Source: an uncultured Erythrobacter sp. (lineage in GTDB: Bacteria; Pseudomonadota; Alphaproteobacteria; Sphingomonadales; Sphingomonadaceae). Taken from it: DNA of 64,000 bases. A program made the translations under genes and the position numbers. The stretch covers positions 1,054,001 to 1,118,000 of the forward strand of contig NZ_OY284433.1 of the NCBI RefSeq assembly GCF_958304185.1. The letters run 5' to 3'. Below the pieces are notes generated by a model. The model did no database searches. It worked only from the letters and a program-made list of their open reading frames with translations, and had not been told where the DNA came from. Below, one piece after another: positions 1 through 64,000 of this stretch (positions are counted from its first letter, which is position 1; each line of letters opens with the position of its first letter).

Positions 1-926
1 CAGGTGGTCTCCCCTTCGTCCGTCGCGCCCACGACCTTCGGCTGGGTGACGCCTTCCGGCAGGCGCAGATACAGCCGCGGCGGCGTGCGCATATCGAAGG
101 CCAAGACCTTGCCGCCGAGCAGCCGGTTCTGCCCATCGAGCTTCGCAAACTTGACCAACGCGGTCGCGGATTCCACTTCGCCTTCGGGCAGCGCGAGCAA
201 TTGCCCGGTGCGGAAGGTGAGGTTCCAACGGCGGTTGCCGACCCATTCGGCGGCTTCGACCTTGGGCGCCAAGGCAGGCGCAGCGGCAAGCAGGGTTTCG
301 AGGCTACGCGCCTGCTTGCCCGCACCCGGCCCGGCGAGCCGCAGCATCCCCTTGGCTTTCTCCGCCGCGACCGGCTCAAGCTCAACCCCGGCGGCGTCAA
401 TCAGCATCAGCCGATCCGGCCGTTCGAGCACCGCGTGCGGCTGACGCTCGACGATATCGATCGCCAGCGTATGCGGCAGCTGGATCGAGACCCGCGCGTC
501 CTTGACCCACGGCAGCGCCCGCAGTTCCGCGCGCAGCTTGGCCAAGTCGACGTCTGGCATCGCCTGATTGCGGGTGGCGAGCGCGCGGGCATAGACCTGC
601 TGTTCGTCCATCCGCGAGGTGCCGGTGACGCGCACATGGCGCACTTCGAACCCCGCATCGGCAGCAATCCGCGCCACCTGCGCCTGCGCCAATGCGGGCA
701 CACCGGCCAGACTGGCGATTACGAAAGCGACACCCACGCCGGTGCCGATGATCATGGCGAGCCAGATGCGGCTCCACTGTTCTTCGGTGAAAGGCAGCAC
801 GCCCATCGCCTTGTCGAGAATGCCGCTCGCCTGCCCCCGCGCGCGCCGGGCGGTCTGGCTTCGGCTCTGCGACTTGGCTGCGCGGCGTACCCCGGTGGTG
901 CCGCTACGCCTGATCTGCTGTGCCAT
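1..926 (-). CDS. ftsQ: Cell division protein FtsQ (3' end missing)
   Basis: Bitopic inner-membrane divisome protein that links FtsL/FtsB to the septal synthase. Reading the minus strand from ATG at 926 gives a basic cytoplasmic tail of about 50 residues, one membrane span at about residues 54-78, then a POTRA-like domain beginning near residue 92 (GFEVRHVRVTGTSRMDEQQV) and a beta domain with the conserved LPWVKDARVSIQLP stretch. The reading frame is open to the window edge, so about 308 codons are visible and the C-terminus is outside. It overlaps the end of ddl by 23 nt, the usual order in alphaproteobacterial dcw clusters; ftsA and ftsZ would be expected just beyond position 1. The identity rests on position, topology and the POTRA pattern. 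Confidence 0.93.
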   Translation of the reverse strand, partial: MAQQIRRSGTTGVRRAAKSQSRSQTARRARGQASGILDKAMGVLPFTEEQWSRIWLAMIIGTGVGVAFVIASLAGVPALAQAQVARIAADAGFEVRHVRVTGTSRMDEQQVYARALATRNQAMPDVDLAKLRAELRALPWVKDARVSIQLPHTLAIDIVERQPHAVLERPDRLMLIDAAGVELEPVAAEKAKGMLRLAGPGAGKQARSLETLLAAAPALAPKVEAAEWVGNRRWNLTFRTGQLLALPEGEVESATALVKFAKLDGQNRLLGGKVLAFDMRTPPRLYLRLPEGVTQPKVVGATDEGETT

Positions 927-1896
927 TGCCGCCCCCCTTTGCCTGTTTCGCCGCGTGCACCCGCAAGGCTTCCGCTACCAGCATCTCGACCAGATCGGCA
1001 TAAGGGATGCCGCTATGGGCCGCCTGTTCGGGCACGAGGCTGAGCGGCGTCATGCCCGGCTGGGTGTTTGTTTCGAGCACGAAGAGCCCATCTTCGCCCG
1101 CTTCGTCATCCCAGCGGAAATCGGTGCGGCTGGTGCCGTGGCAACCCAAGACCTGATGCGCCTTGACGGCATAGGCCTCGCACAGAGCAGTGATTTCGGG
1201 CGGGAGCTTGGCCGGGAAGACGTGGAGCGTGCGGCCCTCGGTGTATTTGTGCTCGTAATCGTAGAAACCGTTTTCGATCACCAACTCGGTGACGCCCAAT
1301 GCACGCGGGCCGTCGGGGCCGTCGAGCACGGCAGCGGTCAATTCGCGGCCCTTGATGAAAGGTTCGGCGAGCAACTCGGCGAATTCCTGCCACGGCCCGC
1401 GCGCGTCCGGGCTGATCGGGTTGCCGACATTGCTCTCAGCGGTGACGATGGCGACGCCCACGGAGGAACCTTCATTGACCGGCTTCAGCACATAGGGGCG
1501 CGGCAACGGATCGCGCTCGTAAAGCTCCTCGCGCGTCACGATCCGTCCGCCGGGCATTGGGATGCCGTGGGGCACCAGCGCCTGCTTTGTCAGCTGCTTG
1601 TCAATCGCGATCACCGATGTGGCGAGGCCCGAATGGGTATAAGCGAGGCCCATCAGATCGAGCATCCCCTGCACCGTCCCGTCCTCGCCCGGCACGCCGT
1701 GGAGGGCGTTGAAGACGACATCAGGCTTTGCTTCATGGAGGCGCAACGCGACATCGCGGCCCATGTCGATCCGGGTGACGCGGTGGCCCTTGCTCTCAAG
1801 CGCATCGGCCACGCCCGCGCCGCTCGTCAGCGAAACGGGGCGTTCGTTGGCCCAGCCGCCCATCAGGACTGCAACGTGGAGGGGGGACTTAAGCAC
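904..1896 (-). CDS. ddl: D-alanine--D-alanine ligase
   Basis: ATP-grasp ligase that makes the D-Ala-D-Ala dipeptide used by MurF. Visible features are the N-terminal VLMGGWANERPVSL motif, GEDGTVQGMLDLMGLAYTHS in the substrate region, KPVNEGSSVGV in the ATP-grasp core, and the C-terminal metal/ATP-binding ETNTQPGMTPLSLVPEQA. I place the start at GTG 1896 (330 aa), which has GGAG about 10 nt upstream. The frame stays open further upstream to 1983, but that extension encodes RQAQGERS, the translation of a palindromic repeat lying there, so the longer N-terminus is probably spurious. It follows murB across a 117-bp gap filled by that repeat and overlaps ftsQ by 23 nt. Confidence 0.95.
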   Translation of the reverse strand: MLKSPLHVAVLMGGWANERPVSLTSGAGVADALESKGHRVTRIDMGRDVALRLHEAKPDVVFNALHGVPGEDGTVQGMLDLMGLAYTHSGLATSVIAIDKQLTKQALVPHGIPMPGGRIVTREELYERDPLPRPYVLKPVNEGSSVGVAIVTAESNVGNPISPDARGPWQEFAELLAEPFIKGRELTAAVLDGPDGPRALGVTELVIENGFYDYEHKYTEGRTLHVFPAKLPPEITALCEAYAVKAHQVLGCHGTSRTDFRWDDEAGEDGLFVLETNTQPGMTPLSLVPEQAAHSGIPYADLVEMLVAEALRVHAAKQAKGGGNGTADQA

Positions 1897-1908
1897 GGGA
1901 CCAAAACT

Positions 1909-1998
1909 CCGTTCGCCCTGAGCTTGTCGAAGGGCCGTCCTTCTTCTGAAGCGGGCAAAAAGTGAAGTACGGGGCTTCGACAAGCTCAGCCCGAACGG
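1909..1998. repeat. Palindromic repeat doublet inside the dcw operon
   Basis: Two arms of about 28 bp face each other: 1909-1936 contains CCCTGAGCTTGTCGAAGGG and 1971-1998 contains GGGCTTCGACAAGCTCAGCC. They are inverted copies sharing the core TGAGCTTGTCGAAG and could fold into a hairpin in the murB-ddl message. Translated, the arms give RQAQGERS and VRAELVEAP, peptide tags often seen where such repeats run into gene ends. It fills most of the 117-bp gap between murB and ddl. Confidence 0.85.
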
Positions 1999-2013
1999 TG
2001 TGGGAAAGAACCA

Positions 2014-2979
2014 TCACGGCCTCCCCACCCGCTGAATTTCCCATTCGAGACTTACGCCCGTCTGGGCATAGACCTTGTCGCGCACCATTTCGCCCAGCCC
2101 TTCGATGTCGGCGCTGGTGGCGGTGCCGGTGTTGATGAGGAAATTGGTGTGCTTTTCGCTGACTTGCGCGCCGCCCAGCGTCAGACCACGGCAGCCCGCG
2201 CGGTCGACCAACTCCCAAGCCTTGTGGCCTTCGGGGTTTTTGAAGGTCGACCCGCCGGTCTTGGTGCGCAGCGGTTGTGACGCTTCGCGCGCGGCAGCGA
2301 TGCGGTCCATTTCGGCACCGATTTCGGCCGGATCGCCGGGATGGCCACGGAACCGCGCTGAAACGACAATCGCCCCATCGGGCAGCGCAGAGTGGCGGTA
2401 GCCGTAATCGAGTTCGGCGGCCGTCAGCGTCACGAAGGATCCTTCGGGCAGGATCACCGCGCAATCGAGCAGCACATCGGCCACCTCGCGCCCGTACGCT
2501 CCGCCGTTCATCCGCACGAAGCCGCCGACCGTGCCGGGGATGCCGCGCAGGAATTCCACGCCCGCAATGCCATTGTCCCGCGCGGTCGAGGCGACCAGAA
2601 TCCCGCTTGCCCCGCCGCCGCAGGTAATCTCGTTCTCGCCAGTGATGGTGACGCCCGCGAAGGCTTTGCCCAGCCGCACCACCACGCCAGGAACCCCGCC
2701 GTCGCGGACGATCATGTTCGAGCCGAGGCCGAGCGCCATGACCGGGATTTCCCCGCCGAGCCGTTCAAGGAAGGTCTTGAGGTCATCCAGATCGGCCGGT
2801 TCGAACAGCCAGTCAGCCGGCCCGCCAGTCTTGAACCAGGTATAGGGTGCAAGCGGGGCCTTGCAGGTCAGCTTACCGCGAATGCCTTCGAGCGGCACGG
2901 GCGCCGACACGCCGCCTTCGACTGCGCAGGTCGGGGCAGCGCCGTTATCATATTCATAGCTGTCGCCCGGCTGGTTCAT
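2014..2979 (-). CDS. murB: UDP-N-acetylenolpyruvoylglucosamine reductase
   Basis: FAD enzyme that reduces UDP-GlcNAc-enolpyruvate to UDP-MurNAc with NADPH in the cytoplasm. Seen in order: NTWFKTGG-like entry ([16 protein letters not shown]), the FAD-binding [30 protein letters not shown], and GSTFKNP with the catalytic serine, ending in the family-typical LEWEIQRVG. The start at 2979 ([11 protein letters not shown], 321 aa) overlaps the murC stop in an ATGA quartet, so the upstream in-frame ATG is rejected. The first about 35 residues are not conserved in character and may be a short variable tail. Confidence 0.96.
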
Positions 2980-4421
2980 GCCGCATCCCGCTTGGCCGCG
3001 ATGGCAGGCGCGAGGCCCGCCGCCCAGCGGGTGATGTCGCCCGCGCCAAGGCACACGACCATGTCGCCCGGTTGGACTTCGCCTGCCAGCGTCTCCGCCA
3101 GCGCGTCCGCCCCGGCGATTTCGCGTGCCGCACGATGCCCGCGCGCCTTCATCCCGGCGACCAACGCGGTGTGATCGACGCCCGGCAAAGGCTCCTCGCC
3201 CGCCGGATAGACCGGGGCGACATAGGCGATGTCGGCATCGTCAAAGCAGGACTGAAAGGCGTCCATCAGGTCATTGAGACGCGAATAGCGGTGCGGCTGG
3301 GCAACCGCGATCACCCGGCCGTCCGTCCCCGCCACCGCCTCACGCGCCGCGCTGAGCACGGCGCGGATTTCGACCGGGTGGTGGGCGTAATCGTCAATCA
3401 CCGTCACCGCGCCGCCATCGACCGCCACAGAGCCGACCTTGGTGAACCGCCGCCGCACGCCGCCGAAGCGCGCAAAGCCGGTGCGGATCACCTCGTCCGA
3501 ACAGCCCATCTCGATCGCCACAGCAATCGCGGCGAGCGCGTTCTGGACATTGTGACGTCCCGGCATGGGCAGGTGCACGCCTTCGATCCGGCGATCCTCG
3601 CGGCTGTCCTTCGGCCCGCGCTGGCGCACGATCACATCGAAGCTGTTGCCGCCGTCAAGGCTGCGGATATTGACCCCGCAGATGTCGGCTTGCAGTGAGA
3701 AGCCGTAAGTCACGACCTTGCGATCGCGCACCTGCCCGATCACCGCCTGCACTTCGGGGTGGTCCACGCACAGCACCGCCGCTCCGTAGAACGGGACGTT
3801 GTGGATGAACTCAACGAACGCCCGTTTCACGCCGTCGAAATCACCGTAGTGATCAAGATGTTCGGGGTCGATGTTCGTAACAACTGCAATGGTGCCGTCG
3901 AGGCGCAGGAAAGAGCCGTCGCTTTCGTCCGCTTCGACCACCATCCAGTCGGAATCGCCGAGCCGTGCGTTCGAGCCATATTGTTCGATGATCCCGCCGT
4001 TGATGACGGTCGGATCAACCCCGCCCGCATCCAGCAGGGTGGCAATCATGCTGGTCGTCGTGGTCTTGCCATGCGTGCCTGCCACCGCGACGGTAGATTT
4101 GAGGCGCATCAATTCGGCCAGCATTTCAGCGCGGCGCACCACGGGGATGCGGGCTTCCAATGCGGCGGCGACTTCGGGGTTGGTGCGGCGCACGGCGGTG
4201 GAGGTGACGACCACTGCGACGCCCTCCACATTCTCCTTGGCGTGGCCGATATGCACCGTGATCCCGCGCGCGCGCAGACGCTCGACGCTGGGGCCTTCGG
4301 AAATGTCGGAGCCTTGGACGGTGTAGCCCAGATTGCGCATCACCTCGGCGATGCCGGACATCCCGATCCCGCCGATGCCGACGAAGTGGATTGTGCCGAT
4401 GTCAGTGCCGACGCCCTTCAT
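2976..4421 (-). CDS. murC: UDP-N-acetylmuramate--L-alanine ligase
   Basis: First amino-acid-adding Mur ligase; attaches L-Ala to UDP-MurNAc using ATP. The N-terminal Rossmann segment [18 protein letters not shown], the P-loop [16 protein letters not shown], the [11 protein letters not shown] stretch and the C-terminal [14 protein letters not shown] are all intact. Start ATG 4421 (481 aa) sits in a 4-bp ATGA overlap with the end of murG and ends in another with murB, which argues for translational coupling through murG-murC-murB. An open frame continues upstream, but it lies in the murG reading region and shows only arginine-rich out-of-frame composition. Confidence 0.97.
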
Positions 4422-5647
4422 GCTGCGTTCTGCTCTTCGGTCTTCTCGCCGCCGGCAGCAGCGGTGGAGGCCCGCGCGCGGAGCCGGACCGCGGCAGGCG
4501 CAGCCTCGCCGACGCGGATCACGTCCATCAGATCGATACCGCTCATGCTCTCGACCAGATCGGCCAAGTCCTTCGCCGCGTCGGGCCGCCCGCAATTGAA
4601 GGCGCAATGCGCCGCGTTGGCGAGGCTGGCGGGGTTCATCGCCATCGCCTGAATCTGCTTGGCCAGTTCCTTGGGCTGGAACGCGTCCTGCCGGATCATG
4701 CGCGCGCCGCCGGTCTTCACCATCTCGCGGGTGTTGACCGCCTGATGATCATCGGTCGCTATCGGCAGCGGGACGAGGATCGCCGGGCGGCCCACAGCGG
4801 TCAGCTCGGCAATGGTCGAAGCGCCCGCGCGGCCGATGAACAGATGCGCGTCAGCCAGACGTTCATGCATGTCTTCAAAATAGGTGCCGAGTTCGGCGGG
4901 GATGTCGTGATTGGCATAGCGCGCCCGCACCGTCTCCAAATCCTCGGCACGGCATTGCTGAGTCACCTGCAAGCGCTGGCGCAGTGCAGGCGGCAGCATG
5001 GCGAGGCCATCCGGCACCACCTCCGAAAGCACCCGCGCGCCCTGCGATCCGCCGGTCACCAGAATGCGCAGCAAGCTTTCTTCGGTGAAGGCGGGGAAGT
5101 CCTTGTCGCGCAGGGCCAGAACCTCGGCGCGTACCGGATTGCCGGTGAGGCGCACCTTGTGGGCGTGTTTGGGCTTCAAGCGGTCGACCTTGTCATAGGA
5201 GGTCGCAATCGCGTCCACCCGGCCCGCGAGCAGGCGGTTCACCCGCCCCAGCACCGCGTTCTGTTCGTGGACGATGCTTGGCAGCTTGGCCGCGGTCGCC
5301 GCCAGCAGCGCGGGGAGCGCGGGATAGCCGCCGAAGCCGACGATGGCAGACGGCGCAAAGGCCTCGAACAACCGCAGCGCCATCGCGCGGCCTTCCAGCA
5401 CGGCGCTGATCCCGGCTGGCCAGCCCAGCGGGTTCTTGCCGAAGCGCCCGGCGGGCAGGACATGGGCGGTGAGGAAATCGGGCTTGCCCGGGATCGCCGC
5501 GCCGCGTTCATCGGTGATCAGCGCCACATGATGGCCGCGCGCATGGAGCTCTGCCGCCAGCGCAAAAGCCGGGATCAGGTGCCCGCCGGTGCCGCCTGCG
5601 GCCAGCACATAATGGCGAGAAGCGCCGGTCGGGGTATGGCTGGTCAT
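4418..5647 (-). CDS. murG: UDP-GlcNAc:lipid I N-acetylglucosaminyltransferase
   Basis: Membrane-associated GT-B glycosyltransferase converting lipid I to lipid II. Diagnostic motifs are the N-terminal [42 protein letters not shown], the C-domain [15 protein letters not shown] and the UDP-GlcNAc binding [17 protein letters not shown]. The protein is 409 residues, slightly longer than usual because of an Ala/Arg-rich C-terminal tail ([20 protein letters not shown]) with no recognised role. ATGA overlaps join it to ftsW upstream and murC downstream. Confidence 0.97.
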
Positions 5648-6873
5648 GCGCTGGGATCCTTGCGTTCGATCAGATCGCGCAAACTGCCGCCCTCACGAGC
5701 GAGGAACGGATTGCGCCGGGTGATCGCCAGCAATAGCCCAAGCGTGAAGCACACCGCCAGTGTCGATGAACCGCCATAGGAGATCAGCGGCAAAGTCATC
5801 CCCTTCGAGGGAAACAGCTTGAGGTTCACCAGCATGTTGATGAAGGCTTGCCCGCCGAACTGGGTGATGAGGCCGGTCGCCGCCAGCAGCGCGAACAGAT
5901 TGTCCTCGCCCACCAGCCGCACCAGCACCCGCAGCACCAACGCGCAATAGAGCAGCACGATCAGCCCGCAGGTGATGAGGCCGAACTCCTCGCCGATGAC
6001 CGAGAAGATGTAATCGGTATGCGCCTCGGGCAGGTTCATCTTCCGCACGCCAAGCCACAGGCCGGTGCCGGTCCAGCCGCCCGCCGTGATCGTGCGCTGG
6101 GCAAGGTCGACCTGATCGAAGGCCGTGCCGCCGCCCAGAAACCCGTCAATCCGGTGGCGGGCATTGTCGTAGAACACATAGGCTAGCCCCAGCGCGCCTA
6201 CGGCCGCGCCAATCAGCCCGGCAATGCGCTGCCATGCGACACCCGCCAGCAGCACCATCACCAGCCAGATCCCGCCGAACAGGATCGCATCGCCAAGGTT
6301 GGGTTGCAGCATCAAGAGGCCCGCAATCAGCCCCATCAATCCGGTGACATACCACACCACGGGCAAGCCCGGATCGCGCAGGCGCCAGCTGAGGATCCAA
6401 GCGCAGATGATCGCAAAGCCGGGCTTCAGGAACTCGGACGGCTGAAGGCTCATGCCGACATTGATCCAGCGCTTGGCGCCGTTCTTTTCCTCGCCGATGA
6501 TCGGCACCACAAACAACAGCGCCAGCATCACCGCGCCCACCAGAATGCCGAGCCGCCGGGCCTGATCGCGGTTGAGGAACGACAAGCCGATCATCAGCAT
6601 CAACCCCATCAGCTGAAACACGATGTGCCGTTTGAAGAACATGAAATCGGCCACGCGCTCTTTCGCAGTGGAAAGCTGGTCGGCGCTGGCAGGCGAGGCC
6701 GCAGCGACCGCGACGATGCCGATCGCCATCAACAGGCCGATCAGCAGCAACAGCACTTTGTCGATCTCGCGCCACCAGATGCGCAGGGCATCACGCCAGC
6801 GGCGCTGCACCGGCACAGGGGGGAGAAAATTGCCAGCGCCGCGTGGGGCAGAGGTATAGGCCGGTGCGGTCAT
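5644..6873 (-). CDS. ftsW: Peptidoglycan glycosyltransferase FtsW
   Basis: SEDS-family polytopic membrane protein that polymerises septal glycan with FtsI. The cytoplasmic N-terminus of about 35 residues is followed by multiple hydrophobic segments. SEDS motifs are clear: GAKRWINVGMSLQPSEFLKP, the catalytic-loop region EAHTDYIFSVIGEEFG, and PLISYGGSS near the end. At 409 aa it has the normal length. It is joined to murD and murG by ATGA overlaps; its partner gene ftsI lies in the same operon. RodA is the alternative SEDS member, but the dcw location supports FtsW. Confidence 0.96.
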   Translation of the reverse strand: MTAPAYTSAPRGAGNFLPPVPVQRRWRDALRIWWREIDKVLLLLIGLLMAIGIVAVAAASPASADQLSTAKERVADFMFFKRHIVFQLMGLMLMIGLSFLNRDQARRLGILVGAVMLALLFVVPIIGEEKNGAKRWINVGMSLQPSEFLKPGFAIICAWILSWRLRDPGLPVVWYVTGLMGLIAGLLMLQPNLGDAILFGGIWLVMVLLAGVAWQRIAGLIGAAVGALGLAYVFYDNARHRIDGFLGGGTAFDQVDLAQRTITAGGWTGTGLWLGVRKMNLPEAHTDYIFSVIGEEFGLITCGLIVLLYCALVLRVLVRLVGEDNLFALLAATGLITQFGGQAFINMLVNLKLFPSKGMTLPLISYGGSSTLAVCFTLGLLLAITRRNPFLAREGGSLRDLIERKDPSA

Positions 6874-8240
6874 GGCAGAATGCTCCGGCTTGCGGTGTCA
6901 TCGCAAGGATCGCAGCCGGTGATGACCCCAACCATCTGGCGGAAGTGCGTGCCGCGCTTTTCGTAATCGCGGAACTGGTCGTAACTGGCGCAGGCGGGGG
7001 AGAGCAGCACCACTTCGCCCGGACGGGCCGCTTCGGCCGCGCGGCGCACGGCTTCGCTGATCAGCTCGCAGCGGTGGGTCAGGACCTGCCCTTCGAGCAG
7101 ATCGGCAAACATCGGCCCGGCCTCCCCCACGGTATAGGCAGCCGCGACATTGCCCAGATGGTCGGCGCAGGCGCCAAGCCCATCTTCCTTGGGCAATCCG
7201 CCGACAATCCAGTGGATGCGCGGGAGCCCGTCATTGATGGCCGAGTCCGGCGGGAACGCGGCAAGCGCCGGGGCGGCCGAGGCAGCGTTGGTCGCCTTGC
7301 TGTCGTTGATATAGGTGACGCCGTCCACCTCGCACACGCGCTCCATCCGGTGGGGAAGACCGCGATAGGTGGCAAGGCCGTTAGCGATCTGCGCATCGCT
7401 CAGCCCCAGCTGGCGGCAGATCGCAACCGCGACGGCAGCGTTCTGGGCATTGTGCGGCCCGGCGAGCGAAGGGGAGCGGCCCTCGGCCAGTCCCGCTGCA
7501 TCGAGATCGGCGGTCTTGATCCGCACCAGCGGCTTGCCCCCAGCGGCCAGCCGGTCGGCGATGGCACGGGTGGGTTCATCTTCGTCGCAAATCAGCGCAG
7601 TGCCGGTCTGCTGCATCTCGAACAGGCGTTCCTTGGATTCGGCATAAGCTTCAAAGCTGGCGTAGCGGTCCAAGTGATCGGGCGTGATGTTGGTCAGCGC
7701 GGCAATATCGCAATCGAGCGTGAAGGTGAGGTCGATCTGGAAGCTCGACAGCTCCAGCACATAGACCCCGCCTTCCGGCAGGGGGTCCTGCCCCAAGATC
7801 GGGTCGCCGATATTGCCGCCCATGACACAAGGCACGCCGGCGCATTCGAGGATGTGGTGCGTCAGCGCGGTGGTGGTCGACTTGCCGTTGGTGCCAGTGA
7901 TGCCGACCACGCGGTGCGGCGGCAGGTGCGGCCGCGCGGCGGCGAACAGCTCGATATCACCGATCACCGGCAGGCCATATTGCCACACGTGCGGCGCGAT
8001 CGGGTGTGTGTTCAGCGGCACGCCGGGCGACACCACCACGCCCGCAAAGCCGGTGAGGTCAAGCTCCAGCGGATCGATCAAGCGGCAACGGCCCTCGAAC
8101 GGCTCACGCGCGACATCCTGCCGGTCCCAGCCGATCACTTCCGCCCCGCTCGCGATCAAGGCCTCAGCCGCCGCCGCGCCCGAGCGCGCGAGGCCGAGCA
8201 CAGCGTAACGCTTTCCGGCAAAGGCGGGGGAGGTGATCAT
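6870..8240 (-). CDS. murD: UDP-N-acetylmuramoylalanine--D-glutamate ligase
   Basis: Second Mur ligase; adds D-Glu to UDP-MurNAc-L-Ala. Evidence includes the N-terminal RYAVLGLARSGAAAAEAL, the P-loop GTNGKSTTTALTHHIL, GGNIGDPIL, NITPDHLDRY, YINDSKATNAASAAPAL and the C-terminal LLSPACASYDQFRDYEKRG, a MurD signature. Length 456 aa is typical. It starts 12 bp after the mraY stop and overlaps ftsW by 4 bp. Confidence 0.97.
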   Translation of the reverse strand: MITSPAFAGKRYAVLGLARSGAAAAEALIASGAEVIGWDRQDVAREPFEGRCRLIDPLELDLTGFAGVVVSPGVPLNTHPIAPHVWQYGLPVIGDIELFAAARPHLPPHRVVGITGTNGKSTTTALTHHILECAGVPCVMGGNIGDPILGQDPLPEGGVYVLELSSFQIDLTFTLDCDIAALTNITPDHLDRYASFEAYAESKERLFEMQQTGTALICDEDEPTRAIADRLAAGGKPLVRIKTADLDAAGLAEGRSPSLAGPHNAQNAAVAVAICRQLGLSDAQIANGLATYRGLPHRMERVCEVDGVTYINDSKATNAASAAPALAAFPPDSAINDGLPRIHWIVGGLPKEDGLGACADHLGNVAAAYTVGEAGPMFADLLEGQVLTHRCELISEAVRRAAEAARPGEVVLLSPACASYDQFRDYEKRGTHFRQMVGVITGCDPCDDTASRSILP

Positions 8241-8252
8241 CCGCGCGGCGCC

Positions 8253-9323
8253 CTACCGCAGCTTCAGCGTGGAGAGGCCGATCAGCGCCAGCACGATGGC
8301 GATGATCCAGAACCGGATCACGACCTTGCTCTCACTCCAGCCCAATTGTTCGAAATGGTGGTGGATCGGGGCCATCTTGAACACCCGCCGTCCGGTGCGC
8401 TTGAACCAGAACACCTGCACGATCACGCTGACGGCTTCGAGCACGAACAGCCCGCCGACAATCGCCAGCACGACCTCATGATGCGAAGCGACCGCAATCG
8501 CGCCCAGCGCGCCGCCCAAGGCGAGCGAGCCGGTATCGCCCATGAACACCGCCGCCGGAGGCGCGTTGAACCACAGGAAGGCGAGCCCTGCCCCCATGAT
8601 CGCCGCACAGAAGATCGCCAGCTCCCCCGCACCCGGCACGTGCGGGATGCCGAGATAGGTGGAGAAATCCGCGCGCCCCACCAGATAGGCGATGATGGCG
8701 AACGTACCGCTGGCGATAATCACCGGCATGATCGCGAGGCCATCGAGCCCGTCCGTCAGGTTCACGGCATTCCCCGCGCCAACGATGACGAAGGCGGCGA
8801 ACACGTAATAGGCCGGCCCCAGCGGAATGCTCAGGCCCGCGGTGAAGGGCAGGTAGAGATTGGTGTTGATCTGGCTGACGATCAGGTAGCTCGCCACGCC
8901 CGCCACCACGAATTCGCCCAGCAGGCGGACGCGCGCCGGAACGCCCGCGTGGCTGTTTTTGGAGACCTTGTCGTAATCGTCGAGGAACCCGATGATCCCG
9001 AAGCCGATGGTGACCGCAAGGCAGGCCCAGACGAACGGGCTCGACAAGTCCATCCACAGCAACAGCGCCGCTGTCAGCGAGGTGAGGATCATCAGCCCGC
9101 CCATCGTCGGCGTCCCGCGCTTGGCGAGATGCGACTGCGGGCCGTCTTCGCGGATCGGTTGGCCTTTGCCCTGCCGCACGCGCAGTAGGTTGATGAAGCG
9201 CGGGCCGATGATCAGACCGATCACCAGCGCCGTCATCAGCGTCGCGCCCGCACGAAAGCTCTGGTAGCGAACCAGATTGAGGATGCCCTCGAAGCCAAGC
9301 CACTCGGCAAGCAGATATAGCAT
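8253..9323 (-). CDS. mraY: Phospho-N-acetylmuramoyl-pentapeptide transferase
   Basis: Integral membrane enzyme forming lipid I from UDP-MurNAc-pentapeptide and undecaprenyl phosphate. The family signatures are present: [11 protein letters not shown], the aspartate pair in [25 protein letters not shown], and the histidine-rich [14 protein letters not shown] loop near the end. About ten hydrophobic segments, 356 aa. It lies 22 bp after murF and 12 bp before murD, among the few non-overlapping junctions of the cluster. Confidence 0.97.
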
Positions 9324-9345
9324 TCAGTCGTCCCTTGGCTCGGCC

Positions 9346-10848
9346 TCAGCCTCCGGTTGCGCCTGGTGCACGGGCAGTCTCGGTAAGATGTGACACCAGT
9401 CTGCCGAGACCCACCGAATTGGACCCCTTGACCAGCACCGCATCGCCTTGCGCAAGACCGAATTGCCCGAGCGCAGCGATAGCCTCGGCAGGCCCTTCGC
9501 AATGGGCGAAGGTGACGCTGTTGCCAAGCATTGCGGCGGCGGCTTTCCCCAACTCGTCTTGCAGGGCGCGCATCTCGTCGCCCACGAGGATCACATGGTT
9601 GATGCCAGCATCCGCAATCGGTTCGGCCAGCTGGCGATGAAAGCGGTCGGCAAAGTCGCCCAGCTCCTTCATGCTGCCGAGCACCGCGATCCGGCGGGTG
9701 GCGGGCGTCTGGCTGAGCGCCTTGAGGGTCGCGCGCATGGAAGCAGGGTTGGCGTTGTAGCTCTCGTCGATCAGCAGCGCGGTGCCGCCGCGCGCCGCGA
9801 TGGTGTGGCGTGCGCCCCGACCCTTCAGCCCGCCCATCTCGGCCAGCGCCAAGCCAGCGCTCGCGAGATCGCCGCCCGCCGCGCGCACGGCAGCCATGAC
9901 GCCGAGCGAATTGACGATCCAGTGCTCGCCCGGCTCGGCGATGGTGTAACAGATGCGCCGGTCGCCAAGGTCAGCGGTGACGAGCGAACCGCCGCCCGCC
10001 GCCGGGATCGCGTCGAGCAGGCGGACATCGGCGGTCTTGGCGCGCCCGAAGGTGACGACATTCGCACCGCAAGCCTTGGCATGGCCGCTCATCCGGTCAG
10101 CAAATTCGCTATCCGCCGGAATGATCGCCACACCGCCTTCGATAAGGCCGGTGAATATCTGCGCCTTTTCGTCCGCGATAGCCTCAAGGCTGCCGAGGTT
10201 CTCGATATGCGCAGGCGCGATGGTAGTGATCAGCGCGACATGGGGGCGGGCGTGGGCCGAGAGCGGGGCTATTTCGCCCTGATGGTTCATGCCCATCTCG
10301 AACACGCCGAACTTGGCGCGGGCGGGCATCCGCGCCAGCGAGAGCGGAACGCCGACATGGTTGTTGTAGCTGCGCACCGACCGATGCGCTGCGCCGCGGC
10401 TCGCGCGGTCGAGGCAGGCGAAGATTGCTTCCTTCACGCCGGTCTTGCCGACCGATCCGGTGATCCCGATCCGCACCGCCTCCACCGCACGGTCGCGCGC
10501 AGCGTGGGCAAGCGCGTGGAGCGCGGCGGTGGTATCCTTAACGAGCACGTGCGGAAAATCGACTGGACGGTCGACAATCGCCGTAACCGCGCCCTTGGCG
10601 AAGGCCGCCTCGATAAAGCGGTGGCCGTCCATGGCATCGCCTTTCAAGGCCACGAACAGATCGCCCGCCTTCACATCGCGGGAGTCCATCTCGACGCCAG
10701 CCACCTGAAAGTCATGGCTGGCAATGCCGCCGGTCGCCGCTTCGATTTCGGCCGCGCTCCACAGGGCAAGCGGCAGCGTGTCGCGGGCGGTGACCGGCCA
10801 TTGGTGCAGCATCGGGTGAGGGACGGGCGCGTTCATCAGCACGCTCAT
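9346..10848 (-). CDS. murF: UDP-MurNAc-tripeptide--D-alanyl-D-alanine ligase
   Basis: Last cytoplasmic Mur ligase; adds D-Ala-D-Ala (the Ddl product) to UDP-MurNAc-tripeptide. Seen are the N-terminal VEMDSRDVKAGDLFVALKG, the P-loop GITGSVGKTGVKEAI, SYNNHVGVPLSLA, the FEMGMNHQGEI stretch and LLIDESYNANPASMRA. I choose ATG 10848 (500 aa) because it makes an ATGA overlap with the murE stop; an in-frame ATG 12 nt downstream is possible. The P-loop reads GKTG rather than GKTS/T, a tolerated variant in MurF. Confidence 0.96.
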   Translation of the reverse strand: MSVLMNAPVPHPMLHQWPVTARDTLPLALWSAAEIEAATGGIASHDFQVAGVEMDSRDVKAGDLFVALKGDAMDGHRFIEAAFAKGAVTAIVDRPVDFPHVLVKDTTAALHALAHAARDRAVEAVRIGITGSVGKTGVKEAIFACLDRASRGAAHRSVRSYNNHVGVPLSLARMPARAKFGVFEMGMNHQGEIAPLSAHARPHVALITTIAPAHIENLGSLEAIADEKAQIFTGLIEGGVAIIPADSEFADRMSGHAKACGANVVTFGRAKTADVRLLDAIPAAGGGSLVTADLGDRRICYTIAEPGEHWIVNSLGVMAAVRAAGGDLASAGLALAEMGGLKGRGARHTIAARGGTALLIDESYNANPASMRATLKALSQTPATRRIAVLGSMKELGDFADRFHRQLAEPIADAGINHVILVGDEMRALQDELGKAAAAMLGNSVTFAHCEGPAEAIAALGQFGLAQGDAVLVKGSNSVGLGRLVSHLTETARAPGATGG

Positions 10849-12317
10849 AGGCTTTGGCCTCCCGCACATTCACGCGCGACTTCGACATCGTCGAAAGCTT
10901 CGATCCGCATTGTTTCTCCCGACCCGAATATTTGACCCTGCTCGTGGCCTTTGCCGGCGATGAGCACAATGTCGTTTGCCCCGGCTTCCCCAATTGCGAC
11001 CGCGATGGCGGCGCGGCGGTCACCCACTTCGCGGGTGTTGGGTCCCGCCCCGGCCATGATCGCGGCGCGGATGGCGGCCGGGTCTTCGCTGCGGGGGTTG
11101 TCATCGGTGACAATGGTGATGTCGGCGGCGCGCGCGGCGACTGCGCCCATCTGCGGGCGCTTGCCTGCGTCACGATCACCGCCTGCGCCATAGACCACTA
11201 TCAGCTTGCCACCGTCCGCCACGTGAGGCCGAAGCGCGGCGATGGCCGCTTCGAGCGCATCAGGCGTGTGGGCATAGTCGACGTAAACGGGCGCGCCCGC
11301 CTGGTTGAGCGCGGCGCGCTCCAACCGCCCACGCACCGGCTGAAGCCGGGTCAGCGCTTCGAACACGGTCGAAGGTGCAACCCCGGTCCCTATGGCAAGG
11401 CCGGCTGAAACCAGTGCATTGGCCGCCTGATAGGCCCCGATCAGCGGCAGATTGACCTTCCGCGTCCCACCTTCATGTTCGATGTGAAGAATCTGCCCCA
11501 ACTGTCCGGGTTCACGCGAGAGAAGCCGCAGGAAGGTGCCGCCTTCGCCCACGCTCATGACCTTGAGCCCGCGTGCTTCGGCTTCGGCAATCGCCTTGGC
11601 GGTCCATTCCGACCCGTCGCCCGCATCATGGATCACCGCCGGGCTGCCGGGTGCGACAACCTCAGTGAACAGCCGCATCTTGGCGGCGAAATAAGCCTCC
11701 ATCGTGCCGTGGTAATCGAGGTGGTCGCGGCTGAAATTGGTGAAGGCGCTGGCGGCAACCGTCAGCCCCTCGTTGCGATATTGCGACAGCCCGTGGCTCG
11801 AAGCCTCATAGGCAACATGGGTCACGCCTTCACGCGCCAACCCGCTCATATTGGCGAGGAAGGTGACGATGTCGGGGGTGGTCAGCCCGGTCGACACAGA
11901 ACCGTCCGGCGTGGTCACGCCCAGCGTGCCGATGCTCGCCGCACGTTCGCCCGCCATGCGCCAGATTTGGCGGGTCATCTCGACACAGGAGGTCTTGCCG
12001 TTGGTGCCAGTCACCGCGACGAGGGTGGCAGGCACCGGAGAAAAAAAGCCCGCAGCAAGGCGCGCAAATGCGCGCCGGGGGGTGACGTCGGCAATGTGCA
12101 GCGCACCTTCGACGCGGGCTTCAGGGCGGGCCACGACGGCAATCGCGCCCGCTGCGATGGCAGAGCGGATGAAGTCCTCGCCATTGACGGTGGCGCCTTC
12201 GAAAGCGCCGAATACGGTTCCGGGGGCGACCTTGCGGTGATCGATGGCAAAGCCGGTGACGCTCTCGTCGCCGCCGCCTGCCAGACCCGCCTTAGCCAGA
12301 AGCTCACCCAGCTTCAT
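10845..12317 (-). CDS. murE: UDP-MurNAc-L-Ala-D-Glu--meso-DAP ligase
   Basis: Third Mur ligase, adding the diamino acid at stem position 3. Motifs: DHRKVAPGTVFGAFEG, P-loop AVTGTNGKTSCVEMTRQI, AYEASSHGLSQ, NFSRDHLDYHGTMEAYF, VYVDYAHTPDAL and DDNPRSEDPAAIR. The DNPR tetrapeptide is the known meso-diaminopimelate selectivity motif, so a Gram-negative DAP-type peptidoglycan is expected. 490 aa. ATGA overlaps connect it with ftsI upstream and murF downstream. Confidence 0.97.
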   Translation of the reverse strand: MKLGELLAKAGLAGGGDESVTGFAIDHRKVAPGTVFGAFEGATVNGEDFIRSAIAAGAIAVVARPEARVEGALHIADVTPRRAFARLAAGFFSPVPATLVAVTGTNGKTSCVEMTRQIWRMAGERAASIGTLGVTTPDGSVSTGLTTPDIVTFLANMSGLAREGVTHVAYEASSHGLSQYRNEGLTVAASAFTNFSRDHLDYHGTMEAYFAAKMRLFTEVVAPGSPAVIHDAGDGSEWTAKAIAEAEARGLKVMSVGEGGTFLRLLSREPGQLGQILHIEHEGGTRKVNLPLIGAYQAANALVSAGLAIGTGVAPSTVFEALTRLQPVRGRLERAALNQAGAPVYVDYAHTPDALEAAIAALRPHVADGGKLIVVYGAGGDRDAGKRPQMGAVAARAADITIVTDDNPRSEDPAAIRAAIMAGAGPNTREVGDRRAAIAVAIGEAGANDIVLIAGKGHEQGQIFGSGETMRIEAFDDVEVARECAGGQSL

Positions 12318-14056
12318 TCGCCCCTATCCACCAGATAGCGCAGATCCGAGATATCGACGTCGCGGTTTTCGTCCGGCTGCACGCCCAGCATCGGGCCGAT
12401 GCGCGGCACCAGGCGGCCGACAATCGGCGCCGTGGTGAAGGCGGCGGTGCGCTGGAAGCTGCTGGCGACGGTGCCCTTGGGCTCGTCAACCACCACCACC
12501 ACCACGTAACGCGGCGCGTCCATCGGGAAGGCGGCAGCGAAGGACGAGACGAGCTTGGTCTTGTTATATCCCCCGACCCCGGCCTTTTCCGCCGAACCTG
12601 TCTTGCCGCCGACCCGGTATCCGGGTGCATCGGCGTTGCGGCCGGTGCCATAGAGCGAGATCATGCGCAGCAGCTGACGCATCCGCGAGGAGGTCGATTC
12701 CTTGAACACGCGGCGCCCGCGCGGCACCTTCGTGGAATCGAGCTTCATCAGCGTCGCCGGACGCCAGATCCCGCCATTGACCATGGCAGCATAGGCGGTG
12801 GCAAGGTGCAGCGGCGTGACCGACAAGCCGTGTCCAAACCCGACCGTCATGTTGGTAACGCGGCTCCAGTTGCCCTTCGGCCACAGCGGCCTGCCCTTTC
12901 CGGGCAGTTCGATGAACGGACGGCGGTCCATCCCCAGATCGATCATGGCGCGGCGCATCCGTTCCGGGCCGAGTTCGTCGGCCACCCGCGCGGTGACGGT
13001 GTTCGACGAATGCACCAGCGCCTGCGGCACGTTGATGGTCGCGCCCATGTCGTGCGAGTCCTTGATCGTACGGCCATTGCCGTATGGCACCGGCGCGGCG
13101 TTCCACTGCCGGCCCAGATCGCGCACCACGCCCGCATCAATCGCCGCTGCCACGGTCAGCGGCTTGAAGGTCGACCCGAGTTCGTAAACCCCATTGGTGG
13201 CGCGGTTGAAGACATTGGTCGCCCCGGCAGCGCCCGCGGTGTTGGGATCGAATTCGGGGAGCGAGGCCATCGCCATCACCTCACCAGTATCGACATCCAG
13301 CACGATGCCCGCCGCGCCGAGCGCGTTAGTCGCCAGCATCCCGCGGCGCAGTTCGTCCTCAAGCGCGCCCTGCGCCCGCACGTCGATCGACAGGGCGACC
13401 GGCTCCATGCGGCTGTCGGCGTGGCTGAGATGCTTCTGCAACACCTCTTCCATGCCGATCTTGCCGCCTTCGTCCTCGACCACATAGCCCAAAACGTGCG
13501 CCGCCAGCGTGCCTTGCGGATAGTAGCGATCCGTCTCGCGCGGGATCTCCAGCGCGATTTCACCGAGACCGAAGACGCGGTTGGCTTCTTCAGGCAGGAT
13601 GCGGCGGCGCAGATAACCCGGACGGCCAGAGGCGAGGCGGCTGGTCATGCGCGCTTCGTCGATATCGGGGAAGATCGCCTTCAGATCGCGCGCGACCTCA
13701 GCGGGTGAGCGCACCAGCGGCGCGCCGCTATCGCCCATAGCCTTGGGTTCGAACCACAGGGCATAGGCCGGGAAGGCACGGGCCAGCGGGGCACCGTTGC
13801 GATCGGTGATCTCACCGCGCGGCGGCAGCAGCGCATCTTCGAGGCTGGTGCGTTGCGGCGCCTGACCGGCCAGACCGAGCGAGGCGATCCGCAGCAGCGC
13901 AATCAGCGCGATCAGGGAAAAGCCGCCCAGCAGCCACAGCACCCGCATCCGCGCGGTCCATAGCAATTGCGTGCGCAGGCCCATGCTCGGCAGGCGGCCA
14001 GCGGGAATGACAGGGGTGGCGACGCGTGCGGCCAGCGGGGCCGCCAGCGTGTTCAT
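12314..14056 (-). CDS. ftsI: Septal transpeptidase FtsI (class B PBP3)
   Basis: Bitopic class B penicillin-binding protein that crosslinks septal peptidoglycan with FtsW. A cytoplasmic N-terminus of about 38 residues and one membrane span (about 39-60) precede the PBP dimer domain (PPRGEITDRNGAPLA). The transpeptidase domain holds the three catalytic motifs: SxxK in LGSTFKPLT, SxN in SSNT and KTG in GGKTGSAEK. 580 aa is normal. It overlaps ftsL and murE by 4 bp on either side. Confidence 0.97.
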   Translation of the reverse strand: MNTLAAPLAARVATPVIPAGRLPSMGLRTQLLWTARMRVLWLLGGFSLIALIALLRIASLGLAGQAPQRTSLEDALLPPRGEITDRNGAPLARAFPAYALWFEPKAMGDSGAPLVRSPAEVARDLKAIFPDIDEARMTSRLASGRPGYLRRRILPEEANRVFGLGEIALEIPRETDRYYPQGTLAAHVLGYVVEDEGGKIGMEEVLQKHLSHADSRMEPVALSIDVRAQGALEDELRRGMLATNALGAAGIVLDVDTGEVMAMASLPEFDPNTAGAAGATNVFNRATNGVYELGSTFKPLTVAAAIDAGVVRDLGRQWNAAPVPYGNGRTIKDSHDMGATINVPQALVHSSNTVTARVADELGPERMRRAMIDLGMDRRPFIELPGKGRPLWPKGNWSRVTNMTVGFGHGLSVTPLHLATAYAAMVNGGIWRPATLMKLDSTKVPRGRRVFKESTSSRMRQLLRMISLYGTGRNADAPGYRVGGKTGSAEKAGVGGYNKTKLVSSFAAAFPMDAPRYVVVVVVDEPKGTVASSFQRTAAFTTAPIVGRLVPRIGPMLGVQPDENRDVDISDLRYLVDRGE

Positions 14057-14610
14057 TCGCCCGCACCCGCAACAGCGACCTTCGTCGAAGTCTTCGGCGT
14101 TTCAGCACGCGCGGGACGGATCGGCGAGGCCTCGATCAGGAAGTCGCCAAACGCCTCGGCAAACACGGCGCCAGCGTCCTTCTCGCTCGAAGCCGACGCC
14201 AGCGTCACCTTGGCGCCCGAAACCGGCGAGCGCATCGGCGCGTCGCTGGCGGCCTCGGCCACATCGGTGCTGTCGGCGCGGGCAAGCCGGATCTGTGCCG
14301 GTTGATCCGGGCCAAGCGTCTCACCAAGGCTGGCCAGTTGCCGTTCGGCATCGAGGAACTGCCCGGCGCGCGGCGCGGAATAGCCGAATTCGACCGTGTT
14401 CCATTCAGCGAGCTGGCGCTGGCTGGCGCGGGTTTCGAACTCGGTTTCCAGCAGCAGCGTCTCGCGTTCGAGCGCGATCAGCTGGCGTTCGGCGAGCAGC
14501 ACTTCGCTTTTCACCGCGTGCACCTTGAAGCTGAGCACCACCACCAACGCAAAGCAGACCGCCAGCACGGCGACCCAACCAAGCGAACGGGCCTGAGAGC
14601 GGTTCATCAT
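14053..14610 (-). CDS. ftsL: Cell division protein FtsL
   Basis: Small bitopic divisome protein by position and topology: short basic N-terminus, one membrane span (about residues 10-28), then a coiled-coil stretch ([22 protein letters not shown]) and a long Ala-rich periplasmic tail. At 185 aa it is longer than enterobacterial FtsL (about 120), as in many alphaproteobacteria. Two ATGs are possible (14610 or 14607); both couple it to the rsmH stop. The C-terminal half has no recognisable domain. Confidence 0.88.
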
Positions 14611-15551
14611 GCGGCTTGGCTCCTGGGCGGTGCGCCGGTGCGGGTGGCATGGCGCAAAGTGGATGAACGGGCGCGCGGGTTGCGGGCGATTTCGGCCTCG
14701 GACGGACGAATAGCTTTGGACACCGCCACAAAGGTAGGCGGGGGACCGGGGATTTCCCCAGGCAGATGGCGCGAAACCGAACGGCCCGCGCCGCTGGCGG
14801 TGCGCAGAAACTGCTTGGTGATACGGTCTTCGAGACTGTGGAAGCTCACCACCGCGAGCACGCCGCCCTCGGCCAGCAGCGCCTCAGCCGCAGCGAGCCC
14901 CGCTTCGAGTTCGCCCAGCTCATCGTTCACATGGATGCGCACGGCTTGGAAGGTGCGGGTCGCCGGGTCTTTCTTGTCGTGGGGCTTGTAGCCCAGCGCG
15001 CGGCGCACAACGCGCGCCAACTCGCCCGTGGTCGCCAGCGGACGCGCGGCGACGATGGCGCGGGCGACCCGGCGCGACTGGCGCTCCTCGCCATAGTGGT
15101 AGAGGACGTTGGCGATAGCTTCCTCGTCAGCGGTGTTGAGGAAATCGGCGGCGCTTTCGCCGTCCTGACTCATACGCATGTCGAGCGGGCCGTCATGCAT
15201 GAAGGCAAAGCCGCGCTCGCCCTGATCGAGCTGCATCGATGACACGCCGATATCCATTACCACAGCGTCAACCTGCGTGACGCCAATCGCGGCGAGCTCG
15301 GCGCGCATGGCAGAAAAGCGCGCGGGATGGAGCGCCAAGCGGCCGTCGAAGCGGGCGACGAGCGCTTGGCCCGCAGCAATCGCGTCGGGATCGCGGTCGA
15401 AGGCGTGGACGCTGGCACCGGCTTCCAGCAGCGCGGTGGTGTACCCGCCCGCACCGAAGGTCGCATCGACAATGGTCATGCCGGGACGCGGGGCCAGCGC
15501 GGCGATCACTTCGTCGAGCAGCACGGGGATGTGGGGAGCGGGCTGGGTCAT
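14607..15551 (-). CDS. rsmH: 16S rRNA (cytosine(1402)-N(4))-methyltransferase
   Basis: SAM-dependent methyltransferase acting on 16S rRNA C1402. Shows [32 protein letters not shown] (entry plus SAM-binding loop), the FDRDPDAI acidic loop, [21 protein letters not shown], and [14 protein letters not shown] and [13 protein letters not shown], both family signatures. ATG 15551 (314 aa) is chosen because it overlaps the mraZ stop in ATGA; the frame stays open 63 nt further upstream inside mraZ. Confidence 0.97.
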
Positions 15552-16045
15552 TCCGCAGCCCCCTTCTTGGCGGTGACCATCAGCTTGGCACAGGCAGCCT
15601 GCGCGCCCTTCCATTCAGGGCCCATGTGCATCAGCTGATCGGGCGCCCAGACGAAGAAGAAATCACCCGCAGCGTGGAAATAGGCCCCGTCGAGGATCTT
15701 GCCGAGATCGCGCAGGTGTTCCGGCATGATGAAGCGGCCGGAATCGTCGAAGGACAGCTGCTCGAACCCGAACAGCTGGGCGGCGCGGACATCGCGGTCA
15801 AAGCTGTCGTCGTTGCGGCGGATGGCAGCGTCTTCCTCGCGGTCGAGTTTGGCGTGGAGCTGATCGATCCGGGACAGGCCGAAGCCGATCAGGCAATCGA
15901 ACTTGTCATGCACTGTGAGGCACAGGGTGCGGCTGCCGCCGGAGCTTTCCTTGACCGCTTTGCGGAAGGCTGGCGGAAGGACAAAACGGCCCTTCTCGCC
16001 CGAAGGCGAGTAAGCTTGGCCATTATATCCTCCGAATGCAGACAC
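15548..16045 (-). CDS. mraZ: Transcriptional regulator MraZ
   Basis: DNA-binding AbrB-like double-repeat protein that heads most dcw clusters and represses them in E. coli. The N-terminal repeat carries [16 protein letters not shown] and the second repeat [16 protein letters not shown], matching the two conserved (D/E)xxGR(F/L) units of the family. The start is GTG 16045 (165 aa), with a G-rich Shine-Dalgarno-like stretch about 10 nt upstream; a nearby ATG at 16023 is out of frame. It is the first gene of the operon and overlaps rsmH by 4 bp. Confidence 0.92.
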
Positions 16046-16054
16046 GTGCCTGCG

Positions 16055-16079
16055 GCCCCCTTTTACCCCTTGCGTCCCA
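16055..16079 (-). promoter_or_regulatory. Candidate MraZ operator: three GGG boxes at 10-bp period
   Basis: On the minus strand, TGGGA, GGGGT and GGGGC begin exactly 10 bp apart (plus-strand 16075-16079, 16065-16069, 16055-16059). MraZ is known to bind TGGGN direct repeats with 5-nt spacers. Only the first box matches perfectly, and the array lies just 10-34 nt upstream of the GTG, overlapping the likely ribosome binding site, so it would act on a transcript or elongating complex rather than at the -10. High local GC lowers confidence. Confidence 0.45.
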
Positions 16080-16262
16080 CCCCCGAAGGGCGCTCCGCGT
16101 CATGACGAGACATGCCCTCCCCGTCCCGGCCGCGCGCATGCGCAGCCAGTGCGCCGACCCCACCAGTCGGACGCGATGCAAACAGGCATATCTGATGGAC
16201 CCCGGTAATATCGGGGAAGATGCCGGTTTGGAAGGGTAATTTCCGGGAAAGGGCGGGAAAAG

Positions 16263-16304
16263 TTGATATTTACATGATTATATTGATATTTTTGGCTTTC
16301 CCAA
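16263..16304 (-). promoter_or_regulatory. Putative promoter of the dcw cluster with TTGATATTT repeats
   Basis: In the 388-bp gap before mraZ an AT-rich island stands out. On the minus strand TTGGGA (16299-16304) and a perfect TATAAT (16277-16282) are separated by 16 bp, giving an mRNA start near 16270 and a leader of about 225 nt. Two direct repeats TTGATATTT (plus strand, 16263-16271 and 16283-16291) lie exactly 20 bp apart and bracket the -10, suggesting a regulator site. The remainder of 16046-16433 holds the GGG boxes and nothing else I can identify. Confidence 0.5.
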
Positions 16305-16433
16305 GGGCCGTTTCTTGGGCCTGATGCACCTCAAAAACCCCGCCGAACGCACCGAAATCACACAGCTTCCCGCAGAATCCCCAGTCCGGCCCGACTCCGA
16401 GTCCCGCTGTTCCCGCATTTTCCCGCAGCGCGA

Positions 16434-17234
16434 TCATCGCAGCGCCGCCGCGACCACTGCGCGCAAGGTCGCCGCGTTCTCACCAGCGAGCTCCTGATGC
16501 TCGAACAGCGCGGCATCGGCGATCAGCGTGACCTCACCCTTGCCCACCCGGCAGCGCGCCGCCGCGCCCTTGGCGAGGAGGGTGCAATCCGCCGCCTTGG
16601 GATCAGTGATGGCGACCGCGCCGGACAGCGCCAGCGGCAGCGCGGCTTCGCCAAGGGGAGCGGTCGTGACGGCCGCACCCTGATCCTCGTCAAAGCTGAC
16701 CGTCAGCCCCCAGCGCGCGACCACGGGCGGGATCAGCGCGGTATCGACCGGGCGGCGCGGATCGCCGAGTGGCAGGTCGTATTCGCCCGTCAACGCCGGA
16801 TCGAGCACGAGCAGCAACCGGCCACCAGCGCGCACCCAACTATCCAGCGCCACATTGTCCGAGGCTGAAAGCCCGCGCGGCTGGATCACCGCAATCCGGC
16901 GCAAACCGGCAAGGGGATCGAGGTCAGGCTGATCCGCGCCGAGCGCGGGAATGGGGGACAGCGTGTCGAGCGGCTCCAAGACATAGCTGCGCGCCAAAGC
17001 GGCACGCTGCCACGGCACCTGGCCCTGTCCCTGCGCGATGGCAGCCAGATCGGCACCCAGCGGCCAGTAAAGCGGCAGGCTGCTGACCAGACCCAAGCGT
17101 ATGGCGGGGGGATCGACGGCTTCGGCGCTGGTGCCGGTGCCAGTGTCCGTCGCAGCCGGAGCGGCGCTGCACGCGCTCACTCCCAGCAACACCGCGCTCA
17201 AGGCGGCGCGGATGCTATTGCTCGGGGGCGACAT
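16434..17234 (-). CDS. Lipoprotein with GldG-like (DUF4350-type) domain
   Basis: The 266-aa product starts at ATG 17234 with a lipoprotein signal: hydrophobic AALSAVLLG followed by lipobox VSAC, so it should be anchored in a membrane facing the periplasm. The body resembles the class-I-glutamine-amidotransferase-like fold of ABC-associated GldG/DUF4350 proteins: LGLVSSLPLYWPLG, IAVIQPRGLSASDNVALDSWVRAGGRLLLVLDP, and a C-terminal GEVTLIADAALFEH. Function unknown. It overlaps the preceding membrane-protein gene by 20 nt, and the two follow cysK in an apparent operon. The domain assignment is by pattern only. Confidence 0.7.
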   Translation of the reverse strand: MSPPSNSIRAALSAVLLGVSACSAAPAATDTGTGTSAEAVDPPAIRLGLVSSLPLYWPLGADLAAIAQGQGQVPWQRAALARSYVLEPLDTLSPIPALGADQPDLDPLAGLRRIAVIQPRGLSASDNVALDSWVRAGGRLLLVLDPALTGEYDLPLGDPRRPVDTALIPPVVARWGLTVSFDEDQGAAVTTAPLGEAALPLALSGAVAITDPKAADCTLLAKGAAARCRVGKGEVTLIADAALFEHQELAGENAATLRAVVAAALR

Positions 17235-17634
17235 TGCCCGAAGCGGCAGGCGGCAGCGCGGGCATGGGCGAAGCGCTGGGCTCGGCGGCAATATCGGGCA
17301 CCACGCCCGCATCGGCGAGCGGATTGGCCTGTGCGGGCGCGGCGTTCGGCTCGGTGGTCGGGGCCGCTTCCGGCACGGCGAGGTCTTCGTTAAGCTCCGC
17401 CTGCCCACCAATGATGCTCGCCAGCCCAACCAACAGCACCATCGCGCCGATTCCGAACATACCGACTTGCAGACGCTGCACCGCCTCAACGCGCGCCTGG
17501 CCTGCGGTGGAGATATCCTCCGGCTCGGCCGGGCCTGGTTTCGTTGACGAGGTGACCATGCGCCGCACGCCCGGGCCGAACAGGCTGCGCTGGTTCATCC
17601 GCCGCAACCGCTCGATCAGCGAGGGGCGGCTCAT
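17215..17634 (-). CDS. Single-span membrane protein of unknown function
   Basis: The 139-aa product starts at ATG 17634, within an ATGA overlap with the cysK stop. A basic N-terminus (RPSLIERLRRMNQRSLFGPG) is followed by one strong membrane span at about residues 60-78 (FGIGAMVLLVGLASIIGG) and a periplasmic tail rich in Pro, Ala and Glu. No enzymatic motif is visible. Its tight coupling to the downstream lipoprotein gene suggests that the two products work together at the membrane. Confidence 0.75.
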   Translation of the reverse strand: MSRPSLIERLRRMNQRSLFGPGVRRMVTSSTKPGPAEPEDISTAGQARVEAVQRLQVGMFGIGAMVLLVGLASIIGGQAELNEDLAVPEAAPTTEPNAAPAQANPLADAGVVPDIAAEPSASPMPALPPAASGNVAPEQ

Positions 17635-18671
17635 GCGCTCACCGCCTCGGCCGACGCACTGCTGCGGGCGAGCCAGTCGAACACCGGCAGGCCCTTCGCG
17701 GCCAACCAGTCGGCATTGTAGAGCGTTGAGAGATAGCGGAAGCCCGTATCGCACAGGATCGTGGCGACCTGCGGATTGGGGCGCCCTTCAGCGACCAATT
17801 CGCGACCCAGCGCCACCGCGCCGGCCACATTGATGCCGGACGACAGGCCAAGGCACAGGCCCTCTTCCTTCAGCAACCGCTCGACCCAGACGAGGCCTTC
17901 CTCGTCGCTGATGCGATATTGCGTGTCGATTGGCGCGCCTTCAAGGTTGGCGGTGATGCGCCCTTGCCCGATGCCTTCGGCGACCGAGGAGCCCTCGGCG
18001 CGCAATTCGCCGTGGGCGTAGTAGTTGTAGAGCGCCGCGCCGTGCGGATCGGTGAGCGCGATGCGGATGTTCTCGTCAAACGCCTTGAGGCCAAGGCCCA
18101 CGCCCGCAATCGTCCCGCCAGTGCCAGCAGCGCAGGTAAATCCGTCCACTCGGCCGCCGAGCTGTTCCCATATCTCCGGGGCGGTGCCTTCGATGTGGGC
18201 GCGGCGGTTGGCGATGTTGTCGAACTGGTTGGCCCAGACAGCGCCGGGGGTTTCTTCGGCCAAGCGGCGCGAGGTGTGGACGAAGTGGCCGGCGTCAGCG
18301 AACTTGGTGGGCGGCACCAGCACCAGCTCCGCGCCCAAGGCCCGCAAGGTGTCCATCTTCTCCTTGGACTGGTTGTCAGGCATGACGATGATCGTCTTGT
18401 AACCCTTGGCATTGGCGACCAGCGCCACGCCGATGCCGGTGTTGCCTGCCGTGCCTTCGACCACCGTGCCGCCGGGGAGCAGCTCGCCCCGCGCCTCGGC
18501 ATCGCGGATGATCCACAGCGCCGCGCGGTCTTTCACCGATGATCCGGGGTTGGCGAATTCGCACTTGCCGTAGATGTCGCAGCCAGCCGCCGCACTAGGG
18601 CCGGCGAGGCGGATGATGGGGGTATTGCCGATAAGCGCGAGCGTGTCGCCAAAGGGGCGGGTAATGTTCAT
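17631..18671 (-). CDS. cysK: Cysteine synthase A (O-acetylserine sulfhydrylase)
   Basis: Fold-type II PLP enzyme making cysteine from O-acetylserine and sulfide. Shows IGNTPIIRL, the PLP-lysine region NPGSSVKDRAALWIIRDAE, the substrate loop EGTAGNTGIGVALVA, the phosphate-binding GTGGTIAGV and a C-terminal SSGINVAGAVAL. Start ATG 18671 (346 aa). The protein carries YDQ-like insert differences and a longer C-terminus than E. coli CysK, so a cystathionine beta-synthase-like or CysM-like specificity is not excluded. It heads a three-gene minus-strand group. Confidence 0.9.
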   Translation of the reverse strand: MNITRPFGDTLALIGNTPIIRLAGPSAAAGCDIYGKCEFANPGSSVKDRAALWIIRDAEARGELLPGGTVVEGTAGNTGIGVALVANAKGYKTIIVMPDNQSKEKMDTLRALGAELVLVPPTKFADAGHFVHTSRRLAEETPGAVWANQFDNIANRRAHIEGTAPEIWEQLGGRVDGFTCAAGTGGTIAGVGLGLKAFDENIRIALTDPHGAALYNYYAHGELRAEGSSVAEGIGQGRITANLEGAPIDTQYRISDEEGLVWVERLLKEEGLCLGLSSGINVAGAVALGRELVAEGRPNPQVATILCDTGFRYLSTLYNADWLAAKGLPVFDWLARSSASAEAVSA

Positions 18672-18722
18672 GGGAATTGAATTAGGCGCTCGGAGCGCTG
18701 GGGGCAATGTCGAAGAGGCAAA

Positions 18723-18755
18723 GTCCCTCCCCGTTCCGTCGGAATGGGGAGGGAC
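18723..18755. terminator. Strong hairpin between DUF1905 gene and cysK
   Basis: GTCCCTCCCC and GGGGAGGGAC form a 10-bp perfect outer stem, extended by GTTCC/GGAAT around a 3-nt loop. On the minus strand it sits directly after the stop at 18757 and is followed by TTTG, so it can terminate that gene. This is also a common palindromic intergenic form, so a repeat origin is possible. Confidence 0.55.
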
Positions 18756-18756
18756 G

Positions 18757-19128
18757 TTATGATGCGAGCGCCAGCCGCGCTTCGACTTCTGTGCCCTCGA
18801 CGATCTTCTCGGCCTTGCGCACCGCAGCCTTCAGGGGGAGCAGCCAGCCGCCCGCTTGTTTTGACGGAAACAGCGAGGTGCGCCACGTGGTGTTGCCGAT
18901 GGTTGCCTCGACATAGACAGAGCCCCACGCGGCAGCGTTGGTCACAGCAGCGCGGATTGCGTTCGCAATCTCACCATCAATCGTCAGGAAATACCACGAG
19001 CCTTTGGCAGGCGCGCCGTCGCTGCCCTGCCATAGCCATACTGGCCCGCGCACAACCCACGGACCCGGGGAGCCCGTGGATACATGGCCCAACTCGTCAC
19101 GCAGGAACCGGGCGAGGTCAGCGTCCAC
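18757..19128 (-). CDS. DUF1905 domain protein
   Basis: The 123-aa product carries the DUF1905 pattern: VWLWQGSDGAPAKGSWYFLTIDGEIANAI, then WGSVYVEATIGNTTWRTSLFPSKQAGGWLLPLKAAVRKAEKI. This small beta-fold domain is often found with YdeI/OmpD-associated proteins; its biochemical role is not known. The start is uncertain: GTG 19128 is proposed because it avoids the ferredoxin gene that ends at 19161, while a later GTG just before the domain would give about 107 aa. It lies 32 bp after fdx, probably cotranscribed. Confidence 0.72.
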   Translation of the reverse strand: MDADLARFLRDELGHVSTGSPGPWVVRGPVWLWQGSDGAPAKGSWYFLTIDGEIANAIRAAVTNAAAWGSVYVEATIGNTTWRTSLFPSKQAGGWLLPLKAAVRKAEKIVEGTEVEARLALAS

Positions 19129-19160
19129 TTCGTCCGCTTTGCCCCCGCCCTTCGAAAAAC

Positions 19161-19478
19161 TCAGTCTTCCGGAGCGATCGTGACGTGCAGACCGTCGAGT
19201 TCTGCGGTCAGCGGAATCTGGCACGACAGGCGCGAGGTCGGGGCGCGGTGATCGGAGGATTCAAGCAGGTCGTCCTCATCTTCGCTCATCTTCGGCAGCT
19301 TGTCGGCGAAGTCCGGATCGACATGGATGTGGCAGGTCGCGCAGGAACAGCACCCGCCGCACAGTGCCAGCAGCTCGTCAAAGCCATTGTCGCGGATCGC
19401 TTCCATCACCGTAAGGCCCTCGCCGACGGCAATCTCGCTGGTTTCGCCTTCGCGGTTGGTGACGACCAGTCTGGGCAT
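19161..19478 (-). CDS. 2Fe-2S ferredoxin (adrenodoxin type)
   Basis: A 105-aa electron carrier. The cluster ligands follow the adrenodoxin/putidaredoxin spacing C-x5-C-x2-C in [15 protein letters not shown], with the fourth cysteine in SRLSCQIPL. Start ATG 19478 ([12 protein letters not shown]) has AAAAGGAA upstream. Such ferredoxins serve cytochrome P450 or Rieske oxygenases, but no such partner is in this window. Isc-type Fdx is an alternative; absence of isc genes nearby argues against it. Confidence 0.92.
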
Positions 19479-19584
19479 GGATCGAAGTTCCTTTTCGGCT
19501 ATTGGGCGCAAGGTGTTGCGCTGTGAGGGTGCACGCGGGCTGCTATGATAGTCTGGCGCGCAAGGCAAGTTAAGGAAAGTGGCA

Positions 19585-20202
19585 GTGGGGCTAACGGCGA
19601 AAAAATTGCGCGAAGATCTGGACGCGCTGGCTTTGCGAGAGCCGCAACTGGCAGCGGCGCTGGAGCGGGTCGGCTATCCCGAAGCGCGCGTCCGCGAGGC
19701 CGGATTTGCGACCATGCTGCGCACGATCATCGGCCAGCAGGTCTCGGTCGCGTCGGCCGCATCGGTGTGGAACAAGCTGGAGGCAGAACTGGGCGCGGAC
19801 TTCACGCCCGGCTGTCTGCTGGCGCGCGATTTCGACGCCTTGCGCGCTTGCGGGCTGTCGCGCCAGAAACAGGGCTATGCCCGGAGCCTGTGTGAATTGG
19901 CGCAATCGGGCGAGCTTGATCTGCACAACCTGCCCGCTGACGATGAGGCAGCGATTGCGCTGCTGACCCGGATCAAGGGGATCGGGCGCTGGTCGGCGGA
20001 AATCTACCTGCTGTTCGCCGAGGGTCGCCCCGATATCTGGCCCGCCGGCGATCTGGCAGTGCAGGAGGGCGTGAAGCGCTTGCTCGATCTGGAGGAGCGC
20101 CCGGGCGAAAACGTCACCCGCAAGCTGGCCGAACCGTGGTCGCCGCAGCGCGGGAGCATGGCGATTTTCACCTGGCATTTCTACGCCACTCCGGCGCTGT
20201 GA
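19585..20202 (+). CDS. DNA-3-methyladenine glycosylase, AlkA-like (HhH-GPD)
   Basis: Base-excision repair glycosylase removing alkylated purines. Seen are the [20 protein letters not shown] helix, a helix-hairpin-helix [19 protein letters not shown], and [16 protein letters not shown] with the catalytic aspartate typical of the superfamily, then [16 protein letters not shown]. It lacks the N-terminal domain of E. coli AlkA, as in the short form (205 aa). I prefer GTG 19585 since AAGGA lies 8 nt upstream; GTG 19579 is in frame but too close to it. Confidence 0.9.
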
Positions 20203-20209
20203 GTTTGCG

Positions 20210-20262
20210 TCGGGTATGCGGACTGGCAGCCTGTAAACTGCCATTCGGCTAGCGAACCGATT
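20210..20262 (-). repeat. Copy 1 of a diverged intergenic repeat family
   Basis: Read on the minus strand, this stretch translates as AIGSLAEWQFTGCQSA and aligns with four other places in the window that give MTA-x-GS-V-AE-x-Q-like peptides (minus-strand 20560-20645 and 22062-22164; plus-strand 34149-34190 and 35530-35580). Shared bases include GG-TCG-TAGC-GAA-GGCAG. It follows directly after the AlkA-like gene and is not itself a gene. Confidence 0.5.
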
Positions 20263-20272
20263 GCTACCACGC

Positions 20273-20400
20273 TTCTCTCTCCCCTTGCGGGAGAGATACG
20301 AAGACTTGGCAGCTTGCTGCCTAGTCGCAGCTGAGAGGGGGCACGGCCGGAGCTTTGCTCCGGACCCCTCTCGCGGGCCCTCTCCCGCAAGGGGAGAGGG
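20273..20400. repeat. Nested hairpin element
   Basis: Outer arms TCTCCCCTTGCGGGAGAG (20278-20295) and CTCTCCCGCAAGGGGAGAG (20380-20398) are inverted copies. Between them are a middle pair GAGAGGGG/CCCCTCTC and an inner CCGGAGC-TTT-GCTCCGG hairpin. The whole 128 bp can fold into one long structure. It lies in the 552-bp gap 20203-20754, which contains only repeats: no gene is supported there. Confidence 0.75.
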
Positions 20401-20537
20401 CTAAGGCAGCAATCCACCCGGTAGCAGTCGTTCGAGGCCTCGGGGCGCGGTGTTGAAAGCTGATGGGCAGCGTCACCCCAGCGGTTGCGAAGCTCAACCG
20501 AAGGTAGAACGCTGAGATGACGAAGGCTGGCAACCTC

Positions 20538-20640
20538 CCACCCAATTGCACCCGTTCCCGGTGACCTTGATGGCTCCCGACAGCGGACAGGCAGCTTGCA
20601 CCGGATTTTCGCCAAAAGCTGAAATTCCGCAACCGACCCC
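20538..20640. repeat. 103-bp direct repeat, left copy
   Basis: Gap-free match to 22062-22164 at a constant offset of 1524 bp. The shared blocks include CCACCCAATTGCA, CCGTTCCCGGTGA, CTTGATGGCTCCC, GCAGCTTGCACCGG and ATTTTCGCCA, with scattered substitutions. Similarity stops abruptly at both edges. The copies bracket the PilZ remnant and the lower-GC gene. The minus strand of this copy also belongs to the MTAxGSVAExQ repeat family. Confidence 0.85.
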
Positions 20641-20754
20641 ATAGCGGTCATTCCGCTCTCAGACGTGGCCTGCCTGCACAGGGCGGAACTTTCGGTTTGA
20701 AGTAGCATGTGCGCCGCGCGTGCGCTGCTCGCCAGTGGCGACTTGCGCGGGGTC

Positions 20755-21135
20755 TCAGGCGTCGAATGGAAAAGGCGGCAGGGGCGGTAGATAGTCTTGA
20801 GCGCTGCTATTCCCTGCCATACGGCGCCTGATCCTAGCGTAGTGCGACTTCATCAACAGGTCGCTCACTGTTGCGGGGTGAAGCGGCTCGCTGAATGTCA
20901 TGCCTGCTTTGCCGTCTTAACACCAGATTACGTAACCCGATCGCGCATCGAGACCCGTGATCTTGATGGTATAGAGCCTATCACCGACCAGCACTTGCCC
21001 CGATGAGATGCGGATCGTGCACCCCTCTTCCGAAATCTCGGTTACCTTTGCGGCATATGTCAAATCCGCGGTATCTTTGAGGTCTGCTTCGAGCTCGACG
21101 GTGCGACGGAATGCCCAGCGCCGGTCCCGCTTCAT
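20755..21135 (-). pseudogene. PilZ domain gene interrupted by an in-frame TAA
   Basis: From ATG 21135 the frame reads 72 codons of a PilZ protein: RRWAFRRTVELEADL with the arginine cluster, KVTEISEEGCTIRI (the DxSxxG position, here with Glu), and ending GYVIWC. A TAA stop follows at 20917-20919. The same frame then continues for 53 codons with DGKAGMTFSEPLHPATVSDL, which is the expected PilZ C-terminal strand and helix, to TGA at 20755-20757. The full 126-residue product would be a single-domain cyclic-di-GMP effector. Either the gene is inactivated, or only a truncated 72-aa product is made; readthrough is possible but unsupported. It lies between the 103-bp direct repeats. Confidence 0.8.
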
Positions 21136-21324
21136 TTCGCCACCATTTTGCGGCGTGTTTATGACTCAGGATCAGTCGAAATTCGCGGCTTCGCTCGCCG
21201 ATCAACTCCCGAGCGACGCTCCCCCTTTCTGCCATCCTCACCTTCAAAAGGAAGTTGCACCTTCCGTCTATCACCGCTCGGGCGGTCTGTTTCGTTGTTC
21301 ATACATCCTCCTAGCTGGTGGAAA

Positions 21325-21912
21325 TCATATCAGGCCGAACGAAATCTTCGACACGGTGCAAGACGGTAGCTCAAGTTTTGCTCGAACCTCATTCATTACA
21401 ATACGTCCGTCATGATCTTTAACCTGAAACATAGCTACGGCTGATGCGTGATGATCATCAATGTGAAACAAGTCAGTCACGACATGCTGGAATTCTTTGT
21501 TAATTTCCCGGTCTTTTATTGCAACATTGATCGCATGGATGCTGCCGTCAATGCCCGAGCGGCAACGTCTTATCATCATTTCATAAGTTGGTGCGTCATC
21601 CTTTGACATAGTCTCGGATTTGGCGTCGGCTAATGTGAACTGCACTTCATTCAAATGAGCAAACGGTGGTGCCCGTTCGCTCGGCAATGCGTTCGAAACA
21701 CTCAGGCCAGCAGCGCCAAATACGCAGAAAGCCCGCCTTGCTTTCCTGATGACCTGTTCCCGTCGGCGTCGACGCCTCACGCCGTTAATGGAATTATCCA
21801 CGGAGCGTCGATACAATGCGATGAACCCATGTGCGCCTAAGGCAAATGCCTCGCAGTCGCGGACGCAGTCCTCGTTTTTGCGCATTGCGTTTGAGTTAGT
21901 GACCTCACTCAT
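21325..21912 (-). CDS. Unrecognised protein, lower-GC gene
   Basis: A 195-aa frame from ATG 21912. I do not recognise it. The N-terminal third is basic (GVRRRRRREQVIRKARR) next to a mildly hydrophobic stretch (FCVFGAAGLSVSNAL); the C-terminal half is regular and hydrophilic (YEMMIRRCRSGIDGSIHAINVA, VVTDLFHIDDHHASAVAMFQ), like a folded cytoplasmic domain. The region has visibly lower GC than its neighbours and codons rare elsewhere here (AAT, ATA, TTA), and lies within the direct-repeat-bounded segment, consistent with acquired DNA. No clear Shine-Dalgarno is seen. The 189 bp between it and the PilZ gene hold nothing identified. Confidence 0.5.
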   Translation of the reverse strand: MSEVTNSNAMRKNEDCVRDCEAFALGAHGFIALYRRSVDNSINGVRRRRRREQVIRKARRAFCVFGAAGLSVSNALPSERAPPFAHLNEVQFTLADAKSETMSKDDAPTYEMMIRRCRSGIDGSIHAINVAIKDREINKEFQHVVTDLFHIDDHHASAVAMFQVKDHDGRIVMNEVRAKLELPSCTVSKISFGLI

Positions 21913-22061
21913 CAAGCAACTAGTTATACGATTGCCACTAACAACCGATTAACTATGCCGAGTCTTCACCAGCAGCAAGGAACGCACTAATCGGTCGGCC
22001 CGTCGTTCGCCGCTAGCGTAGTCAGGACTGACACACATAGGCCGAACGCAAGTTCCGGTTT

Positions 22062-22164
22062 CCACCCAATTGCAGCCGTTCCCGGTGATCTTGATGGCTC
22101 CCATTAGCGGACGGGCAGCTTGCACCGGATTTTCGCCACAAGCTGAAATTGAGCAAGCGACCCC
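22062..22164. repeat. 103-bp direct repeat, right copy
   Basis: Partner of 20538-20640 in the same orientation without insertion or deletion. Differences are scattered single bases (for example GACAG versus TTAG in the middle), so the duplication is not recent. The 745-bp gap 21913-22657 contains this copy, a palindromic doublet and regulatory-looking repeats ahead of the SDR gene, and no supported gene. Confidence 0.85.
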
Positions 22165-22179
22165 AAAACAACCCCTGTC

Positions 22180-22259
22180 GTCACCCCGGCGAAGGCCGGG
22201 GCCCAGCGCCTCACATTGCAATGCTCGCCCCTCTGGGTCCCGGCCTTCGCCGGGATGAC
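22180..22259. repeat. Palindromic repeat doublet (GGCGAAGGCCGGG type)
   Basis: Two 27-bp arms, 22180-22206 and 22233-22259, are inverted copies with two mismatches. Each arm contains the core CCCGGCGAAGGCCGGG or its complement CCCGGCCTTCGCCGGG. The 26-bp centre is unrelated. This REPIN-like form is widespread in Sphingomonadales intergenic DNA. Confidence 0.85.
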
Positions 22260-22443
22260 GGGATCGGGCAGCCTCCCACCCACTTCCCCGCCATTCGCAC
22301 GCTCGGACCGCCTTCCCGAAAGCGGACCAACGCCGATTTCCTACGCGTCCCTGCGATGCTACGGCAGGCGGGTTCTTTCGTATCGTCATCCATCCGCGCG
22401 GAGCGGCGCACTGCAGCCCCTCCCCCCCCCGCAGGAGTGAAAG

Positions 22444-22533
22444 TGTCAACTTCGTGATTTCGGATCAACACTCTCAATTTGCTGAGGACTTTCACAATTT
22501 CGCCGCTTGACACCCTGTCAACTTTGTCAACTT
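22444..22533. promoter_or_regulatory. Three TGTCAACTT direct repeats upstream of the SDR gene
   Basis: TGTCAACTT occurs at 22444-22452, 22516-22524 and 22525-22533, the last two in tandem with no spacer. A TTGACA hexamer at 22507-22512 adjoins them. The density of one 9-mer in 90 bp suggests a regulator site or a promoter control region, though which gene it controls cannot be told from sequence alone. Confidence 0.4.
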
Positions 22534-22597
22534 CAAACCCAGTGAAGCGGGCCGCTTTCACCCTGACCCTGCGCTGTGCGTTGCGACATTCTTACTG

Positions 22598-22613
22598 CTG
22601 ACAAGCGTGTCAG
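22598..22613. promoter_or_regulatory. Palindromic operator CTGACAAGCGTGTCAG
   Basis: Perfect 6-bp arms CTGACA/TGTCAG around AGCG, 44 bp upstream of the SDR start. The size and symmetry fit a TetR-type operator. CTGACA could double as the -35 element of the SDR promoter, but the hexamer 17 bp later (TAAACG) is a poor -10. No regulator gene is adjacent. Confidence 0.45.
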
Positions 22614-22657
22614 TTCACTCTAAACGGCCCGCAAAACGCAATCGAGAGGGGATCCCA

Positions 22658-23464
22658 ATGACCGTCCAGCGCAGCATCTTCATCACGGGCGGGGGATCGG
22701 GCATCGGCCGTGCGACCGCGCAGCACTTTGCCGCGCGCGGATGGTATGTGGGCGTGGCCGACATCAACGAGGCCGGGATGGCCGAAACGCTGGCCGGGAT
22801 CGCGGGCGAGGCCAAGTGGTCGGGCAAGCTCGACGTCCGCGACCGCAAGGGCTGGGACGAGGCGCTGTCGTCCTTCGCGGCGGCCGCTGGCGGGCGGATC
22901 GATGTGCTCGTCAACAATGCCGGGATCGGCACCGGCGGATCTCTGTCCGAACTCGACCCCGAGGAAATCGACCGCTGCCTCGATATCAACCTCAAAGGCG
23001 TGCTCTACGGTGCGCAGGCGGTCTATCCCTACCTCAAGGCGAGCGCGCCGCGATCGGCGCTGATCAACATCGCCAGCGCGGCGGGGATTGCAGGCTCAGC
23101 GGGCATGAGCGTCTATTGCGCGACCAAGTTCGGCGTGCGCGCGGTCAGCGAAAGCCTTGATGCCGAATGGTCGCCGGACGGGATCACGGTCGCCTCGGTG
23201 TGCCCGGCTTTCATCGACACTCCGCTGCTGAACGGCACTGGCAACCGCAAATCGAACGAACAGATTCGCGACCGGGTGACGGCAGCCGGGTTGGAGATCA
23301 GCCCCGTGGCGGACGTGGCGCAGGCAATCTGGGACGCGGTCCACGGCGACAAGCTCGACTATTTTGTGGGCGCGACCGCAAAGCGCATGGCCTTTGCCAA
23401 GCGCTGGATGCCGGGCAAGGTGCGCAAGGACCTGCGCGCGAGTTCAGGGCCGCTCGGAAGGTAA
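22658..23464 (+). CDS. Short-chain dehydrogenase/reductase
   Basis: Classical SDR, 268 aa, NAD(P)H-dependent oxidoreductase. Cofactor motif ITGGGSGIGRAT at the N-terminus, NNAGIGTGG, catalytic serine in NIASAAG, and YxxxK in YCATKFGVRAVSE. The acidic residue in VADINEAG after the second strand favours NAD(H). Start ATG 22658 is preceded by GAGAGGGG; an upstream in-frame GTG at 22607 lacks this. Substrate cannot be named. The gene converges with the next one with no gap. Confidence 0.93.
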   Translation: MTVQRSIFITGGGSGIGRATAQHFAARGWYVGVADINEAGMAETLAGIAGEAKWSGKLDVRDRKGWDEALSSFAAAAGGRIDVLVNNAGIGTGGSLSELDPEEIDRCLDINLKGVLYGAQAVYPYLKASAPRSALINIASAAGIAGSAGMSVYCATKFGVRAVSESLDAEWSPDGITVASVCPAFIDTPLLNGTGNRKSNEQIRDRVTAAGLEISPVADVAQAIWDAVHGDKLDYFVGATAKRMAFAKRWMPGKVRKDLRASSGPLGR

Positions 23465-24610
23465 TTAGCGCAAGCTGTCCATCACCGCCCGGCCCTCCGC
23501 CGAAAGGAACGGGCGGGCCTCGGCCCACGGCAAGACAACCTCCTCGGTGCAGGCGAAGATCACGTGCGGGAGCTGCGGCACGAGCACCGGGCCTTCGCGG
23601 GTGAGGCCAATCTGCCAGCTGGAGCCGCCAAACCCATCGGCAGTCCCGCATTCATCGCCGTCCTCCCGCTCCGGCCAATGCGCCAGCACCGCTTTGCCGA
23701 GCGCTTCGGACAGGCCCGCAATCGGACGCTTGGCCGCCTTCGGTTCGGTCTCGCTGTCCCAATCGTAGAACGCCAGCGCGTCCGGCCTGAACCACGCCGC
23801 CGGATCAACCTCGACGCCGCTATCGCGGTCATAGACGGCCAGACCACTGTAATGATTGGGATGCGCACCCCCGCAATAGCTGCTGCCGCTATCGCGCACG
23901 CCCAGCCAGCGGGCTGTCATCAGGATCGGCACCACCGTCTGTTCGAGGTAGCCTGCCGCGCCGCTGGCATTGGCCATGCTCCAGCCGACGCATTGCCCCG
24001 CGACATGCGCCGCGGTGCCATCCGGCAGCGCCGCCCCCAGCGCGCGGTTGACCGCCGCGTCGTCGGGCCGCACCCGATCAAGCGCGAAACTGGTAACGTG
24101 GTAATCATCAAGCCCCGAACGCTTGGGCCCGGCATAGGCCAGTTCGGTGTAGTCGGTGCCTGCGAAACTTGCCCGCTTGGCCGTGGTCTCGCCCCCCGCC
24201 AGCAGCGGCGCAAGGAACGCCTCGCTTTCGCAAGGCGTGCCGTATTCGGAGAAACCGGCCGGGACAGCGATCAGGCGGATGGGCCGGGTCTGGCCAGCGT
24301 CCTGCCAGCCACCCGCAAGGTGATCGCCCGCTTGCGGCGCGAAGGTCCATGTCGCCCCGGTCGCCTCATCGAACCCGCGAACTTCGCGGGCGACCTGCGG
24401 CGCGCTATCATCTCCCAGCTCCAGCCGGATCGGCTCCAGCGCAGCATCGGCGTAATAGACCCCGGCGCGGGCATCCTGCTCGAAGAAGCAGGCAGTGATC
24501 GCCGTCTCGCCAAGCGTGCCGCGCCAGATGTGCCCCTCCTTCTGAGGCTCCTGCGCTACGACCGGCCCCGCTGTTAGCGCGATCGCGACAAGGGCCCCAA
24601 CGGCCCGCAT
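23465..24610 (-). CDS. Secreted protein with DUF3298-like C-terminus
   Basis: The 381-aa product from ATG 24610 has a signal peptide (RAVGALVAIALTAGPVVAQ, cleavage after AxA-like VVA), so it is periplasmic or outer-membrane associated. The C-terminal half holds SSYCGGAHPNHYSGLAVYDRD, resembling the GGAHG motif of DUF3298/RsiV-type proteins, followed by an aspartate-rich region and several cysteines. The N-terminal half is unrecognised. It is translationally coupled to the upstream phhB by a TGATG overlap. Function unknown. Confidence 0.75.
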   Translation of the reverse strand: MRAVGALVAIALTAGPVVAQEPQKEGHIWRGTLGETAITACFFEQDARAGVYYADAALEPIRLELGDDSAPQVAREVRGFDEATGATWTFAPQAGDHLAGGWQDAGQTRPIRLIAVPAGFSEYGTPCESEAFLAPLLAGGETTAKRASFAGTDYTELAYAGPKRSGLDDYHVTSFALDRVRPDDAAVNRALGAALPDGTAAHVAGQCVGWSMANASGAAGYLEQTVVPILMTARWLGVRDSGSSYCGGAHPNHYSGLAVYDRDSGVEVDPAAWFRPDALAFYDWDSETEPKAAKRPIAGLSEALGKAVLAHWPEREDGDECGTADGFGGSSWQIGLTREGPVLVPQLPHVIFACTEEVVLPWAEARPFLSAEGRAVMDSLR

Positions 24611-24909
24611 CACGCCAGCGCGTCGATCGCTTGAGCCAGCGTCACATCGCGCTGGGACAAGCCGCCGGTCTGGCCGGCGTCGTGGGTGGTCAACGTCACT
24701 TCGACCTTGGCGTAGACGTTGAACCATTCGGGGTGGTGATCCTGCGCCTCGGCCAGCAGGGCGATCCGGCTCATAAAGCCCCACGCCTGCGAGAAATCCT
24801 TGAACTGGAATGTCCGCGTGATCGCCTTGCCCTCGCGCGCCAGTGCCCAGGCGGGGTGATCGGCGAGCAGCTGGGTGATTTCTTCGCTCGTAAGCTCGGG
24901 GACGGACAT
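24610..24909 (-). CDS. phhB: Pterin-4a-carbinolamine dehydratase
   Basis: Small (99 aa) dehydratase that recycles the pterin cofactor of phenylalanine hydroxylase. Family motif (E/D)HHP(E/D)W appears as [25 protein letters not shown]-like sequence, preceded by [24 protein letters not shown] 24909 ([10 protein letters not shown]) is the natural start. No phenylalanine hydroxylase gene is in this window. TGATG overlap with the following secreted-protein gene. Confidence 0.93.
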
Positions 24910-24974
24910 GGGGCAGGTTCCTTGAAACAGCGTCGCTTGTTTGCGCGGCCCCTTTTCCCTAACGCTGCGCGCCA

Positions 24975-25592
24975 ATGCAAGCGCCCTCACCCGCCCTGTC
25001 CGCGCATGATCTCGCCTGCCGCCGGGGAGACCGGCTGCTGTTCCGCCGGCTGTCGTTCGCTCTGAAAGCCGGAGCGGCGTGCCATGTGACGGGCGCGAAT
25101 GGAGCGGGCAAGACGACGCTGATCCGCGCGGTCGCGGGGCTGACGACGCCCTATGCGGGCGAAGTGCACCGGACAGGCGCGCTGGCGCTGCTCGACGAAC
25201 GCACTGGGCTTGGCCCTGACCTGCCGCTCGGCCGGGCGCTGGCGTTCTGGGCGAAGATTGACCATGTCGGCCACCTCGCGCTGGAAAGCTGCTGTGACCG
25301 GCTTGGCCTCGGCAATTTGCTGGAGGTGCCGGTGCGCTACCTTTCTACCGGCCAGAAGAAACGCGCCGCCCTCGCCCGCGTGCTGGGGCAGCAAGCGTCG
25401 GTGTGGCTGCTGGACGAGCCCCTCTCGGGCCTCGACACCGCTTCGCAAAGCCTCGTCAGCGAACTTGTGCGCGAGCATTGCGCAGGCGGTGGGATCGCGC
25501 TGATCGCCTCGCACCAGCCGCTTGACGTGCCGGGAATGACCGCCTTCGCGATCGAGGATTTCGCGCCCACGCCAGCCGAGGCGGACGCCTGA
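24975..25592 (+). CDS. ccmA: Heme exporter ATP-binding protein CcmA
   Basis: ATPase subunit of the CcmABCD system that releases holo-CcmE in cytochrome c maturation. Walker [20 protein letters not shown] signature [16 protein letters not shown] and Walker [13 protein letters not shown] are intact in a 205-aa protein, the usual compact CcmA size. It overlaps ccmB by one base (TGATG). The promoter should lie in the 65-bp divergent gap shared with phhB. Confidence 0.93.
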
Positions 25593-26242
25593 TGCTGATG
25601 CAGCTCCTGCGGCGTGACCTCGCGCAGTTCTTTCCTTTCACCGGTAGCGGAGCCGCCCTACCCGTGGTGTTCTTCGTTGCGGTCGCGATGCTGTTCCCCT
25701 TTGCGGTCGGGCCGGATGCCAACATCCTCGCCAAGACCGGTGGCGGGGTGGTGTGGATCGCGGCGCTGCTGGCGGCGATTCTCCCGCTGGAAAAGCTGGT
25801 GGCGCGGGATATCGAGCTCGGCTTCTTCGACCAGCTCAAGCTGCGGGGCATGGCGGAAGAGGCGATGATGGCGGTGCGCCTGATCGCTCATTGGCTCAGT
25901 TTCGGCCCGCCGCTGGTGCTGGCAACTTTCCCGGCGGCCGCGTTGCTGAAGATCGAGGGCGAGACGTTTCAGATCCTGCTGCTGGGGCTTATCGCTGGCA
26001 CACCGGGGCTCGCCGCCATCGGGTTGATAATCGCCGCCCTCACCGCTTCCCTACGCGCAGGCGCGGCGCTTTCGGGCCTGCTCTTGATCCCCCTCGCCCT
26101 CCCCATCCTGATTTTCGGTGCCGGTGCGCTCGCCCGTCAGGATCAAGTGAGCCTCGGCTTCGTTGGAGCCATAAGCCTCGCACTGGTGGCACTCGCTCCG
26201 TTTGCCGCCGGAGCCGCGATCCGGGCGGCAAGGGAGAACTAG
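25592..26242 (+). CDS. ccmB: Heme exporter membrane protein CcmB
   Basis: Membrane subunit paired with CcmA; 216 aa with about six membrane spans. The N-terminal LLRRDLAQFF, PFAVGPD, GVVWIAALLAAILPLEKLVARDIELGFFDQL and the TAGTPGLAAIGLIIAALTASLRAG-like segment match CcmB. Only ccmA and ccmB are here; ccmC, ccmE and later maturation genes must lie elsewhere. A further membrane protein gene overlaps its stop codon. Confidence 0.93.
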   Translation: MLMQLLRRDLAQFFPFTGSGAALPVVFFVAVAMLFPFAVGPDANILAKTGGGVVWIAALLAAILPLEKLVARDIELGFFDQLKLRGMAEEAMMAVRLIAHWLSFGPPLVLATFPAAALLKIEGETFQILLLGLIAGTPGLAAIGLIIAALTASLRAGAALSGLLLIPLALPILIFGAGALARQDQVSLGFVGAISLALVALAPFAAGAAIRAAREN

Positions 26243-26904
26243 TGCGCGCACCTGAGAGCCACGTTCGAGCGAATGAATTGATGGGCAATATCGCGCTGGG
26301 GCTGCTGGGCTTCACGCTGTTCGCCTTTGCGCTGAAGGCGGCGGCGCATCCTGAGGTGCAGGCGCGCTACACGCCGATTGTGGTGTTCCATGCGATGAGC
26401 ATGGTCGCGTGGCTGGGCCTGCTCGCCATCCAAGCTTTTGCCGCCGCACGGTTCAAGCTGGCCGCCCACCGCGCCACAGGCCGCGCCTCGATTGCGCTCG
26501 TGGCTGCGATGCTGGTGAGCGGCTCGGTGATTTCGTGGCGGATCGGATTGGAACTCGGCCGCCCCGAGGTGACAGTGGTGAACCTCGCCGCCTTCGCGAC
26601 CTTCATCCCGCTCTATTTCGCCGCGCTGCACTTCGCGAGGCGGCGCGACATCGCCGCACACCGGCAGGCGATGCTGATTGCAACGCTGGCGCTGATGACC
26701 CCCGCCTATGCCCGCGTGGTGCAGGTGCTGGGCCTGCCCGATCCGGTTGCGATTGCGGTGCAGGTGCCGATCACGATTGCGATTGCGGTGGGGTATGATT
26801 GGGTGTTGCACGGGCGGGTGACCCGGCCGGTGCTGGCGATGCTGGGGTTTTCGGTTGGGCTGGTGGTGGTGATGGTCGGGGTGTTGGCGGTGTTGTTTTT
26901 GTAG
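26242..26904 (+). CDS. DUF2306-like multi-span membrane protein
   Basis: The 220-aa product has about six to seven membrane spans. GTG 26242 is proposed as start: AGGGAG lies 6-7 nt upstream and the start shares one base with the ccmB stop (TAGTG); ATG 26281 is the alternative. Conserved-looking histidines sit at membrane edges (VVFHAMSMVAWLG, KLAAHRATGR, IAAHRQAMLIATLALMTPAYARVV), as in DUF2306 and b561-like proteins. A role with the heme exporter is suggested only by the coupling. Confidence 0.65.
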   Translation: MRAPESHVRANELMGNIALGLLGFTLFAFALKAAAHPEVQARYTPIVVFHAMSMVAWLGLLAIQAFAAARFKLAAHRATGRASIALVAAMLVSGSVISWRIGLELGRPEVTVVNLAAFATFIPLYFAALHFARRRDIAAHRQAMLIATLALMTPAYARVVQVLGLPDPVAIAVQVPITIAIAVGYDWVLHGRVTRPVLAMLGFSVGLVVVMVGVLAVLFL

Positions 26905-26920
26905 CGCTGAGTGAGCGGGG

Positions 26921-26995
26921 CCCCGGGTCAAGCCCGGGGAGGGGAATGGAAGAGCTGGTAGGCCCCCGTCCCGGGCTTGACCCGGGACCCAGCTT
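26921..26995. repeat. Palindromic repeat doublet, left of GIY-YIG gene
   Basis: An outer unit CCCCGGGTCAAGCCCGGGG (26921-26939) faces an inner unit (26963-26995) containing CCCGGGCTTGACCCGGG. The inner 33 bp are the exact inverse complement of 27366-27398 on the other side of the GIY-YIG gene. Each unit is itself a hairpin with 8-bp arms around TCAAG. Confidence 0.9.
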
Positions 26996-27011
26996 GTTCT
27001 TTGTTCCTGAA

Positions 27012-27314
27012 ATGCAAAGAGAAACACGAGGCGGCTGGGTCTACATTATGACCAATCGCTATCGCGGAACATTGTATGTCGGATCGACCAGCGATCTGGC
27101 TCAACGCATCTTTGAACACCGTGAAGGGCTTGGGTCGGAGTTCTGCGCCGAGCATGGACTGACGCGACTGGTGTGGGCTGAGCGAGCAGAGTGCATCGTC
27201 GATGCCAAGCATCACGAACGACGTTTGAAACGCTGGCGCCGCGAGTGGAAATTCGCGCTGATAGAGAAGGCAAACCCGGATTGGGACGATCTGTTCGAGC
27301 AAATGCACTGGTGA
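27012..27314 (+). CDS. Small GIY-YIG nuclease domain protein
   Basis: The 100-aa protein is essentially one GIY-YIG domain. WVYIMTNRYRGTLYVGSTSDLAQRIFEHREG holds the two-strand GIY..YIG element (VYI...LYVG) and the conserved arginine and histidine; later come LTRLVWAER, the glutamate/lysine helix AKHHERRLKRWRREWKFALIE and NPDWDDLFE, all as in the small bacterial single-domain family. DNA-cleaving activity is inferred from the fold. It starts 16 bp after one palindromic doublet and ends 5 bp before another; a perfect 33-bp inverted repeat encloses it. Confidence 0.92.
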   Translation: MQRETRGGWVYIMTNRYRGTLYVGSTSDLAQRIFEHREGLGSEFCAEHGLTRLVWAERAECIVDAKHHERRLKRWRREWKFALIEKANPDWDDLFEQMHW

Positions 27315-27319
27315 TCAAG

Positions 27320-27398
27320 ACCCCGCCCCGGACTTGATCCGGGGGCCCGCTACTCTCCGCGAAAAAAGCTGGGTCCCGGGTCAAGCCCGGGACGGGGG
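27320..27398. repeat. Palindromic repeat doublet, right of GIY-YIG gene
   Basis: An inner, more diverged unit with CCCCGGACTTGATCCGGGG (27326-27344) faces an outer unit 27366-27398 with CCCGGGTCAAGCCCGGG. The outer 33 bp pair perfectly with 26963-26995. The element ends 3 bp before the map stop codon. Confidence 0.9.
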
Positions 27399-27400
27399 AA

Positions 27401-28228
27401 TTACGCGTAAGGCGGGCAATCCCGCCCGGTCGGGCTCTTGGTGAAGATCTCGTTGCCCGTTTCGGTGATCGCAATCGAATGCTCGAACTGCGCGCTCAGC
27501 GACTTGTCGCGCGTTACCGCCGTCCAGCCATCGCCCAGCACCTTGGCCCAGGGCTTGCCGAGGTTGATCATCGGTTCGATGGTGAAGAACATCCCCGGCT
27601 TTAGCTCCGGCCCCGTCCCAGCCTTGGCGGCGTGGACCACTTCGGGCGCGTCGTGGAACAGGCGGCCGAGGCCATGCCCGCAGAACTCGCGCACCACGCC
27701 GTAACGGAACTGGTTCGCGTGCGCCTCGATCGCCGCGCCGATATCGCCCAGCCGCGCGCCGGGCTGCGCTGCCGCGATTCCGAGCATCAGGCATTCATAG
27801 GTCACTTCGACCAGCTTCTTGGCCTTCAGCGACGGCTCGCCCGCGTAAAACATCCGGCTCGTGTCACCGTGCCAGCCATCAACCAAAGGCGTGACGTCGA
27901 TGTTGAGAATGTCGCCATCCTTCAGCACCTTGTCGCCCGGAATACCGTGGCAGATCACATGATTGATCGAAATGCAGGACGAGTGCGCATAGCCGCGATA
28001 GCCGAGCGTGGCCGGCACCGCGCCTGCATCCAGCATCATACCCCGCACCGCATCGTCGATGCTGCCGGTGGTGACTCCGGGGCGCACCAGTTCGGCGCAA
28101 GCGTCGAGGATTTCGGCGGCGAGCCGCCCGGCCTTGCGCATCGCGTCAAAGCCATCGGGCCCATGCAGTTTGATGGTGCCATCGCGAAGGACGGTCTGGT
28201 CGCCGTCGACAAGTTGATATTCGTGCAT
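27401..28228 (-). CDS. map: Type I methionine aminopeptidase
   Basis: Removes initiator Met from nascent proteins. Pita-bread metallopeptidase with metal ligands in NIDVTPLVDGWHGDTSRMF (two Asp), FCGHGLGRLFHDAPEV (His), FFTIEPMINLG (Glu) and AQFEHSIAITETG (Glu); substrate histidine in GYAHSSCISINHVICHGIP. ATG 28228 gives 275 aa, normal for type Ia. The open frame upstream crosses the next gene's end and is not used. Confidence 0.96.
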   Translation of the reverse strand: MHEYQLVDGDQTVLRDGTIKLHGPDGFDAMRKAGRLAAEILDACAELVRPGVTTGSIDDAVRGMMLDAGAVPATLGYRGYAHSSCISINHVICHGIPGDKVLKDGDILNIDVTPLVDGWHGDTSRMFYAGEPSLKAKKLVEVTYECLMLGIAAAQPGARLGDIGAAIEAHANQFRYGVVREFCGHGLGRLFHDAPEVVHAAKAGTGPELKPGMFFTIEPMINLGKPWAKVLGDGWTAVTRDKSLSAQFEHSIAITETGNEIFTKSPTGRDCPPYA

Positions 28229-28260
28229 CGGCCCCACATAGCGAGGGCCGTGCCAAAAAG

Positions 28261-29103
28261 CTACTTTCCTAGCGCAAAAGCCGCCTTGTAGCGCGGCTTG
28301 ACCGCGGCGAGCACCTGGGCGGTGACCGGGAAGGTCAGCTCGTAACTTCCCTCGGCATAGGAGCCCGCGACATAGGGATCGGCGATCAGTCCGATGCGGT
28401 CGAAGTGGGTCTTGTTTGACGAACCGAGCAACACAGTAAGCTCTGCGACATCCGGACAGGGGAACGTGGAGCTGTCGGCAATCTCCATACCGAGCCGGGT
28501 GACGCGGTCGCGCTGCAGCGCCTTGCACCAGCGGGTGTAAAGCGCGTCCTGCAACGCGGCCTCGGAGACGAACAGGTCCTTGGGTGCGAGCGCCGTATTC
28601 GCCTCACGGTCCCACACCAGCCCACCCGAGCCGCTGTTGCCATGCGCGCCGCCCGTGTAGGTATAGAGTTCCCATGACAGCGACAGGAAGCGCGGAATGT
28701 CCGCGACGACGTCCCACGACTTCAGGAAGTCACGGTTGACGCAGCCAAAGCAATCGCTGTCGGCGAATTCCCGCAGGGACTCCTGCCAATCGGCTTTCTG
28801 TTTGGCGAGCAGTTTGTCCCGCTCTGCGGTCAAGCGCTGGGTCAGTGCGGGGATGGCGGAGACCTCGGCGGGCCAGCTGTAGCTGAATTCGCGATTCGCC
28901 TCGCCCTCATCGGCGTTGTCGGTGAAGTTGGATGCGCCGGGAGCGGGGGCGGTTGGCGCGGCAGGGGCTGCCGGCGCAGCAGGCGCAGCGACTTGGTCTG
29001 CGCGAGCGCTGGCGACCTCATCCTCGGGCGAGGAGCAGGCCGCCAGCACCAATCCCAACACCAGGCTCGCCCCATGACCGATGTGAAACATTGCGGTGGT
29101 CAT
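28261..29103 (-). CDS. Lipoprotein with DUF3298/RsiV-like domain
   Basis: The 280-aa product carries a lipobox LAAC after a hydrophobic LVLGLV stretch, then an Ala/Pro linker (AAPAAPAAPAAPTAPAPG). The C-terminal domain has LSWELYTYTGGAHGNSG, the classic TGGAHG motif of DUF3298, followed by WDREANTALAPKDLF. DUF3298 occurs in RsiV-type lysozyme-binding anti-sigma factors, but this one is a lipoprotein without a cytoplasmic sigma-binding region, so a periplasmic binding role is more likely. ATG 29103 has AGGAAGAGG upstream; ATG 29091 is an alternative. Confidence 0.82.
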   Translation of the reverse strand: MTTAMFHIGHGASLVLGLVLAACSSPEDEVASARADQVAAPAAPAAPAAPTAPAPGASNFTDNADEGEANREFSYSWPAEVSAIPALTQRLTAERDKLLAKQKADWQESLREFADSDCFGCVNRDFLKSWDVVADIPRFLSLSWELYTYTGGAHGNSGSGGLVWDREANTALAPKDLFVSEAALQDALYTRWCKALQRDRVTRLGMEIADSSTFPCPDVAELTVLLGSSNKTHFDRIGLIADPYVAGSYAEGSYELTFPVTAQVLAAVKPRYKAAFALGK

Positions 29104-29167
29104 CAGGCCTCTTCCTCCTGTCCGAATCTGCTGGTGACAATAGTGCCGGGGCGATTATGGAACGGGA

Positions 29168-30568
29168 ATGAGCGAACCCAAAGCACTGATCCGGCCCGAC
29201 CGCGGCGAGGATGCGATTGCCATTCATCTGGTGAACAAGGACGGCTTCGAAGCCTTTGCCAAAGCCCTCACCGCAGGCCAGCGCGCGGCGCTGGCGGCAC
29301 AGAAATTCGAAGGCGGCGGGTATCAATATGCGATCATTCCCGAGGGGGATTCGTGGTTCGTCGTCAGCGGCGTGGCGAACCCTGAAAGCCTGTCCAGCTG
29401 GTGCCTTGCCAAGCTCGCCGAGGAACTGCCCGAGGGGATGTATCGGGTCGCGACCGGAGACCCCGGCCCGGCAATGTTCGGGTGGGTGACGGGGCAATAC
29501 CGCTTCTCCCGCTACAAAAGCGAAGACGCCTCAGGCGGCAAGGGGGGCCAGGGGCCGCGCGTGCTGCTGACCGGGCAGGTCGGTCAGATCGATGGCTATC
29601 TCGCCGAGGCACAGGCCGAGTGCATGGTGCGCGATCTGGTCAATGCCCCGCCTGAAGACATGGGCCCAGCCGCGCTGGAAGCCGAATGCGAGAAGCTCGC
29701 CAAAGCGCACAAGGCGGAACTGACCGTGGTGCGCGGCGATGCCTTGGAACGGGGCTATCCGATGGTCCACGCAGTCGGCCGGGCGGCAGCGCGCCACCAC
29801 GCGCCGCGGCTGATGCACCTAACATGGGGCGATCCTTCGCACCCGGTGCTGGCGGTGGTCGGCAAAGGCGTGTGCTTTGATAGCGGCGGGCTCAACATCA
29901 AGCCGGGCGCCGGGATGCGGCTGATGAAAAAGGACATGGGCGGCGCAGCTCACGCGCTGGCGCTGGCCGGGCTGATCATGGGCGCGCGGCTGAAGGTGCG
30001 GCTGCATCTGCTGATCCCGGCGGTCGAGAACGCCATCTCCGGCGGCGCTTTCCGCCCGGGTGATGTGCTTGCCAGCCGCAAGGGGCTGACGGTCGAGATC
30101 GACAACACCGATGCCGAGGGCCGCTTGATCCTCGGCGATGCGCTGACCCGCGCGTCCGAGGAGAACCCCGATCTGATCGTCGATTTCGCCACGTTGACGG
30201 GCGCGGCGCGGGTGGCGCTGGGCCCTGATCTGCCTGCGCTGATGGCGCGGCGTGACGATACGGCGGACGCCTTCCTTGCGGCGGGCAAGGCCAATGATGA
30301 CGCCGGTTGGCGCCTACCGCTGCACGAGGCTTACCGCGAATACCTCGCTTCCGACGTCGCCGACATGGCGAACTCCGCCGCCAACCCCTTCGCCGGGGCG
30401 AGCGTCGCCGGGCTGTTCCTCGACCGCTTCGTAGGAGAAGGGCTGGACTGGGTGCATTTCGACACCTTCGCCTGGACCCCCGCACCCAAGCCCGGGCGCG
30501 CACGCGGTGGACGCGGGTTGGGGCTGCGCGCATCGTGGCACGCGCTCCGCGCCCGGTACGGCACCTGA
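29168..30568 (+). CDS. Leucyl aminopeptidase, M17 family
   Basis: Cytosolic dizinc aminopeptidase. The C-terminal catalytic domain shows VGKGVCFDSGGLNIKPGAGMRLMKKDMGGAA (metal-binding Lys/Asp), NAISGGAFRPGDVLASRKGLTVEIDNTDAEGRLILGDAL (the NTDAEGRL signature), and ATLTGAARVALGPDLPAL. 466 aa places it in the shorter PepB-like group rather than 500-aa PepA. It is followed 91 bp later by the SH3 gene. Confidence 0.94.
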   Translation: MSEPKALIRPDRGEDAIAIHLVNKDGFEAFAKALTAGQRAALAAQKFEGGGYQYAIIPEGDSWFVVSGVANPESLSSWCLAKLAEELPEGMYRVATGDPGPAMFGWVTGQYRFSRYKSEDASGGKGGQGPRVLLTGQVGQIDGYLAEAQAECMVRDLVNAPPEDMGPAALEAECEKLAKAHKAELTVVRGDALERGYPMVHAVGRAAARHHAPRLMHLTWGDPSHPVLAVVGKGVCFDSGGLNIKPGAGMRLMKKDMGGAAHALALAGLIMGARLKVRLHLLIPAVENAISGGAFRPGDVLASRKGLTVEIDNTDAEGRLILGDALTRASEENPDLIVDFATLTGAARVALGPDLPALMARRDDTADAFLAAGKANDDAGWRLPLHEAYREYLASDVADMANSAANPFAGASVAGLFLDRFVGEGLDWVHFDTFAWTPAPKPGRARGGRGLGLRASWHALRARYGT

Positions 30569-30659
30569 GCTTGCTCCAGAGGCGACTTGCCGCTAACGGC
30601 CCTGCCACGCCGAAGCGGGGCAACGCACGGCTCTACCGGCAAAGGCCAACGGAACGCAG

Positions 30660-31022
30660 ATGAACGGCGCGGCTCGCGACAATTCGGAATACACAGTGCC
30701 GGCTGGCGTGCTGGGTCTGAAGGGCCCGGTTGAAAAGCCTGCGCCCGGCACGCTGCCGCTGCGCGGCGATCTGGCGCATATGGCGCTGGCGGGGACCCAC
30801 CTCGCCGCGCATTACGTGATCCCGCATATTCACACCGTGGGCGCAGCCGGAGCCGGTCTCAGGCTGACCCCGCGCAGCGACGCCGAAGTATTCGTGCAAC
30901 TCGCCCCCGGCACCCGGTTCGAACTGCTCGACGTAGCGGGCGAATGGGTGTGGGGCTGCCCGGGTCCGCAAGGGCCGAGCGGCTGGTGCCGGGCGAGCGA
31001 CCTCGCTCCCGAAGAAGCCTGA
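30660..31022 (+). CDS. SH3-domain protein (bacterial SH3-like)
   Basis: A 120-aa protein. The C-terminal half looks like an SH3b fold: SDAEVFVQLAPGTRFELLDVAGEWVWGCPGPQGPSGWCRASDL, with the GWCRASDL ending common to such domains. In related bacteria this module precedes an NlpC/P60 peptidase; here the gene stops and argC follows 4 bp later, so the protein is a stand-alone module. No signal peptide is seen. Function unassigned. Confidence 0.72.
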   Translation: MNGAARDNSEYTVPAGVLGLKGPVEKPAPGTLPLRGDLAHMALAGTHLAAHYVIPHIHTVGAAGAGLRLTPRSDAEVFVQLAPGTRFELLDVAGEWVWGCPGPQGPSGWCRASDLAPEEA

Positions 31023-31026
31023 GGCG

Positions 31027-31956
31027 GTGGCGATCCGCCTGTTCATCGACGGTGCGGCTGGCACCACCGGGTTGGAAATCCGCGAGCGGTTGCAGGGGCG
31101 CGATGAATTCGAGCTGCTGGTGCTGGACGACGCCCAGCGCAAGGACGAGAGCGCCCGCCGCGACGCGCTCCACGCCGCCGACATTGCGATCCTGTGCCTG
31201 CCGGATGATGCCGCCAAGGACGCGGTGAAGCTGGCCGAAGGGTCGGACACCCGCATCATCGACGCCTCCAGCGCGCACCGCGTGGCGGAGGGGTGGACTT
31301 ACGGCTTTCCCGAGCTGATCGGGCACACCAAAATCGCCAATGCCCAATTGGTGAGCAATCCGGGGTGCTACCCCACCGGCTTCCTCGCGCTGGTCGCCCC
31401 GCTGGTGCGCGCCGGGCTGCTCCCCGCCGACTGGCCCTACACCGTCAACGCGGTCAGCGGCTATTCGGGCGGCGGCAATGCGCTGATCGAGCGGTTCGAG
31501 AACAATACCGACATCGCCTTCCGCGCCTATGGCCTCTCGCTTGGTCACAAGCATCTGGCCGAGATGCAAGCCTATGCGGGCCTTACCCAAGCGCCGGTAT
31601 TCTCACCGAGCGTGATCCCGGCGCACCGGGGCATGGTGGTCGATGTACCGCTGCCTCTTGCCGCGCTTCCCGGTCGCCCATCGCCTGCTGCACTTCACGC
31701 GGCGCTGGAGGCGTATTATTCGGACAGCCCGTTTGTCGCAGTCGCGCCGCTCGATCCGCTTCCCGGTGAGTTGCTGTTACTGAAATCTGCTGCGCCGTGG
31801 GACGGCTTGACGCTTCACGTCTGCGGTTCGGCCGACGGCACGCAGGCCCGCCTGATCGCCCGGCTCGACAACCTTGGCAAAGGCGCATCGGGGGCCGCGA
31901 TCCAGAACCTCAACATCATGTGCGGCCTGCCCGAGACCACCGGCCTGCGCCTCTAA
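31027..31956 (+). CDS. argC: N-acetyl-gamma-glutamyl-phosphate reductase, type 2
   Basis: NADPH enzyme of arginine biosynthesis. N-terminal FIDGAAGTTGLEIRERL (cofactor loop), IIDASSAHRVAEGWTYGFPEL, catalytic cysteine in VSNPGCYPTGFLALV, and SLGHKHLAEMQ with the catalytic histidine. The short length (309 aa) and sequence type mark the type 2 form found in alphaproteobacteria. Start is GTG 31027 with GAGGCG just upstream. Other arg genes are not in the window. Confidence 0.95.
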   Translation: MAIRLFIDGAAGTTGLEIRERLQGRDEFELLVLDDAQRKDESARRDALHAADIAILCLPDDAAKDAVKLAEGSDTRIIDASSAHRVAEGWTYGFPELIGHTKIANAQLVSNPGCYPTGFLALVAPLVRAGLLPADWPYTVNAVSGYSGGGNALIERFENNTDIAFRAYGLSLGHKHLAEMQAYAGLTQAPVFSPSVIPAHRGMVVDVPLPLAALPGRPSPAALHAALEAYYSDSPFVAVAPLDPLPGELLLLKSAAPWDGLTLHVCGSADGTQARLIARLDNLGKGASGAAIQNLNIMCGLPETTGLRL

Positions 31957-32003
31957 CGACGCGCACTCTTGCTTAAAATATAGGCAACCCCCGGTCAGAT
32001 GCT

Positions 32004-32027
32004 GTGCACCATTGCGCAGTGCACCAT
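32004..32027 (+). promoter_or_regulatory. Candidate NtrC enhancer: paired GTGCACCAT
   Basis: GTGCACCAT occurs at 32004-32012 and 32019-32027; together they also form TGCAC-N9-GTGCA (32005-32023). NtrC sites follow TGCAC-N7-GTGCA, so the half-sites match but the spacing is 2 bp longer. The position, about 100 bp upstream of a sigma-54 promoter, is right for an enhancer. The rest of 31957-32176 contains only the promoter. Confidence 0.45.
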
Positions 32028-32074
32028 AATCTTGCTAACCGCAGGTCATTGGCGAAAGACATCCCTACCCTTGA

Positions 32075-32515
<441 letters not shown>

Positions 32516-32583
32516 TTTTCCACCCTCTCCTGCCCAGCCAAACCGGCGGGCCGGCCTGAATTTATCTCGGAGGCACTACACAA

Positions 32584-33993
32584 ATGTCGAAAGCAAAAGA
32601 CGTCCTGAAGCTGATCAAGGACGAGGAAATCGAGTGGGTCGATCTGCGCTTCACCGACCCCAAGGGCAAGTGGCAGCACCTCACCATGGTCGCCAGCATC
32701 CTTGGCGAAGACGAGCTTGAAGACGGCCTGATGTTCGACGGTTCGTCGATCGCCGGCTGGAAGGTCATCAACGAATCCGACATGATCCTGAAGCCCGATC
32801 TCAGCGAAACCTGGATCGATCCCTTCAGCGCCACGCCGATGTTGATCATCAACTGCGACATCGTCGAGCCTTCGACGGGCGAATGGTACAGCCGCGATCC
32901 GCGCACCACGGCCAAGCGCGCCGAAGCCTACCTCCAGTCGACCGGTATCGGTGACACTGTCTATGTCGGCCCCGAAGCCGAGTTCTTCATGTTCGACGAT
33001 GTGCGCTTCGAAGACGGCTACGCCGGATCGGGCTTCGCGATCGACGATATCGAACTGCCGGGCAACACCAGCAAGGAATACGAAAACGGCAACATGGGCC
33101 ACCGCCCGCGTGCCAAGGGCGGTTACTTCCCGGTCGCACCGGTCGATTCCGCTGTCGACATCCGGGCCGAGATGGTCTCGACCATGCTCGAAATGGGCCT
33201 GCCCTGCGACAAGCACCACCACGAAGTCGCCGCCGCCCAGCACGAGCTGGGCCTGACCTTCGGCAAGCTGGTGCAGACCGCTGACCGGATGCAGATCTAC
33301 AAGTATGTCGTGCATCAGGTCGCCCATGCTTACGGCAAGACCGCGACCTTCATGCCCAAGCCGATCAAGGCCGATAACGGTTCGGGGATGCATACCCACA
33401 TCTCGATCTGGAAGGATGGCAAGCCGATGTTTGCCGGCAATGAATATGCCGGTCTGTCGGAAATGTGCCTTTACTTCATCGGCGGCGTGATCAAGCACGC
33501 CAAGGCGCTGAACGCCTTCACCAATCCGACCACCAACAGCTACAAGCGGCTGGTGCCGGGCTTTGAAGCGCCGGTACTGCTGGCCTATTCGGCGCGCAAC
33601 CGTTCGGCCTCGTGCCGCATTCCCTACGGGACGGGCGACAAGGCCAAGCGCGTGGAATTCCGCTTCCCCGACGCGATGGCCAACCCCTACCTGTGCTATT
33701 CGGCGCTGCTGATGGCCGGGCTCGACGGGATCGAGAACAAGATCCACCCGGGCGAGGCGATGGACAAGAACCTCTACGATCTGCCGCCGGCCGAACTCGC
33801 CGAAGTGCCGACCGTGTGCGGCAGCTTGCGTGAAGCGCTGGACAGCCTCGCGGCTGATTATGAATTCCTGATCAAGGGTGACGTGTTCACCAAGGACCAG
33901 ATCGACGCCTATGCCGAGCTGAAGTGGGAAGAGGTGATCCGCACCGAAACCACCCCGTGCCCGGTCGAATACGATATGTATTACTCGATGTAA
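32584..33993 (+). CDS. glnA: Glutamine synthetase, type I
   Basis: Dodecameric ATP-dependent ammonia-assimilating enzyme. Shows [57 protein letters not shown] (metal ligands), [21 protein letters not shown] and KRVEFRFPD. The adenylylation tyrosine lies in NLYDLPP near residue 398, so GlnE control is expected. 469 aa; GGAGG upstream of ATG. Confidence 0.98.
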
Positions 33994-34050
33994 TCTGTGG
34001 GCGCGGGGCCTTTGGGTTCCTCGCCAGTTGATTGCTTTTCACAGCATGAA

Positions 34051-34078
34051 GGCCGTCCGGGAAACCGGGCGGCCTTTT
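34051..34078 (+). terminator. Rho-independent terminator after glnA
   Basis: GGCCGTCCGG-GAAA-CCGGGCGGCC with one G-T wobble in the 10-bp stem, directly followed by TTTT. It begins 57 bp after the glnA stop. Confidence 0.85.
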
Positions 34079-34148
34079 GCGTGGCATCATGGGCGCTTAG
34101 TTCGTGACGGCTGTTTTCGTCAGCTTTCGGGCGCTGCGCTGCGGAGGC

Positions 34149-34190
34149 TGAATGACCGGAATTGGGTGGATTGCTGAATGGCAGGTTTGC
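34149..34190 (+). repeat. Copy of the diverged intergenic repeat family
   Basis: Translates as MTGIGWIAEWQV on the plus strand and shares GACCGGAATTGGGT, TTGCTGAA and GGCAGGTTT with the other copies. It sits between the glnA terminator and the padR promoter; the rest of 33994-34248 is empty. Confidence 0.5.
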
Positions 34191-34248
34191 TTTTCGCCTT
34201 GTCGGACCGATCTGTTTCATCCCGGACTGGGGTCCGTGAAATTGCTGC

Positions 34249-34277
34249 TTGCGCTACAAACTCTACATATGTAGATT
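34249..34277 (+). promoter_or_regulatory. padR promoter with embedded palindromic operator
   Basis: TTGCGC (34249-34254), 17-bp spacer, TAGATT (34272-34277). The perfect 12-bp palindrome CTACATATGTAG (34263-34274) covers the end of the spacer and the start of the -10, the right place for autorepression by PadR, whose family favours ATGT/ACAT half-sites. Predicted transcription start coincides with the padR ATG at 34284. Confidence 0.6.
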
Positions 34278-34283
34278 AATGCA

Positions 34284-34592
34284 ATGCCGAGACGCCCCAA
34301 CATTTCGAAACAGACACGAATTGCCTTGCTGGCTTTGCTCGAACGACGTCAGGATTGGTGTTACGGATATGAGTTGATGGAACGGACTGGGATCGCCTCG
34401 GGGACCCTTTACCCCATGCTGATCCGGTTGTGTGATCAGGGCAACCTCGAAGCCCGCTGGGTTCCTTCGCCGCACGAAGGCAGGCCGCCACGCCATGCCT
34501 ATCGCCTGACCCCATCAGGCTTGGCACTCGCCTGTACCAATCAAGCAGACGACGCACCCCATGCCAATCTTGGAAAGGGATTTGCACTATGA
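34284..34592 (+). CDS. PadR-family transcriptional regulator
   Basis: The 102-aa winged-helix protein has the PadR layout: TRIALLALLERRQDWCYGYELMERTGIASGTLYPMLIRLCDQGNLEARW, with the GTLYPML recognition helix, then a wing (EGRPPRHAYRLTPSG). No Shine-Dalgarno precedes the ATG, and the promoter geometry suggests a leaderless mRNA. It overlaps the following membrane protein gene by 4 bp; PadR plus membrane-protein operons are a common arrangement in which the regulator controls the downstream genes. Confidence 0.9.
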   Translation: MPRRPNISKQTRIALLALLERRQDWCYGYELMERTGIASGTLYPMLIRLCDQGNLEARWVPSPHEGRPPRHAYRLTPSGLALACTNQADDAPHANLGKGFAL

Positions 34593-35155
34593 CCCAGAGA
34601 CGGAACCCTAAGCTGCACCGCCTAATTGCGCTCGCCTTCAAGATCGCACCGCCAGAGCGAAAGTCCTGGGTCGAGGCCATGGTTGCTGAACTTGATCATG
34701 TCCCAGAGGCCAAGCGGATGCATTTCGCTGCCGGCTGTCTCGTCGCTGCCGGCAGAGAACGCTTGGGTTCGCCGCAATTTTTTCAGGCCGCTTCACGCAA
34801 CGTGTTGATCGTATGCGCGATGCTCTGGGCCGCCCTGAATATCCGCTTTGCTGGGCGCATGTCAGTGTCTGACGCCTTCGCTCTGGAAGCCTATGGATAT
34901 TGCACGGCGCTGCTGTTTCTCATCGGCGCGGTTGCGACGGCCCGGTTCGGCGTTCGTGCCACAATCAGCCTCATTGCGCCCTTGATCTTAGCGCTGACAG
35001 CAACGGCGGCATTCATCCGCCTTGGCAGCGCACCGACGCCAACGTCGCACCTTTACCTTGCGTTGATCGTGGAAAATCTTGCGGTTCTTGTATGCGCGTT
35101 GGTGGTCGCAGGTGCCGCTGCGCGTTTCGCTACCGTTCGGAAGGGGCTAAACTGA
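34589..35155 (+). CDS. PadR-associated membrane protein
   Basis: The 188-aa protein starts with a soluble helical segment IAPPERKSWVEAMVAELDHVPEAKRMHFAAGCLVAAGRERL, a sequence type (RxxWxxAMxAEL...GCLxAAxRERL) seen in other PadR-linked membrane proteins. Four membrane spans follow from about residue 70. ATGA overlap with padR and TGATG overlap with the next gene show tight coupling. Biochemical role unknown. Confidence 0.75.
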   Translation: MTQRRNPKLHRLIALAFKIAPPERKSWVEAMVAELDHVPEAKRMHFAAGCLVAAGRERLGSPQFFQAASRNVLIVCAMLWAALNIRFAGRMSVSDAFALEAYGYCTALLFLIGAVATARFGVRATISLIAPLILALTATAAFIRLGSAPTPTSHLYLALIVENLAVLVCALVVAGAAARFATVRKGLN

Positions 35156-35505
35156 TGCGCGCGCAAACCATGGCACTTGTGTTGGCGGTTGTCGGCGGGC
35201 TGCTCGGGTTGGTCCACATCGCACTTACGCCGCTGGCCTATGCCGATTGGACGATTGAAGCACTTTGGTTCGTGGGTTCTGGTTTGGCCATCGTAGTGGC
35301 GGCCGCTGCCAACTTCGTCGGATTCCAGTCGTGGGGTGTGAGCAGCCAACGGATTTTGACGGCGATAAACCTCACCATGAGTTGCTTCTTCGCCGCCGCC
35401 TGGGTGGTCCTGCCAGGGCCTCAGGTCATCCTCGGCGGACTACTGTTCCTTTGCTTGGCGATATGCTCATTGGTTGCTCCGGGGGCGAAAGCCGCGACGA
35501 GCTAG
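35155..35505 (+). CDS. Small membrane protein in PadR operon
   Basis: The 116-aa product from ATG 35155 has four hydrophobic spans (MALVLAVVGGLLGLVHIAL; ALWFVGSGLAIVVAAAANFVG; LTAINLTMSCFFAAAWVVL; ILGGLLFLCLAICSLVAPG). No motif beyond topology. It is the third gene of the padR operon and may be the regulated membrane function. Confidence 0.7.
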   Translation: MRAQTMALVLAVVGGLLGLVHIALTPLAYADWTIEALWFVGSGLAIVVAAAANFVGFQSWGVSSQRILTAINLTMSCFFAAAWVVLPGPQVILGGLLFLCLAICSLVAPGAKAATS

Positions 35506-35529
35506 GGATCGTGACCATCGTGATTGTTT

Positions 35530-35580
35530 ATGACTGCATTGGGGTCGGTAGCTGAACGGCAGGTTTTTTCCTGCGGCCCA
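35530..35580 (+). repeat. Copy of the diverged intergenic repeat family
   Basis: Translates as MTALGSVAERQVFSCG on the plus strand. It shares TGGGGTCGGT and GCTGAA-GGCAGGTTT with the other copies. It lies in the 217-bp gap between the PadR operon and the antiporter gene, where nothing else is recognised. Confidence 0.55.
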
Positions 35581-35722
35581 ATGATCGGGCATCAATCCGC
35601 AAACCCAGCCACGCCTAGCGCTGCTAAATACGCCACCCCGCAGCCGGGCGGTGCGGGACCGTGCTTCACTGACCGTACCCGAAGCGCTAAGGCACCGGCA
35701 GGAAACGTAATCAGAGAACACG

Positions 35723-36682
35723 ATGACCAACTCGATCCTGCTGGTGGCCGGTGGCCTTGTCCTGCTCGCGCTGGGCGGCGAATTGCTGGTGCGCGGCGCG
35801 GTGGGCATGGCGGCGCGGCTTGGCATTTCGCCGTTGCTGGCAGGGCTCACCATCGTCGGCTTCGGCACCTCGACCCCGGAACTGGCGACCAGCGTGCAGG
35901 CGGCGCTGGCCGGATCGCCGGGCATCGCAATCGGCAATGTCGTGGGATCGAATATCGCGAACATCTTGTTCATCCTCGGCGTTTCGGCCCTGATCCTGCC
36001 GCTCAACGTCAATCCGGCCGCATTCCAGCGCGACGCGATTGCACTGGGCGGATCGGCGCTGCTGTGCACCGGCGCGGTGCTGCTCGGCGTGATCGGGCCT
36101 GTGGTGGGGATGGCATTGATCGCCTGCCTCGTCGGCTATGTCTGGTGGGCCTACAAATCCGAAAGCGCGGCGCCCTGCCCTGAAGGCGCGCGCCACGAGG
36201 CCGAGGCCGAGGACCGCCCCGTCCCGCCCGACACTGGCCCGGTGATCCTTGGCGGCATGATCCTGGCGGGGCTTGCCGCGGCGATTATTGGCGCAGGCCT
36301 GCTGGTCGACGGCGCGACCGTGCTGGCGAGCGCTGCGGGCGTTTCAGAGAGCGTCATCGGCCTCACAGTGGTCGCGGTCGGCACCAGCTTGCCCGAACTG
36401 ATCGCCTGCGTCATCGCCGTCTTGCGCAAGCATGCGGACGTCGCGCTCGGCAATATCGTCGGCTCGAACATCTACAATGTCCTCGGGATCATGGGGATTA
36501 CTGCCGTGATCAAGCCGATCGACGTGCCAGCCGAGATCGCCAGTTTCGATATCTGGGTGATGCTTGGGGTGACGCTGCTGCTGCTCACACAATTGCGCAG
36601 TGGATGGCGGCTGACGCGGATCGAAGGCGGCGTGCTGGTGGTGCTCTATGCCGCCTACACGCTGTTCCTTGCGACCCGTTGA
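35723..36682 (+). CDS. Calcium/cation antiporter (CaCA family, YrbG-like)
   Basis: Inner-membrane Na+(K+)/Ca2+-type exchanger of 319 aa with two inverted repeats of five spans. Both alpha repeats are present: TIVGFGTSTPELATSVQAAL...GNVVGSNIANI in the first half and TVVAVGTSLPELIACVIAVL...GNIVGSNIYNVLG in the second, separated by an acidic loop (EGARHEAEAEDR). Ion specificity cannot be read from sequence. No coupled neighbours. Confidence 0.93.
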   Translation: MTNSILLVAGGLVLLALGGELLVRGAVGMAARLGISPLLAGLTIVGFGTSTPELATSVQAALAGSPGIAIGNVVGSNIANILFILGVSALILPLNVNPAAFQRDAIALGGSALLCTGAVLLGVIGPVVGMALIACLVGYVWWAYKSESAAPCPEGARHEAEAEDRPVPPDTGPVILGGMILAGLAAAIIGAGLLVDGATVLASAAGVSESVIGLTVVAVGTSLPELIACVIAVLRKHADVALGNIVGSNIYNVLGIMGITAVIKPIDVPAEIASFDIWVMLGVTLLLLTQLRSGWRLTRIEGGVLVVLYAAYTLFLATR

Positions 36683-36699
36683 GATATTGGTGCAACGCC

Positions 36700-36728
36700 T
36701 TGCCGTCAGTCGAAAATGCAATTGTAAT
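36700..36728 (+). promoter_or_regulatory. Putative promoter of the autotransporter gene
   Basis: TTGCCG (36700-36705), 17-bp spacer, TGTAAT (36723-36728; 5 of 6 to consensus). It lies in an AT-rich patch unusual for this genome, about 65 bp before the start codon. Confidence 0.4.
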
Positions 36729-36794
36729 AATATCTTAATGCGATAACCAAAGTGCATTGGGCGGTTCGGTCTGCCGCTTTGAGGAAACACCCGC

Positions 36795-39700
36795 TTGAGC
36801 GTTCCGATGCCCCTCAACCGCCGACTGCTGACGGGCACGGCCTATGCCGCCGTATCGATGATGGCAGCCACCGCACCCGCGCTGGCTGTCGTTCCGAACG
36901 AAGACAAGACCCCCGCCGAAATCGTTGACAACGCGGATGATTACCGCGGGGTCGGTATGTTTTTCCGCGCAGACGGTTTCGTGTGCACGGGCACCCTGAT
37001 CAACCCGCGCACCGTGCTGTTCGCGGCGCATTGCGTGAATGATACGCCCGAGGAAGAATACAACGTCGACGGTGTTCCGGCCGCATGGTCGTTCAACGTC
37101 AACGCGCTGCCGGGCTTCCAGAACTGGTTTGCCAATAACTTCGCCAGCAATCCCGATCTGGCGGTGTTCAACGTCAACCGCATCGTCTGGAATCCGCGTT
37201 CGACTCAGGACGTCTTCGGCCTCGGCTTTGTCGAGGCCGACATCGCGCTCGCCAGCCTCGACACGCCGGCGGCTGGCATCCCGACCTGGGCGCTGCTGTT
37301 CAGCACCCTGCCCGCGCCGGCGACCAGCGATCCGGCGCGCGGCACCGGTTATCACGTGAACATCGTCGGCTACGGCGCCACCGGCAACGCCGTGCAGGGC
37401 GCCGTGCTCGGGATCGACTGGCGCCGCCGCGCGGCCGAGAACCTGCTGGGCGGGTTCTTCTCGCTCGATGATCGCGACGACATCATCAGCGGCCCCAATA
37501 CGCCGACCTTCCCGCAGAACCTCTACCAGATCGATTTCGATTCGCAGGACCGTGACTTCGTGCGCGACTTCAACGTCTATCGGGACGATGCCCTTCCCAA
37601 TGAAGGCATCACGGCGGGCGGGGATTCGGGCGGCCCGCTGATCCTCGATGCGGCCAACAATACCCTGTCCAACGAAGATCTGGTGATCGGCCTCCTGTCA
37701 GGCGGTTCGCGCTTCTTCGGCGCCAGCCAACCGTTCAGCTCGATCGGCACCCCCAGCTTTTATCAGCCGCTGTCGCTCTACTGGCAATACATCACCGAGA
37801 ATAACCCCTACCGCTATGTCGCCGCCAAGGCGGGCAGCGGGAACTGGGAAGACGGCAACCACTGGGTCACGCAGCTCGACCCAATGTACCGCGTGATCAA
37901 TGCGCAGGGTCAGGTGGTGAATGGCCTCCCCACCTCGCCGGAACTCGGCCCTGACGGAACCGACGGCGATTTCGGCGCGATCTGCCGTGCATTTGGCGAT
38001 CCCGACGACTTGTGCACGGATCTGGCGACGGGCGAGTCCTTCGACGCCGCAGGCACGCTGCCCGCCCCCACGCTGGCCAATGGCCTGCCCGGTGCGAGCG
38101 GCTTCGTGCCGACCAATATCGACGCCGTCACCACCTCGGTGCTGCGTGTCGATCCGCGCTACTACGACGTCACGCTCAGCCAGGACGGTACCACCACGCT
38201 CAGCAGCGACGTTACCATCGACCGGCTGACCGTGCGCGGCAATGCTGGGCTGACGGTCAATGCGGCGGGCGATCTCACCTCGCTGATCGACATCAACCAG
38301 TTCGGCGGGCGCGTGAACGCCAATGGCGGCATCACCTCGGTCGGCGATTACACGCTGTTCGCCGGGATGCTCGAAGGCACCGGCACGGTCACCGCACCGT
38401 TCCTGACCAGCGTGACGGGCGTGATTTCGCCCGGCACGACGGGCACCATCGGCACGCTGACGATCGACGGCAATCTGGTGATGTCTTCGGGCGCGCAGTT
38501 CAATGTCGACCTCGGCACCGGCGCCGTGTCAGACCGGCTCGCTGTCACCGGCATGGCCAATGTGGGCGGGGTCGTAAGCACCAGCTCCCCTGTGATCGGA
38601 CGGGTCAACGGCAATGGCGAGCGCTACACCATCGTCACCGGCACTGGCGGCGTGACCGGCACCTTCACTCCCCGTTCGATCTCGGCGATCATCAGCCAGC
38701 GCTTCATCTATCAGCCCAATGCGGTGTTGATGGAGTTCAGCGCGGCGAGCTACTCCACGGTAATCGACGGCAATGATCCGGTGCAGGCGGGCTACGCCCT
38801 GCTGCTCGACCAGAATCGTGCGAACGCATCTCTGGAGAGCCTGTATGGCCTCGACTTCGCCTCGGTCGATACGATCCGCAGCACCTTCACAGGCCTTGCG
38901 CCGGTGAACGAGCAGGCGGTGCGCTCGCTCTCCGCCCAGTCGGTCAACCTGCTCCAGAACGTCAACGCCGCCCGTCTGCGGGAAGCAGACAAGTCGCGGG
39001 CGGGTGGCAAGGTCGCTGTCACCGGGCGTCCGCTTGACCTCGCCCAGGTGAGCCTTGCCCCGATGGGCCAACCGCTCGGCGGCGCACTGATGGCGATGCA
39101 GGACAGCGCCGAAACCACCGAAATGACCGAGACGAGCCTGCCGGATTATGTCGGCGTGTTCCTTTCGGGCGGTTACGTCACCGCCAATGCCGACAGCCTG
39201 CCGGGCTTCACCCAGCAGACCGATATGTCCGGATACTTCATCGCGGGTGGGATCGAGTTCTATCCGGGCGACAACACGATGTTTGGGCTGTCAGGCTCCT
39301 ACCACGCGCTTGAAGCCATCGTTCCGCTCGGTCAGCGCGTCGAGAGTGAGACCTATGCGGCCTCGCTCTACCTGCGCCATGCCTTCGAAGGCGGGCCGGT
39401 GATTGACGGCCAGTTCAGCGTGGGCAGCATGGGCTTCGACACCCGGCGCACCGTGCAGCTCTTGGGCGCAACGCAGACGCTCGATTCCTCTTCGGACGAT
39501 TTGCTGGTCTCAGGCGCGGTTGGGATCTCTTATGACCTGAAAAGCAGTATCGGCACATTGTCGCCTGGCATTGAGGGCCGCATTGCCAGCGTCAGCCTCG
39601 GCACCGTGCGGGAAACAGGCGGGACTATTGGCCTCGCCCTGGCGCGCGAGACGTTCGAGAGCAAGCAGGCGCGCTTCGGCTTCGATTACGAAAAGCGCGG

Positions 39701-39965
39701 CGAGGGCGTGTCGATCAACGCCAATGCCCAGCTGGTGTGGGAATTCGAGGATGGCCCGCAGCTTTTGGCCGCCAACTTCGCCTCGGGCATCGGGCCCAAT
39801 GCGGGTTTCGTGCTCGACACGGCTGACCACACCTGGGGTGAAGTCGGGGTCAGCGCGACGGTCGGCAACGGCCCGCTCCAACTGACCATCGGAGCAGACA
39901 CCACCATCGGCCGCGAGACTGCCGATGCGCAGGTGTTGCGCGGCACGGCGACCTACCGGTTCTGA
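36795..39965 (+). CDS. Autotransporter with trypsin-like serine protease passenger
   Basis: The 1056-aa type Va secreted protein has a signal peptide (LLTGTAYAAVSMMAATAPALA), an S1-type protease domain with a complete triad (H79 in FAAHCVN, D149 in EADIALA, S278 in GGDSGGP), a beta-helical stalk of repeated short strands (about 440-640: RGNAGLTVNAAGDLTSL, GDYTLFAGMLEGTGTV, TIGTLTIDGNLVMSSG, a passenger-associated-repeat-like unit), and a C-terminal 12-strand barrel from about residue 780 ending in RGTATYRF. I use TTG 36795 because GAGGAA lies 8 nt upstream; ATG 36807 is possible. The substrate is unknown; a long N-terminal protease and tamA/tamB elsewhere in this window make export feasible. 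Confidence 0.92.
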   Translation: MSVPMPLNRRLLTGTAYAAVSMMAATAPALAVVPNEDKTPAEIVDNADDYRGVGMFFRADGFVCTGTLINPRTVLFAAHCVNDTPEEEYNVDGVPAAWSFNVNALPGFQNWFANNFASNPDLAVFNVNRIVWNPRSTQDVFGLGFVEADIALASLDTPAAGIPTWALLFSTLPAPATSDPARGTGYHVNIVGYGATGNAVQGAVLGIDWRRRAAENLLGGFFSLDDRDDIISGPNTPTFPQNLYQIDFDSQDRDFVRDFNVYRDDALPNEGITAGGDSGGPLILDAANNTLSNEDLVIGLLSGGSRFFGASQPFSSIGTPSFYQPLSLYWQYITENNPYRYVAAKAGSGNWEDGNHWVTQLDPMYRVINAQGQVVNGLPTSPELGPDGTDGDFGAICRAFGDPDDLCTDLATGESFDAAGTLPAPTLANGLPGASGFVPTNIDAVTTSVLRVDPRYYDVTLSQDGTTTLSSDVTIDRLTVRGNAGLTVNAAGDLTSLIDINQFGGRVNANGGITSVGDYTLFAGMLEGTGTVTAPFLTSVTGVISPGTTGTIGTLTIDGNLVMSSGAQFNVDLGTGAVSDRLAVTGMANVGGVVSTSSPVIGRVNGNGERYTIVTGTGGVTGTFTPRSISAIISQRFIYQPNAVLMEFSAASYSTVIDGNDPVQAGYALLLDQNRANASLESLYGLDFASVDTIRSTFTGLAPVNEQAVRSLSAQSVNLLQNVNAARLREADKSRAGGKVAVTGRPLDLAQVSLAPMGQPLGGALMAMQDSAETTEMTETSLPDYVGVFLSGGYVTANADSLPGFTQQTDMSGYFIAGGIEFYPGDNTMFGLSGSYHALEAIVPLGQRVESETYAASLYLRHAFEGGPVIDGQFSVGSMGFDTRRTVQLLGATQTLDSSSDDLLVSGAVGISYDLKSSIGTLSPGIEGRIASVSLGTVRETGGTIGLALARETFESKQARFGFDYEKRGEGVSINANAQLVWEFEDGPQLLAANFASGIGPNAGFVLDTADHTWGEVGVSATVGNGPLQLTIGADTTIGRETADAQVLRGTATYRF

Positions 39966-40001
39966 TCCTTAGACAGGCCGAACGAATTGCCCGGCGCGAG
40001 G

Positions 40002-40658
40002 TCAGCGGATGGTCAGCATCCCGCGTCGGCCGACCGCAACAAAGCTCGCCACCAGCACCAGCCCATAGAACAGGCTCAGCAGATCGAGCGGCGCAGGCGC
40101 AGCGGTATAGCCGAGGTGCGCCAGCATCGCCCAGCCGCCCACCACCACGAAGACCAGCCCATAGCTGAGGGCCCCGCCTTCGAGATTAACCGCCAGCATC
40201 AGCTCGTCCGACGCGCGGTAGACATGGATCGACATCACCGTGCCGATCACCAGCCCGGCCAGCCCAACGGCAAGGGCAACCCCTTGCGGCACCGGCCCAT
40301 CAGGCGCCGCCAGCGCCAGCGCGACCAGCGCCGCGCCCCACAGCAGCATTGCCACGCCGGACATGCCGAGCACCTTCTTCTGTTCGCGCAGCTCATCGGC
40401 ATCCTCGACATTGAGGAACTTCGCGCCGACCTGCGGACTGGCGCTGCCAAAGGCGACGCCGAACCCGATCACGACATAGACCATGCCCACCAGCGCCGCG
40501 ACCGTGGCCGACAAGTCCAACCCGCCGACCGCCGAACTGTCGATGAATTCCATCATCCCCGCGCTCGCCGCAAAGCCTGCGACGCCGCCGATCAGGGCCG
40601 GGATCAGCAGCTTTCGCACCCAGCGGGGGGTGGAGGACGTTTGGTTATCGGTCATCAC
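40002..40658 (-). CDS. Multi-span membrane protein paired with XRE regulator
   Basis: The 218-aa product has six hydrophobic segments and a cytoplasmic loop EDADELREQKKVLG. ATG 40658 overlaps the upstream regulator stop in ATGA. This regulator plus polytopic membrane protein pairing is frequent in Sphingomonadales; the function is not known. It converges on the autotransporter gene with a 36-bp gap. Confidence 0.78.
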   Translation of the reverse strand: MMTDNQTSSTPRWVRKLLIPALIGGVAGFAASAGMMEFIDSSAVGGLDLSATVAALVGMVYVVIGFGVAFGSASPQVGAKFLNVEDADELREQKKVLGMSGVAMLLWGAALVALALAAPDGPVPQGVALAVGLAGLVIGTVMSIHVYRASDELMLAVNLEGGALSYGLVFVVVGGWAMLAHLGYTAAPAPLDLLSLFYGLVLVASFVAVGRRGMLTIR

Positions 40659-40861
40659 GCTTCAGGCTCCCAGTGATCGATGAACAGCTCCGGCACCGCG
40701 ACGTCGAACAGCCGCGCCATGCGCAGCGCCAGTGGCAGCGAGGGGTCATATTTGTCGGTCTCGACCGCGTTGATCGTCTGACGCGACACGCCGAGCCGGC
40801 GGGCAAGTTCGCCCTGGCTCCAGCCTTGCGCTTCGCGGTAGTGCTTCAGACGATTTTCCAC
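40655..40861 (-). CDS. XRE-family transcriptional regulator (YozG-like)
   Basis: A 68-aa HTH_3 protein: NRLKHYREAQGWSQGELARRLGVSRQTINAVETDKYDPSLPLALRMARLFDVAVPELF. This is the short HTH-only type whose ending SLPLALRMARLF is highly conserved. GTG 40861 is chosen because the protein then begins at the domain, as in relatives; the longer frame runs through the promoter. A triple palindrome lies 73-125 bp upstream. It is coupled to the membrane protein gene. Confidence 0.92.
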   Translation of the reverse strand: MENRLKHYREAQGWSQGELARRLGVSRQTINAVETDKYDPSLPLALRMARLFDVAVPELFIDHWEPEA

Positions 40862-40933
40862 GTGGGTCCTGACCGGCGAGGTGTTGAGGGGCTTTGGCGG
40901 TTGCGTGCGATGCGCTGCGACTCGCCTTGGCCC

Positions 40934-40986
40934 TGACAAGAGCTCTTTACAGACAAGAGCTCTTGTCAGTCAAGAGCTCTTGTCAG
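40934..40986 (-). promoter_or_regulatory. Three tandem AAGAGCTCTT palindromes at 17-bp period
   Basis: AAGAGCTCTT occurs at 40938-40947, 40955-40964 and 40972-40981, exactly 17 bp apart. The middle unit is the full 14-bp palindrome ACAAGAGCTCTTGT; the others each differ at one flank. On the minus strand TTGACT (40968-40973) and TAAAGA (40944-40949) with an 18-bp spacer form a plausible promoter for the XRE gene lying inside the array, so autoregulation is likely. Control of the divergent lysozyme gene is also possible. Confidence 0.7.
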
Positions 40987-41086
40987 GCACTGCGGTCCCT
41001 GTCCGGTTTTGCCGTTTTCCTACTCGGCCCGATTGTGCTCAATGCCTGTGCCTCGCTTTTTGGTTCAACCGTCGAGGTATTCTGCC

Positions 41087-41728
41087 ATGCCGCACCAAGC
41101 CCCCTCCCCGCTGCTCGCCTTCCTTCGCCGTTTGCTGGACCAGTCCGGCGCACCGGGCACCCGGCCGCCCGCCGCTGCCGTGGCAACCGCGCCCGAGGCA
41201 CCGGATTTTCTGTCTCTGGACAGTGTCTCATGTGTCTCCAACACGCCGCCATCCCGCTCCATCGGCCCGGCAGGGGTCGCGCTGATCAAGCGGTTCGAAG
41301 GCTGCGCGCGGTTGAGGGCTGATGGGATGGTCGAGGCCTATCCCGATCCCGGCACCGGCGGCGCGCCGTGGACCATCGGTTGGGGCGCGACCGGGCGGGA
41401 CAGCTTTGGCGGCGGCATGATCGCCCCCGGCACTTGCTGGACGCAGGCGCAGTGTGACGCGCGGCTGGAGCAGGATCTCAAGCGCTATGCCGCCGAGGTC
41501 GCCGCAGCGATTGGCACCGCCCCAACCACGCAGGCGCAGTTCGATGCGCTGGTCAGTTTCCACTACAACACCGGCGCGATTGCCCGCGCCACGCTGACCC
41601 AGCGCCACATCGCTGGCGATCATCAAGGCGCCGCGCGCGAGTTCGCTCGCTGGAACCGCGCGGGAGGCAGGGTGCTCAAAGGCTTGGTGCGGCGCCGCGC
41701 GGCAGAGGCCGAACTCTACCGTCAGTAG
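41087..41728 (+). CDS. Phage-type lysozyme (GH24)
   Basis: The 213-aa product carries a T4-like muramidase domain in its C-terminal two thirds: catalytic glutamate in LIKRFEGCARLR, the aspartate in AYPDPGTGGAPWTIGWGAT and following threonine, then CWTQAQCDARLEQDL, FDALVSFHYNTG and ARWNRAGGRVLKGLVRRRAAEAELY. The N-terminal about 65 residues are proline/alanine-rich, without a clear signal peptide. Start is uncertain (41087 or a codon up to 41009). No holin, spanin or other phage gene is nearby. It converges with tamB, overlapping by 7 bp. Confidence 0.88.
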   Translation: MPHQAPSPLLAFLRRLLDQSGAPGTRPPAAAVATAPEAPDFLSLDSVSCVSNTPPSRSIGPAGVALIKRFEGCARLRADGMVEAYPDPGTGGAPWTIGWGATGRDSFGGGMIAPGTCWTQAQCDARLEQDLKRYAAEVAAAIGTAPTTQAQFDALVSFHYNTGAIARATLTQRHIAGDHQGAAREFARWNRAGGRVLKGLVRRRAAEAELYRQ

Positions 41729-44700
41729 TCCCGGCTGACCTGCACCAGCACCGAATCGCGCCCGATGGTCGACACGGTGCCCAGCAGCGCGAGCCAACTG
41801 GTGATGCGGTACTCGACCTGGGTGGCGCTGTAACCGCGCCCGTCCGTCACCAGTTCGACGTAGATGTTGCGGGTGATGTTCTTGCCAATGGCAATGCCGG
41901 TGCCGCGTCCAATCAGCGGGTCAGCGCTGATGATCCGCAGCTGGTCGAGCCCGATCGAACGGCGCAAGCTGCCGATCGGATCGAGCCCGCCGCCCCCGCC
42001 TTGCAAGGCCGCCAGTGCTGCCGCCAGCTGCACCGCGTCCGTCGCTGAAAGAGAGGTAACCGAACCGCCGAACAGCAGGCGCGACAGGATCTCCTCCTCC
42101 GGCAGCGCGGGATCGCTGGAGAAGGCGATGCTGGGCGACTGGGCGTTACCGGTGATCGCGATGTCGACATTGGTGCCGTTCTTCGCGGTCTCGGCCAGCA
42201 CGTCGAGCCGCGGGTTGATCGGCTCACCCACGTCGAACAGGATGCGGCCGCGGGTGAGTTCGAAGCGGGTGCCGGCAAAGGTGTAATCGCCGCGCACCAG
42301 CTTGGCGGTGCCGCCGATGCGCGGATCATCAACAGTACCGCGTAGCGCGATGTCGATGCCCCACTCGCTCTCGAGCCCTAGGCCTTCGACCGCGACCCGA
42401 TTGGGCGCGCTGGCGTTGACGAGGTAGCGCCAAGACGCCTCGCGGCCCGAAACCTGCGTGCGGGCGCGGCCGTCCTCGTCGTTGATCTCGCGCGTGGCGA
42501 TGCGCGGCAGGGCGACATCCTCGGCCGCAATGCCCAGCGCCCAGCGTGCGCGGTTGATGCTGACACGCCCGGCAATCGTCCCGCCCAGCCCGTTGGAGAC
42601 AATCCGCAAGGGGCCGGTGATCGTCGCCTCAAGCCCGTTGGCATTGAGCAGGCGCGCATCCTTCACCGACGCGCGCAGGTCGAGCTTCGGCCCGCGAGCG
42701 GCGCTGATGCCCGCCAGATCGACCGTGCCGCTCCCGCTGATCGTGCCGCCGCCTGCTGTCGCTCCGGAAAAGCGCACCAGCTCCAGCCGCGATCCGGCGA
42801 AGCGTCCGCGCGCATTGACGTTGGTGACCCGCGTGCCGGTGAGCGCGCTCTCGACCGTCAGGTCATCGCTGGCGAGCGTGCCGGTGATCCGCGGATCGGC
42901 GAGCGTGCCGGTCGCCCGCGCGGCGATGCGCAGCGGGCCGGAGAGATCGAACGCCTCGATTGCGGCGAGGCGCCACAAGGTCTCGGCCGCGCCGTCAAAC
43001 GCCAACCGCGCGCCAAGCCGTCCGCGCATCAGCCGGTCCGTCAGCGCGCCATCCTGCGCCAAGCCATCGATCCGCAGCGCGACATCGCCGCGACGGGCGT
43101 CACCCTCGAACAGCCGCGCGGCGGCCGTCATCCGCTCAGCCGACAAGTCGACCACGCCGAGCACGTTGATCGGCTTGGAGGACAAGACCAGACCAGCCCG
43201 GCTAAACCGGTCGATCCGCCCGCGCGCGGTGGCAGTCGGCGGGGCGCGGCCCTGCTGACGGTAGTCGATCACCCCGGTCAGGCGTCCGCCAAGACCCAGA
43301 TCGGCCCCCACCAGATCGAGCAGCCGCAGCGGCATCCGTGCGAGCTTGACTTGCAGCTCGGTCGCACCAGCGCCGAAGGTGCCTTGCGCAATGGCAAAGC
43401 CGCCGCCGAAGCCGACCTGTGAAGGTGCAAGGCTCCACCCGCCGCCATCCAGCGCGGTCAGCACGGCGCGGCGCGGCATGGTGATCTGGGCGTTGCCATA
43501 TTGCCCGCGCGCTACCGCTGCGATCTGGTTTGACGCGACATCAGCGTCGAAATTGAGCGCAAACCGGTCCGCCCGGCGTCCAGCGACAGTGCCCGTCACC
43601 TTGCCGCGTCCATTGGTAATGGCGGCCTTGGCGGTGAGATTGGCGAGGCTCAGCCCGCCATATTCGAGCCCGGCAGCAGAAATGTCAGCGTCCACACTGG
43701 TGTTGCCATCGTCATAGCGTCCGGTCGCGGCGATATCGGCCCGGGTGATGCTGATCGGGGTCTCTCCGCCGAAACGCGCATTGCGGGCGGCGAGATCGAC
43801 GGCAAAGCCGATGGCATCGCCCGGCTGCGGACGGAAGGCGACCGTACCGTTCACACCGCCGCCCGCGAGGCGCAGATCGCCCGAAGGCCCAGCATCGGCC
43901 AGCACCACTTCGCCGGTGACGGTGGTGCGATAGACCTCCAGCCGGTCAATCGCGATGCGGGTCGGGGCATTGGCGGGCAGGATCAATTGCAGCGCGCCTT
44001 CAAACGGGCCGAGCAGCGATCCGCCCGCAACGTCCAGCCCGAAGCCCTGCTCGCTTGGAACGAGCGCGATGCGGACGTCCTTCAGGCCAGCGGCGGGATA
44101 GGGATCGGCCAGCACCAGCACCGCGCGCGGGCCATCCGCTGCGATCTCTGCGTCGAAGCTGAAGGGGCCATACTGCGCTTGCCGTCCGCTACCGGCGAGC
44201 ACGGTGCGGGTCACGCCGCCGCCGGTCACGACCCTGCTGTCCAGCTTGGCATTGAGACGGGGTGAGGTGATCACAGTGTTGCGCAGCACGATCGGCTGGC
44301 CCGCGCCCATGCCCAGCTCACCCTTGAAGCGCACCTGCTCACCCGCAAGGTTAACGATGGTGGCATTGCCGATCCGGCTCAGCACGCCGGCCAGATTGGC
44401 ACGCAGGCTCCACGGGATGGAGGGGCCGAACTTGGCGAGGATCTTGGCATTGGCGGTAACATCGCCCGCGCCCTCGATGGCGAGGCGGCTGGCGGTGACC
44501 GGCCCGGCGATGGCATAAGCTCCCGCGCCAATATCACCGCGCAGGGCGAGCGTTGCCTCAAGCCCCGGGAAGGCGATCTGCGTGCGATCTATCGCGAGCT
44601 TCTGGGCGGTAACGTTATAGGTCAACATGCCATTGGCGCGGCCCTTCACAAGGCGGGGATCGGCAAAGGCATTGCCGGTGGTCACGCGCTCGGCGGTGAG

Positions 44701-45954
44701 CGCCAAGGGCACGCTGAGCACCATTCCGTCAAATCGCGCGGCGCCGTCCTGCGCCAGTCCGGTGGCGACGACGCCGGAGGCGGTGAGTTTTGCGACCGCG
44801 ATTTCGTGCTTGATCGCAAGATCATCGAAGGCGCCCACGAGGCTCGCGGCGAACCGTCCGCCCTCAATCCGCACGGTCTCACCCAACAGGTCGGGATCGC
44901 GCAAGGCGAGGCGCACCCGCGCGCCGTCGACCACATTGTCGGCGAGGTTGACGACGCCTCCCGCCCGCAGATCGAGCGCGGGGGAGACGGCGGCCGCGCG
45001 GCCCTCGATCACGCTGCTTTCGAGCTGGAAGCGAGCGGCCAGCGACAGGGTCTCACCCAGCGCGCGGCCGGTGAACGTCTCGTCCCCCAACCCGGCGCGC
45101 AATTGCCCGAGCACGCCGTAGGTGCCTGCGTCATTGCTGATGCGGAAGGCGGCGAGCGGCGGCTCGCCTACCGCGCCATTGCGCCGCACCGCTGCCGCGC
45201 CGCGCCAGCGTTTCCACGTCCCATCGCCGACGATCCGGCCCACATAGCCCGTCTCCAGCCCCGCCAGCCCGGCCAGCACACCGCCCGCAGGTGCGCGGGC
45301 GTCTCCGGCGAGTTCGAAGCGGTCACCATCAGGCTCGGCATCGAGCAGCAGCGTGATCCGATCCTGCGCCCCCAGCCGCGCCTTGGCGTCGATCAGCGCG
45401 CGGCCTTGGCGAATGTCGATCTGTGCGGTGAGATTGGCGCGCTCATCCTGCGGCGTGGCGACGCCTTTGGCGATCACCAGATCCTCGACCACCAGCTTGT
45501 CCACCCGGATATCGAAATCGGGCAGAAGCGGCGCATCGGGATCGCCCGGCAGCAGCTCAGGCAGCCGTGTCAGCCGCCCACGCTGTGCAGTGAGTTCGCG
45601 GATGTCGAGCCCGGTCCACAGCCAGTTCAGCGGCCGCCAGTCGAGCCGCACCACCGGGATCGTCAAGAACGCGCCCTTGGTATCGCTTACCACCACCGTG
45701 CGCAGCACCGCCTGCCCGTAGAGATCGCCCTCGATCCGCCCAACCGTAAAGCGCAGGCCCGAGGCGGGGGCCACGGCTGCGATCTGATCGGCGATGAAAC
45801 GCTTGCCAATCGGGGTCGCGAAGAACAGCGCGGTGAGGAGGAACGGCGCGAGGATAATCGCCAGCGCCCAGCCCAGCCGCTTGCCCCAGCGCCGCGCGCG
45901 GGGCCGCTGCGGAGGGGGAGCGGTGTCTGGCGGGATTGTGGTGTCCTCGGCCAT
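41722..45954 (-). CDS. tamB: Translocation and assembly module subunit TamB
   Basis: The 1410-aa AsmA-like protein has one N-terminal anchor (GWALAIILAPFLLTALFF, about residues 29-47) and a long periplasmic beta-rich body that spans to the outer membrane. The C-terminal DUF490 domain is clear: PRIGGTAKLVRGDYTFAGTRFELTRGRILFD, then LPEEEILSRLLFGG, IGLDQLRI, GTGIAIGKNITRNIYVELVTD. It works with TamA in outer-membrane protein insertion or lipid transport. One-base overlap with tamA (TGA/ATG). Confidence 0.95.
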   Translation of the reverse strand: MAEDTTIPPDTAPPPQRPRARRWGKRLGWALAIILAPFLLTALFFATPIGKRFIADQIAAVAPASGLRFTVGRIEGDLYGQAVLRTVVVSDTKGAFLTIPVVRLDWRPLNWLWTGLDIRELTAQRGRLTRLPELLPGDPDAPLLPDFDIRVDKLVVEDLVIAKGVATPQDERANLTAQIDIRQGRALIDAKARLGAQDRITLLLDAEPDGDRFELAGDARAPAGGVLAGLAGLETGYVGRIVGDGTWKRWRGAAAVRRNGAVGEPPLAAFRISNDAGTYGVLGQLRAGLGDETFTGRALGETLSLAARFQLESSVIEGRAAAVSPALDLRAGGVVNLADNVVDGARVRLALRDPDLLGETVRIEGGRFAASLVGAFDDLAIKHEIAVAKLTASGVVATGLAQDGAARFDGMVLSVPLALTAERVTTGNAFADPRLVKGRANGMLTYNVTAQKLAIDRTQIAFPGLEATLALRGDIGAGAYAIAGPVTASRLAIEGAGDVTANAKILAKFGPSIPWSLRANLAGVLSRIGNATIVNLAGEQVRFKGELGMGAGQPIVLRNTVITSPRLNAKLDSRVVTGGGVTRTVLAGSGRQAQYGPFSFDAEIAADGPRAVLVLADPYPAAGLKDVRIALVPSEQGFGLDVAGGSLLGPFEGALQLILPANAPTRIAIDRLEVYRTTVTGEVVLADAGPSGDLRLAGGGVNGTVAFRPQPGDAIGFAVDLAARNARFGGETPISITRADIAATGRYDDGNTSVDADISAAGLEYGGLSLANLTAKAAITNGRGKVTGTVAGRRADRFALNFDADVASNQIAAVARGQYGNAQITMPRRAVLTALDGGGWSLAPSQVGFGGGFAIAQGTFGAGATELQVKLARMPLRLLDLVGADLGLGGRLTGVIDYRQQGRAPPTATARGRIDRFSRAGLVLSSKPINVLGVVDLSAERMTAAARLFEGDARRGDVALRIDGLAQDGALTDRLMRGRLGARLAFDGAAETLWRLAAIEAFDLSGPLRIAARATGTLADPRITGTLASDDLTVESALTGTRVTNVNARGRFAGSRLELVRFSGATAGGGTISGSGTVDLAGISAARGPKLDLRASVKDARLLNANGLEATITGPLRIVSNGLGGTIAGRVSINRARWALGIAAEDVALPRIATREINDEDGRARTQVSGREASWRYLVNASAPNRVAVEGLGLESEWGIDIALRGTVDDPRIGGTAKLVRGDYTFAGTRFELTRGRILFDVGEPINPRLDVLAETAKNGTNVDIAITGNAQSPSIAFSSDPALPEEEILSRLLFGGSVTSLSATDAVQLAAALAALQGGGGGLDPIGSLRRSIGLDQLRIISADPLIGRGTGIAIGKNITRNIYVELVTDGRGYSATQVEYRITSWLALLGTVSTIGRDSVLVQVSRDY

Positions 45955-48335
45955 CAGAACGCCTGACCCAGACTGACATAGACCACCACCGGGCTGTCAA
46001 ACTCGGTCGGGTTGATCGGGGTCGCCACGTCGACGCGGATCGGGCCAAAGGTGGTCTTGTAGCGCAGGCCGACGCCCGCGCCGTAGCGGATGAAGCGGAA
46101 GTCCGGCGTGCTGCCCAGCCCCACGGTGCCCGCATCGAAGAATGGCACCACTTCGACCGCGCCATCGAACAGCGGCGTTTCGATCCGCGCTTCGAGCGAG
46201 AATTCGAGCAACGAGGCCCCGCCGGTGGATTCGCCGCGATCATTGCGCGGGCCGACGCCTTGGAAGCCGTAACCGCGCACTGACCCGCCGCCGCCCCCAT
46301 AGAGACGGCGTGACGGTGCGATATCATCAAAGGATGCGCCCACAATCGTCGCGGCCCGCACGCGGGTCGCGAGCACTGTCGATCCAATCGACTTGTAGTA
46401 ACTCGCATCGGCCTGCGACCGCAGATAGAAGGACTGGCTGCCTTCCGAGCGTGATGCTTCGGGCGCGAGGAACAGGGTGGCGCGGTATCCTTCACTGGGA
46501 TCGAGCAGATCGTCGCTGCCATCCAGCGTGACGCTGCCGAACAGCCCGCCAATGAGGAAGGTGCGGCGTGGCAAGGGGATGCCGGGCGCATCGCGCACCG
46601 TGCGGCTGCGTTCATCGGTATAGAGCAGCTCGCCGCCGATCTGCCAGCTGAGCGGCTTCTGGAACAGGATGTTCGACACTTTCTCGAACGTCGCCCGCGT
46701 CCCGAAGCCGCGCGAATCGACTGCCTGCGTGGTGATGTCGCTGCCGAAGACATCGACTGTCAGCACCTGATCGCGCCCGCGGAAATTGTTGCGGCGAATG
46801 CCGACGCTCGCCAGCGCTTCACGCGTGCCAAGGATGCCGCGAAGCCGCAGCGCGCCTTCGGGCGGGAACAGGTTGCGATGTTCCCACCGGCCCTCCAGCT
46901 TGAAACCATCCTCGGTCCCATAACCGATCGCACCCGCGATGGTGCGCAAGGGCGCGCGTTCGAATGCGACGTCGAGCGCGACTTCGCCCGGCTGCCCATC
47001 CTGCGGCGCCCGGGTTTCGCGCGGGGTGACGGTGACGCTGGAGACCAAGCCGGTGGCGATGATCGCGCGGCGCAGATCGGTCTCAAGGCTTTGCTGGAAC
47101 ACATCGCCTTCATCGAAGCGGGCGATGCGCGACAGGTGCCGGCCCGAAAGGAAGCCGGGATCGCTGCTGACGACCTCACCGAACACGAATTTGCCGCCCG
47201 GCTCGACCAGCAGCGAGAGATCGCCTTCGGTGCGGGCGTGGTCGATCAACAATTCGGGCTCGGCCAATTCGGCGAAGGGATAGCCGCTTTCGCCGAGCGC
47301 AACGCGCAGTTCGAGTTCGCGCTCGATGATGCGGTCGGCATAGAGCGGGTCGCCCGGCTTGATCCCGAAAGCGGCAGTCAGGCGGGTGACGTCAGGCTCA
47401 GGCAAGGCAGGCAGCGCGCCAAGATCAATCCGGCCGAAGCTGTAACGCGCGCCGGGCAGAATATCGAAGCGGACACTCGGTTCACGGGCGGCATTTTCGG
47501 CGGCCCGTTCGGCTTCGTCGGAGTTGTTGCCCGCGCGCCGACCGCCCGAAAGCTGGCGCACCACCTCGCCATCGTAATAGCCATAGGTGCGCAGGATATC
47601 GCCCAGCAGTTCCTCGTCAGCGCGCGCGCGGGCGGCGACTTGCGGGCGCGATTCCTCGCCATCGTCGAATTCGCGCAAGGTCGAGAGATCCTTGAAGCGT
47701 TCGATGAACGCGTCCTTCTCGGGGAAGGCATCGGCGGCCGCCGGCAGAGCGAGCACCAGAGTATTGCCGATCTTGGTTTCGGCCAGTTCCGGCAATTCGC
47801 CCAGCACCGGGGCGGCAATCGACGCCAGCGCCTCAAGCTCGGGATCGGGGGTGAGCGGCTGCGGTTCCTCCAGCGCGAAATCGGCGAAAATGCCGTCGAT
47901 CGCAGGCTGCAAGGCCGGGTCTGGCGGAGGCAGAAACTCGGCTAACACGTCATCTGAGAGCGGACTGCCGGCATCGGCCAACGCGCTATCGGGCACCACG
48001 ACCGGCGAGGGATCGGCCACCCCGGCGGCGGCCCAGACATCGGGGTTGGTGACAGCGTCAGCCGGGATCAGATCGTCGAGCGATTGCGGTACAGGTTCGG
48101 GCTGAGGCGCAGGATCGAGGATCGAAGGGAGCGCGGGTGCAGGGGTGGCGTCCGCCTCTTCTTCGGGTGGTTGAGCGGGTAGCGCGCGCGGTTCGTCATC
48201 CGGGGCAGCCTGCTGCGCGGCCGCCGGACAGGCGCTTAACGCCAGCGCTCCCTGACCCAATCCGGCAACAATGGCGAGACCGAGTTTGAGAAGCCGCTGG
48301 GCTTCAACTGGCCGAGAACTTGACAGGTTGGCCAT
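45954..48335 (-). CDS. tamA: Outer-membrane assembly factor TamA (Omp85/BamA family)
   Basis: The 793-aa Omp85 protein has a signal region ([27 protein letters not shown]), then an unusually long Pro/Ala/Asp-rich segment (about residues 45-190) before the POTRA domains, and a 16-strand C-terminal barrel. The barrel holds [18 protein letters not shown], the conserved loop-6 VRGY/F motif, and ends [12 protein letters not shown]...[11 protein letters not shown]-like with a C-terminal aromatic residue. The start overlaps the end of bpt by 32 nt; a downstream start would shorten the signal region, so ATG 48335 is kept. Confidence 0.93.
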
Positions 48336-49161
48336 CCTTGCCCCGAACGCCCGCGCCCATTTCGACAGGGCTTTCGTCCTGCGCCTGCCGCGGCGCTGTG
48401 GCAGCCGCGATCAGCCGGTGCTGCTCTCCCGGCTCCATCAGCAGCCAGCCCTCACGCGTCAGGCGTTCAAGGGGGCGGTAGCGAACCTTGTATTGCATGC
48501 GCGGACTGCCTTCGACCCAATATCCGAGATACACGTAAGGCAATGCCTCAGCCGCGGCCCGCCGAATATGATCGAGGATAATAAAATTGCCGAGGCCCGC
48601 GCGCGCCGGGTAATCGGGTTCGTAGAACGAATAGATCATCGACAGCCCATCGCCCTGCCGGTCGGTCAGGCAGGCACCCACCAGCCGTCCGGGCTTCCCG
48701 TTGGGCAGCGGCTCGCGATATTCGGTCACCACGGTCGAGACCGGGGTGTGTTCGATCATGTCGGCATAATCGAGTTCGTCCATCGCCGACATCCCGCCAT
48801 CGGGGTGACGGTGGCCAAGATAGCGGGCCAGCAATTCGAACTGTTCGTCGGTCGCCCAAGGGCGGCATTCGGTGACGATGAGATCGGAATTGCGCTTCAA
48901 ATCGCGCTTCTGCGTGCCCGAGGGCTGGAACTTGGTCGCCAGCACGCGCACCGAGACGCAGGCCTGGCAATCGAGGCATGACGGGCGATACGCGACCGTC
49001 TGGCTGCGCCGGAACCCGATCCGCCCGAGTGCTTCATTGAGCTGATCGGCGTGCGGCCCCTTAAGTTCGGTGAAGACCTTGCGCTCGCTCCGACCCGGAA
49101 GATAGGGACACGGCGCGGGGCTGGTCACGAAGAACCGGGGAAAGCGGATTGGTGCCGTCAC
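48304..49161 (-). CDS. bpt: Aspartate/glutamate leucyltransferase (N-degron)
   Basis: Bpt transfers Leu from Leu-tRNA to N-terminal Asp/Glu, feeding ClpAP degradation. Family features: [16 protein letters not shown], the cysteine pair in [15 protein letters not shown], and the C-terminal [42 protein letters not shown]. 285 aa, GTG start at 49161. The 208 bp upstream hold an A/T-rich patch with TAAGAT, a possible -10, and a TTAA-N7-TTAC near-match to a CtrA half-site pair at about 49240; neither is certain. Confidence 0.93.
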
Positions 49162-49327
49162 GTGTGGGGCCAGTCCTTCTTGCGCTGAATCGCGGGATCG
49201 AAATCGTTAAGAAAATCTTATGCCCGCACCCGTGCTCCGGTAAAAGTCCTTTAACCATGAAAATATCGCGAATTATGCAGGCACACGCGAAACCCGCCGC
49301 AAAAGTGCGGATATGCAGGCGCAAAGC

Positions 49328-49345
49328 GGGACGATCGCGCGTCCC
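49328..49345 (-). terminator. Hairpin downstream of ilvA
   Basis: GGGACG-ATCGCG-CGTCCC gives a 6-bp stem about 24 bp past the ilvA stop. There is no U-tract on the minus strand, so intrinsic termination is only possible. No gene is supported in 49162-49369. Confidence 0.35.
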
Positions 49346-49369
49346 GTCCTTCCGTTCTGGCCCGGATTT

Positions 49370-50632
49370 TCAGCCCAGTTCGACGAGCTGGACGGTGTAG
49401 CCCTTGGCGCGCAGGCCTTCGACCAGCCGTTCGACCTGCTCGGCATCGCGCGCTTCGCATTCGATATCGGTGATCAGGCCCTTGGCCGGCAGCGTCGTGA
49501 AGATGCGCTGGTGATAGATTTCGATGATGTTGACGTTGTGCTCGTCAAACAGGCGCATCACCTTGAACAGCGCGCCGGGACGATCCTGCAAGGTGATCCG
49601 CAGCCGTGCCAGACGCCCTTGCCGCGCCAGATCGCGCAGCAGCACATTGGCGAGCAGACGCGTATCGATATTGCCGCCGCACAGCGCCAGACCGATGGAC
49701 TTGCCCTTGAAGCGCTTGGGGCTGCCCAGCACCGCCGCGAGGCCCGCAGCGCCCGCGCCTTCGACCACGGTCTTTTCGATCTGGAGCAGCAGCGCCACCG
49801 CCTTTTCCAGCGCGGGTTCATCAACCAGCAGAATATCGTCGACCTTTTCGGCGATCACCTTGGCGGTGAAATCGCCCGGCACCTTGACCGCGATGCCTTC
49901 AGCCAGCGTGTCCCCGCCGCACGGCAGGTTCGCGCCCTTGATCCGGTCGAACATGCTGGGGAACAGTGCCGCCTGTACGCCAACGACCTCGATATTGGGG
50001 TTCAATGCCTTGGCGACTGTCGCCATCCCCGAAATCAGCCCGCCACCGCCGATTGGCGTGACAATGCAATCGAGATCGGGCTTCACTTCCAGCATTTCGA
50101 GCGCGACCGTGCCTGCACCGGCGGCCACATCGGGATCATCGAACGGATGGACGAAGGTCAGGCCAAGCTCGCCTTCCAGCTTACGTGCAAAGGCATAGGC
50201 CTCATCGAAGGTCTCGCCTTCGAGCAGCACTTTGCCGCCGACGCTTTCGGTCTGCATCACCTTCACCGTCGGTGTGGGTTTCGGCATGACGATGGTGACG
50301 GGCACGCCCAGCCGGGTGCCGTGATAGCTGAGGCCCTGCGAGTGGTTCCCCGCCGAAGCCGCAATCACGCCGCGCGATCGCTGTTCTTCGGTCAGCAGCA
50401 GCAGCGCGTTAAGCGCCCCGCGTTCCTTGTAAGCGGCGGTGAATTGCAGGTTCTCGAACTTCAGCCAGATATCCGCGCCGGTAATCTCCGACAGCGTGAT
50501 CGAGCGCATCATCGGCGTTTCGACCACCGCGCCGCGAATGCGGGCCGCAGCGGCGCGCACGTGATCGAGGGTCAGGTCGGCCGGCGAAGCGGCGGCACCC
50601 TTGGGGCTGGCAGAGGCTGTTTGTGTCGACAT
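49370..50632 (-). CDS. ilvA: Threonine ammonia-lyase (short form)
   Basis: PLP enzyme deaminating threonine to 2-oxobutyrate, the first step to isoleucine. KFENLQFTAAYKERGALNALL carries the PLP lysine; SAGNHSQGLSY, GGGGLISGMATV (phosphate loop) and LCGGNIDTRLLANVL follow. The C-terminus is a single ACT-like domain (RLRITLQDRPGALFKVMRLFDEHNVNIIEI), so this is the 420-aa form and not the two-ACT 500-aa enzyme; feedback behaviour may differ. ATG 50632. Confidence 0.94.
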   Translation of the reverse strand: MSTQTASASPKGAAASPADLTLDHVRAAAARIRGAVVETPMMRSITLSEITGADIWLKFENLQFTAAYKERGALNALLLLTEEQRSRGVIAASAGNHSQGLSYHGTRLGVPVTIVMPKPTPTVKVMQTESVGGKVLLEGETFDEAYAFARKLEGELGLTFVHPFDDPDVAAGAGTVALEMLEVKPDLDCIVTPIGGGGLISGMATVAKALNPNIEVVGVQAALFPSMFDRIKGANLPCGGDTLAEGIAVKVPGDFTAKVIAEKVDDILLVDEPALEKAVALLLQIEKTVVEGAGAAGLAAVLGSPKRFKGKSIGLALCGGNIDTRLLANVLLRDLARQGRLARLRITLQDRPGALFKVMRLFDEHNVNIIEIYHQRIFTTLPAKGLITDIECEARDAEQVERLVEGLRAKGYTVQLVELG

Positions 50633-50786
50633 AGCGTCCGGGCGATTAGAGGCTTGGAGCCGTAAGGGCAATCGGGCCTGCGCGGATTTCGTATGCGCCC
50701 CGTCTTGGCAAGCCCCGTTGGCAAGCGCGCGGCAAAGCGATAGGCACCGCTGCCTTACGTGTTTTCCTGAAAGTTCAAGGACCGCC

Positions 50787-52442
50787 ATGCTCCGCACCGT
50801 TTCCGCCGCTCTTGCCGCCGTATCCGCTCTGGCGCTGGCCGCGCCTGCCTGGGCCGATACGCTGGTCGACAATGTCGATGGGATCACCATCGACGAAGCG
50901 GGCAAGGTCAAGCGCTTCAACGGCCTCGTGTTCGATGAGGATGGCAAGATCACGCAGGTCCTGACCCGCAGCGACAAACGCCCGCAGGTCGATTACCGCT
51001 TGGATGGCGAAGGGCGCGTGATGATCCCCGGCATGATCGACGCGCATGTCCACGTGATGGACATCGGCTTTGCCGCGCTGACGCTCGATCTGTCGAACAC
51101 AACTTCGCTCGAAGATGCGCTGGCCAAGATCAAGGCCTTCGCCGAAGCCAATCCCGGCCGCCCCTGGATTATCGGGCGCGGGTGGAATCAGGAGAAGTGG
51201 GGATTGGGCCGCTTCCCCACGGCTGCGGAACTCGACGCGGTGGTTTCAGACCGACCGGTCTGGCTCGAACGGGCGGATAATCACGCCAATTGGGGCAACA
51301 CTCTCGCCATCACCACGGCAGGCGTGACCGCCAAGACGCCGGACCCGGAAGGCGGCAAGATCATCCGCGATGCCAAGGGCGCCCCGGCGGGCGTGTTTGT
51401 GGACTATGCGGTGCAGCTGGTCGGCAAGGTTGTCCCCCCGCCCCGCCCGGAAGACCGCGACCTCGCCTTTGCCAAGGCGCAAGAAGTGCTGCTGGGCTAC
51501 GGGGTCACAGCGGTTGCCGACATGGGCACCAAGATGCCGGACTGGACGACCTACCGCCGCGCGGGCGATGCGGGCCGCTTGCAAATCCGCATCATGTCCT
51601 ATGCCAATTCGTTCGAGACGCTGGAGACCGTTGCCGGGCCGGAGCCGACCGTGTGGCTTTATGACGACAAGCTGCGCATGGGCGGGATCAAGCTCTATCT
51701 CGACGGTGCGCTGGGATCGCGCGGGGCGAGCCTGAAGGCACCCTATCACGACGATCCGGGGGCCAAGGGCCTGCCACTGCTGACCCCTGCTCAGCTGCGC
51801 AACCTGATGAGCCGCGCGGCGATGGACAATTTCCAGACCGCCGTTCACGCGATCGGCGATGCCGCCAATGCCGAGGTGCTCGCCGCGGTCGAGGAATTGT
51901 CGGAAAGCTATACCGGCGACCGGCGCTGGCGGATTGAACACGCACAGATCATCGACCCGGCCGACATCGCGCGGCTGGGCAAGCATGGGGTGATCGCCTC
52001 GATGCAGCCGCTCCACCAGACCTCCGACCGGCTGATGGCCGAAGCGCGGCTCGGGCCGGACCGGCTGGATGGTGCTTATCCGTGGCGCTCCGTGGTCACC
52101 GTTGGCGGCAAGCTCGCCTTCGGGTCGGACGCGCCGGTCGAGCCAGCCGATCCCTTCGCGGGCATGGCCGCCGCGATCAGCCGCGTGGATGCCAATGGTC
52201 AGCCCTTCGGCGGGTGGTTCCCCGAGGAAACCGTGAACCGCGAACAGGCATTGGCCGGGTACACCTCGGACGCCGCCTTTGCCGGGTTTGCGGAAGGCCG
52301 CTTCGGGCGCCTCCTCCCCGGAGAGCGCGCAGATTTCCTGCTGGTCGACCGCGACCCGCTCTTCGCCTCGCCCGAGGCTTTGCGGGAGACCAAAGTGCTT
52401 CAGGTGTGGATCGGCGGCGTAAAGGTGCGCGGCGGGGAGTAG
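50787..52442 (+). CDS. Secreted YtcJ-like amidohydrolase
   Basis: The 551-aa metal-dependent hydrolase has a signal peptide (VSAALAAVSALALAAPAWA), so it acts in the periplasm. HxH metal motif in GMIDAHVHVMD, FVDYAVQL, DKLRMGGIKLYLDGALGSRGASL, QTAVHAIGDAAN (histidine), RWRIEHAQII and FGSDAPVEPADPF match the amidohydrolase_3/YtcJ family. AAGGA precedes ATG. Substrate unknown. A 9-bp direct repeat TTGGCAAGC (50705, 50718) lies in the divergent gap shared with ilvA. Confidence 0.92.
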   Translation: MLRTVSAALAAVSALALAAPAWADTLVDNVDGITIDEAGKVKRFNGLVFDEDGKITQVLTRSDKRPQVDYRLDGEGRVMIPGMIDAHVHVMDIGFAALTLDLSNTTSLEDALAKIKAFAEANPGRPWIIGRGWNQEKWGLGRFPTAAELDAVVSDRPVWLERADNHANWGNTLAITTAGVTAKTPDPEGGKIIRDAKGAPAGVFVDYAVQLVGKVVPPPRPEDRDLAFAKAQEVLLGYGVTAVADMGTKMPDWTTYRRAGDAGRLQIRIMSYANSFETLETVAGPEPTVWLYDDKLRMGGIKLYLDGALGSRGASLKAPYHDDPGAKGLPLLTPAQLRNLMSRAAMDNFQTAVHAIGDAANAEVLAAVEELSESYTGDRRWRIEHAQIIDPADIARLGKHGVIASMQPLHQTSDRLMAEARLGPDRLDGAYPWRSVVTVGGKLAFGSDAPVEPADPFAGMAAAISRVDANGQPFGGWFPEETVNREQALAGYTSDAAFAGFAEGRFGRLLPGERADFLLVDRDPLFASPEALRETKVLQVWIGGVKVRGGE

Positions 52443-53249
52443 TTACTCCGCCGCTTGCTGCGCTGCCAGTTCCGCCTCACGCGCGGCCTTGTCCGCTGCG
52501 ACGGCTTTCTCCTGGAAGCGCATCAGCAGCAGCGAGGCTTCGAACAGCAGCCACAGCGGGATCGCCAGAATGATCTGCGAGCCCGGATCGGGCGGCGTCA
52601 CCACTGCAGCGATGATGAAAATCCCGACGATCACATAACGCCGCGCGGCCACCATTTGCGCGCGGGTGATGATCCCGGCGCGGTGGAGCAGCAACAGCAG
52701 CACCGGCAGCAGGAAGGTCAGCCCGAAGGCGAGGATGAACTGCATCACGAGGTTGAGATAGTCGCCCGCGCTCGGCAGCGCCTGCACATCCAGCCCGCCT
52801 GCTGTCCCTCCGAACCCAAGGAAGAAGGTGAAGGCGGTCGGCATCACCACGAAATAGGCGAGCGACGCGCCCGCCCCGAACAACACCGGGGTGGCGAACA
52901 GGAACGGCAGAAACGCCTTCTTCTCGCGCGCATAGAGCCCCGGCGCTACAAACGCCCAGAGCTGGTTGGCGATGATCGGGAAGCTGACCATGAAGCCCGC
53001 GAACAGCGCGACCTTCAGCTCGACGAAGAACACTTCGGGCAGCTTGGTGAAGATCAGCTGGCCCTCACCCTCCGGGAAAGCCTGTTTCAGCGGCCAGACC
53101 AGAATGCCCAAAATCTCGTCCGCGAAATAGAGGCAGATCGCAAACCCTACCGCCAGCGCCAGCAGCGCGCGGATCACGCGGTTGCGCAGCTCGATCAGGT
53201 GGTCGAGCAGCGGCGCGCGGGTATCGTCGAGATCCTCGACCTTAAACAT
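52443..53249 (-). CDS. tatC: Twin-arginine translocase subunit TatC
   Basis: Core receptor of the Tat system, 268 aa, six spans. PLLDHLIELRNRVIRALLAL near the N-terminus (signal-recognition loop), FVAPGLYAREKKAFLPF, VLFGAGASLAYFVVMP, and VTPPDPGSQIILAIPLWLLFE are conserved TatC motifs. ATG 53249 overlaps tatB by 8 bp. The C-terminal Ala/Glu-rich tail is a common alphaproteobacterial addition. Confidence 0.96.
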   Translation of the reverse strand: MFKVEDLDDTRAPLLDHLIELRNRVIRALLALAVGFAICLYFADEILGILVWPLKQAFPEGEGQLIFTKLPEVFFVELKVALFAGFMVSFPIIANQLWAFVAPGLYAREKKAFLPFLFATPVLFGAGASLAYFVVMPTAFTFFLGFGGTAGGLDVQALPSAGDYLNLVMQFILAFGLTFLLPVLLLLLHRAGIITRAQMVAARRYVIVGIFIIAAVVTPPDPGSQIILAIPLWLLFEASLLLMRFQEKAVAADKAAREAELAAQQAAE

Positions 53250-53688
53250 CGGCGCTACCCTTGGCGGCGGGTTCGGGCGTGGGCATCTGCGCCAACGGCT
53301 GGGCGGCAGTTTCGGGGGCCGGTTCGGCGGCGGGCACATCGACCGGCGCTGTCTCGGCTGGCACCTTTTCCAGCGACGGGGCTTCGACCGGCGGCGTCTC
53401 CAGCGGCGGGGGGCCAGTCATGACCGGTGCGCCAGCCTCAGCCTCGGTCAGGGCGGCGGAACGGCGCATGATTTCCTCATTCTGCGCCTTCCACTTCTTT
53501 TCCATGTCCTCAAGCTCGGCTTCGCGCACCATGGTGTCGATGCCGGAGCGGAAATGGGCGGAGATCCGGCGCATCTTGCCGATCCAGCGCCCCGCCGTGC
53601 GCATGGCAAGCGGCAGGTCTTTCGGCCCGATCACCACGACCGCGACGATCAGGATGACCAGCAGTTCTCCAATGCCGATGTCGAACAT
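53242..53688 (-). CDS. tatB: Twin-arginine translocase subunit TatB
   Basis: The 148-aa protein starts MFDIGIGELLVILIVAVVVIGPKDLPLAMRTAGRWIGKMRRI: the short membrane helix and GPKDLP hinge define TatB. An amphipathic helix follows (MVREAELEDMEKKWKAQNEEIM), then a Pro/Ala-rich tail. It lies between tatA and tatC; in Tat systems TatB with TatC forms the substrate receptor. Confidence 0.95.
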   Translation of the reverse strand: MFDIGIGELLVILIVAVVVIGPKDLPLAMRTAGRWIGKMRRISAHFRSGIDTMVREAELEDMEKKWKAQNEEIMRRSAALTEAEAGAPVMTGPPPLETPPVEAPSLEKVPAETAPVDVPAAEPAPETAAQPLAQMPTPEPAAKGSADV

Positions 53689-53726
53689 GTCAGATGCGGC
53701 CGCGCCGCCTCCTCAGAAGGGAGAAA

Positions 53727-53975
53727 TCAGGCGCCGGTGGTGTCGGTCTTGTCAGCCGGGGCGGGAGCCGGGGCTTCGGTTGGGGCAGGCGCTGCTGCAG
53801 GCGGCTCGATCCGCACGGCCTTGGCGGCGGTGTCCTCGGTTTCGTTCAGGCCCTTCTTGAAGCTGGAAATGCCCTTGCCGAAATCGCCCATCATTTCGGC
53901 AATGCGGCCGCGTCCGAACAGGATCAGCACGATCAGCAGGACAATGACCCAGTGCCAAATCGACGAAAAACCCAT
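53727..53975 (-). CDS. tatA: Twin-arginine translocase subunit TatA
   Basis: The 82-aa pore-forming subunit: short membrane helix ([17 protein letters not shown]), the FGRGRI hinge, amphipathic helix [17 protein letters not shown], and a Pro/Ala tail. First of tatA-tatB-tatC, 107 bp after scpB. Confidence 0.95.
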
Positions 53976-54020
53976 GGTCTCAACTCCTGAACTGCGGCGG
54001 GGGTGCGTGGGTGCCGCTTG

Positions 54021-54038
54021 GCCGGATCGCTGTCCGGC
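54021..54038. terminator. Hairpin between scpB and tatA
   Basis: GCCGGA-TCGCTG-TCCGGC, 6-bp GC-rich stem, no U-tract on either side. It may weakly separate scpB from tatA; the gap has no other feature. Confidence 0.3.
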
Positions 54039-54082
54039 GTTCGCTAGAGGTCCATTTAGGGCAAGCCTTCGGCAATTGCGAG

Positions 54083-54706
54083 TCAGTCCGCCAGATTCTC
54101 GTCGTCTGCCGCGTCGCTTTCGTCGGCATCATCGGGATCGAAGCGCATGGCGGCCTCCATCGCCTCGTCCACCGGATCGAGCAGCCCAGCGGCGCGCAAT
54201 TCGTCGATCCCGGGCAGATCGCGGCGGCTGGCGAGGCCGAAATGGTCGAGAAAATCAGGCGTGGTGGCGTAGATTACTGGACGGCCCGGCACTTCGCGGC
54301 GGCCCGCCAGCTTGATCCAGCCCGCCTCCATAAGCACGTCCAATGTGCCCGCGCTGGTCTGCACCCCGCGGATCGATTCGATTTCGGCGCGGCTGACGGG
54401 CTCGTGATAAGCGATGATCGCCAGCACCTCGGTCGCCGCGCGGCTGAGGCGGCGAACCTGCTCCTTCTCGCGGCGGAGTAGGTGGGCAAGATCGGGCGCG
54501 GTTTCGAAATGCCAGCGCTTGCCGCGCTCGACCAGATGTACGCCACGCAGGCGGTAGTGCGCTTCGAGCGTTGCCAGCGCATCCTGCACATCGCCGGGCG
54601 CAATGCCGCCAAGATGGGCAGCGAGCGCATCAACGCTCAGCGGCTCCTCCGAAGCGAACAGCGTGGCTTCCACAGCGCGTTCGAGGGTGCCGGGCTCGTC
54701 GCTCAT
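54083..54706 (-). CDS. scpB: Segregation and condensation protein ScpB
   Basis: Winged-helix partner of the SMC-ScpA condensin. The 207-aa protein has [113 protein letters not shown], a clear ScpB pattern, and an acidic C-terminal tail. ATG 54706 overlaps scpA by 4 bp. Confidence 0.95.
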
Positions 54707-55491
54707 GCAGCGGCTGCGCCTTCTTTCAACCGGCGGATGCGCAATGGGGTGAAGGCGCCATCCTGTGCGATCTCGGCCCGGCCCCGCTTGGCGAGTTCCA
54801 GCGCCGCAACGAAGCTGGAAGCGAGCGCCGAACGCTTCAATTCGGGCGAAGCATGGGGCGGCAGGAAGTCGCGGATTTCCATCCATTCGAGCGTGACGCC
54901 GAGCATCGCAGAGACCCGCTCCAAGGCGCTGTCGAGGGTCATCACCGGGCGGTTGGCGACGTGATAGATGCGCGGCGCAGTGCGGGCCTTCACCTGCCCA
55001 TAGGCCTGAATCAGCGAGAAGATATCGCTGCGCCACACGGTCTTGCGGTCGGTGCGCAGGCCCTCGGGGAGCCCTCGCAGAAACACATCGCGCCCGATCC
55101 GGTCACGCCCCATCAACCGCGCCGCCGCCTCACGCATCGCGCCAAGCCGTTGCAGCCGCAGTTGCAGGCGCAGGGCGAGTTCTTCGGGCGATGGGTCTTC
55201 CTGCTCGGCCTTGGGCAACAGCATCGCGGATTTGAGGTAGGCGAGCCATGCTGCCATCACGAGGTAATCGGCGGCCAGCTCCAACTTCATCGCCCCGGCG
55301 CGCTCGATATAGGTCAGGTATTGATCGACCAGAGCGAGGATCGAAATCTGGCGCAGGTCGACCTTTTGCCGCCGCGCGAGATCAAGCAGCAGGTCGAGCG
55401 GGCCTTCCCAGCCATCAAGCTCCAGATAGAGCGCGTCGGCATCGGCGCGGCCAGCGTCGGGCGGGAACATAAAGGGTTCATCAGCGCTCAT
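54703..55491 (-). CDS. scpA: Segregation and condensation protein ScpA
   Basis: Kleisin subunit bridging SMC heads, 262 aa. LELDGWEGPLDLLLDLARRQKVDLRQISILALVDQYLTYI is the ScpA N-terminal signature; YLVMAAWLAYLKSAMLLPK follows, and the C-terminal winged helix (VAALELAKRGRAEIAQDGAFTPLRIRRL) ends the protein. ATGA overlaps with nagZ upstream and scpB downstream. Confidence 0.95.
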   Translation of the reverse strand: MSADEPFMFPPDAGRADADALYLELDGWEGPLDLLLDLARRQKVDLRQISILALVDQYLTYIERAGAMKLELAADYLVMAAWLAYLKSAMLLPKAEQEDPSPEELALRLQLRLQRLGAMREAAARLMGRDRIGRDVFLRGLPEGLRTDRKTVWRSDIFSLIQAYGQVKARTAPRIYHVANRPVMTLDSALERVSAMLGVTLEWMEIRDFLPPHASPELKRSALASSFVAALELAKRGRAEIAQDGAFTPLRIRRLKEGAAAA

Positions 55492-56510
55492 GCCGCAGTT
55501 CCGGTGAGGACCAGCAGCGCATCGCGTTTCGCCAGAAAATCAGCAGCTTCGGGCGCGATGCTCGAAGCAATGTGAGTGCCTGCCAGCGCCCGGTCGAGCC
55601 GTGCGGCGGTGGCCTCAGACATGACGGGAAGCACCTCGCAGATGCCCTGCATATCGTCCATTTTCGCCCAGCAATTGAGCACGATATCGCACCCCGCCGC
55701 ATGAGCGCGGGCGGCGCGTTCGGGAATGCTGCCGCCTAATGCCTCCATATCGATATCGTCGGTCAGCAGCAGGCCGTCGAATCCGATCGAACCCCGGATC
55801 ACGTCGCGGATCACGGTTTCAGAGAGGGTTGCCGGGTTCTCCGCGTCCCAAGCGGTGAAGACGAGGTGTCCAGTCATGCCGATAAGCGCATGATTGAGCG
55901 TGCGAAACGGGATGAGGTCATCTTCCAATTCCTCCACCGACGCCGTCACGGTCGGGAGCGCCTTGTGGGTGTCGACATCGGTGCGGCCGTGGCCGGGCAT
56001 ATGCTTGATGCACCCCGTTACACCGCCTGCCGCGAGCCCTTCGAGCACCGCCCTGCCCAGCGCCGCCACCTGCATCGGATCAGCCCCGAACGCCCGGTCA
56101 CCGATAACGTCATGCGCGCCGGGCACCCGCAGGTCGAGCGGGGGGTGGTAGTCGACCGTGATGCCCATCGCCGACAGTTCGAGGCCCATCGCGGTAGCAT
56201 TGGCGCGGGCCGCCTCGATCGCGCTGGCCGGCGCGATTTCGTACAATTTCTCAAAGGCTTGACCCGCAGGATAGCCCGCCCATAGCGGCGGTCTGAGCCG
56301 TGCAACGCGGCCACCTTCCTGATCGATCGAGACCAGCAGGCGGTCTCTCCCGTGGATGCTGCGCAGGTCGTCCGTCAGCGCGCGCAGCTGCTCAGGATCG
56401 ACGCAATTGCGCCCGAACAGGATGTAGCCCGCCGGGTCCGCATCACGGAAGAAGGCGCGTTCGTCCGCTGTCAGATGCGGGCCGCTGAGGCCGAAGATTG
56501 CCGGAATCAT
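55488..56510 (-). CDS. nagZ: Beta-N-acetylhexosaminidase NagZ
   Basis: GH3 cytosolic hydrolase that removes GlcNAc from anhydro-muropeptides in wall recycling. SIDQEGGRVARLRPP, KHMPGHGRTDVDTHKALPTV (family KHFPGHG), the nucleophile region LLLTDDIDMEALGG, and AGCDIVLNC are conserved. 340 aa. It lies in the conserved argS-SPOR-nagZ-scpAB-tatABC order, coupled to scpA. Confidence 0.94.
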   Translation of the reverse strand: MIPAIFGLSGPHLTADERAFFRDADPAGYILFGRNCVDPEQLRALTDDLRSIHGRDRLLVSIDQEGGRVARLRPPLWAGYPAGQAFEKLYEIAPASAIEAARANATAMGLELSAMGITVDYHPPLDLRVPGAHDVIGDRAFGADPMQVAALGRAVLEGLAAGGVTGCIKHMPGHGRTDVDTHKALPTVTASVEELEDDLIPFRTLNHALIGMTGHLVFTAWDAENPATLSETVIRDVIRGSIGFDGLLLTDDIDMEALGGSIPERAARAHAAGCDIVLNCWAKMDDMQGICEVLPVMSEATAARLDRALAGTHIASSIAPEAADFLAKRDALLVLTGTAA

Positions 56511-56595
56511 AAGACGCGCAAAATCGCAGGCTAGCAGGGGTCTAGCAAGGGCAAGAGGGGGTTAAGAGCGGGGAAAAGCCGCGCAAACACCCGTC

Positions 56596-57276
56596 TTACT
56601 TCACCTGGCAATCGACCCCGTCAGCTTTTAGCGCCGCGCACAGCCGGTCCGCTTCGGCGCGGCTGCCAGCCACGGCTTGCAAGCGATAGACCGTGCCGAT
56701 ATCAACCTTGCCTTCAACGATCCGGTACTTGACCCCGGTCAGCGCATCGGTGCGGCGGGTCACGTCGCTCCAACCCTGTTCGGCGCGGGCGCGGGTGCCG
56801 TAGGCGGCGAGCTGCACGCCGACGCCGGGGATATCGCCCGCGGTCGGAACCGCCATCGGGACAGTCGAGACGCTCGGCTTGGGCACAGCGCTCGGTGTCG
56901 GAGCGGGGCCATCGGCCACCACCGCCGGACGCGAGCCGCCTTCACCCACCACGGGCGCGACATTGCCGGTGCCCGCGAATTCCTTGCCGCCCGGATCATC
57001 GGGGCGCTGCTTGACCGGGCCTTCGGGCGCAGGGATCACGCTGCCATCGGCAACCACATCGCCGCCTGCGGCCCGGTTCGAGATGAACCACACCCCGCCG
57101 ACCACCGCGCCGAGCAATAGCACCAGCGCGGCGGCGAACAGCATGATCTGCCCCGGATCCAGCCCACCGGCTTCGCTCTCATCCTCATCGGATTCGAGCC
57201 ACGGCAGACTGTCCGTGTTGGCAAGATCCAGCTCGCCGCCATCGTCGTTCAGTTCTTCGTACTCAGCCTCGATCAT
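56596..57276 (-). CDS. SPOR domain membrane protein
   Basis: The 226-aa bitopic protein: acidic cytoplasmic N-terminus of about 45 residues, one span (IMLFAAALVLLLGAVVGGVWFI), a Pro-rich linker, and a C-terminal SPOR domain (GVQLAAYGTRARAEQGWSDVTRR...YRLQAVAGSRAEADRLCAALKADGVDC). SPOR domains bind denuded glycan at the septum, so a division-linked role is likely. Usual neighbour of argS and nagZ in alphaproteobacteria. Confidence 0.9.
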   Translation of the reverse strand: MIEAEYEELNDDGGELDLANTDSLPWLESDEDESEAGGLDPGQIMLFAAALVLLLGAVVGGVWFISNRAAGGDVVADGSVIPAPEGPVKQRPDDPGGKEFAGTGNVAPVVGEGGSRPAVVADGPAPTPSAVPKPSVSTVPMAVPTAGDIPGVGVQLAAYGTRARAEQGWSDVTRRTDALTGVKYRIVEGKVDIGTVYRLQAVAGSRAEADRLCAALKADGVDCQVK

Positions 57277-57318
57277 GGCGATCTTTCGCTTCCCCCCCGA
57301 AGAGCCAAAAACTCCCGG

Positions 57319-59067
57319 TCACATGCTCTCGACAGCCTCGACGCCTAACACGGCGAGCCCGCCCTTGATCACTTGCCCGATTGCGCTGCCGAGGAAAAGC
57401 CTTGCCGCGGTGAGCTCTGGATCCTGTTCCACGATGAAGCGTTTTTCCGGCCGGTCGTTACCCAGGTTCCAGTAGGAATGGAGATCAGCCGCCAGATCAT
57501 AGAGATAAAAGGCAATCCGGTGCGGTTCGCGGGCGCGGGCAGCGGCCTCGATCTCGCGCGGGAACTGCGCTGCACGGGCGATCAGCGCCATTTCCTCAGC
57601 GCCGAGCCGCGCGATATCTGCGTCAGACGGTGATAGCCCGGCGTCAGCTGCCTTGCGTAACGTCGAACGGATCCGGGCGTGGGCATATTGCACATAGAAC
57701 ACCGGATTATCCTTCGAGGCTTCGACCACCTTGTCGAAGTCGAAGTCCATCTGCGCATCGGGCTTGCGGGTGAGCATGGTGAAACGCACCACGTCCTTGC
57801 CGACCATATCGACCACGTCCGCCAGCGTGACGAAATTGCCCGACCGCTTGGACATCTTGAACGGCTGGCCGCCCTTCAAGAGCTGCACCATCTGGACCAG
57901 CTTGACCTCAAACGGCTTGGGCGGTGCGCCATCGGCGCTGGTCAGTGCGGCGACAGCGGCCTTGATCCGCTTCACCGTCCCCGCATGGTCCGCACCCCAG
58001 ATGTCGACGAGCGCGTCGGCGGTCTGGGCTTTCTGGAAGTGGTAGGCCAAGTCCGCGCCAAAATAGGTCCACGCGCCGTTCGACTTCTTGATCGGGCGAT
58101 CCTGATCGTCGCCGAACTTGGTCGAGCGGAACAGCGGGAGCTGGACCGGTTCCCAGTCTTCCGGCGGGGCCTTGCCCTTGGGGGCGTCGAGCACGCCGTC
58201 ATAGACAAGGTCATGTTCGCGCAGCCAATGCTCTGCTGCATCGACCTTCCCCGAGGCCTGCAATTCGGCTTCCGACGAGAACAGGTCGTGCTTGATGCCG
58301 AGCGTGGCCAGATCCTCGCGGATCATGTCCATCATCGCCGCGACCGCGCGGGTGCGGAACAGGATCAGCCATTCGCCCTCAGGTGTGGCGGCGTATTTGT
58401 CGCCAAACTCGGCGGCGAGTTGCTGGCCGACCGGAACGAGGTAATCGCCCGGATAGAGCCCCTCGGGGATGGTGATGGTCTGCCCCAGCGCCTCACAATA
58501 CCGCATATGCACCGAGCGGGCGAGCACATCGACCTGCGCGCCAGCGTCATTGACGTAGTATTCGCGGATCACTTCATGCCCGGCGAATTCAAGCAAGCTG
58601 CCCAGCGCATCGCCCACCACCGCGCCGCGGCAATGGCCCATGTGCATCGGGCCGGTCGGGTTGGCCGAGACATATTCGACATTGACCACCCGGCCCTCGC
58701 CCATCGCGGAGCGGCCGTAATCATCGCCGAGCTGCATAATCGCCTGCAATTCTTCGAGCCAGGCTTGCGGTGCGAGCCGGAGGTTGATGAAGCCGGGACC
58801 GGCGATGTCGGTGCTGGTGATGGTGGGATGCGCGGCGAGCTTGGCCGTGATCGCCTCGGCCAACGCGCGCGGGTTCATACCCGCTCCCTTGGCCAGCACC
58901 ATCGCGGCGTTGGTCGCCAGATCGCCATGCGACGCATCGCGGGGGGGTTCGAGCGTGACATTGGCGAAGGAGGTGCCCGCAGGCAGCACGCCATCGGCGA
59001 CCAGATCGGTCAGCACGGTTTCGATCAGTGCCGCATAGGCGGCATAAAGGGTCTTGGGTTGGGTCAT
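57319..59067 (-). CDS. argS: Arginyl-tRNA synthetase
   Basis: Class Ia synthetase, 582 aa. HIGH-type motif in SANPTGPMHMGHCRGAVVGD and the KMSKS loop as FKMSKRSGNFVTL; N-terminal Add1 domain (VTLEPPRDASHGDLATNAAMVLAK) and the C-terminal anticodon-binding DALR domain ending VLGVEAVESM are present. It is the first gene of the argS-SPOR-nagZ-scpAB-tatABC run. Confidence 0.97.
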   Translation of the reverse strand: MTQPKTLYAAYAALIETVLTDLVADGVLPAGTSFANVTLEPPRDASHGDLATNAAMVLAKGAGMNPRALAEAITAKLAAHPTITSTDIAGPGFINLRLAPQAWLEELQAIMQLGDDYGRSAMGEGRVVNVEYVSANPTGPMHMGHCRGAVVGDALGSLLEFAGHEVIREYYVNDAGAQVDVLARSVHMRYCEALGQTITIPEGLYPGDYLVPVGQQLAAEFGDKYAATPEGEWLILFRTRAVAAMMDMIREDLATLGIKHDLFSSEAELQASGKVDAAEHWLREHDLVYDGVLDAPKGKAPPEDWEPVQLPLFRSTKFGDDQDRPIKKSNGAWTYFGADLAYHFQKAQTADALVDIWGADHAGTVKRIKAAVAALTSADGAPPKPFEVKLVQMVQLLKGGQPFKMSKRSGNFVTLADVVDMVGKDVVRFTMLTRKPDAQMDFDFDKVVEASKDNPVFYVQYAHARIRSTLRKAADAGLSPSDADIARLGAEEMALIARAAQFPREIEAAARAREPHRIAFYLYDLAADLHSYWNLGNDRPEKRFIVEQDPELTAARLFLGSAIGQVIKGGLAVLGVEAVESM

Positions 59068-59117
59068 CGGGTTCTCGTGCGAATGGCGCGGAATATCGCG
59101 CGTGCAAGATAGGAAGC

Positions 59118-59147
59118 GGGGTCCCGGGTCAAGCCCGGGACGGGGGA
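59118..59147. repeat. Solo copy of the GIY-YIG-flanking palindrome
   Basis: Contains GGTCCCGGGTCAAGCCCGGG and the following GACGGGGGAA, matching 27370-27400 base for base except the first. There is no GIY-YIG gene here. It lies between argS and the next lipoprotein gene. Confidence 0.85.
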
Positions 59148-59239
59148 AGTGTGACGCGGCAAACGGTCACAAAGTGACCGCAAGGCCGACCGGCCGCCCG
59201 CAGGTGCTCCGGCGCGCAGCGACGGAAACGCACCGAGGA

Positions 59240-59261
59240 CGCGGGCGCGGAGGCGCCCGCG
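59240..59261 (-). terminator. GC hairpin downstream of lipoprotein gene
   Basis: CGCGGGCGC and GCGCCCGCG form a 9-bp stem around a 4-nt loop, 7 bp past the stop of the lipoprotein gene on the minus strand. No U-run follows, so it may only slow transcription or protect the RNA end. The rest of 59068-59267 holds the solo palindrome and is otherwise empty. Confidence 0.45.
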
Positions 59262-59267
59262 CAAAAC

Positions 59268-59918
59268 CTACCTCGTCACATTATACGCCAGCTGGGCCTC
59301 GGTCAGCTGGAAGCCGACGAGCATTTCGAAGCGCGTGCGAGCGATGGCGGCCTTCACTTCAGGATCAGCCAACGGATCGAGCGCCGCTTCGGTGTCGCCG
59401 GCGCGGCGTCGTCGGGTGATCTTTTCGCGGATATCCTCGGGCAGCGCGGCATCGGCGCGGTTGATGTAGCTGCCGGCCTTGGCGCTTGCGGTGGCGCGTT
59501 CCTGCCCATCGGCGAAGGCGAGGGTGACGGTGCCGATCCGCTTGGTCACCACCGCGCTGCCGCCGCGCAGGACGGTGACGAAGTAGGGCAGCTCGACGGT
59601 GCGTGCGCCGCGGGTGTCGTTGCGGCGCGCGTTCACGGTGAAGGTCGCCTCGGAATAGACCTGTTCGGCGGTGTCGTTGCAGGTGGCGCGCAGATTGGTC
59701 ATCGCCGCGCTCACATCCAGGCTAGCCGTGGTCGTGTCCGCTGCGTTGCGGAAGGTGGTGACATCGCCGGTGTAGTCGGGAATGCCGACCGACGGGCACA
59801 GGGTCAGCACGCTGGCAATGCCCACGCCCTGATCGATCACCAGCTCGCCCTCGTTCGAACAGGCGGCGAGCGCCGCCACGGCGGAAAGAGCAAAAAAGGC
59901 GCGTGCGCGAAGCATCAT
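59268..59918 (-). CDS. Lipoprotein of unknown function
   Basis: The 216-aa product has a lipobox AAC after FFALSAVAALA, then an Asp/Thr-rich beta-type body (VTTFRNAADTTTASLDVSAAMTNLRATCND, TVELPYFVTVLRGG, IGTVTLAFADGQERATA) and a basic RRRRAGDTE loop. I do not recognise a family beyond a Sphingomonadales-type periplasmic lipoprotein. ATG 59918 is preferred (GAGGAC 7 nt upstream). Confidence 0.75.
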   Translation of the reverse strand: MMLRARAFFALSAVAALAACSNEGELVIDQGVGIASVLTLCPSVGIPDYTGDVTTFRNAADTTTASLDVSAAMTNLRATCNDTAEQVYSEATFTVNARRNDTRGARTVELPYFVTVLRGGSAVVTKRIGTVTLAFADGQERATASAKAGSYINRADAALPEDIREKITRRRRAGDTEAALDPLADPEVKAAIARTRFEMLVGFQLTEAQLAYNVTR

Positions 59919-59989
59919 CAAAGCCGTCCTCGAATTTACGATCCCGTGCGCCCTAGCGAGGACGTGATGAAAGCGCTAGAGGGAGCGAT

Positions 59990-60979
59990 ATGAACGCGCC
60001 CTTTCAAGCTTCCGATTCCGCCACCGCAGATACCACTGCCGAGCGCCCGCCCCTGAACCTGCTGATCGCCGCTCCGCGCGGGTTTTGTGCCGGGGTCGAC
60101 CGGGCGATCGAGATCGTCGAGAAGGCGCTCGAACGCTATGGCTCGCCAGTCTTTGTCCGCCACGAAATCGTCCACAACAAGTATGTCGTGGAGCAATTGA
60201 AGGCCAAGGGCGCAATCTTCGTCAAGGAACTGGACGAAGTGCCCGACGATGCGCCGGTTGTGTTCAGCGCCCACGGCGTACCCAAGGCGATCCCGGCCGA
60301 GGCCCGGCGCCGCAAGCTGCTCTATGTCGATGCCACCTGCCCGCTGGTCAGCAAGATCCACCGTCAGGCCGAACGCCAGATCGAGAAGGGTCGGCACATC
60401 ATTTTCATCGGCCATGAAGGCCACCCCGAAGTGATCGGCACGATGGGTCAGGTCGAACCGGGTCAGATGACGCTGGTCGAGACGATCGAGGATGTGGACA
60501 AGCTGCCCTTCGATTCGGACGAGGCGCTGTCCTACCTCACCCAGACCACGCTGTCGGTCGACGATACCCGCGAAGTGATCGAGGCGCTCGAATGGCGTTA
60601 TCCCAACATCTCGGGGCCGAAGGCGGAGGACATCTGCTATGCCACCTCCAACCGCCAGGCGGCGGTCAAGGAACTGGCCCACGATTGCGATCTGGTGCTG
60701 GTGATCGGCGCGCCCAATTCGTCGAATTCTCTGCGCCTCGTCGAGGTGTCGGAGCGGCTCGGGACGCCGGCGAAGCTGATCCAGCGGGCGAGCGAGATCG
60801 ACTTCGCCTGGCTCGAAGGGGTGAAGACGCTGGGCCTCACCGCCGGAGCCTCTGCGCCCGAAATCCTCGTGCGCGAGGTGGTCACAGCGCTCCGCCAGCA
60901 CCGCCACATTACCGAGCGCGAGATTACCGCAACGGTCGAGAAGATGATCTTCAAGCTCCCCCGCCAGCTGACCGAATAG
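59990..60979 (+). CDS. ispH: 4-Hydroxy-3-methylbut-2-enyl diphosphate reductase
   Basis: Last enzyme of the MEP isoprenoid pathway; a [4Fe-4S] enzyme making IPP and DMAPP. Cluster cysteines lie in [25 protein letters not shown] and [27 protein letters not shown] and [15 protein letters not shown] are also typical. 329 aa. First of ispH-thrB-rnhA. Confidence 0.97.
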
Positions 60980-60997
60980 GCTTCGGGGCGCGCGGGC

Positions 60998-61966
60998 ATG
61001 GCGGTCTATACCCATCTCGGGGCGGAGGATCTCGCCCGGCTGATCGCGCAATATGACGTGGGCGATCTGGTCTCGGCCAAGGGCATTGCTGAGGGCGTGT
61101 CCAATTCCAACTGGCTGGTGGAGACCACGGGCCGCGATGGTGGCGGCACCCGCTTCATCCTGACGCTGTACGAACGGCGGATCGATTATGCCGATCTGCC
61201 CTATTTCCTCGATCTGCTCGACCATCTCGCGGGCAAAGGCTGTCCCGTGCCACGCACCATGCACGACCGCGAGGGTGCGTCTTTCCGTATGGTGGAGGGT
61301 AAGGCTGCCGCACTGATCGAGTTTCTCCCCGGCGTCTCCCCCACCCGCCCCACGCCCACGCAGGCGCGCGCGGTAGGCGAGGTGCTGGCGCGGCTGCATT
61401 TGGCGGCTGAGGATTTCCCCCGCACCCGCGCCAACGCGATGGACTTTGCCGCGACCGCCGCGATTCTGGAGGCTTGCGGGACAGAGCGGTTGGCGACCAT
61501 CGACCCTGCCCTGCCCGCGATGCTGGATCACGCCCGCACCGCCGCCGCGCTCGATCTCACGGAGCTGCCGCAGTCGCAGACCCATACCGACTTGTTCCCC
61601 GACAATGTGCTGATGCTGGGCGACCGAGTGACGGGACTGATCGATTTCTACTTCGCCTGCACCGGGCCGATGGTGCTCGACCTTGCAGTGACCCATGCCG
61701 CGTGGTGCTTCGATGCGGCGAACGCCTACCGCCCCGATTGCGGCGCGGCGCTGGTGCAGGGCTATCAAAGCGTCCGCCCGCTCGAAGCGGCGGAACGCGC
61801 GCTGTTCGCTGACGTCGCCAAGGGGGCGTGCCTGCGTTTCGTCGCCAGCCGCGCCGAGGACTGGCTCGATACCCCGGACGACGCGCTCGTCACCCGCAAA
61901 GACCCGATGCAATTCGCGCGCCGCTGGCAGTTTTACGACCAAGCGGGCGCCGGCCTGCTTGCGTGA
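60998..61966 (+). CDS. thrB: Homoserine kinase (APH-type, ThrB2)
   Basis: Phosphorylates homoserine in threonine synthesis; this is the aminoglycoside-phosphotransferase-like form, not the GHMP kinase. AEGVSNSNWLVETTG, FILTLYERRIDYADLPYFLDLL, SQTHTDLFPDNVLMLGDRVTGLIDFYFACTGP (catalytic HxDxxxxN) are clear. 322 aa, 18 bp after ispH. Confidence 0.94.
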   Translation: MAVYTHLGAEDLARLIAQYDVGDLVSAKGIAEGVSNSNWLVETTGRDGGGTRFILTLYERRIDYADLPYFLDLLDHLAGKGCPVPRTMHDREGASFRMVEGKAAALIEFLPGVSPTRPTPTQARAVGEVLARLHLAAEDFPRTRANAMDFAATAAILEACGTERLATIDPALPAMLDHARTAAALDLTELPQSQTHTDLFPDNVLMLGDRVTGLIDFYFACTGPMVLDLAVTHAAWCFDAANAYRPDCGAALVQGYQSVRPLEAAERALFADVAKGACLRFVASRAEDWLDTPDDALVTRKDPMQFARRWQFYDQAGAGLLA

Positions 61967-61994
61967 TCGCCCTTAGCCGCCATAGGGGACTGGC

Positions 61995-62441
61995 ATGAAA
62001 CAGGTCGAAATCTTCACCGACGGCGCCTGCAAGGGCAATCCCGGCCCGGGCGGCTGGGGCGCCTTGCTGCGGATGGGCGCGCATGAAAAGGAACTGTCGG
62101 GCGGAGAGCCGGACACGACCAACAACCGCATGGAGATGACTGCCGCGATCAAAGGGCTGAATGCCCTGATCGAGCCGTGCCGGGTCGATCTCTATTCCGA
62201 CAGCAAATATGTGCTCGACGGGATGAGCAAGTGGATTCACGGCTGGCAGCGCAATGGCTGGGTCAATGCCAGCAAGAAACCGGTGCGCAATGCGGATCTA
62301 TGGCATGAACTGATTGAGGCCGCGCGCCCTCATCAGATTACCTGGCACTGGGTCAAGGGCCATAACGGCCACCCGGAGAACGAGCGGGTCGATGCGCTGG
62401 CCAGCGCGGAAGCCGCAAGGTTTGCAGCGGGGGGCAGCTGA
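61995..62441 (+). CDS. rnhA: Ribonuclease HI
   Basis: Degrades RNA in RNA-DNA hybrids. All four acidic residues of the DEDD set are visible: D in [21 protein letters not shown] in [14 protein letters not shown] in [12 protein letters not shown], and D in [26 protein letters not shown] is intact. 148 aa. 28 bp after thrB. Confidence 0.97.
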
Positions 62442-62464
62442 CCCCCGCCACAAGGCCGCAAAAA

Positions 62465-62641
62465 TCAGCTGTTGTCTTCGACCTCGGCGCCGGGACCGTT
62501 CTTCTTGATCGAATCGATCGCGTTCTGCGCGCTCGCCTTGCTCGAATAGCCCTGGGTCGAGAACATCACTTCCGAGTTGTACTTGAACCGCACCCGGAAC
62601 TCGCCTGCGTTATCTTTGTAGATTTCAAACGTGTGCGCCAT
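62465..62641 (-). CDS. YegP-like DUF1508 protein
   Basis: A 58-aa gene: from ATG 62641 the product is AHTFEIYKDNAGEFRVRFK, then YNSEVMFSTQGYSSKASAQ and an acidic tail (GPGAEVEDNS). The pattern FEIYKDxxGxFRFRxKxxNGxxI...GYxSKxxAxxxIxSIKxN is that of DUF1508/YegP, a small domain of unknown function. GGGAGG sits 9 nt upstream. It converges with rnhA. Confidence 0.9.
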   Translation of the reverse strand: MAHTFEIYKDNAGEFRVRFKYNSEVMFSTQGYSSKASAQNAIDSIKKNGPGAEVEDNS

Positions 62642-62702
62642 CGGCTTTCCCTCCCTTGTGGTTGATCGAGATTAGGGAAATGCCAGAAGGCCAGCGGCTT
62701 GG

Positions 62703-63818
62703 CTAGACGGTTAACGCCTCGGCCTGCGCTGGCAATCGCGCCGGGGCATACATGGCCGGATCAATCGCCGCGGTCATGGCGTCGGCGCCATGCCCCAGCA
62801 GCAATTGCGCCCCCAGCCGCGCGGCAGCAGGCGCGGTCTGGATGCCGAAGCCGCCCTGGCCCGCGAACCAGAAGAAACCCTCGGCATTGGCATCGAAGCC
62901 GTAGACCGGCAGCCGGTCGGGCGCGAAGCTGCGCAGGCCCGCCCAGCGCCGCTCAACCGCTTCGATCCGCCAGTCGGTGACCTGCTGGAAGCGGTCGATG
63001 GCGATGGCGACGTCGAGTTCCTCAGGCGCGGCGTCGCAGGGCTCGCTTGGGATTTCGTCATGCGGGCTGAGCCACAAGCGCCCGGCGTCCGGCTTGAAAT
63101 AGAAGCCGCCATTGATGTCGAGCACCAGCGGCAGATCGGCAGGCGCTTGGGGTGCAACGCGCAAAACTGCGACGGTGCGGCGGAACGGGGCGATGCCGAT
63201 GGGTCGCACGCCAGCGAGACGCGCGATCCCGTCCGCCCAAGCCCCGGCAGCATTGACGATCGTGGCCGCCCGCCACGTCTCCCCGCGCTCAGACGTGATG
63301 GTCCAAGCCCCGCCCTCGCGCACAAGGCCTCCGACCTGCGCCCGGCACGCGATCTCCACGCCAAGCCGCCGGCACGCGCCGAGATAATGCTGATGGAGCC
63401 CCGCTACGTCGATATCGGCGCAGGCGGGCTGGTGCAGTGCTTCGGTCCAGTCCGGGCGGATATGCGGCACCTTGTCCGCCAGTTCTGTGGGACTGAGCCG
63501 CTCAATGGTGACGCCGGTTCCAGCGAAGGTTGCGACATGGTCATCCATCTTCGCCCGGTCTTCCCCGCGCCCGACATAAAGCGCGCCGCGCGAGGCAAGG
63601 AAACCATGTTCGCCAAGATAGGTGCCCGAGGCCAGCGTCAGCGGCACCACGCCGGGGCCGCCGTAGCATTCCTCCCAGAACGCGGCCGAGCGCCCCGTGG
63701 CGTGATACCCCGGCGCATCCTCCGCTTCGAGGAGCAGCACGCTGGCGTGCGGCGCAAGTTCCGCCGCAAGGCTTGCGCCCGCCATGCCGGCCCCGATAAT
63801 GGCGATATCGTAGATCAT
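62703..63818 (-). CDS. FAD-dependent amino-acid oxidase/dehydrogenase (DAO family)
   Basis: The 371-aa protein has the N-terminal FAD loop IIGAGMAGASLAAELAP followed by an acidic residue (LLLEAEDAPGYHATGRSAAFWEECYG), the DAO central part VNAAGAWADGIARLAGV, and C-terminal FWFAGQGGFGIQTAPAAARLGAQLL. It resembles glycine/D-amino-acid oxidases and D-arginine dehydrogenase-type enzymes; substrate not determinable. ATGA overlap with the following hydrolase gene, read upstream of it. Confidence 0.88.
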   Translation of the reverse strand: MIYDIAIIGAGMAGASLAAELAPHASVLLLEAEDAPGYHATGRSAAFWEECYGGPGVVPLTLASGTYLGEHGFLASRGALYVGRGEDRAKMDDHVATFAGTGVTIERLSPTELADKVPHIRPDWTEALHQPACADIDVAGLHQHYLGACRRLGVEIACRAQVGGLVREGGAWTITSERGETWRAATIVNAAGAWADGIARLAGVRPIGIAPFRRTVAVLRVAPQAPADLPLVLDINGGFYFKPDAGRLWLSPHDEIPSEPCDAAPEELDVAIAIDRFQQVTDWRIEAVERRWAGLRSFAPDRLPVYGFDANAEGFFWFAGQGGFGIQTAPAAARLGAQLLLGHGADAMTAAIDPAMYAPARLPAQAEALTV

Positions 63819-64000
63819 GCAGGTGGCGCTGTCCGGTCGAGGAAGTCGGCGATTCTCGCCATGATTGGATCGCGCACCGCGTCTTCTTCGCGCAGCACTT
63901 CGTGGTGAGCTTCGGCGCCCAAGGCCATTATCTCGCCCTTGGGCAGCCGCTTGGCAGCCTTGAGGTTGGCGGCGTGGCTGACCAGCTTGTCGGACGCGGT
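63815..64000 (-). CDS. Alpha/beta hydrolase, C-terminal part
   Basis: Only the last 61 codons are in the window: ASDKLVSHAANLKAAKRLPKGEIMALGAEAHHEVLREEDAVRDPIMARIADFLDRTAPPA. The aspartate in ASDKLVS and the histidine in AHHEVLREED match the acid and base of a serine hydrolase of the lysophospholipase (Hydrolase_4) type. It ends in a 4-bp overlap with the FAD oxidoreductase. Confidence 0.8.
   Translation of the reverse strand, partial: TASDKLVSHAANLKAAKRLPKGEIMALGAEAHHEVLREEDAVRDPIMARIADFLDRTAPPA

Follow-up and report, generated by a model that had tools for sequence, protein, structure and literature searches.

A GIY-YIG nuclease gene between inverted REP hairpins in Erythrobacter, a probable member of a family of minimal mobile cassettes

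Background

REPs are common repeats of bacterial genomes, and those that carry a tag have been split into GTAG and CGTC types (Di Nocera, De Gregorio and Rocco 2013, PMC3733652). In the main text of that survey, REPs of the CGTC type are given stems of 8-9 bp, loops of 4-5 nt and CCA-like tails, and are described as mostly paired with a unit of opposite direction. They are said there to have no association with transposase genes and to "seem lacking a dedicated transposase", and the survey suggests that their enzyme died out or that other transposases stand in for it. The term "GIY" does not occur in its main text, and neither GIY nor RAYT nor transposase is found as a term in the main text of a 2025 REP survey. 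Among the matches listed by a literature search over titles and abstract openings of open-licence papers, no link between GIY-YIG genes and REPs was found, which is no proof of its absence from print.

Other described systems offer parallels. In REP/REPIN-RAYT (TnpA-REP) systems, as generally understood, the gene of a nuclease lies between inverted REPs, and gene-less doublets are dispersed. In pairs of insertion sequences (IS) and MITEs, terminal inverted repeats are common to gene-bearing and short gene-less units, and similar copies stand at unrelated loci. Ssn, reportedly the subject of Chenal et al. (Nature Communications, 2025), is said to be a site-specific single-stranded nuclease of the GIY-YIG family that acts on a Neisseria repeat, with the emphasis on cutting of single-stranded DNA and on transformation.

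We analysed a window of 64,000 nucleotides from an uncultured Erythrobacter sp. (contig NZ_OY284433.1, positions 1,054,001 to 1,118,000), in which a GIY-YIG gene enclosed by inverted hairpins had been predicted from the sequence alone. The locus resembles REP/REPIN-RAYT systems in having a single-gene nuclease between inverted REPs, with gene-less doublets dispersed, but its nuclease is a GIY-YIG protein (PF01541) and not an HUH Y1 transposase, and its hairpins appear to be of the CGTC and not the GTAG type. It shares with IS/MITE pairs the features given above; however, each of its terminal repeats is itself a hairpin, the length is often about 390 bp (436 bp here), no known transposase fold is present, and no target duplication was recognised. 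With Ssn, the likeness lies in a single-domain GIY-YIG protein and in a Neisseria gonorrhoeae homologue that stands beside such repeats. To this are added here the anatomy of the cassette, the correspondence between protein and hairpin classes, the presence of copies at unrelated places and a tie to CGTC REPs. Priority for the idea that the nuclease acts on the repeat may lie with the Ssn paper; should the flanking of the genes by cognate repeats already be documented there, the association would not be new, and the CGTC tie, the anatomy and the evidence of movement would be the points to compare.

We propose that the 436-bp unit is probably a member of a large family of minimal, REPIN-like mobile cassettes, each with a nuclease that would recognise its terminal hairpins.

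Results and Discussion

Anatomy of the cassette

The features of the window are listed in Table 1. The cores follow one another in the order REP(-) 26922, REP(+) 26970, gene, REP(+) 27327 and REP(-) 27375. As originally predicted, the cassette arms (26963-26995 and 27366-27398) are perfect inverse copies, identical in 33 of 33 bases once inverted; extended, they are 97% complementary over 36 nt. The cassette that they enclose, predicted at about 436 bp, measures 436 bp. Both arms have the hairpin form of CGTC REPs (8-9 bp, 4-5 nt), with an 8-bp stem and a CTTGA loop. Together, the inner right REP and the right arm make up an ordinary inverted (REPIN-like) doublet with 48 bp from start to start, and the right arm ends two bases short of the stop codon of map (27401-27403), whose product is 99% identical to its counterpart in E. 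ramosus. The other two units had been described as diverged. This does not hold for 26922-26938, where the core is exact, whereas the unit at 27327-27343 does differ, by a compensated pair (G-C to A-T). With up to three mismatches, the 17-nt core occurs at five sites in the window, where chance would give 0.67 on average; none of 100 shuffles reached five.

Table 1. Features of the window
Feature	Position	Strand	Remarks
Outer left REP	26914..26944	-	exact core 26922-26938; divergent from cassette arm; outside the 436-bp cassette
Left cassette arm, REP hairpin	26963..26995	+	stem GTCCCGGG / loop CTTGA / CCCGGGAC, tail CCA; exact inverse of right arm
Single-domain GIY-YIG nuclease gene	27012..27314	+	100 aa, ATG start, intact
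Inner right REP	27321..27349	+	variant core CCCGGACTTGATCCGGG, compensated stem change
Right cassette arm	27366..27398	-	exact inverse complement of left arm
Dispersed REP core copy, alone	59123..59139	-	flank closely matches cassette arm
Left neighbour, convergent with map	26242..26904	+	DUF420 match under Pfam cut-off; start codon chosen by the analyst; context only
Right neighbour, methionine aminopeptidase (map)	27401..28228	-	Peptidase_M24; context only

The product of the gene has one GIY-YIG domain (PF01541, E 2.5e-10) in 100 aa, in agreement with the predicted single-domain GIY-YIG gene at 27012-27314. Its structure model has a pLDDT of 93.3. The nearest solved chain is the UPF0213 protein 1zg2 (E 1.1e-9 by sequence profile; E 1.0e-3 at best by fold with Foldseek), and Slx1 nucleases come next by fold. 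Five residues, Y22, R32, H36, E69 and N88, are invariant in an alignment of 29 rows, and some of them are presumably catalytic. As a small, single-domain GIY-YIG protein with conserved residues, it has the features that Ssn is said to have. The only NCBIfam match, to group I intron endonucleases, is weak and under the cut-off. Compared with four orthologues, dN/dS is 0.23, 0.05, 0.11 and 0.09, with synonymous change near saturation in three of these comparisons (for a fifth orthologue the ratio was not computable), and the protein is under purifying selection.

REP classes in the same genome

A copy of the palindrome near position 59118 had been described as solitary. It is alone locally; over the genome, the count that had been proposed along with the original prediction found the core CCCGGGCTTGACCCGGG at 90 sites in 3.29 Mb with at most two mismatches, and the reversed pattern at none. 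Of 30 neighbouring pairs of this class (class A) within 100 bp, 29 are oriented (+,-), one is (-,+) and none has both units in the same direction; the starts of the (+,-) doublets are 48-68 bp apart. With many copies that mostly form inverted doublets, the class has the arrangement described for CGTC REPs. The single (-,+) pair is the left side of the cassette in the window. Since the ends of the cassette have the (+,-) orientation of the doublets, it resembles a doublet that encloses a gene.

This genome carries three GIY-YIG genes of the cassette kind, each between inverted copies of a different REP-type hairpin; the hairpins that bound the other two are CACCCCAGCGAAAGCTGGGG and CATGCTGAACTTGTTTCAGCAT. 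The three cognate classes are dispersed at 59 (with at most one mismatch), 48 and 48 sites, counts that are not strictly comparable because the patterns and mismatch limits differ. A gene bounded by inverted REPs of a class dispersed in the genome is the arrangement that marks REPIN/RAYT systems. Class D has ten sites in this genome, and no class-D gene was found in it. The doublets of classes B (nine fetched) and C (eight fetched) often have two unlike arms, as do several class-C cassettes.

Association of gene and hairpins across genomes

Loci for comparison were 80 stretches at the stronger GIY-YIG matches of 61 related genomes (weaker and fragment matches were left out), together with the best 80 of 325 relatives from a one-genome-per-species collection and the window, which gave 172 places, one of them without flank. 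A flanking inverted repeat with a score of at least 18 was found at 134 of 171 places and at none of 855 random placements. When identical genes were dropped, 128 of 162 GIY-YIG genes passed, the other 34 having no strong inverted repeat by the score used; of the ordinary genes in these loci, 3 of 1182 passed. These 162 genes represent 101 distinct contexts, in 82 of which the median score passes. The three ordinary genes that passed are, by reading of their sequences, an IS30-like transposase gene that carries inverted repeats of its own, a gene enclosed by two REP doublets and a mutase-like gene that has a different hairpin repeat. The prediction could have failed through a lack of repeat enrichment at GIY-YIG genes in related genomes or through the genes always occupying one syntenic place; the enrichment is there and the contexts are many, so that the proposed parallel with REP/REPIN-RAYT systems, in which the GIY-YIG protein takes the place of the RAYT, stands.

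The protein is found at E 1e-10 in 139 of 398 genomes of an even sample of the phylum. Out of 70 loci from this sample, one had too little flank and at least two repeat earlier places (L255 is the gene of the window, and L256 equals L184 by its arms); 42 of 69 passed, against 0 of 52 control placements of equal length (in 26 of the loci) and 1 of 133 in a control with shorter flanks (200 bp, compared with 300 bp for the genes). Distant GIY-YIG genes with a weak profile match passed in 1 of 24 cases. At E 1e-3, no match was obtained in 21 of the 61 related genomes. In a plasmid collection, 32 records have a match, and seven of the ten inspected passed: Sinorhizobium meliloti pSymB, Azospirillum lipoferum (between sufB and sufC), Aeromonas caviae, Shinella, Sphingobium, Novosphingobium aromaticivorans pNL2 and Neisseria gonorrhoeae. 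The flanking-repeat score was not passed by the Photobacterium, Rhizobium tumorigenes and Planktothrix records. The Neisseria gonorrhoeae homologue, which we assume to be Ssn, has 45% identity over 86 aa and lies between perfect 26-bp inverted copies of CCGTCATTCCCGCGCAGGCGGGAATC.

Relation to CGTC REPs

Hairpins with a stem of 8-9 bp and a loop of 4-5 nt were found on 183 of 202 context-sides of the relatives and in 110 of 456 control segments; the form searched for was a stem of 8 bp closed by a loop of 4-5 nt. Although these hairpins were picked regardless of tag, CGTC or TGTC stands on the outside in 140 of the 183 and on the gene side in 11, compared with none of the 110 control hairpins. 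The usual loops are GAAA/GAAG or CTTGA, and the three bases after the tag are CCC or CCA in 104 of the 183. The two halves of the stems vary in step, being paired at 0.97 and 0.93, versus 0.82 and 0.76 when the halves are re-dealt, a contrast that is partly built in, because the arms were preselected for pairing.

The likeness to the CGTC REPs of the 2013 survey, as its main text presents them, thus comprises the 8-bp stem, the loop of 4-5 nt, the outer CGTC/TGTC, the inverted doublets and the occurrence mainly in Alphaproteobacteria; moreover, Sinorhizobium meliloti and Azospirillum lipoferum, both named there (PMC3733652), carry the cassette. The difference is that the hairpins here bound a GIY-YIG gene and that the arms in the window have CCCC at the place of the tag. 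From these sequence features, the hairpins appear to be, or to descend from, the CGTC-tagged REPs of Di Nocera et al. (2013).

Both window arms have CCCC before the 8-bp stem, where relatives typically have CGTC, and the CGTC is shifted into the stem. To the letter, then, the arms do not have the tag, and we file them as a lineage variant of CGTC-tagged REPs. Among class-A copies in fetched loci, CCCC is found in 28 of 37 from this genome and in 15 of 125 from other loci, close orthologues included, although these loci are a non-random sample and common descent could also give this sharing. In the same genome, all 23 class-B and all 11 class-C copies retain CGTC. With CCCC shared by the arms and most of the sampled class-A copies, the likeness between dispersed copies and resident cassette extends to the tag.

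Match between protein and hairpin class

The hairpins were sorted by inner stem and loop into eight classes. This comparison used 151 of the 162 genes, as 11 were dropped for stops or a low score. Left and right hairpins agree in class in 114 of the 116 genes with both sides classed (one side was classed in 27 genes and neither in eight). On a protein tree with 141 labelled rows, the classes require 13 changes (the minimum is seven), whereas shuffled labels require 66 on average, and none of 200 shuffles was as low. With one row per context (89 rows), there are 13 changes against a shuffled mean of 37.6 and a lowest value of 33 in 500 shuffles. The tree was built from few columns and has many open forks. 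Protein clade predicts hairpin class.

In one group with shared flanks (L115, L118, L121 and L124), the hairpin classes differ between genomes; here protein and arms may switch class jointly without a change of place.

Copies at unrelated loci, empty sites and inheritance

In five genomes, pairs of cassettes that are 98.5, 97.3, 95.4, 93.8 and 89.8% identical stand at unrelated places, and the stretch that they share is the cassette plus 0-50 bp. Terminal inverted repeats combined with copies at unrelated loci are characteristic of insertion sequences; no target-site duplication was recognised by eye in these five pairs. Cassettes also occur in tandem, at L223 and L117. The L223 array (L223:4067-5294, Sphingobium sp. 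DEHP117) consists of three GIY-YIG cassettes that are identical along long stretches.

Orthologous loci were compared for clean absence of the cassette, as had been suggested with the original prediction, and empty sites do occur. One belongs to a cassette of the similar pairs (G025 L109), where the flanking genes are about 780 bp apart in the carrier, with the cassette as the middle part, and 3-15 bp apart in six relatives (G015, G010, G036, G001, G011 and G032). The gap at this place is about 160 bp in the genome of the window, about 140 bp in G033 and more in some others, and these larger gaps indicate that the place takes other sequence too. Another empty site is the aminopeptidase junction of G034, where about 30 bases separate the two genes. 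At this junction, the cassette adjoins the aminopeptidase gene in the genome of the window, E. ramosus and E. sanguineus, and lies further from it, with other sequence in between, at L178, L176 and L177; among the other relatives listed, the place is taken by doublets without a gene, which belong to several REP classes, by small genes or by a different neighbour. Since several contexts are common to up to seven genomes, some cassettes are old and inherited, not moving.

Copy number and gene presence

Among 37 genomes of the genus, those with the cognate gene have more REP copies beyond the cassette arms in the case of classes B (p = 0.011), C (p = 0.0037) and D (p = 0.019), kinship being ignored. 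For class A, the relation in these 37 genomes is not significant once the arms are subtracted (p = 0.166, kinship again ignored). Within genomes, the abundance of cognate classes exceeds expectation (p = 0.0026 by permutation), with 13 genomes showing more and seven less. It is common for REPs to occur in the absence of their gene; those of class A are found in 18 of 29 genomes that have no cognate gene. Copy number is tied to gene presence loosely only, and it seems either that a REP population outlives its gene or that genes were missed in draft genomes.

One class-D locus (G006:C17:70885-71170) has arms around two short GIY-YIG gene fragments, and looks like a decaying cassette that is turning into a gene-less doublet.

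Proposed function and alternatives

That gene and repeats form one unit is, in our judgment, nearly certain. It is also very likely that the protein recognises its own hairpin class. We incline, by a modest amount, to the further view that the protein drives the spread of cassette and doublets. In the proposed mechanism, the hairpins would fold in single-stranded DNA, for example on the lagging strand, and the nuclease would cut at both ends, where it would know its own class by stem, loop and flanking tag. The cut single strand would then be copied or recombined into a new place, and gene-less inverted doublets and single hairpins would be the non-autonomous (REPIN-like) relatives of the cassette. 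The nuclease is presumed to act by hydrolysis, as GIY-YIG enzymes do; strand rejoining is the weakest step of the scheme, and host repair or recombination is assumed for it. We infer binding, cutting and nuclease-driven dispersal from these comparisons, and strand specificity and the joining step are conjecture.

The nuclease might recognise REPs on behalf of the host, by cutting incoming or exposed single strands at places marked by REPs and so tuning DNA uptake or recombination, in which case the spread of REPs would be incidental. Purifying selection and the conserved places of some cassettes would suit such a role, as would the Neisseria gonorrhoeae homologue among repeats of the same kind and the Ssn of Neisseria meningitidis, which reportedly acts on repeats of this sort and modulates transformation. 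However, similar cassettes that stand at unrelated loci of a genome, and the presence of several classes side by side, look like an element and not like a fixed host tool, and 21 of the 61 relatives are without a match at E 1e-3; we consider a host function unlikely, though not negligible. Less probable again is a free-standing homing nuclease that settled in REP doublets and moves between them by cutting and repair copying, while the REPs spread by other means. Such a history would account for arms that, where found, are oriented as an ordinary doublet with the gene between, and it draws on the frequency of GIY-YIG domains in homing nucleases and on the weak, sub-threshold match to group I intron endonucleases. 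But in the similar pairs, non-REP sequence outside the arms moved as well, and the empty site of six relatives, with flanks 3-15 bp apart, has no room for a doublet. The match over eight classes and the lineage tag on arms and dispersed copies alike imply a long common history, which also argues against homing.

Two further readings are both extremely improbable. RAYTs are given in the 2013 survey as the hypothesised movers of GTAG REPs (PMC3733652), and a RAYT or IS200-type Y1 transposase could mobilise the present REPs in trans, with the GIY-YIG gene as a passenger; in that survey's main text, however, no CGTC REPs were found at tyrosine transposase genes. We disfavour action in trans, as PF01797 has no match in this genome and none in 50 of the 61 genomes searched, the REP-rich G015 and G024 included. 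Alternatively, REPs might be common intergenic hairpins, such as terminators, so that any small gene in an intergenic stretch would inevitably lie close to some. The genome is indeed rich in REPs, and REP doublets stand on either side of one control gene among the 1182, but spacing within a class is much the same. Coincidence is refuted by the counts for GIY-YIG and ordinary genes (128/162 vs 3/1182), the random placements (0/855), the agreement of the two sides (114/116) and the distant GIY-YIG genes (1/24).

To a broader proposal we give somewhat less than an even chance: the GIY-YIG protein could be the missing transposase of the whole CGTC REP superfamily. The cassettes of about 390 bp in Proteobacteria, and perhaps Cyanobacteria, would then be a new minimal class of single-strand transposon, opened at its hairpin ends by a GIY-YIG nuclease instead of an HUH enzyme, and the CGTC REPs in these genomes would be its MITE-like offspring. 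Should the nuclease move REPs, a new enzyme fold would join the drivers of hairpin-ended DNA transposition, and the origin of many alphaproteobacterial intergenic repeats would be explained. The class-matched gene makes the open question of the CGTC REP enzyme directly testable with one small protein and one oligonucleotide.

Additional observations

Beside cassettes (24 in 74 kb), a motif of the AGCGGACA / TGTCCGCT type reaches 4.6 times its density in other fetched sequence (125 in 1769 kb). The AGCGGACA type was seen in the flanks of L104, L108, L110 and L154, in the outer 30-260 bp of the cassettes, and may reflect a target preference or a further repeat.

At L338, L333 and L336 (same-class genomes, family f16), GIY-YIG genes are surrounded by extended GTCAT...ATCCA hairpins in very long inverted arms, with scores of 52-70.

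On the Planktothrix agardhii plasmid (L345), a GIY-YIG homologue lies between a type IIL restriction gene and the DISARM gene drmA, among GTCATTCTGAG...AGAATC hairpins. With such hairpins near the homologue, the pairing of gene and repeat may reach beyond Proteobacteria.
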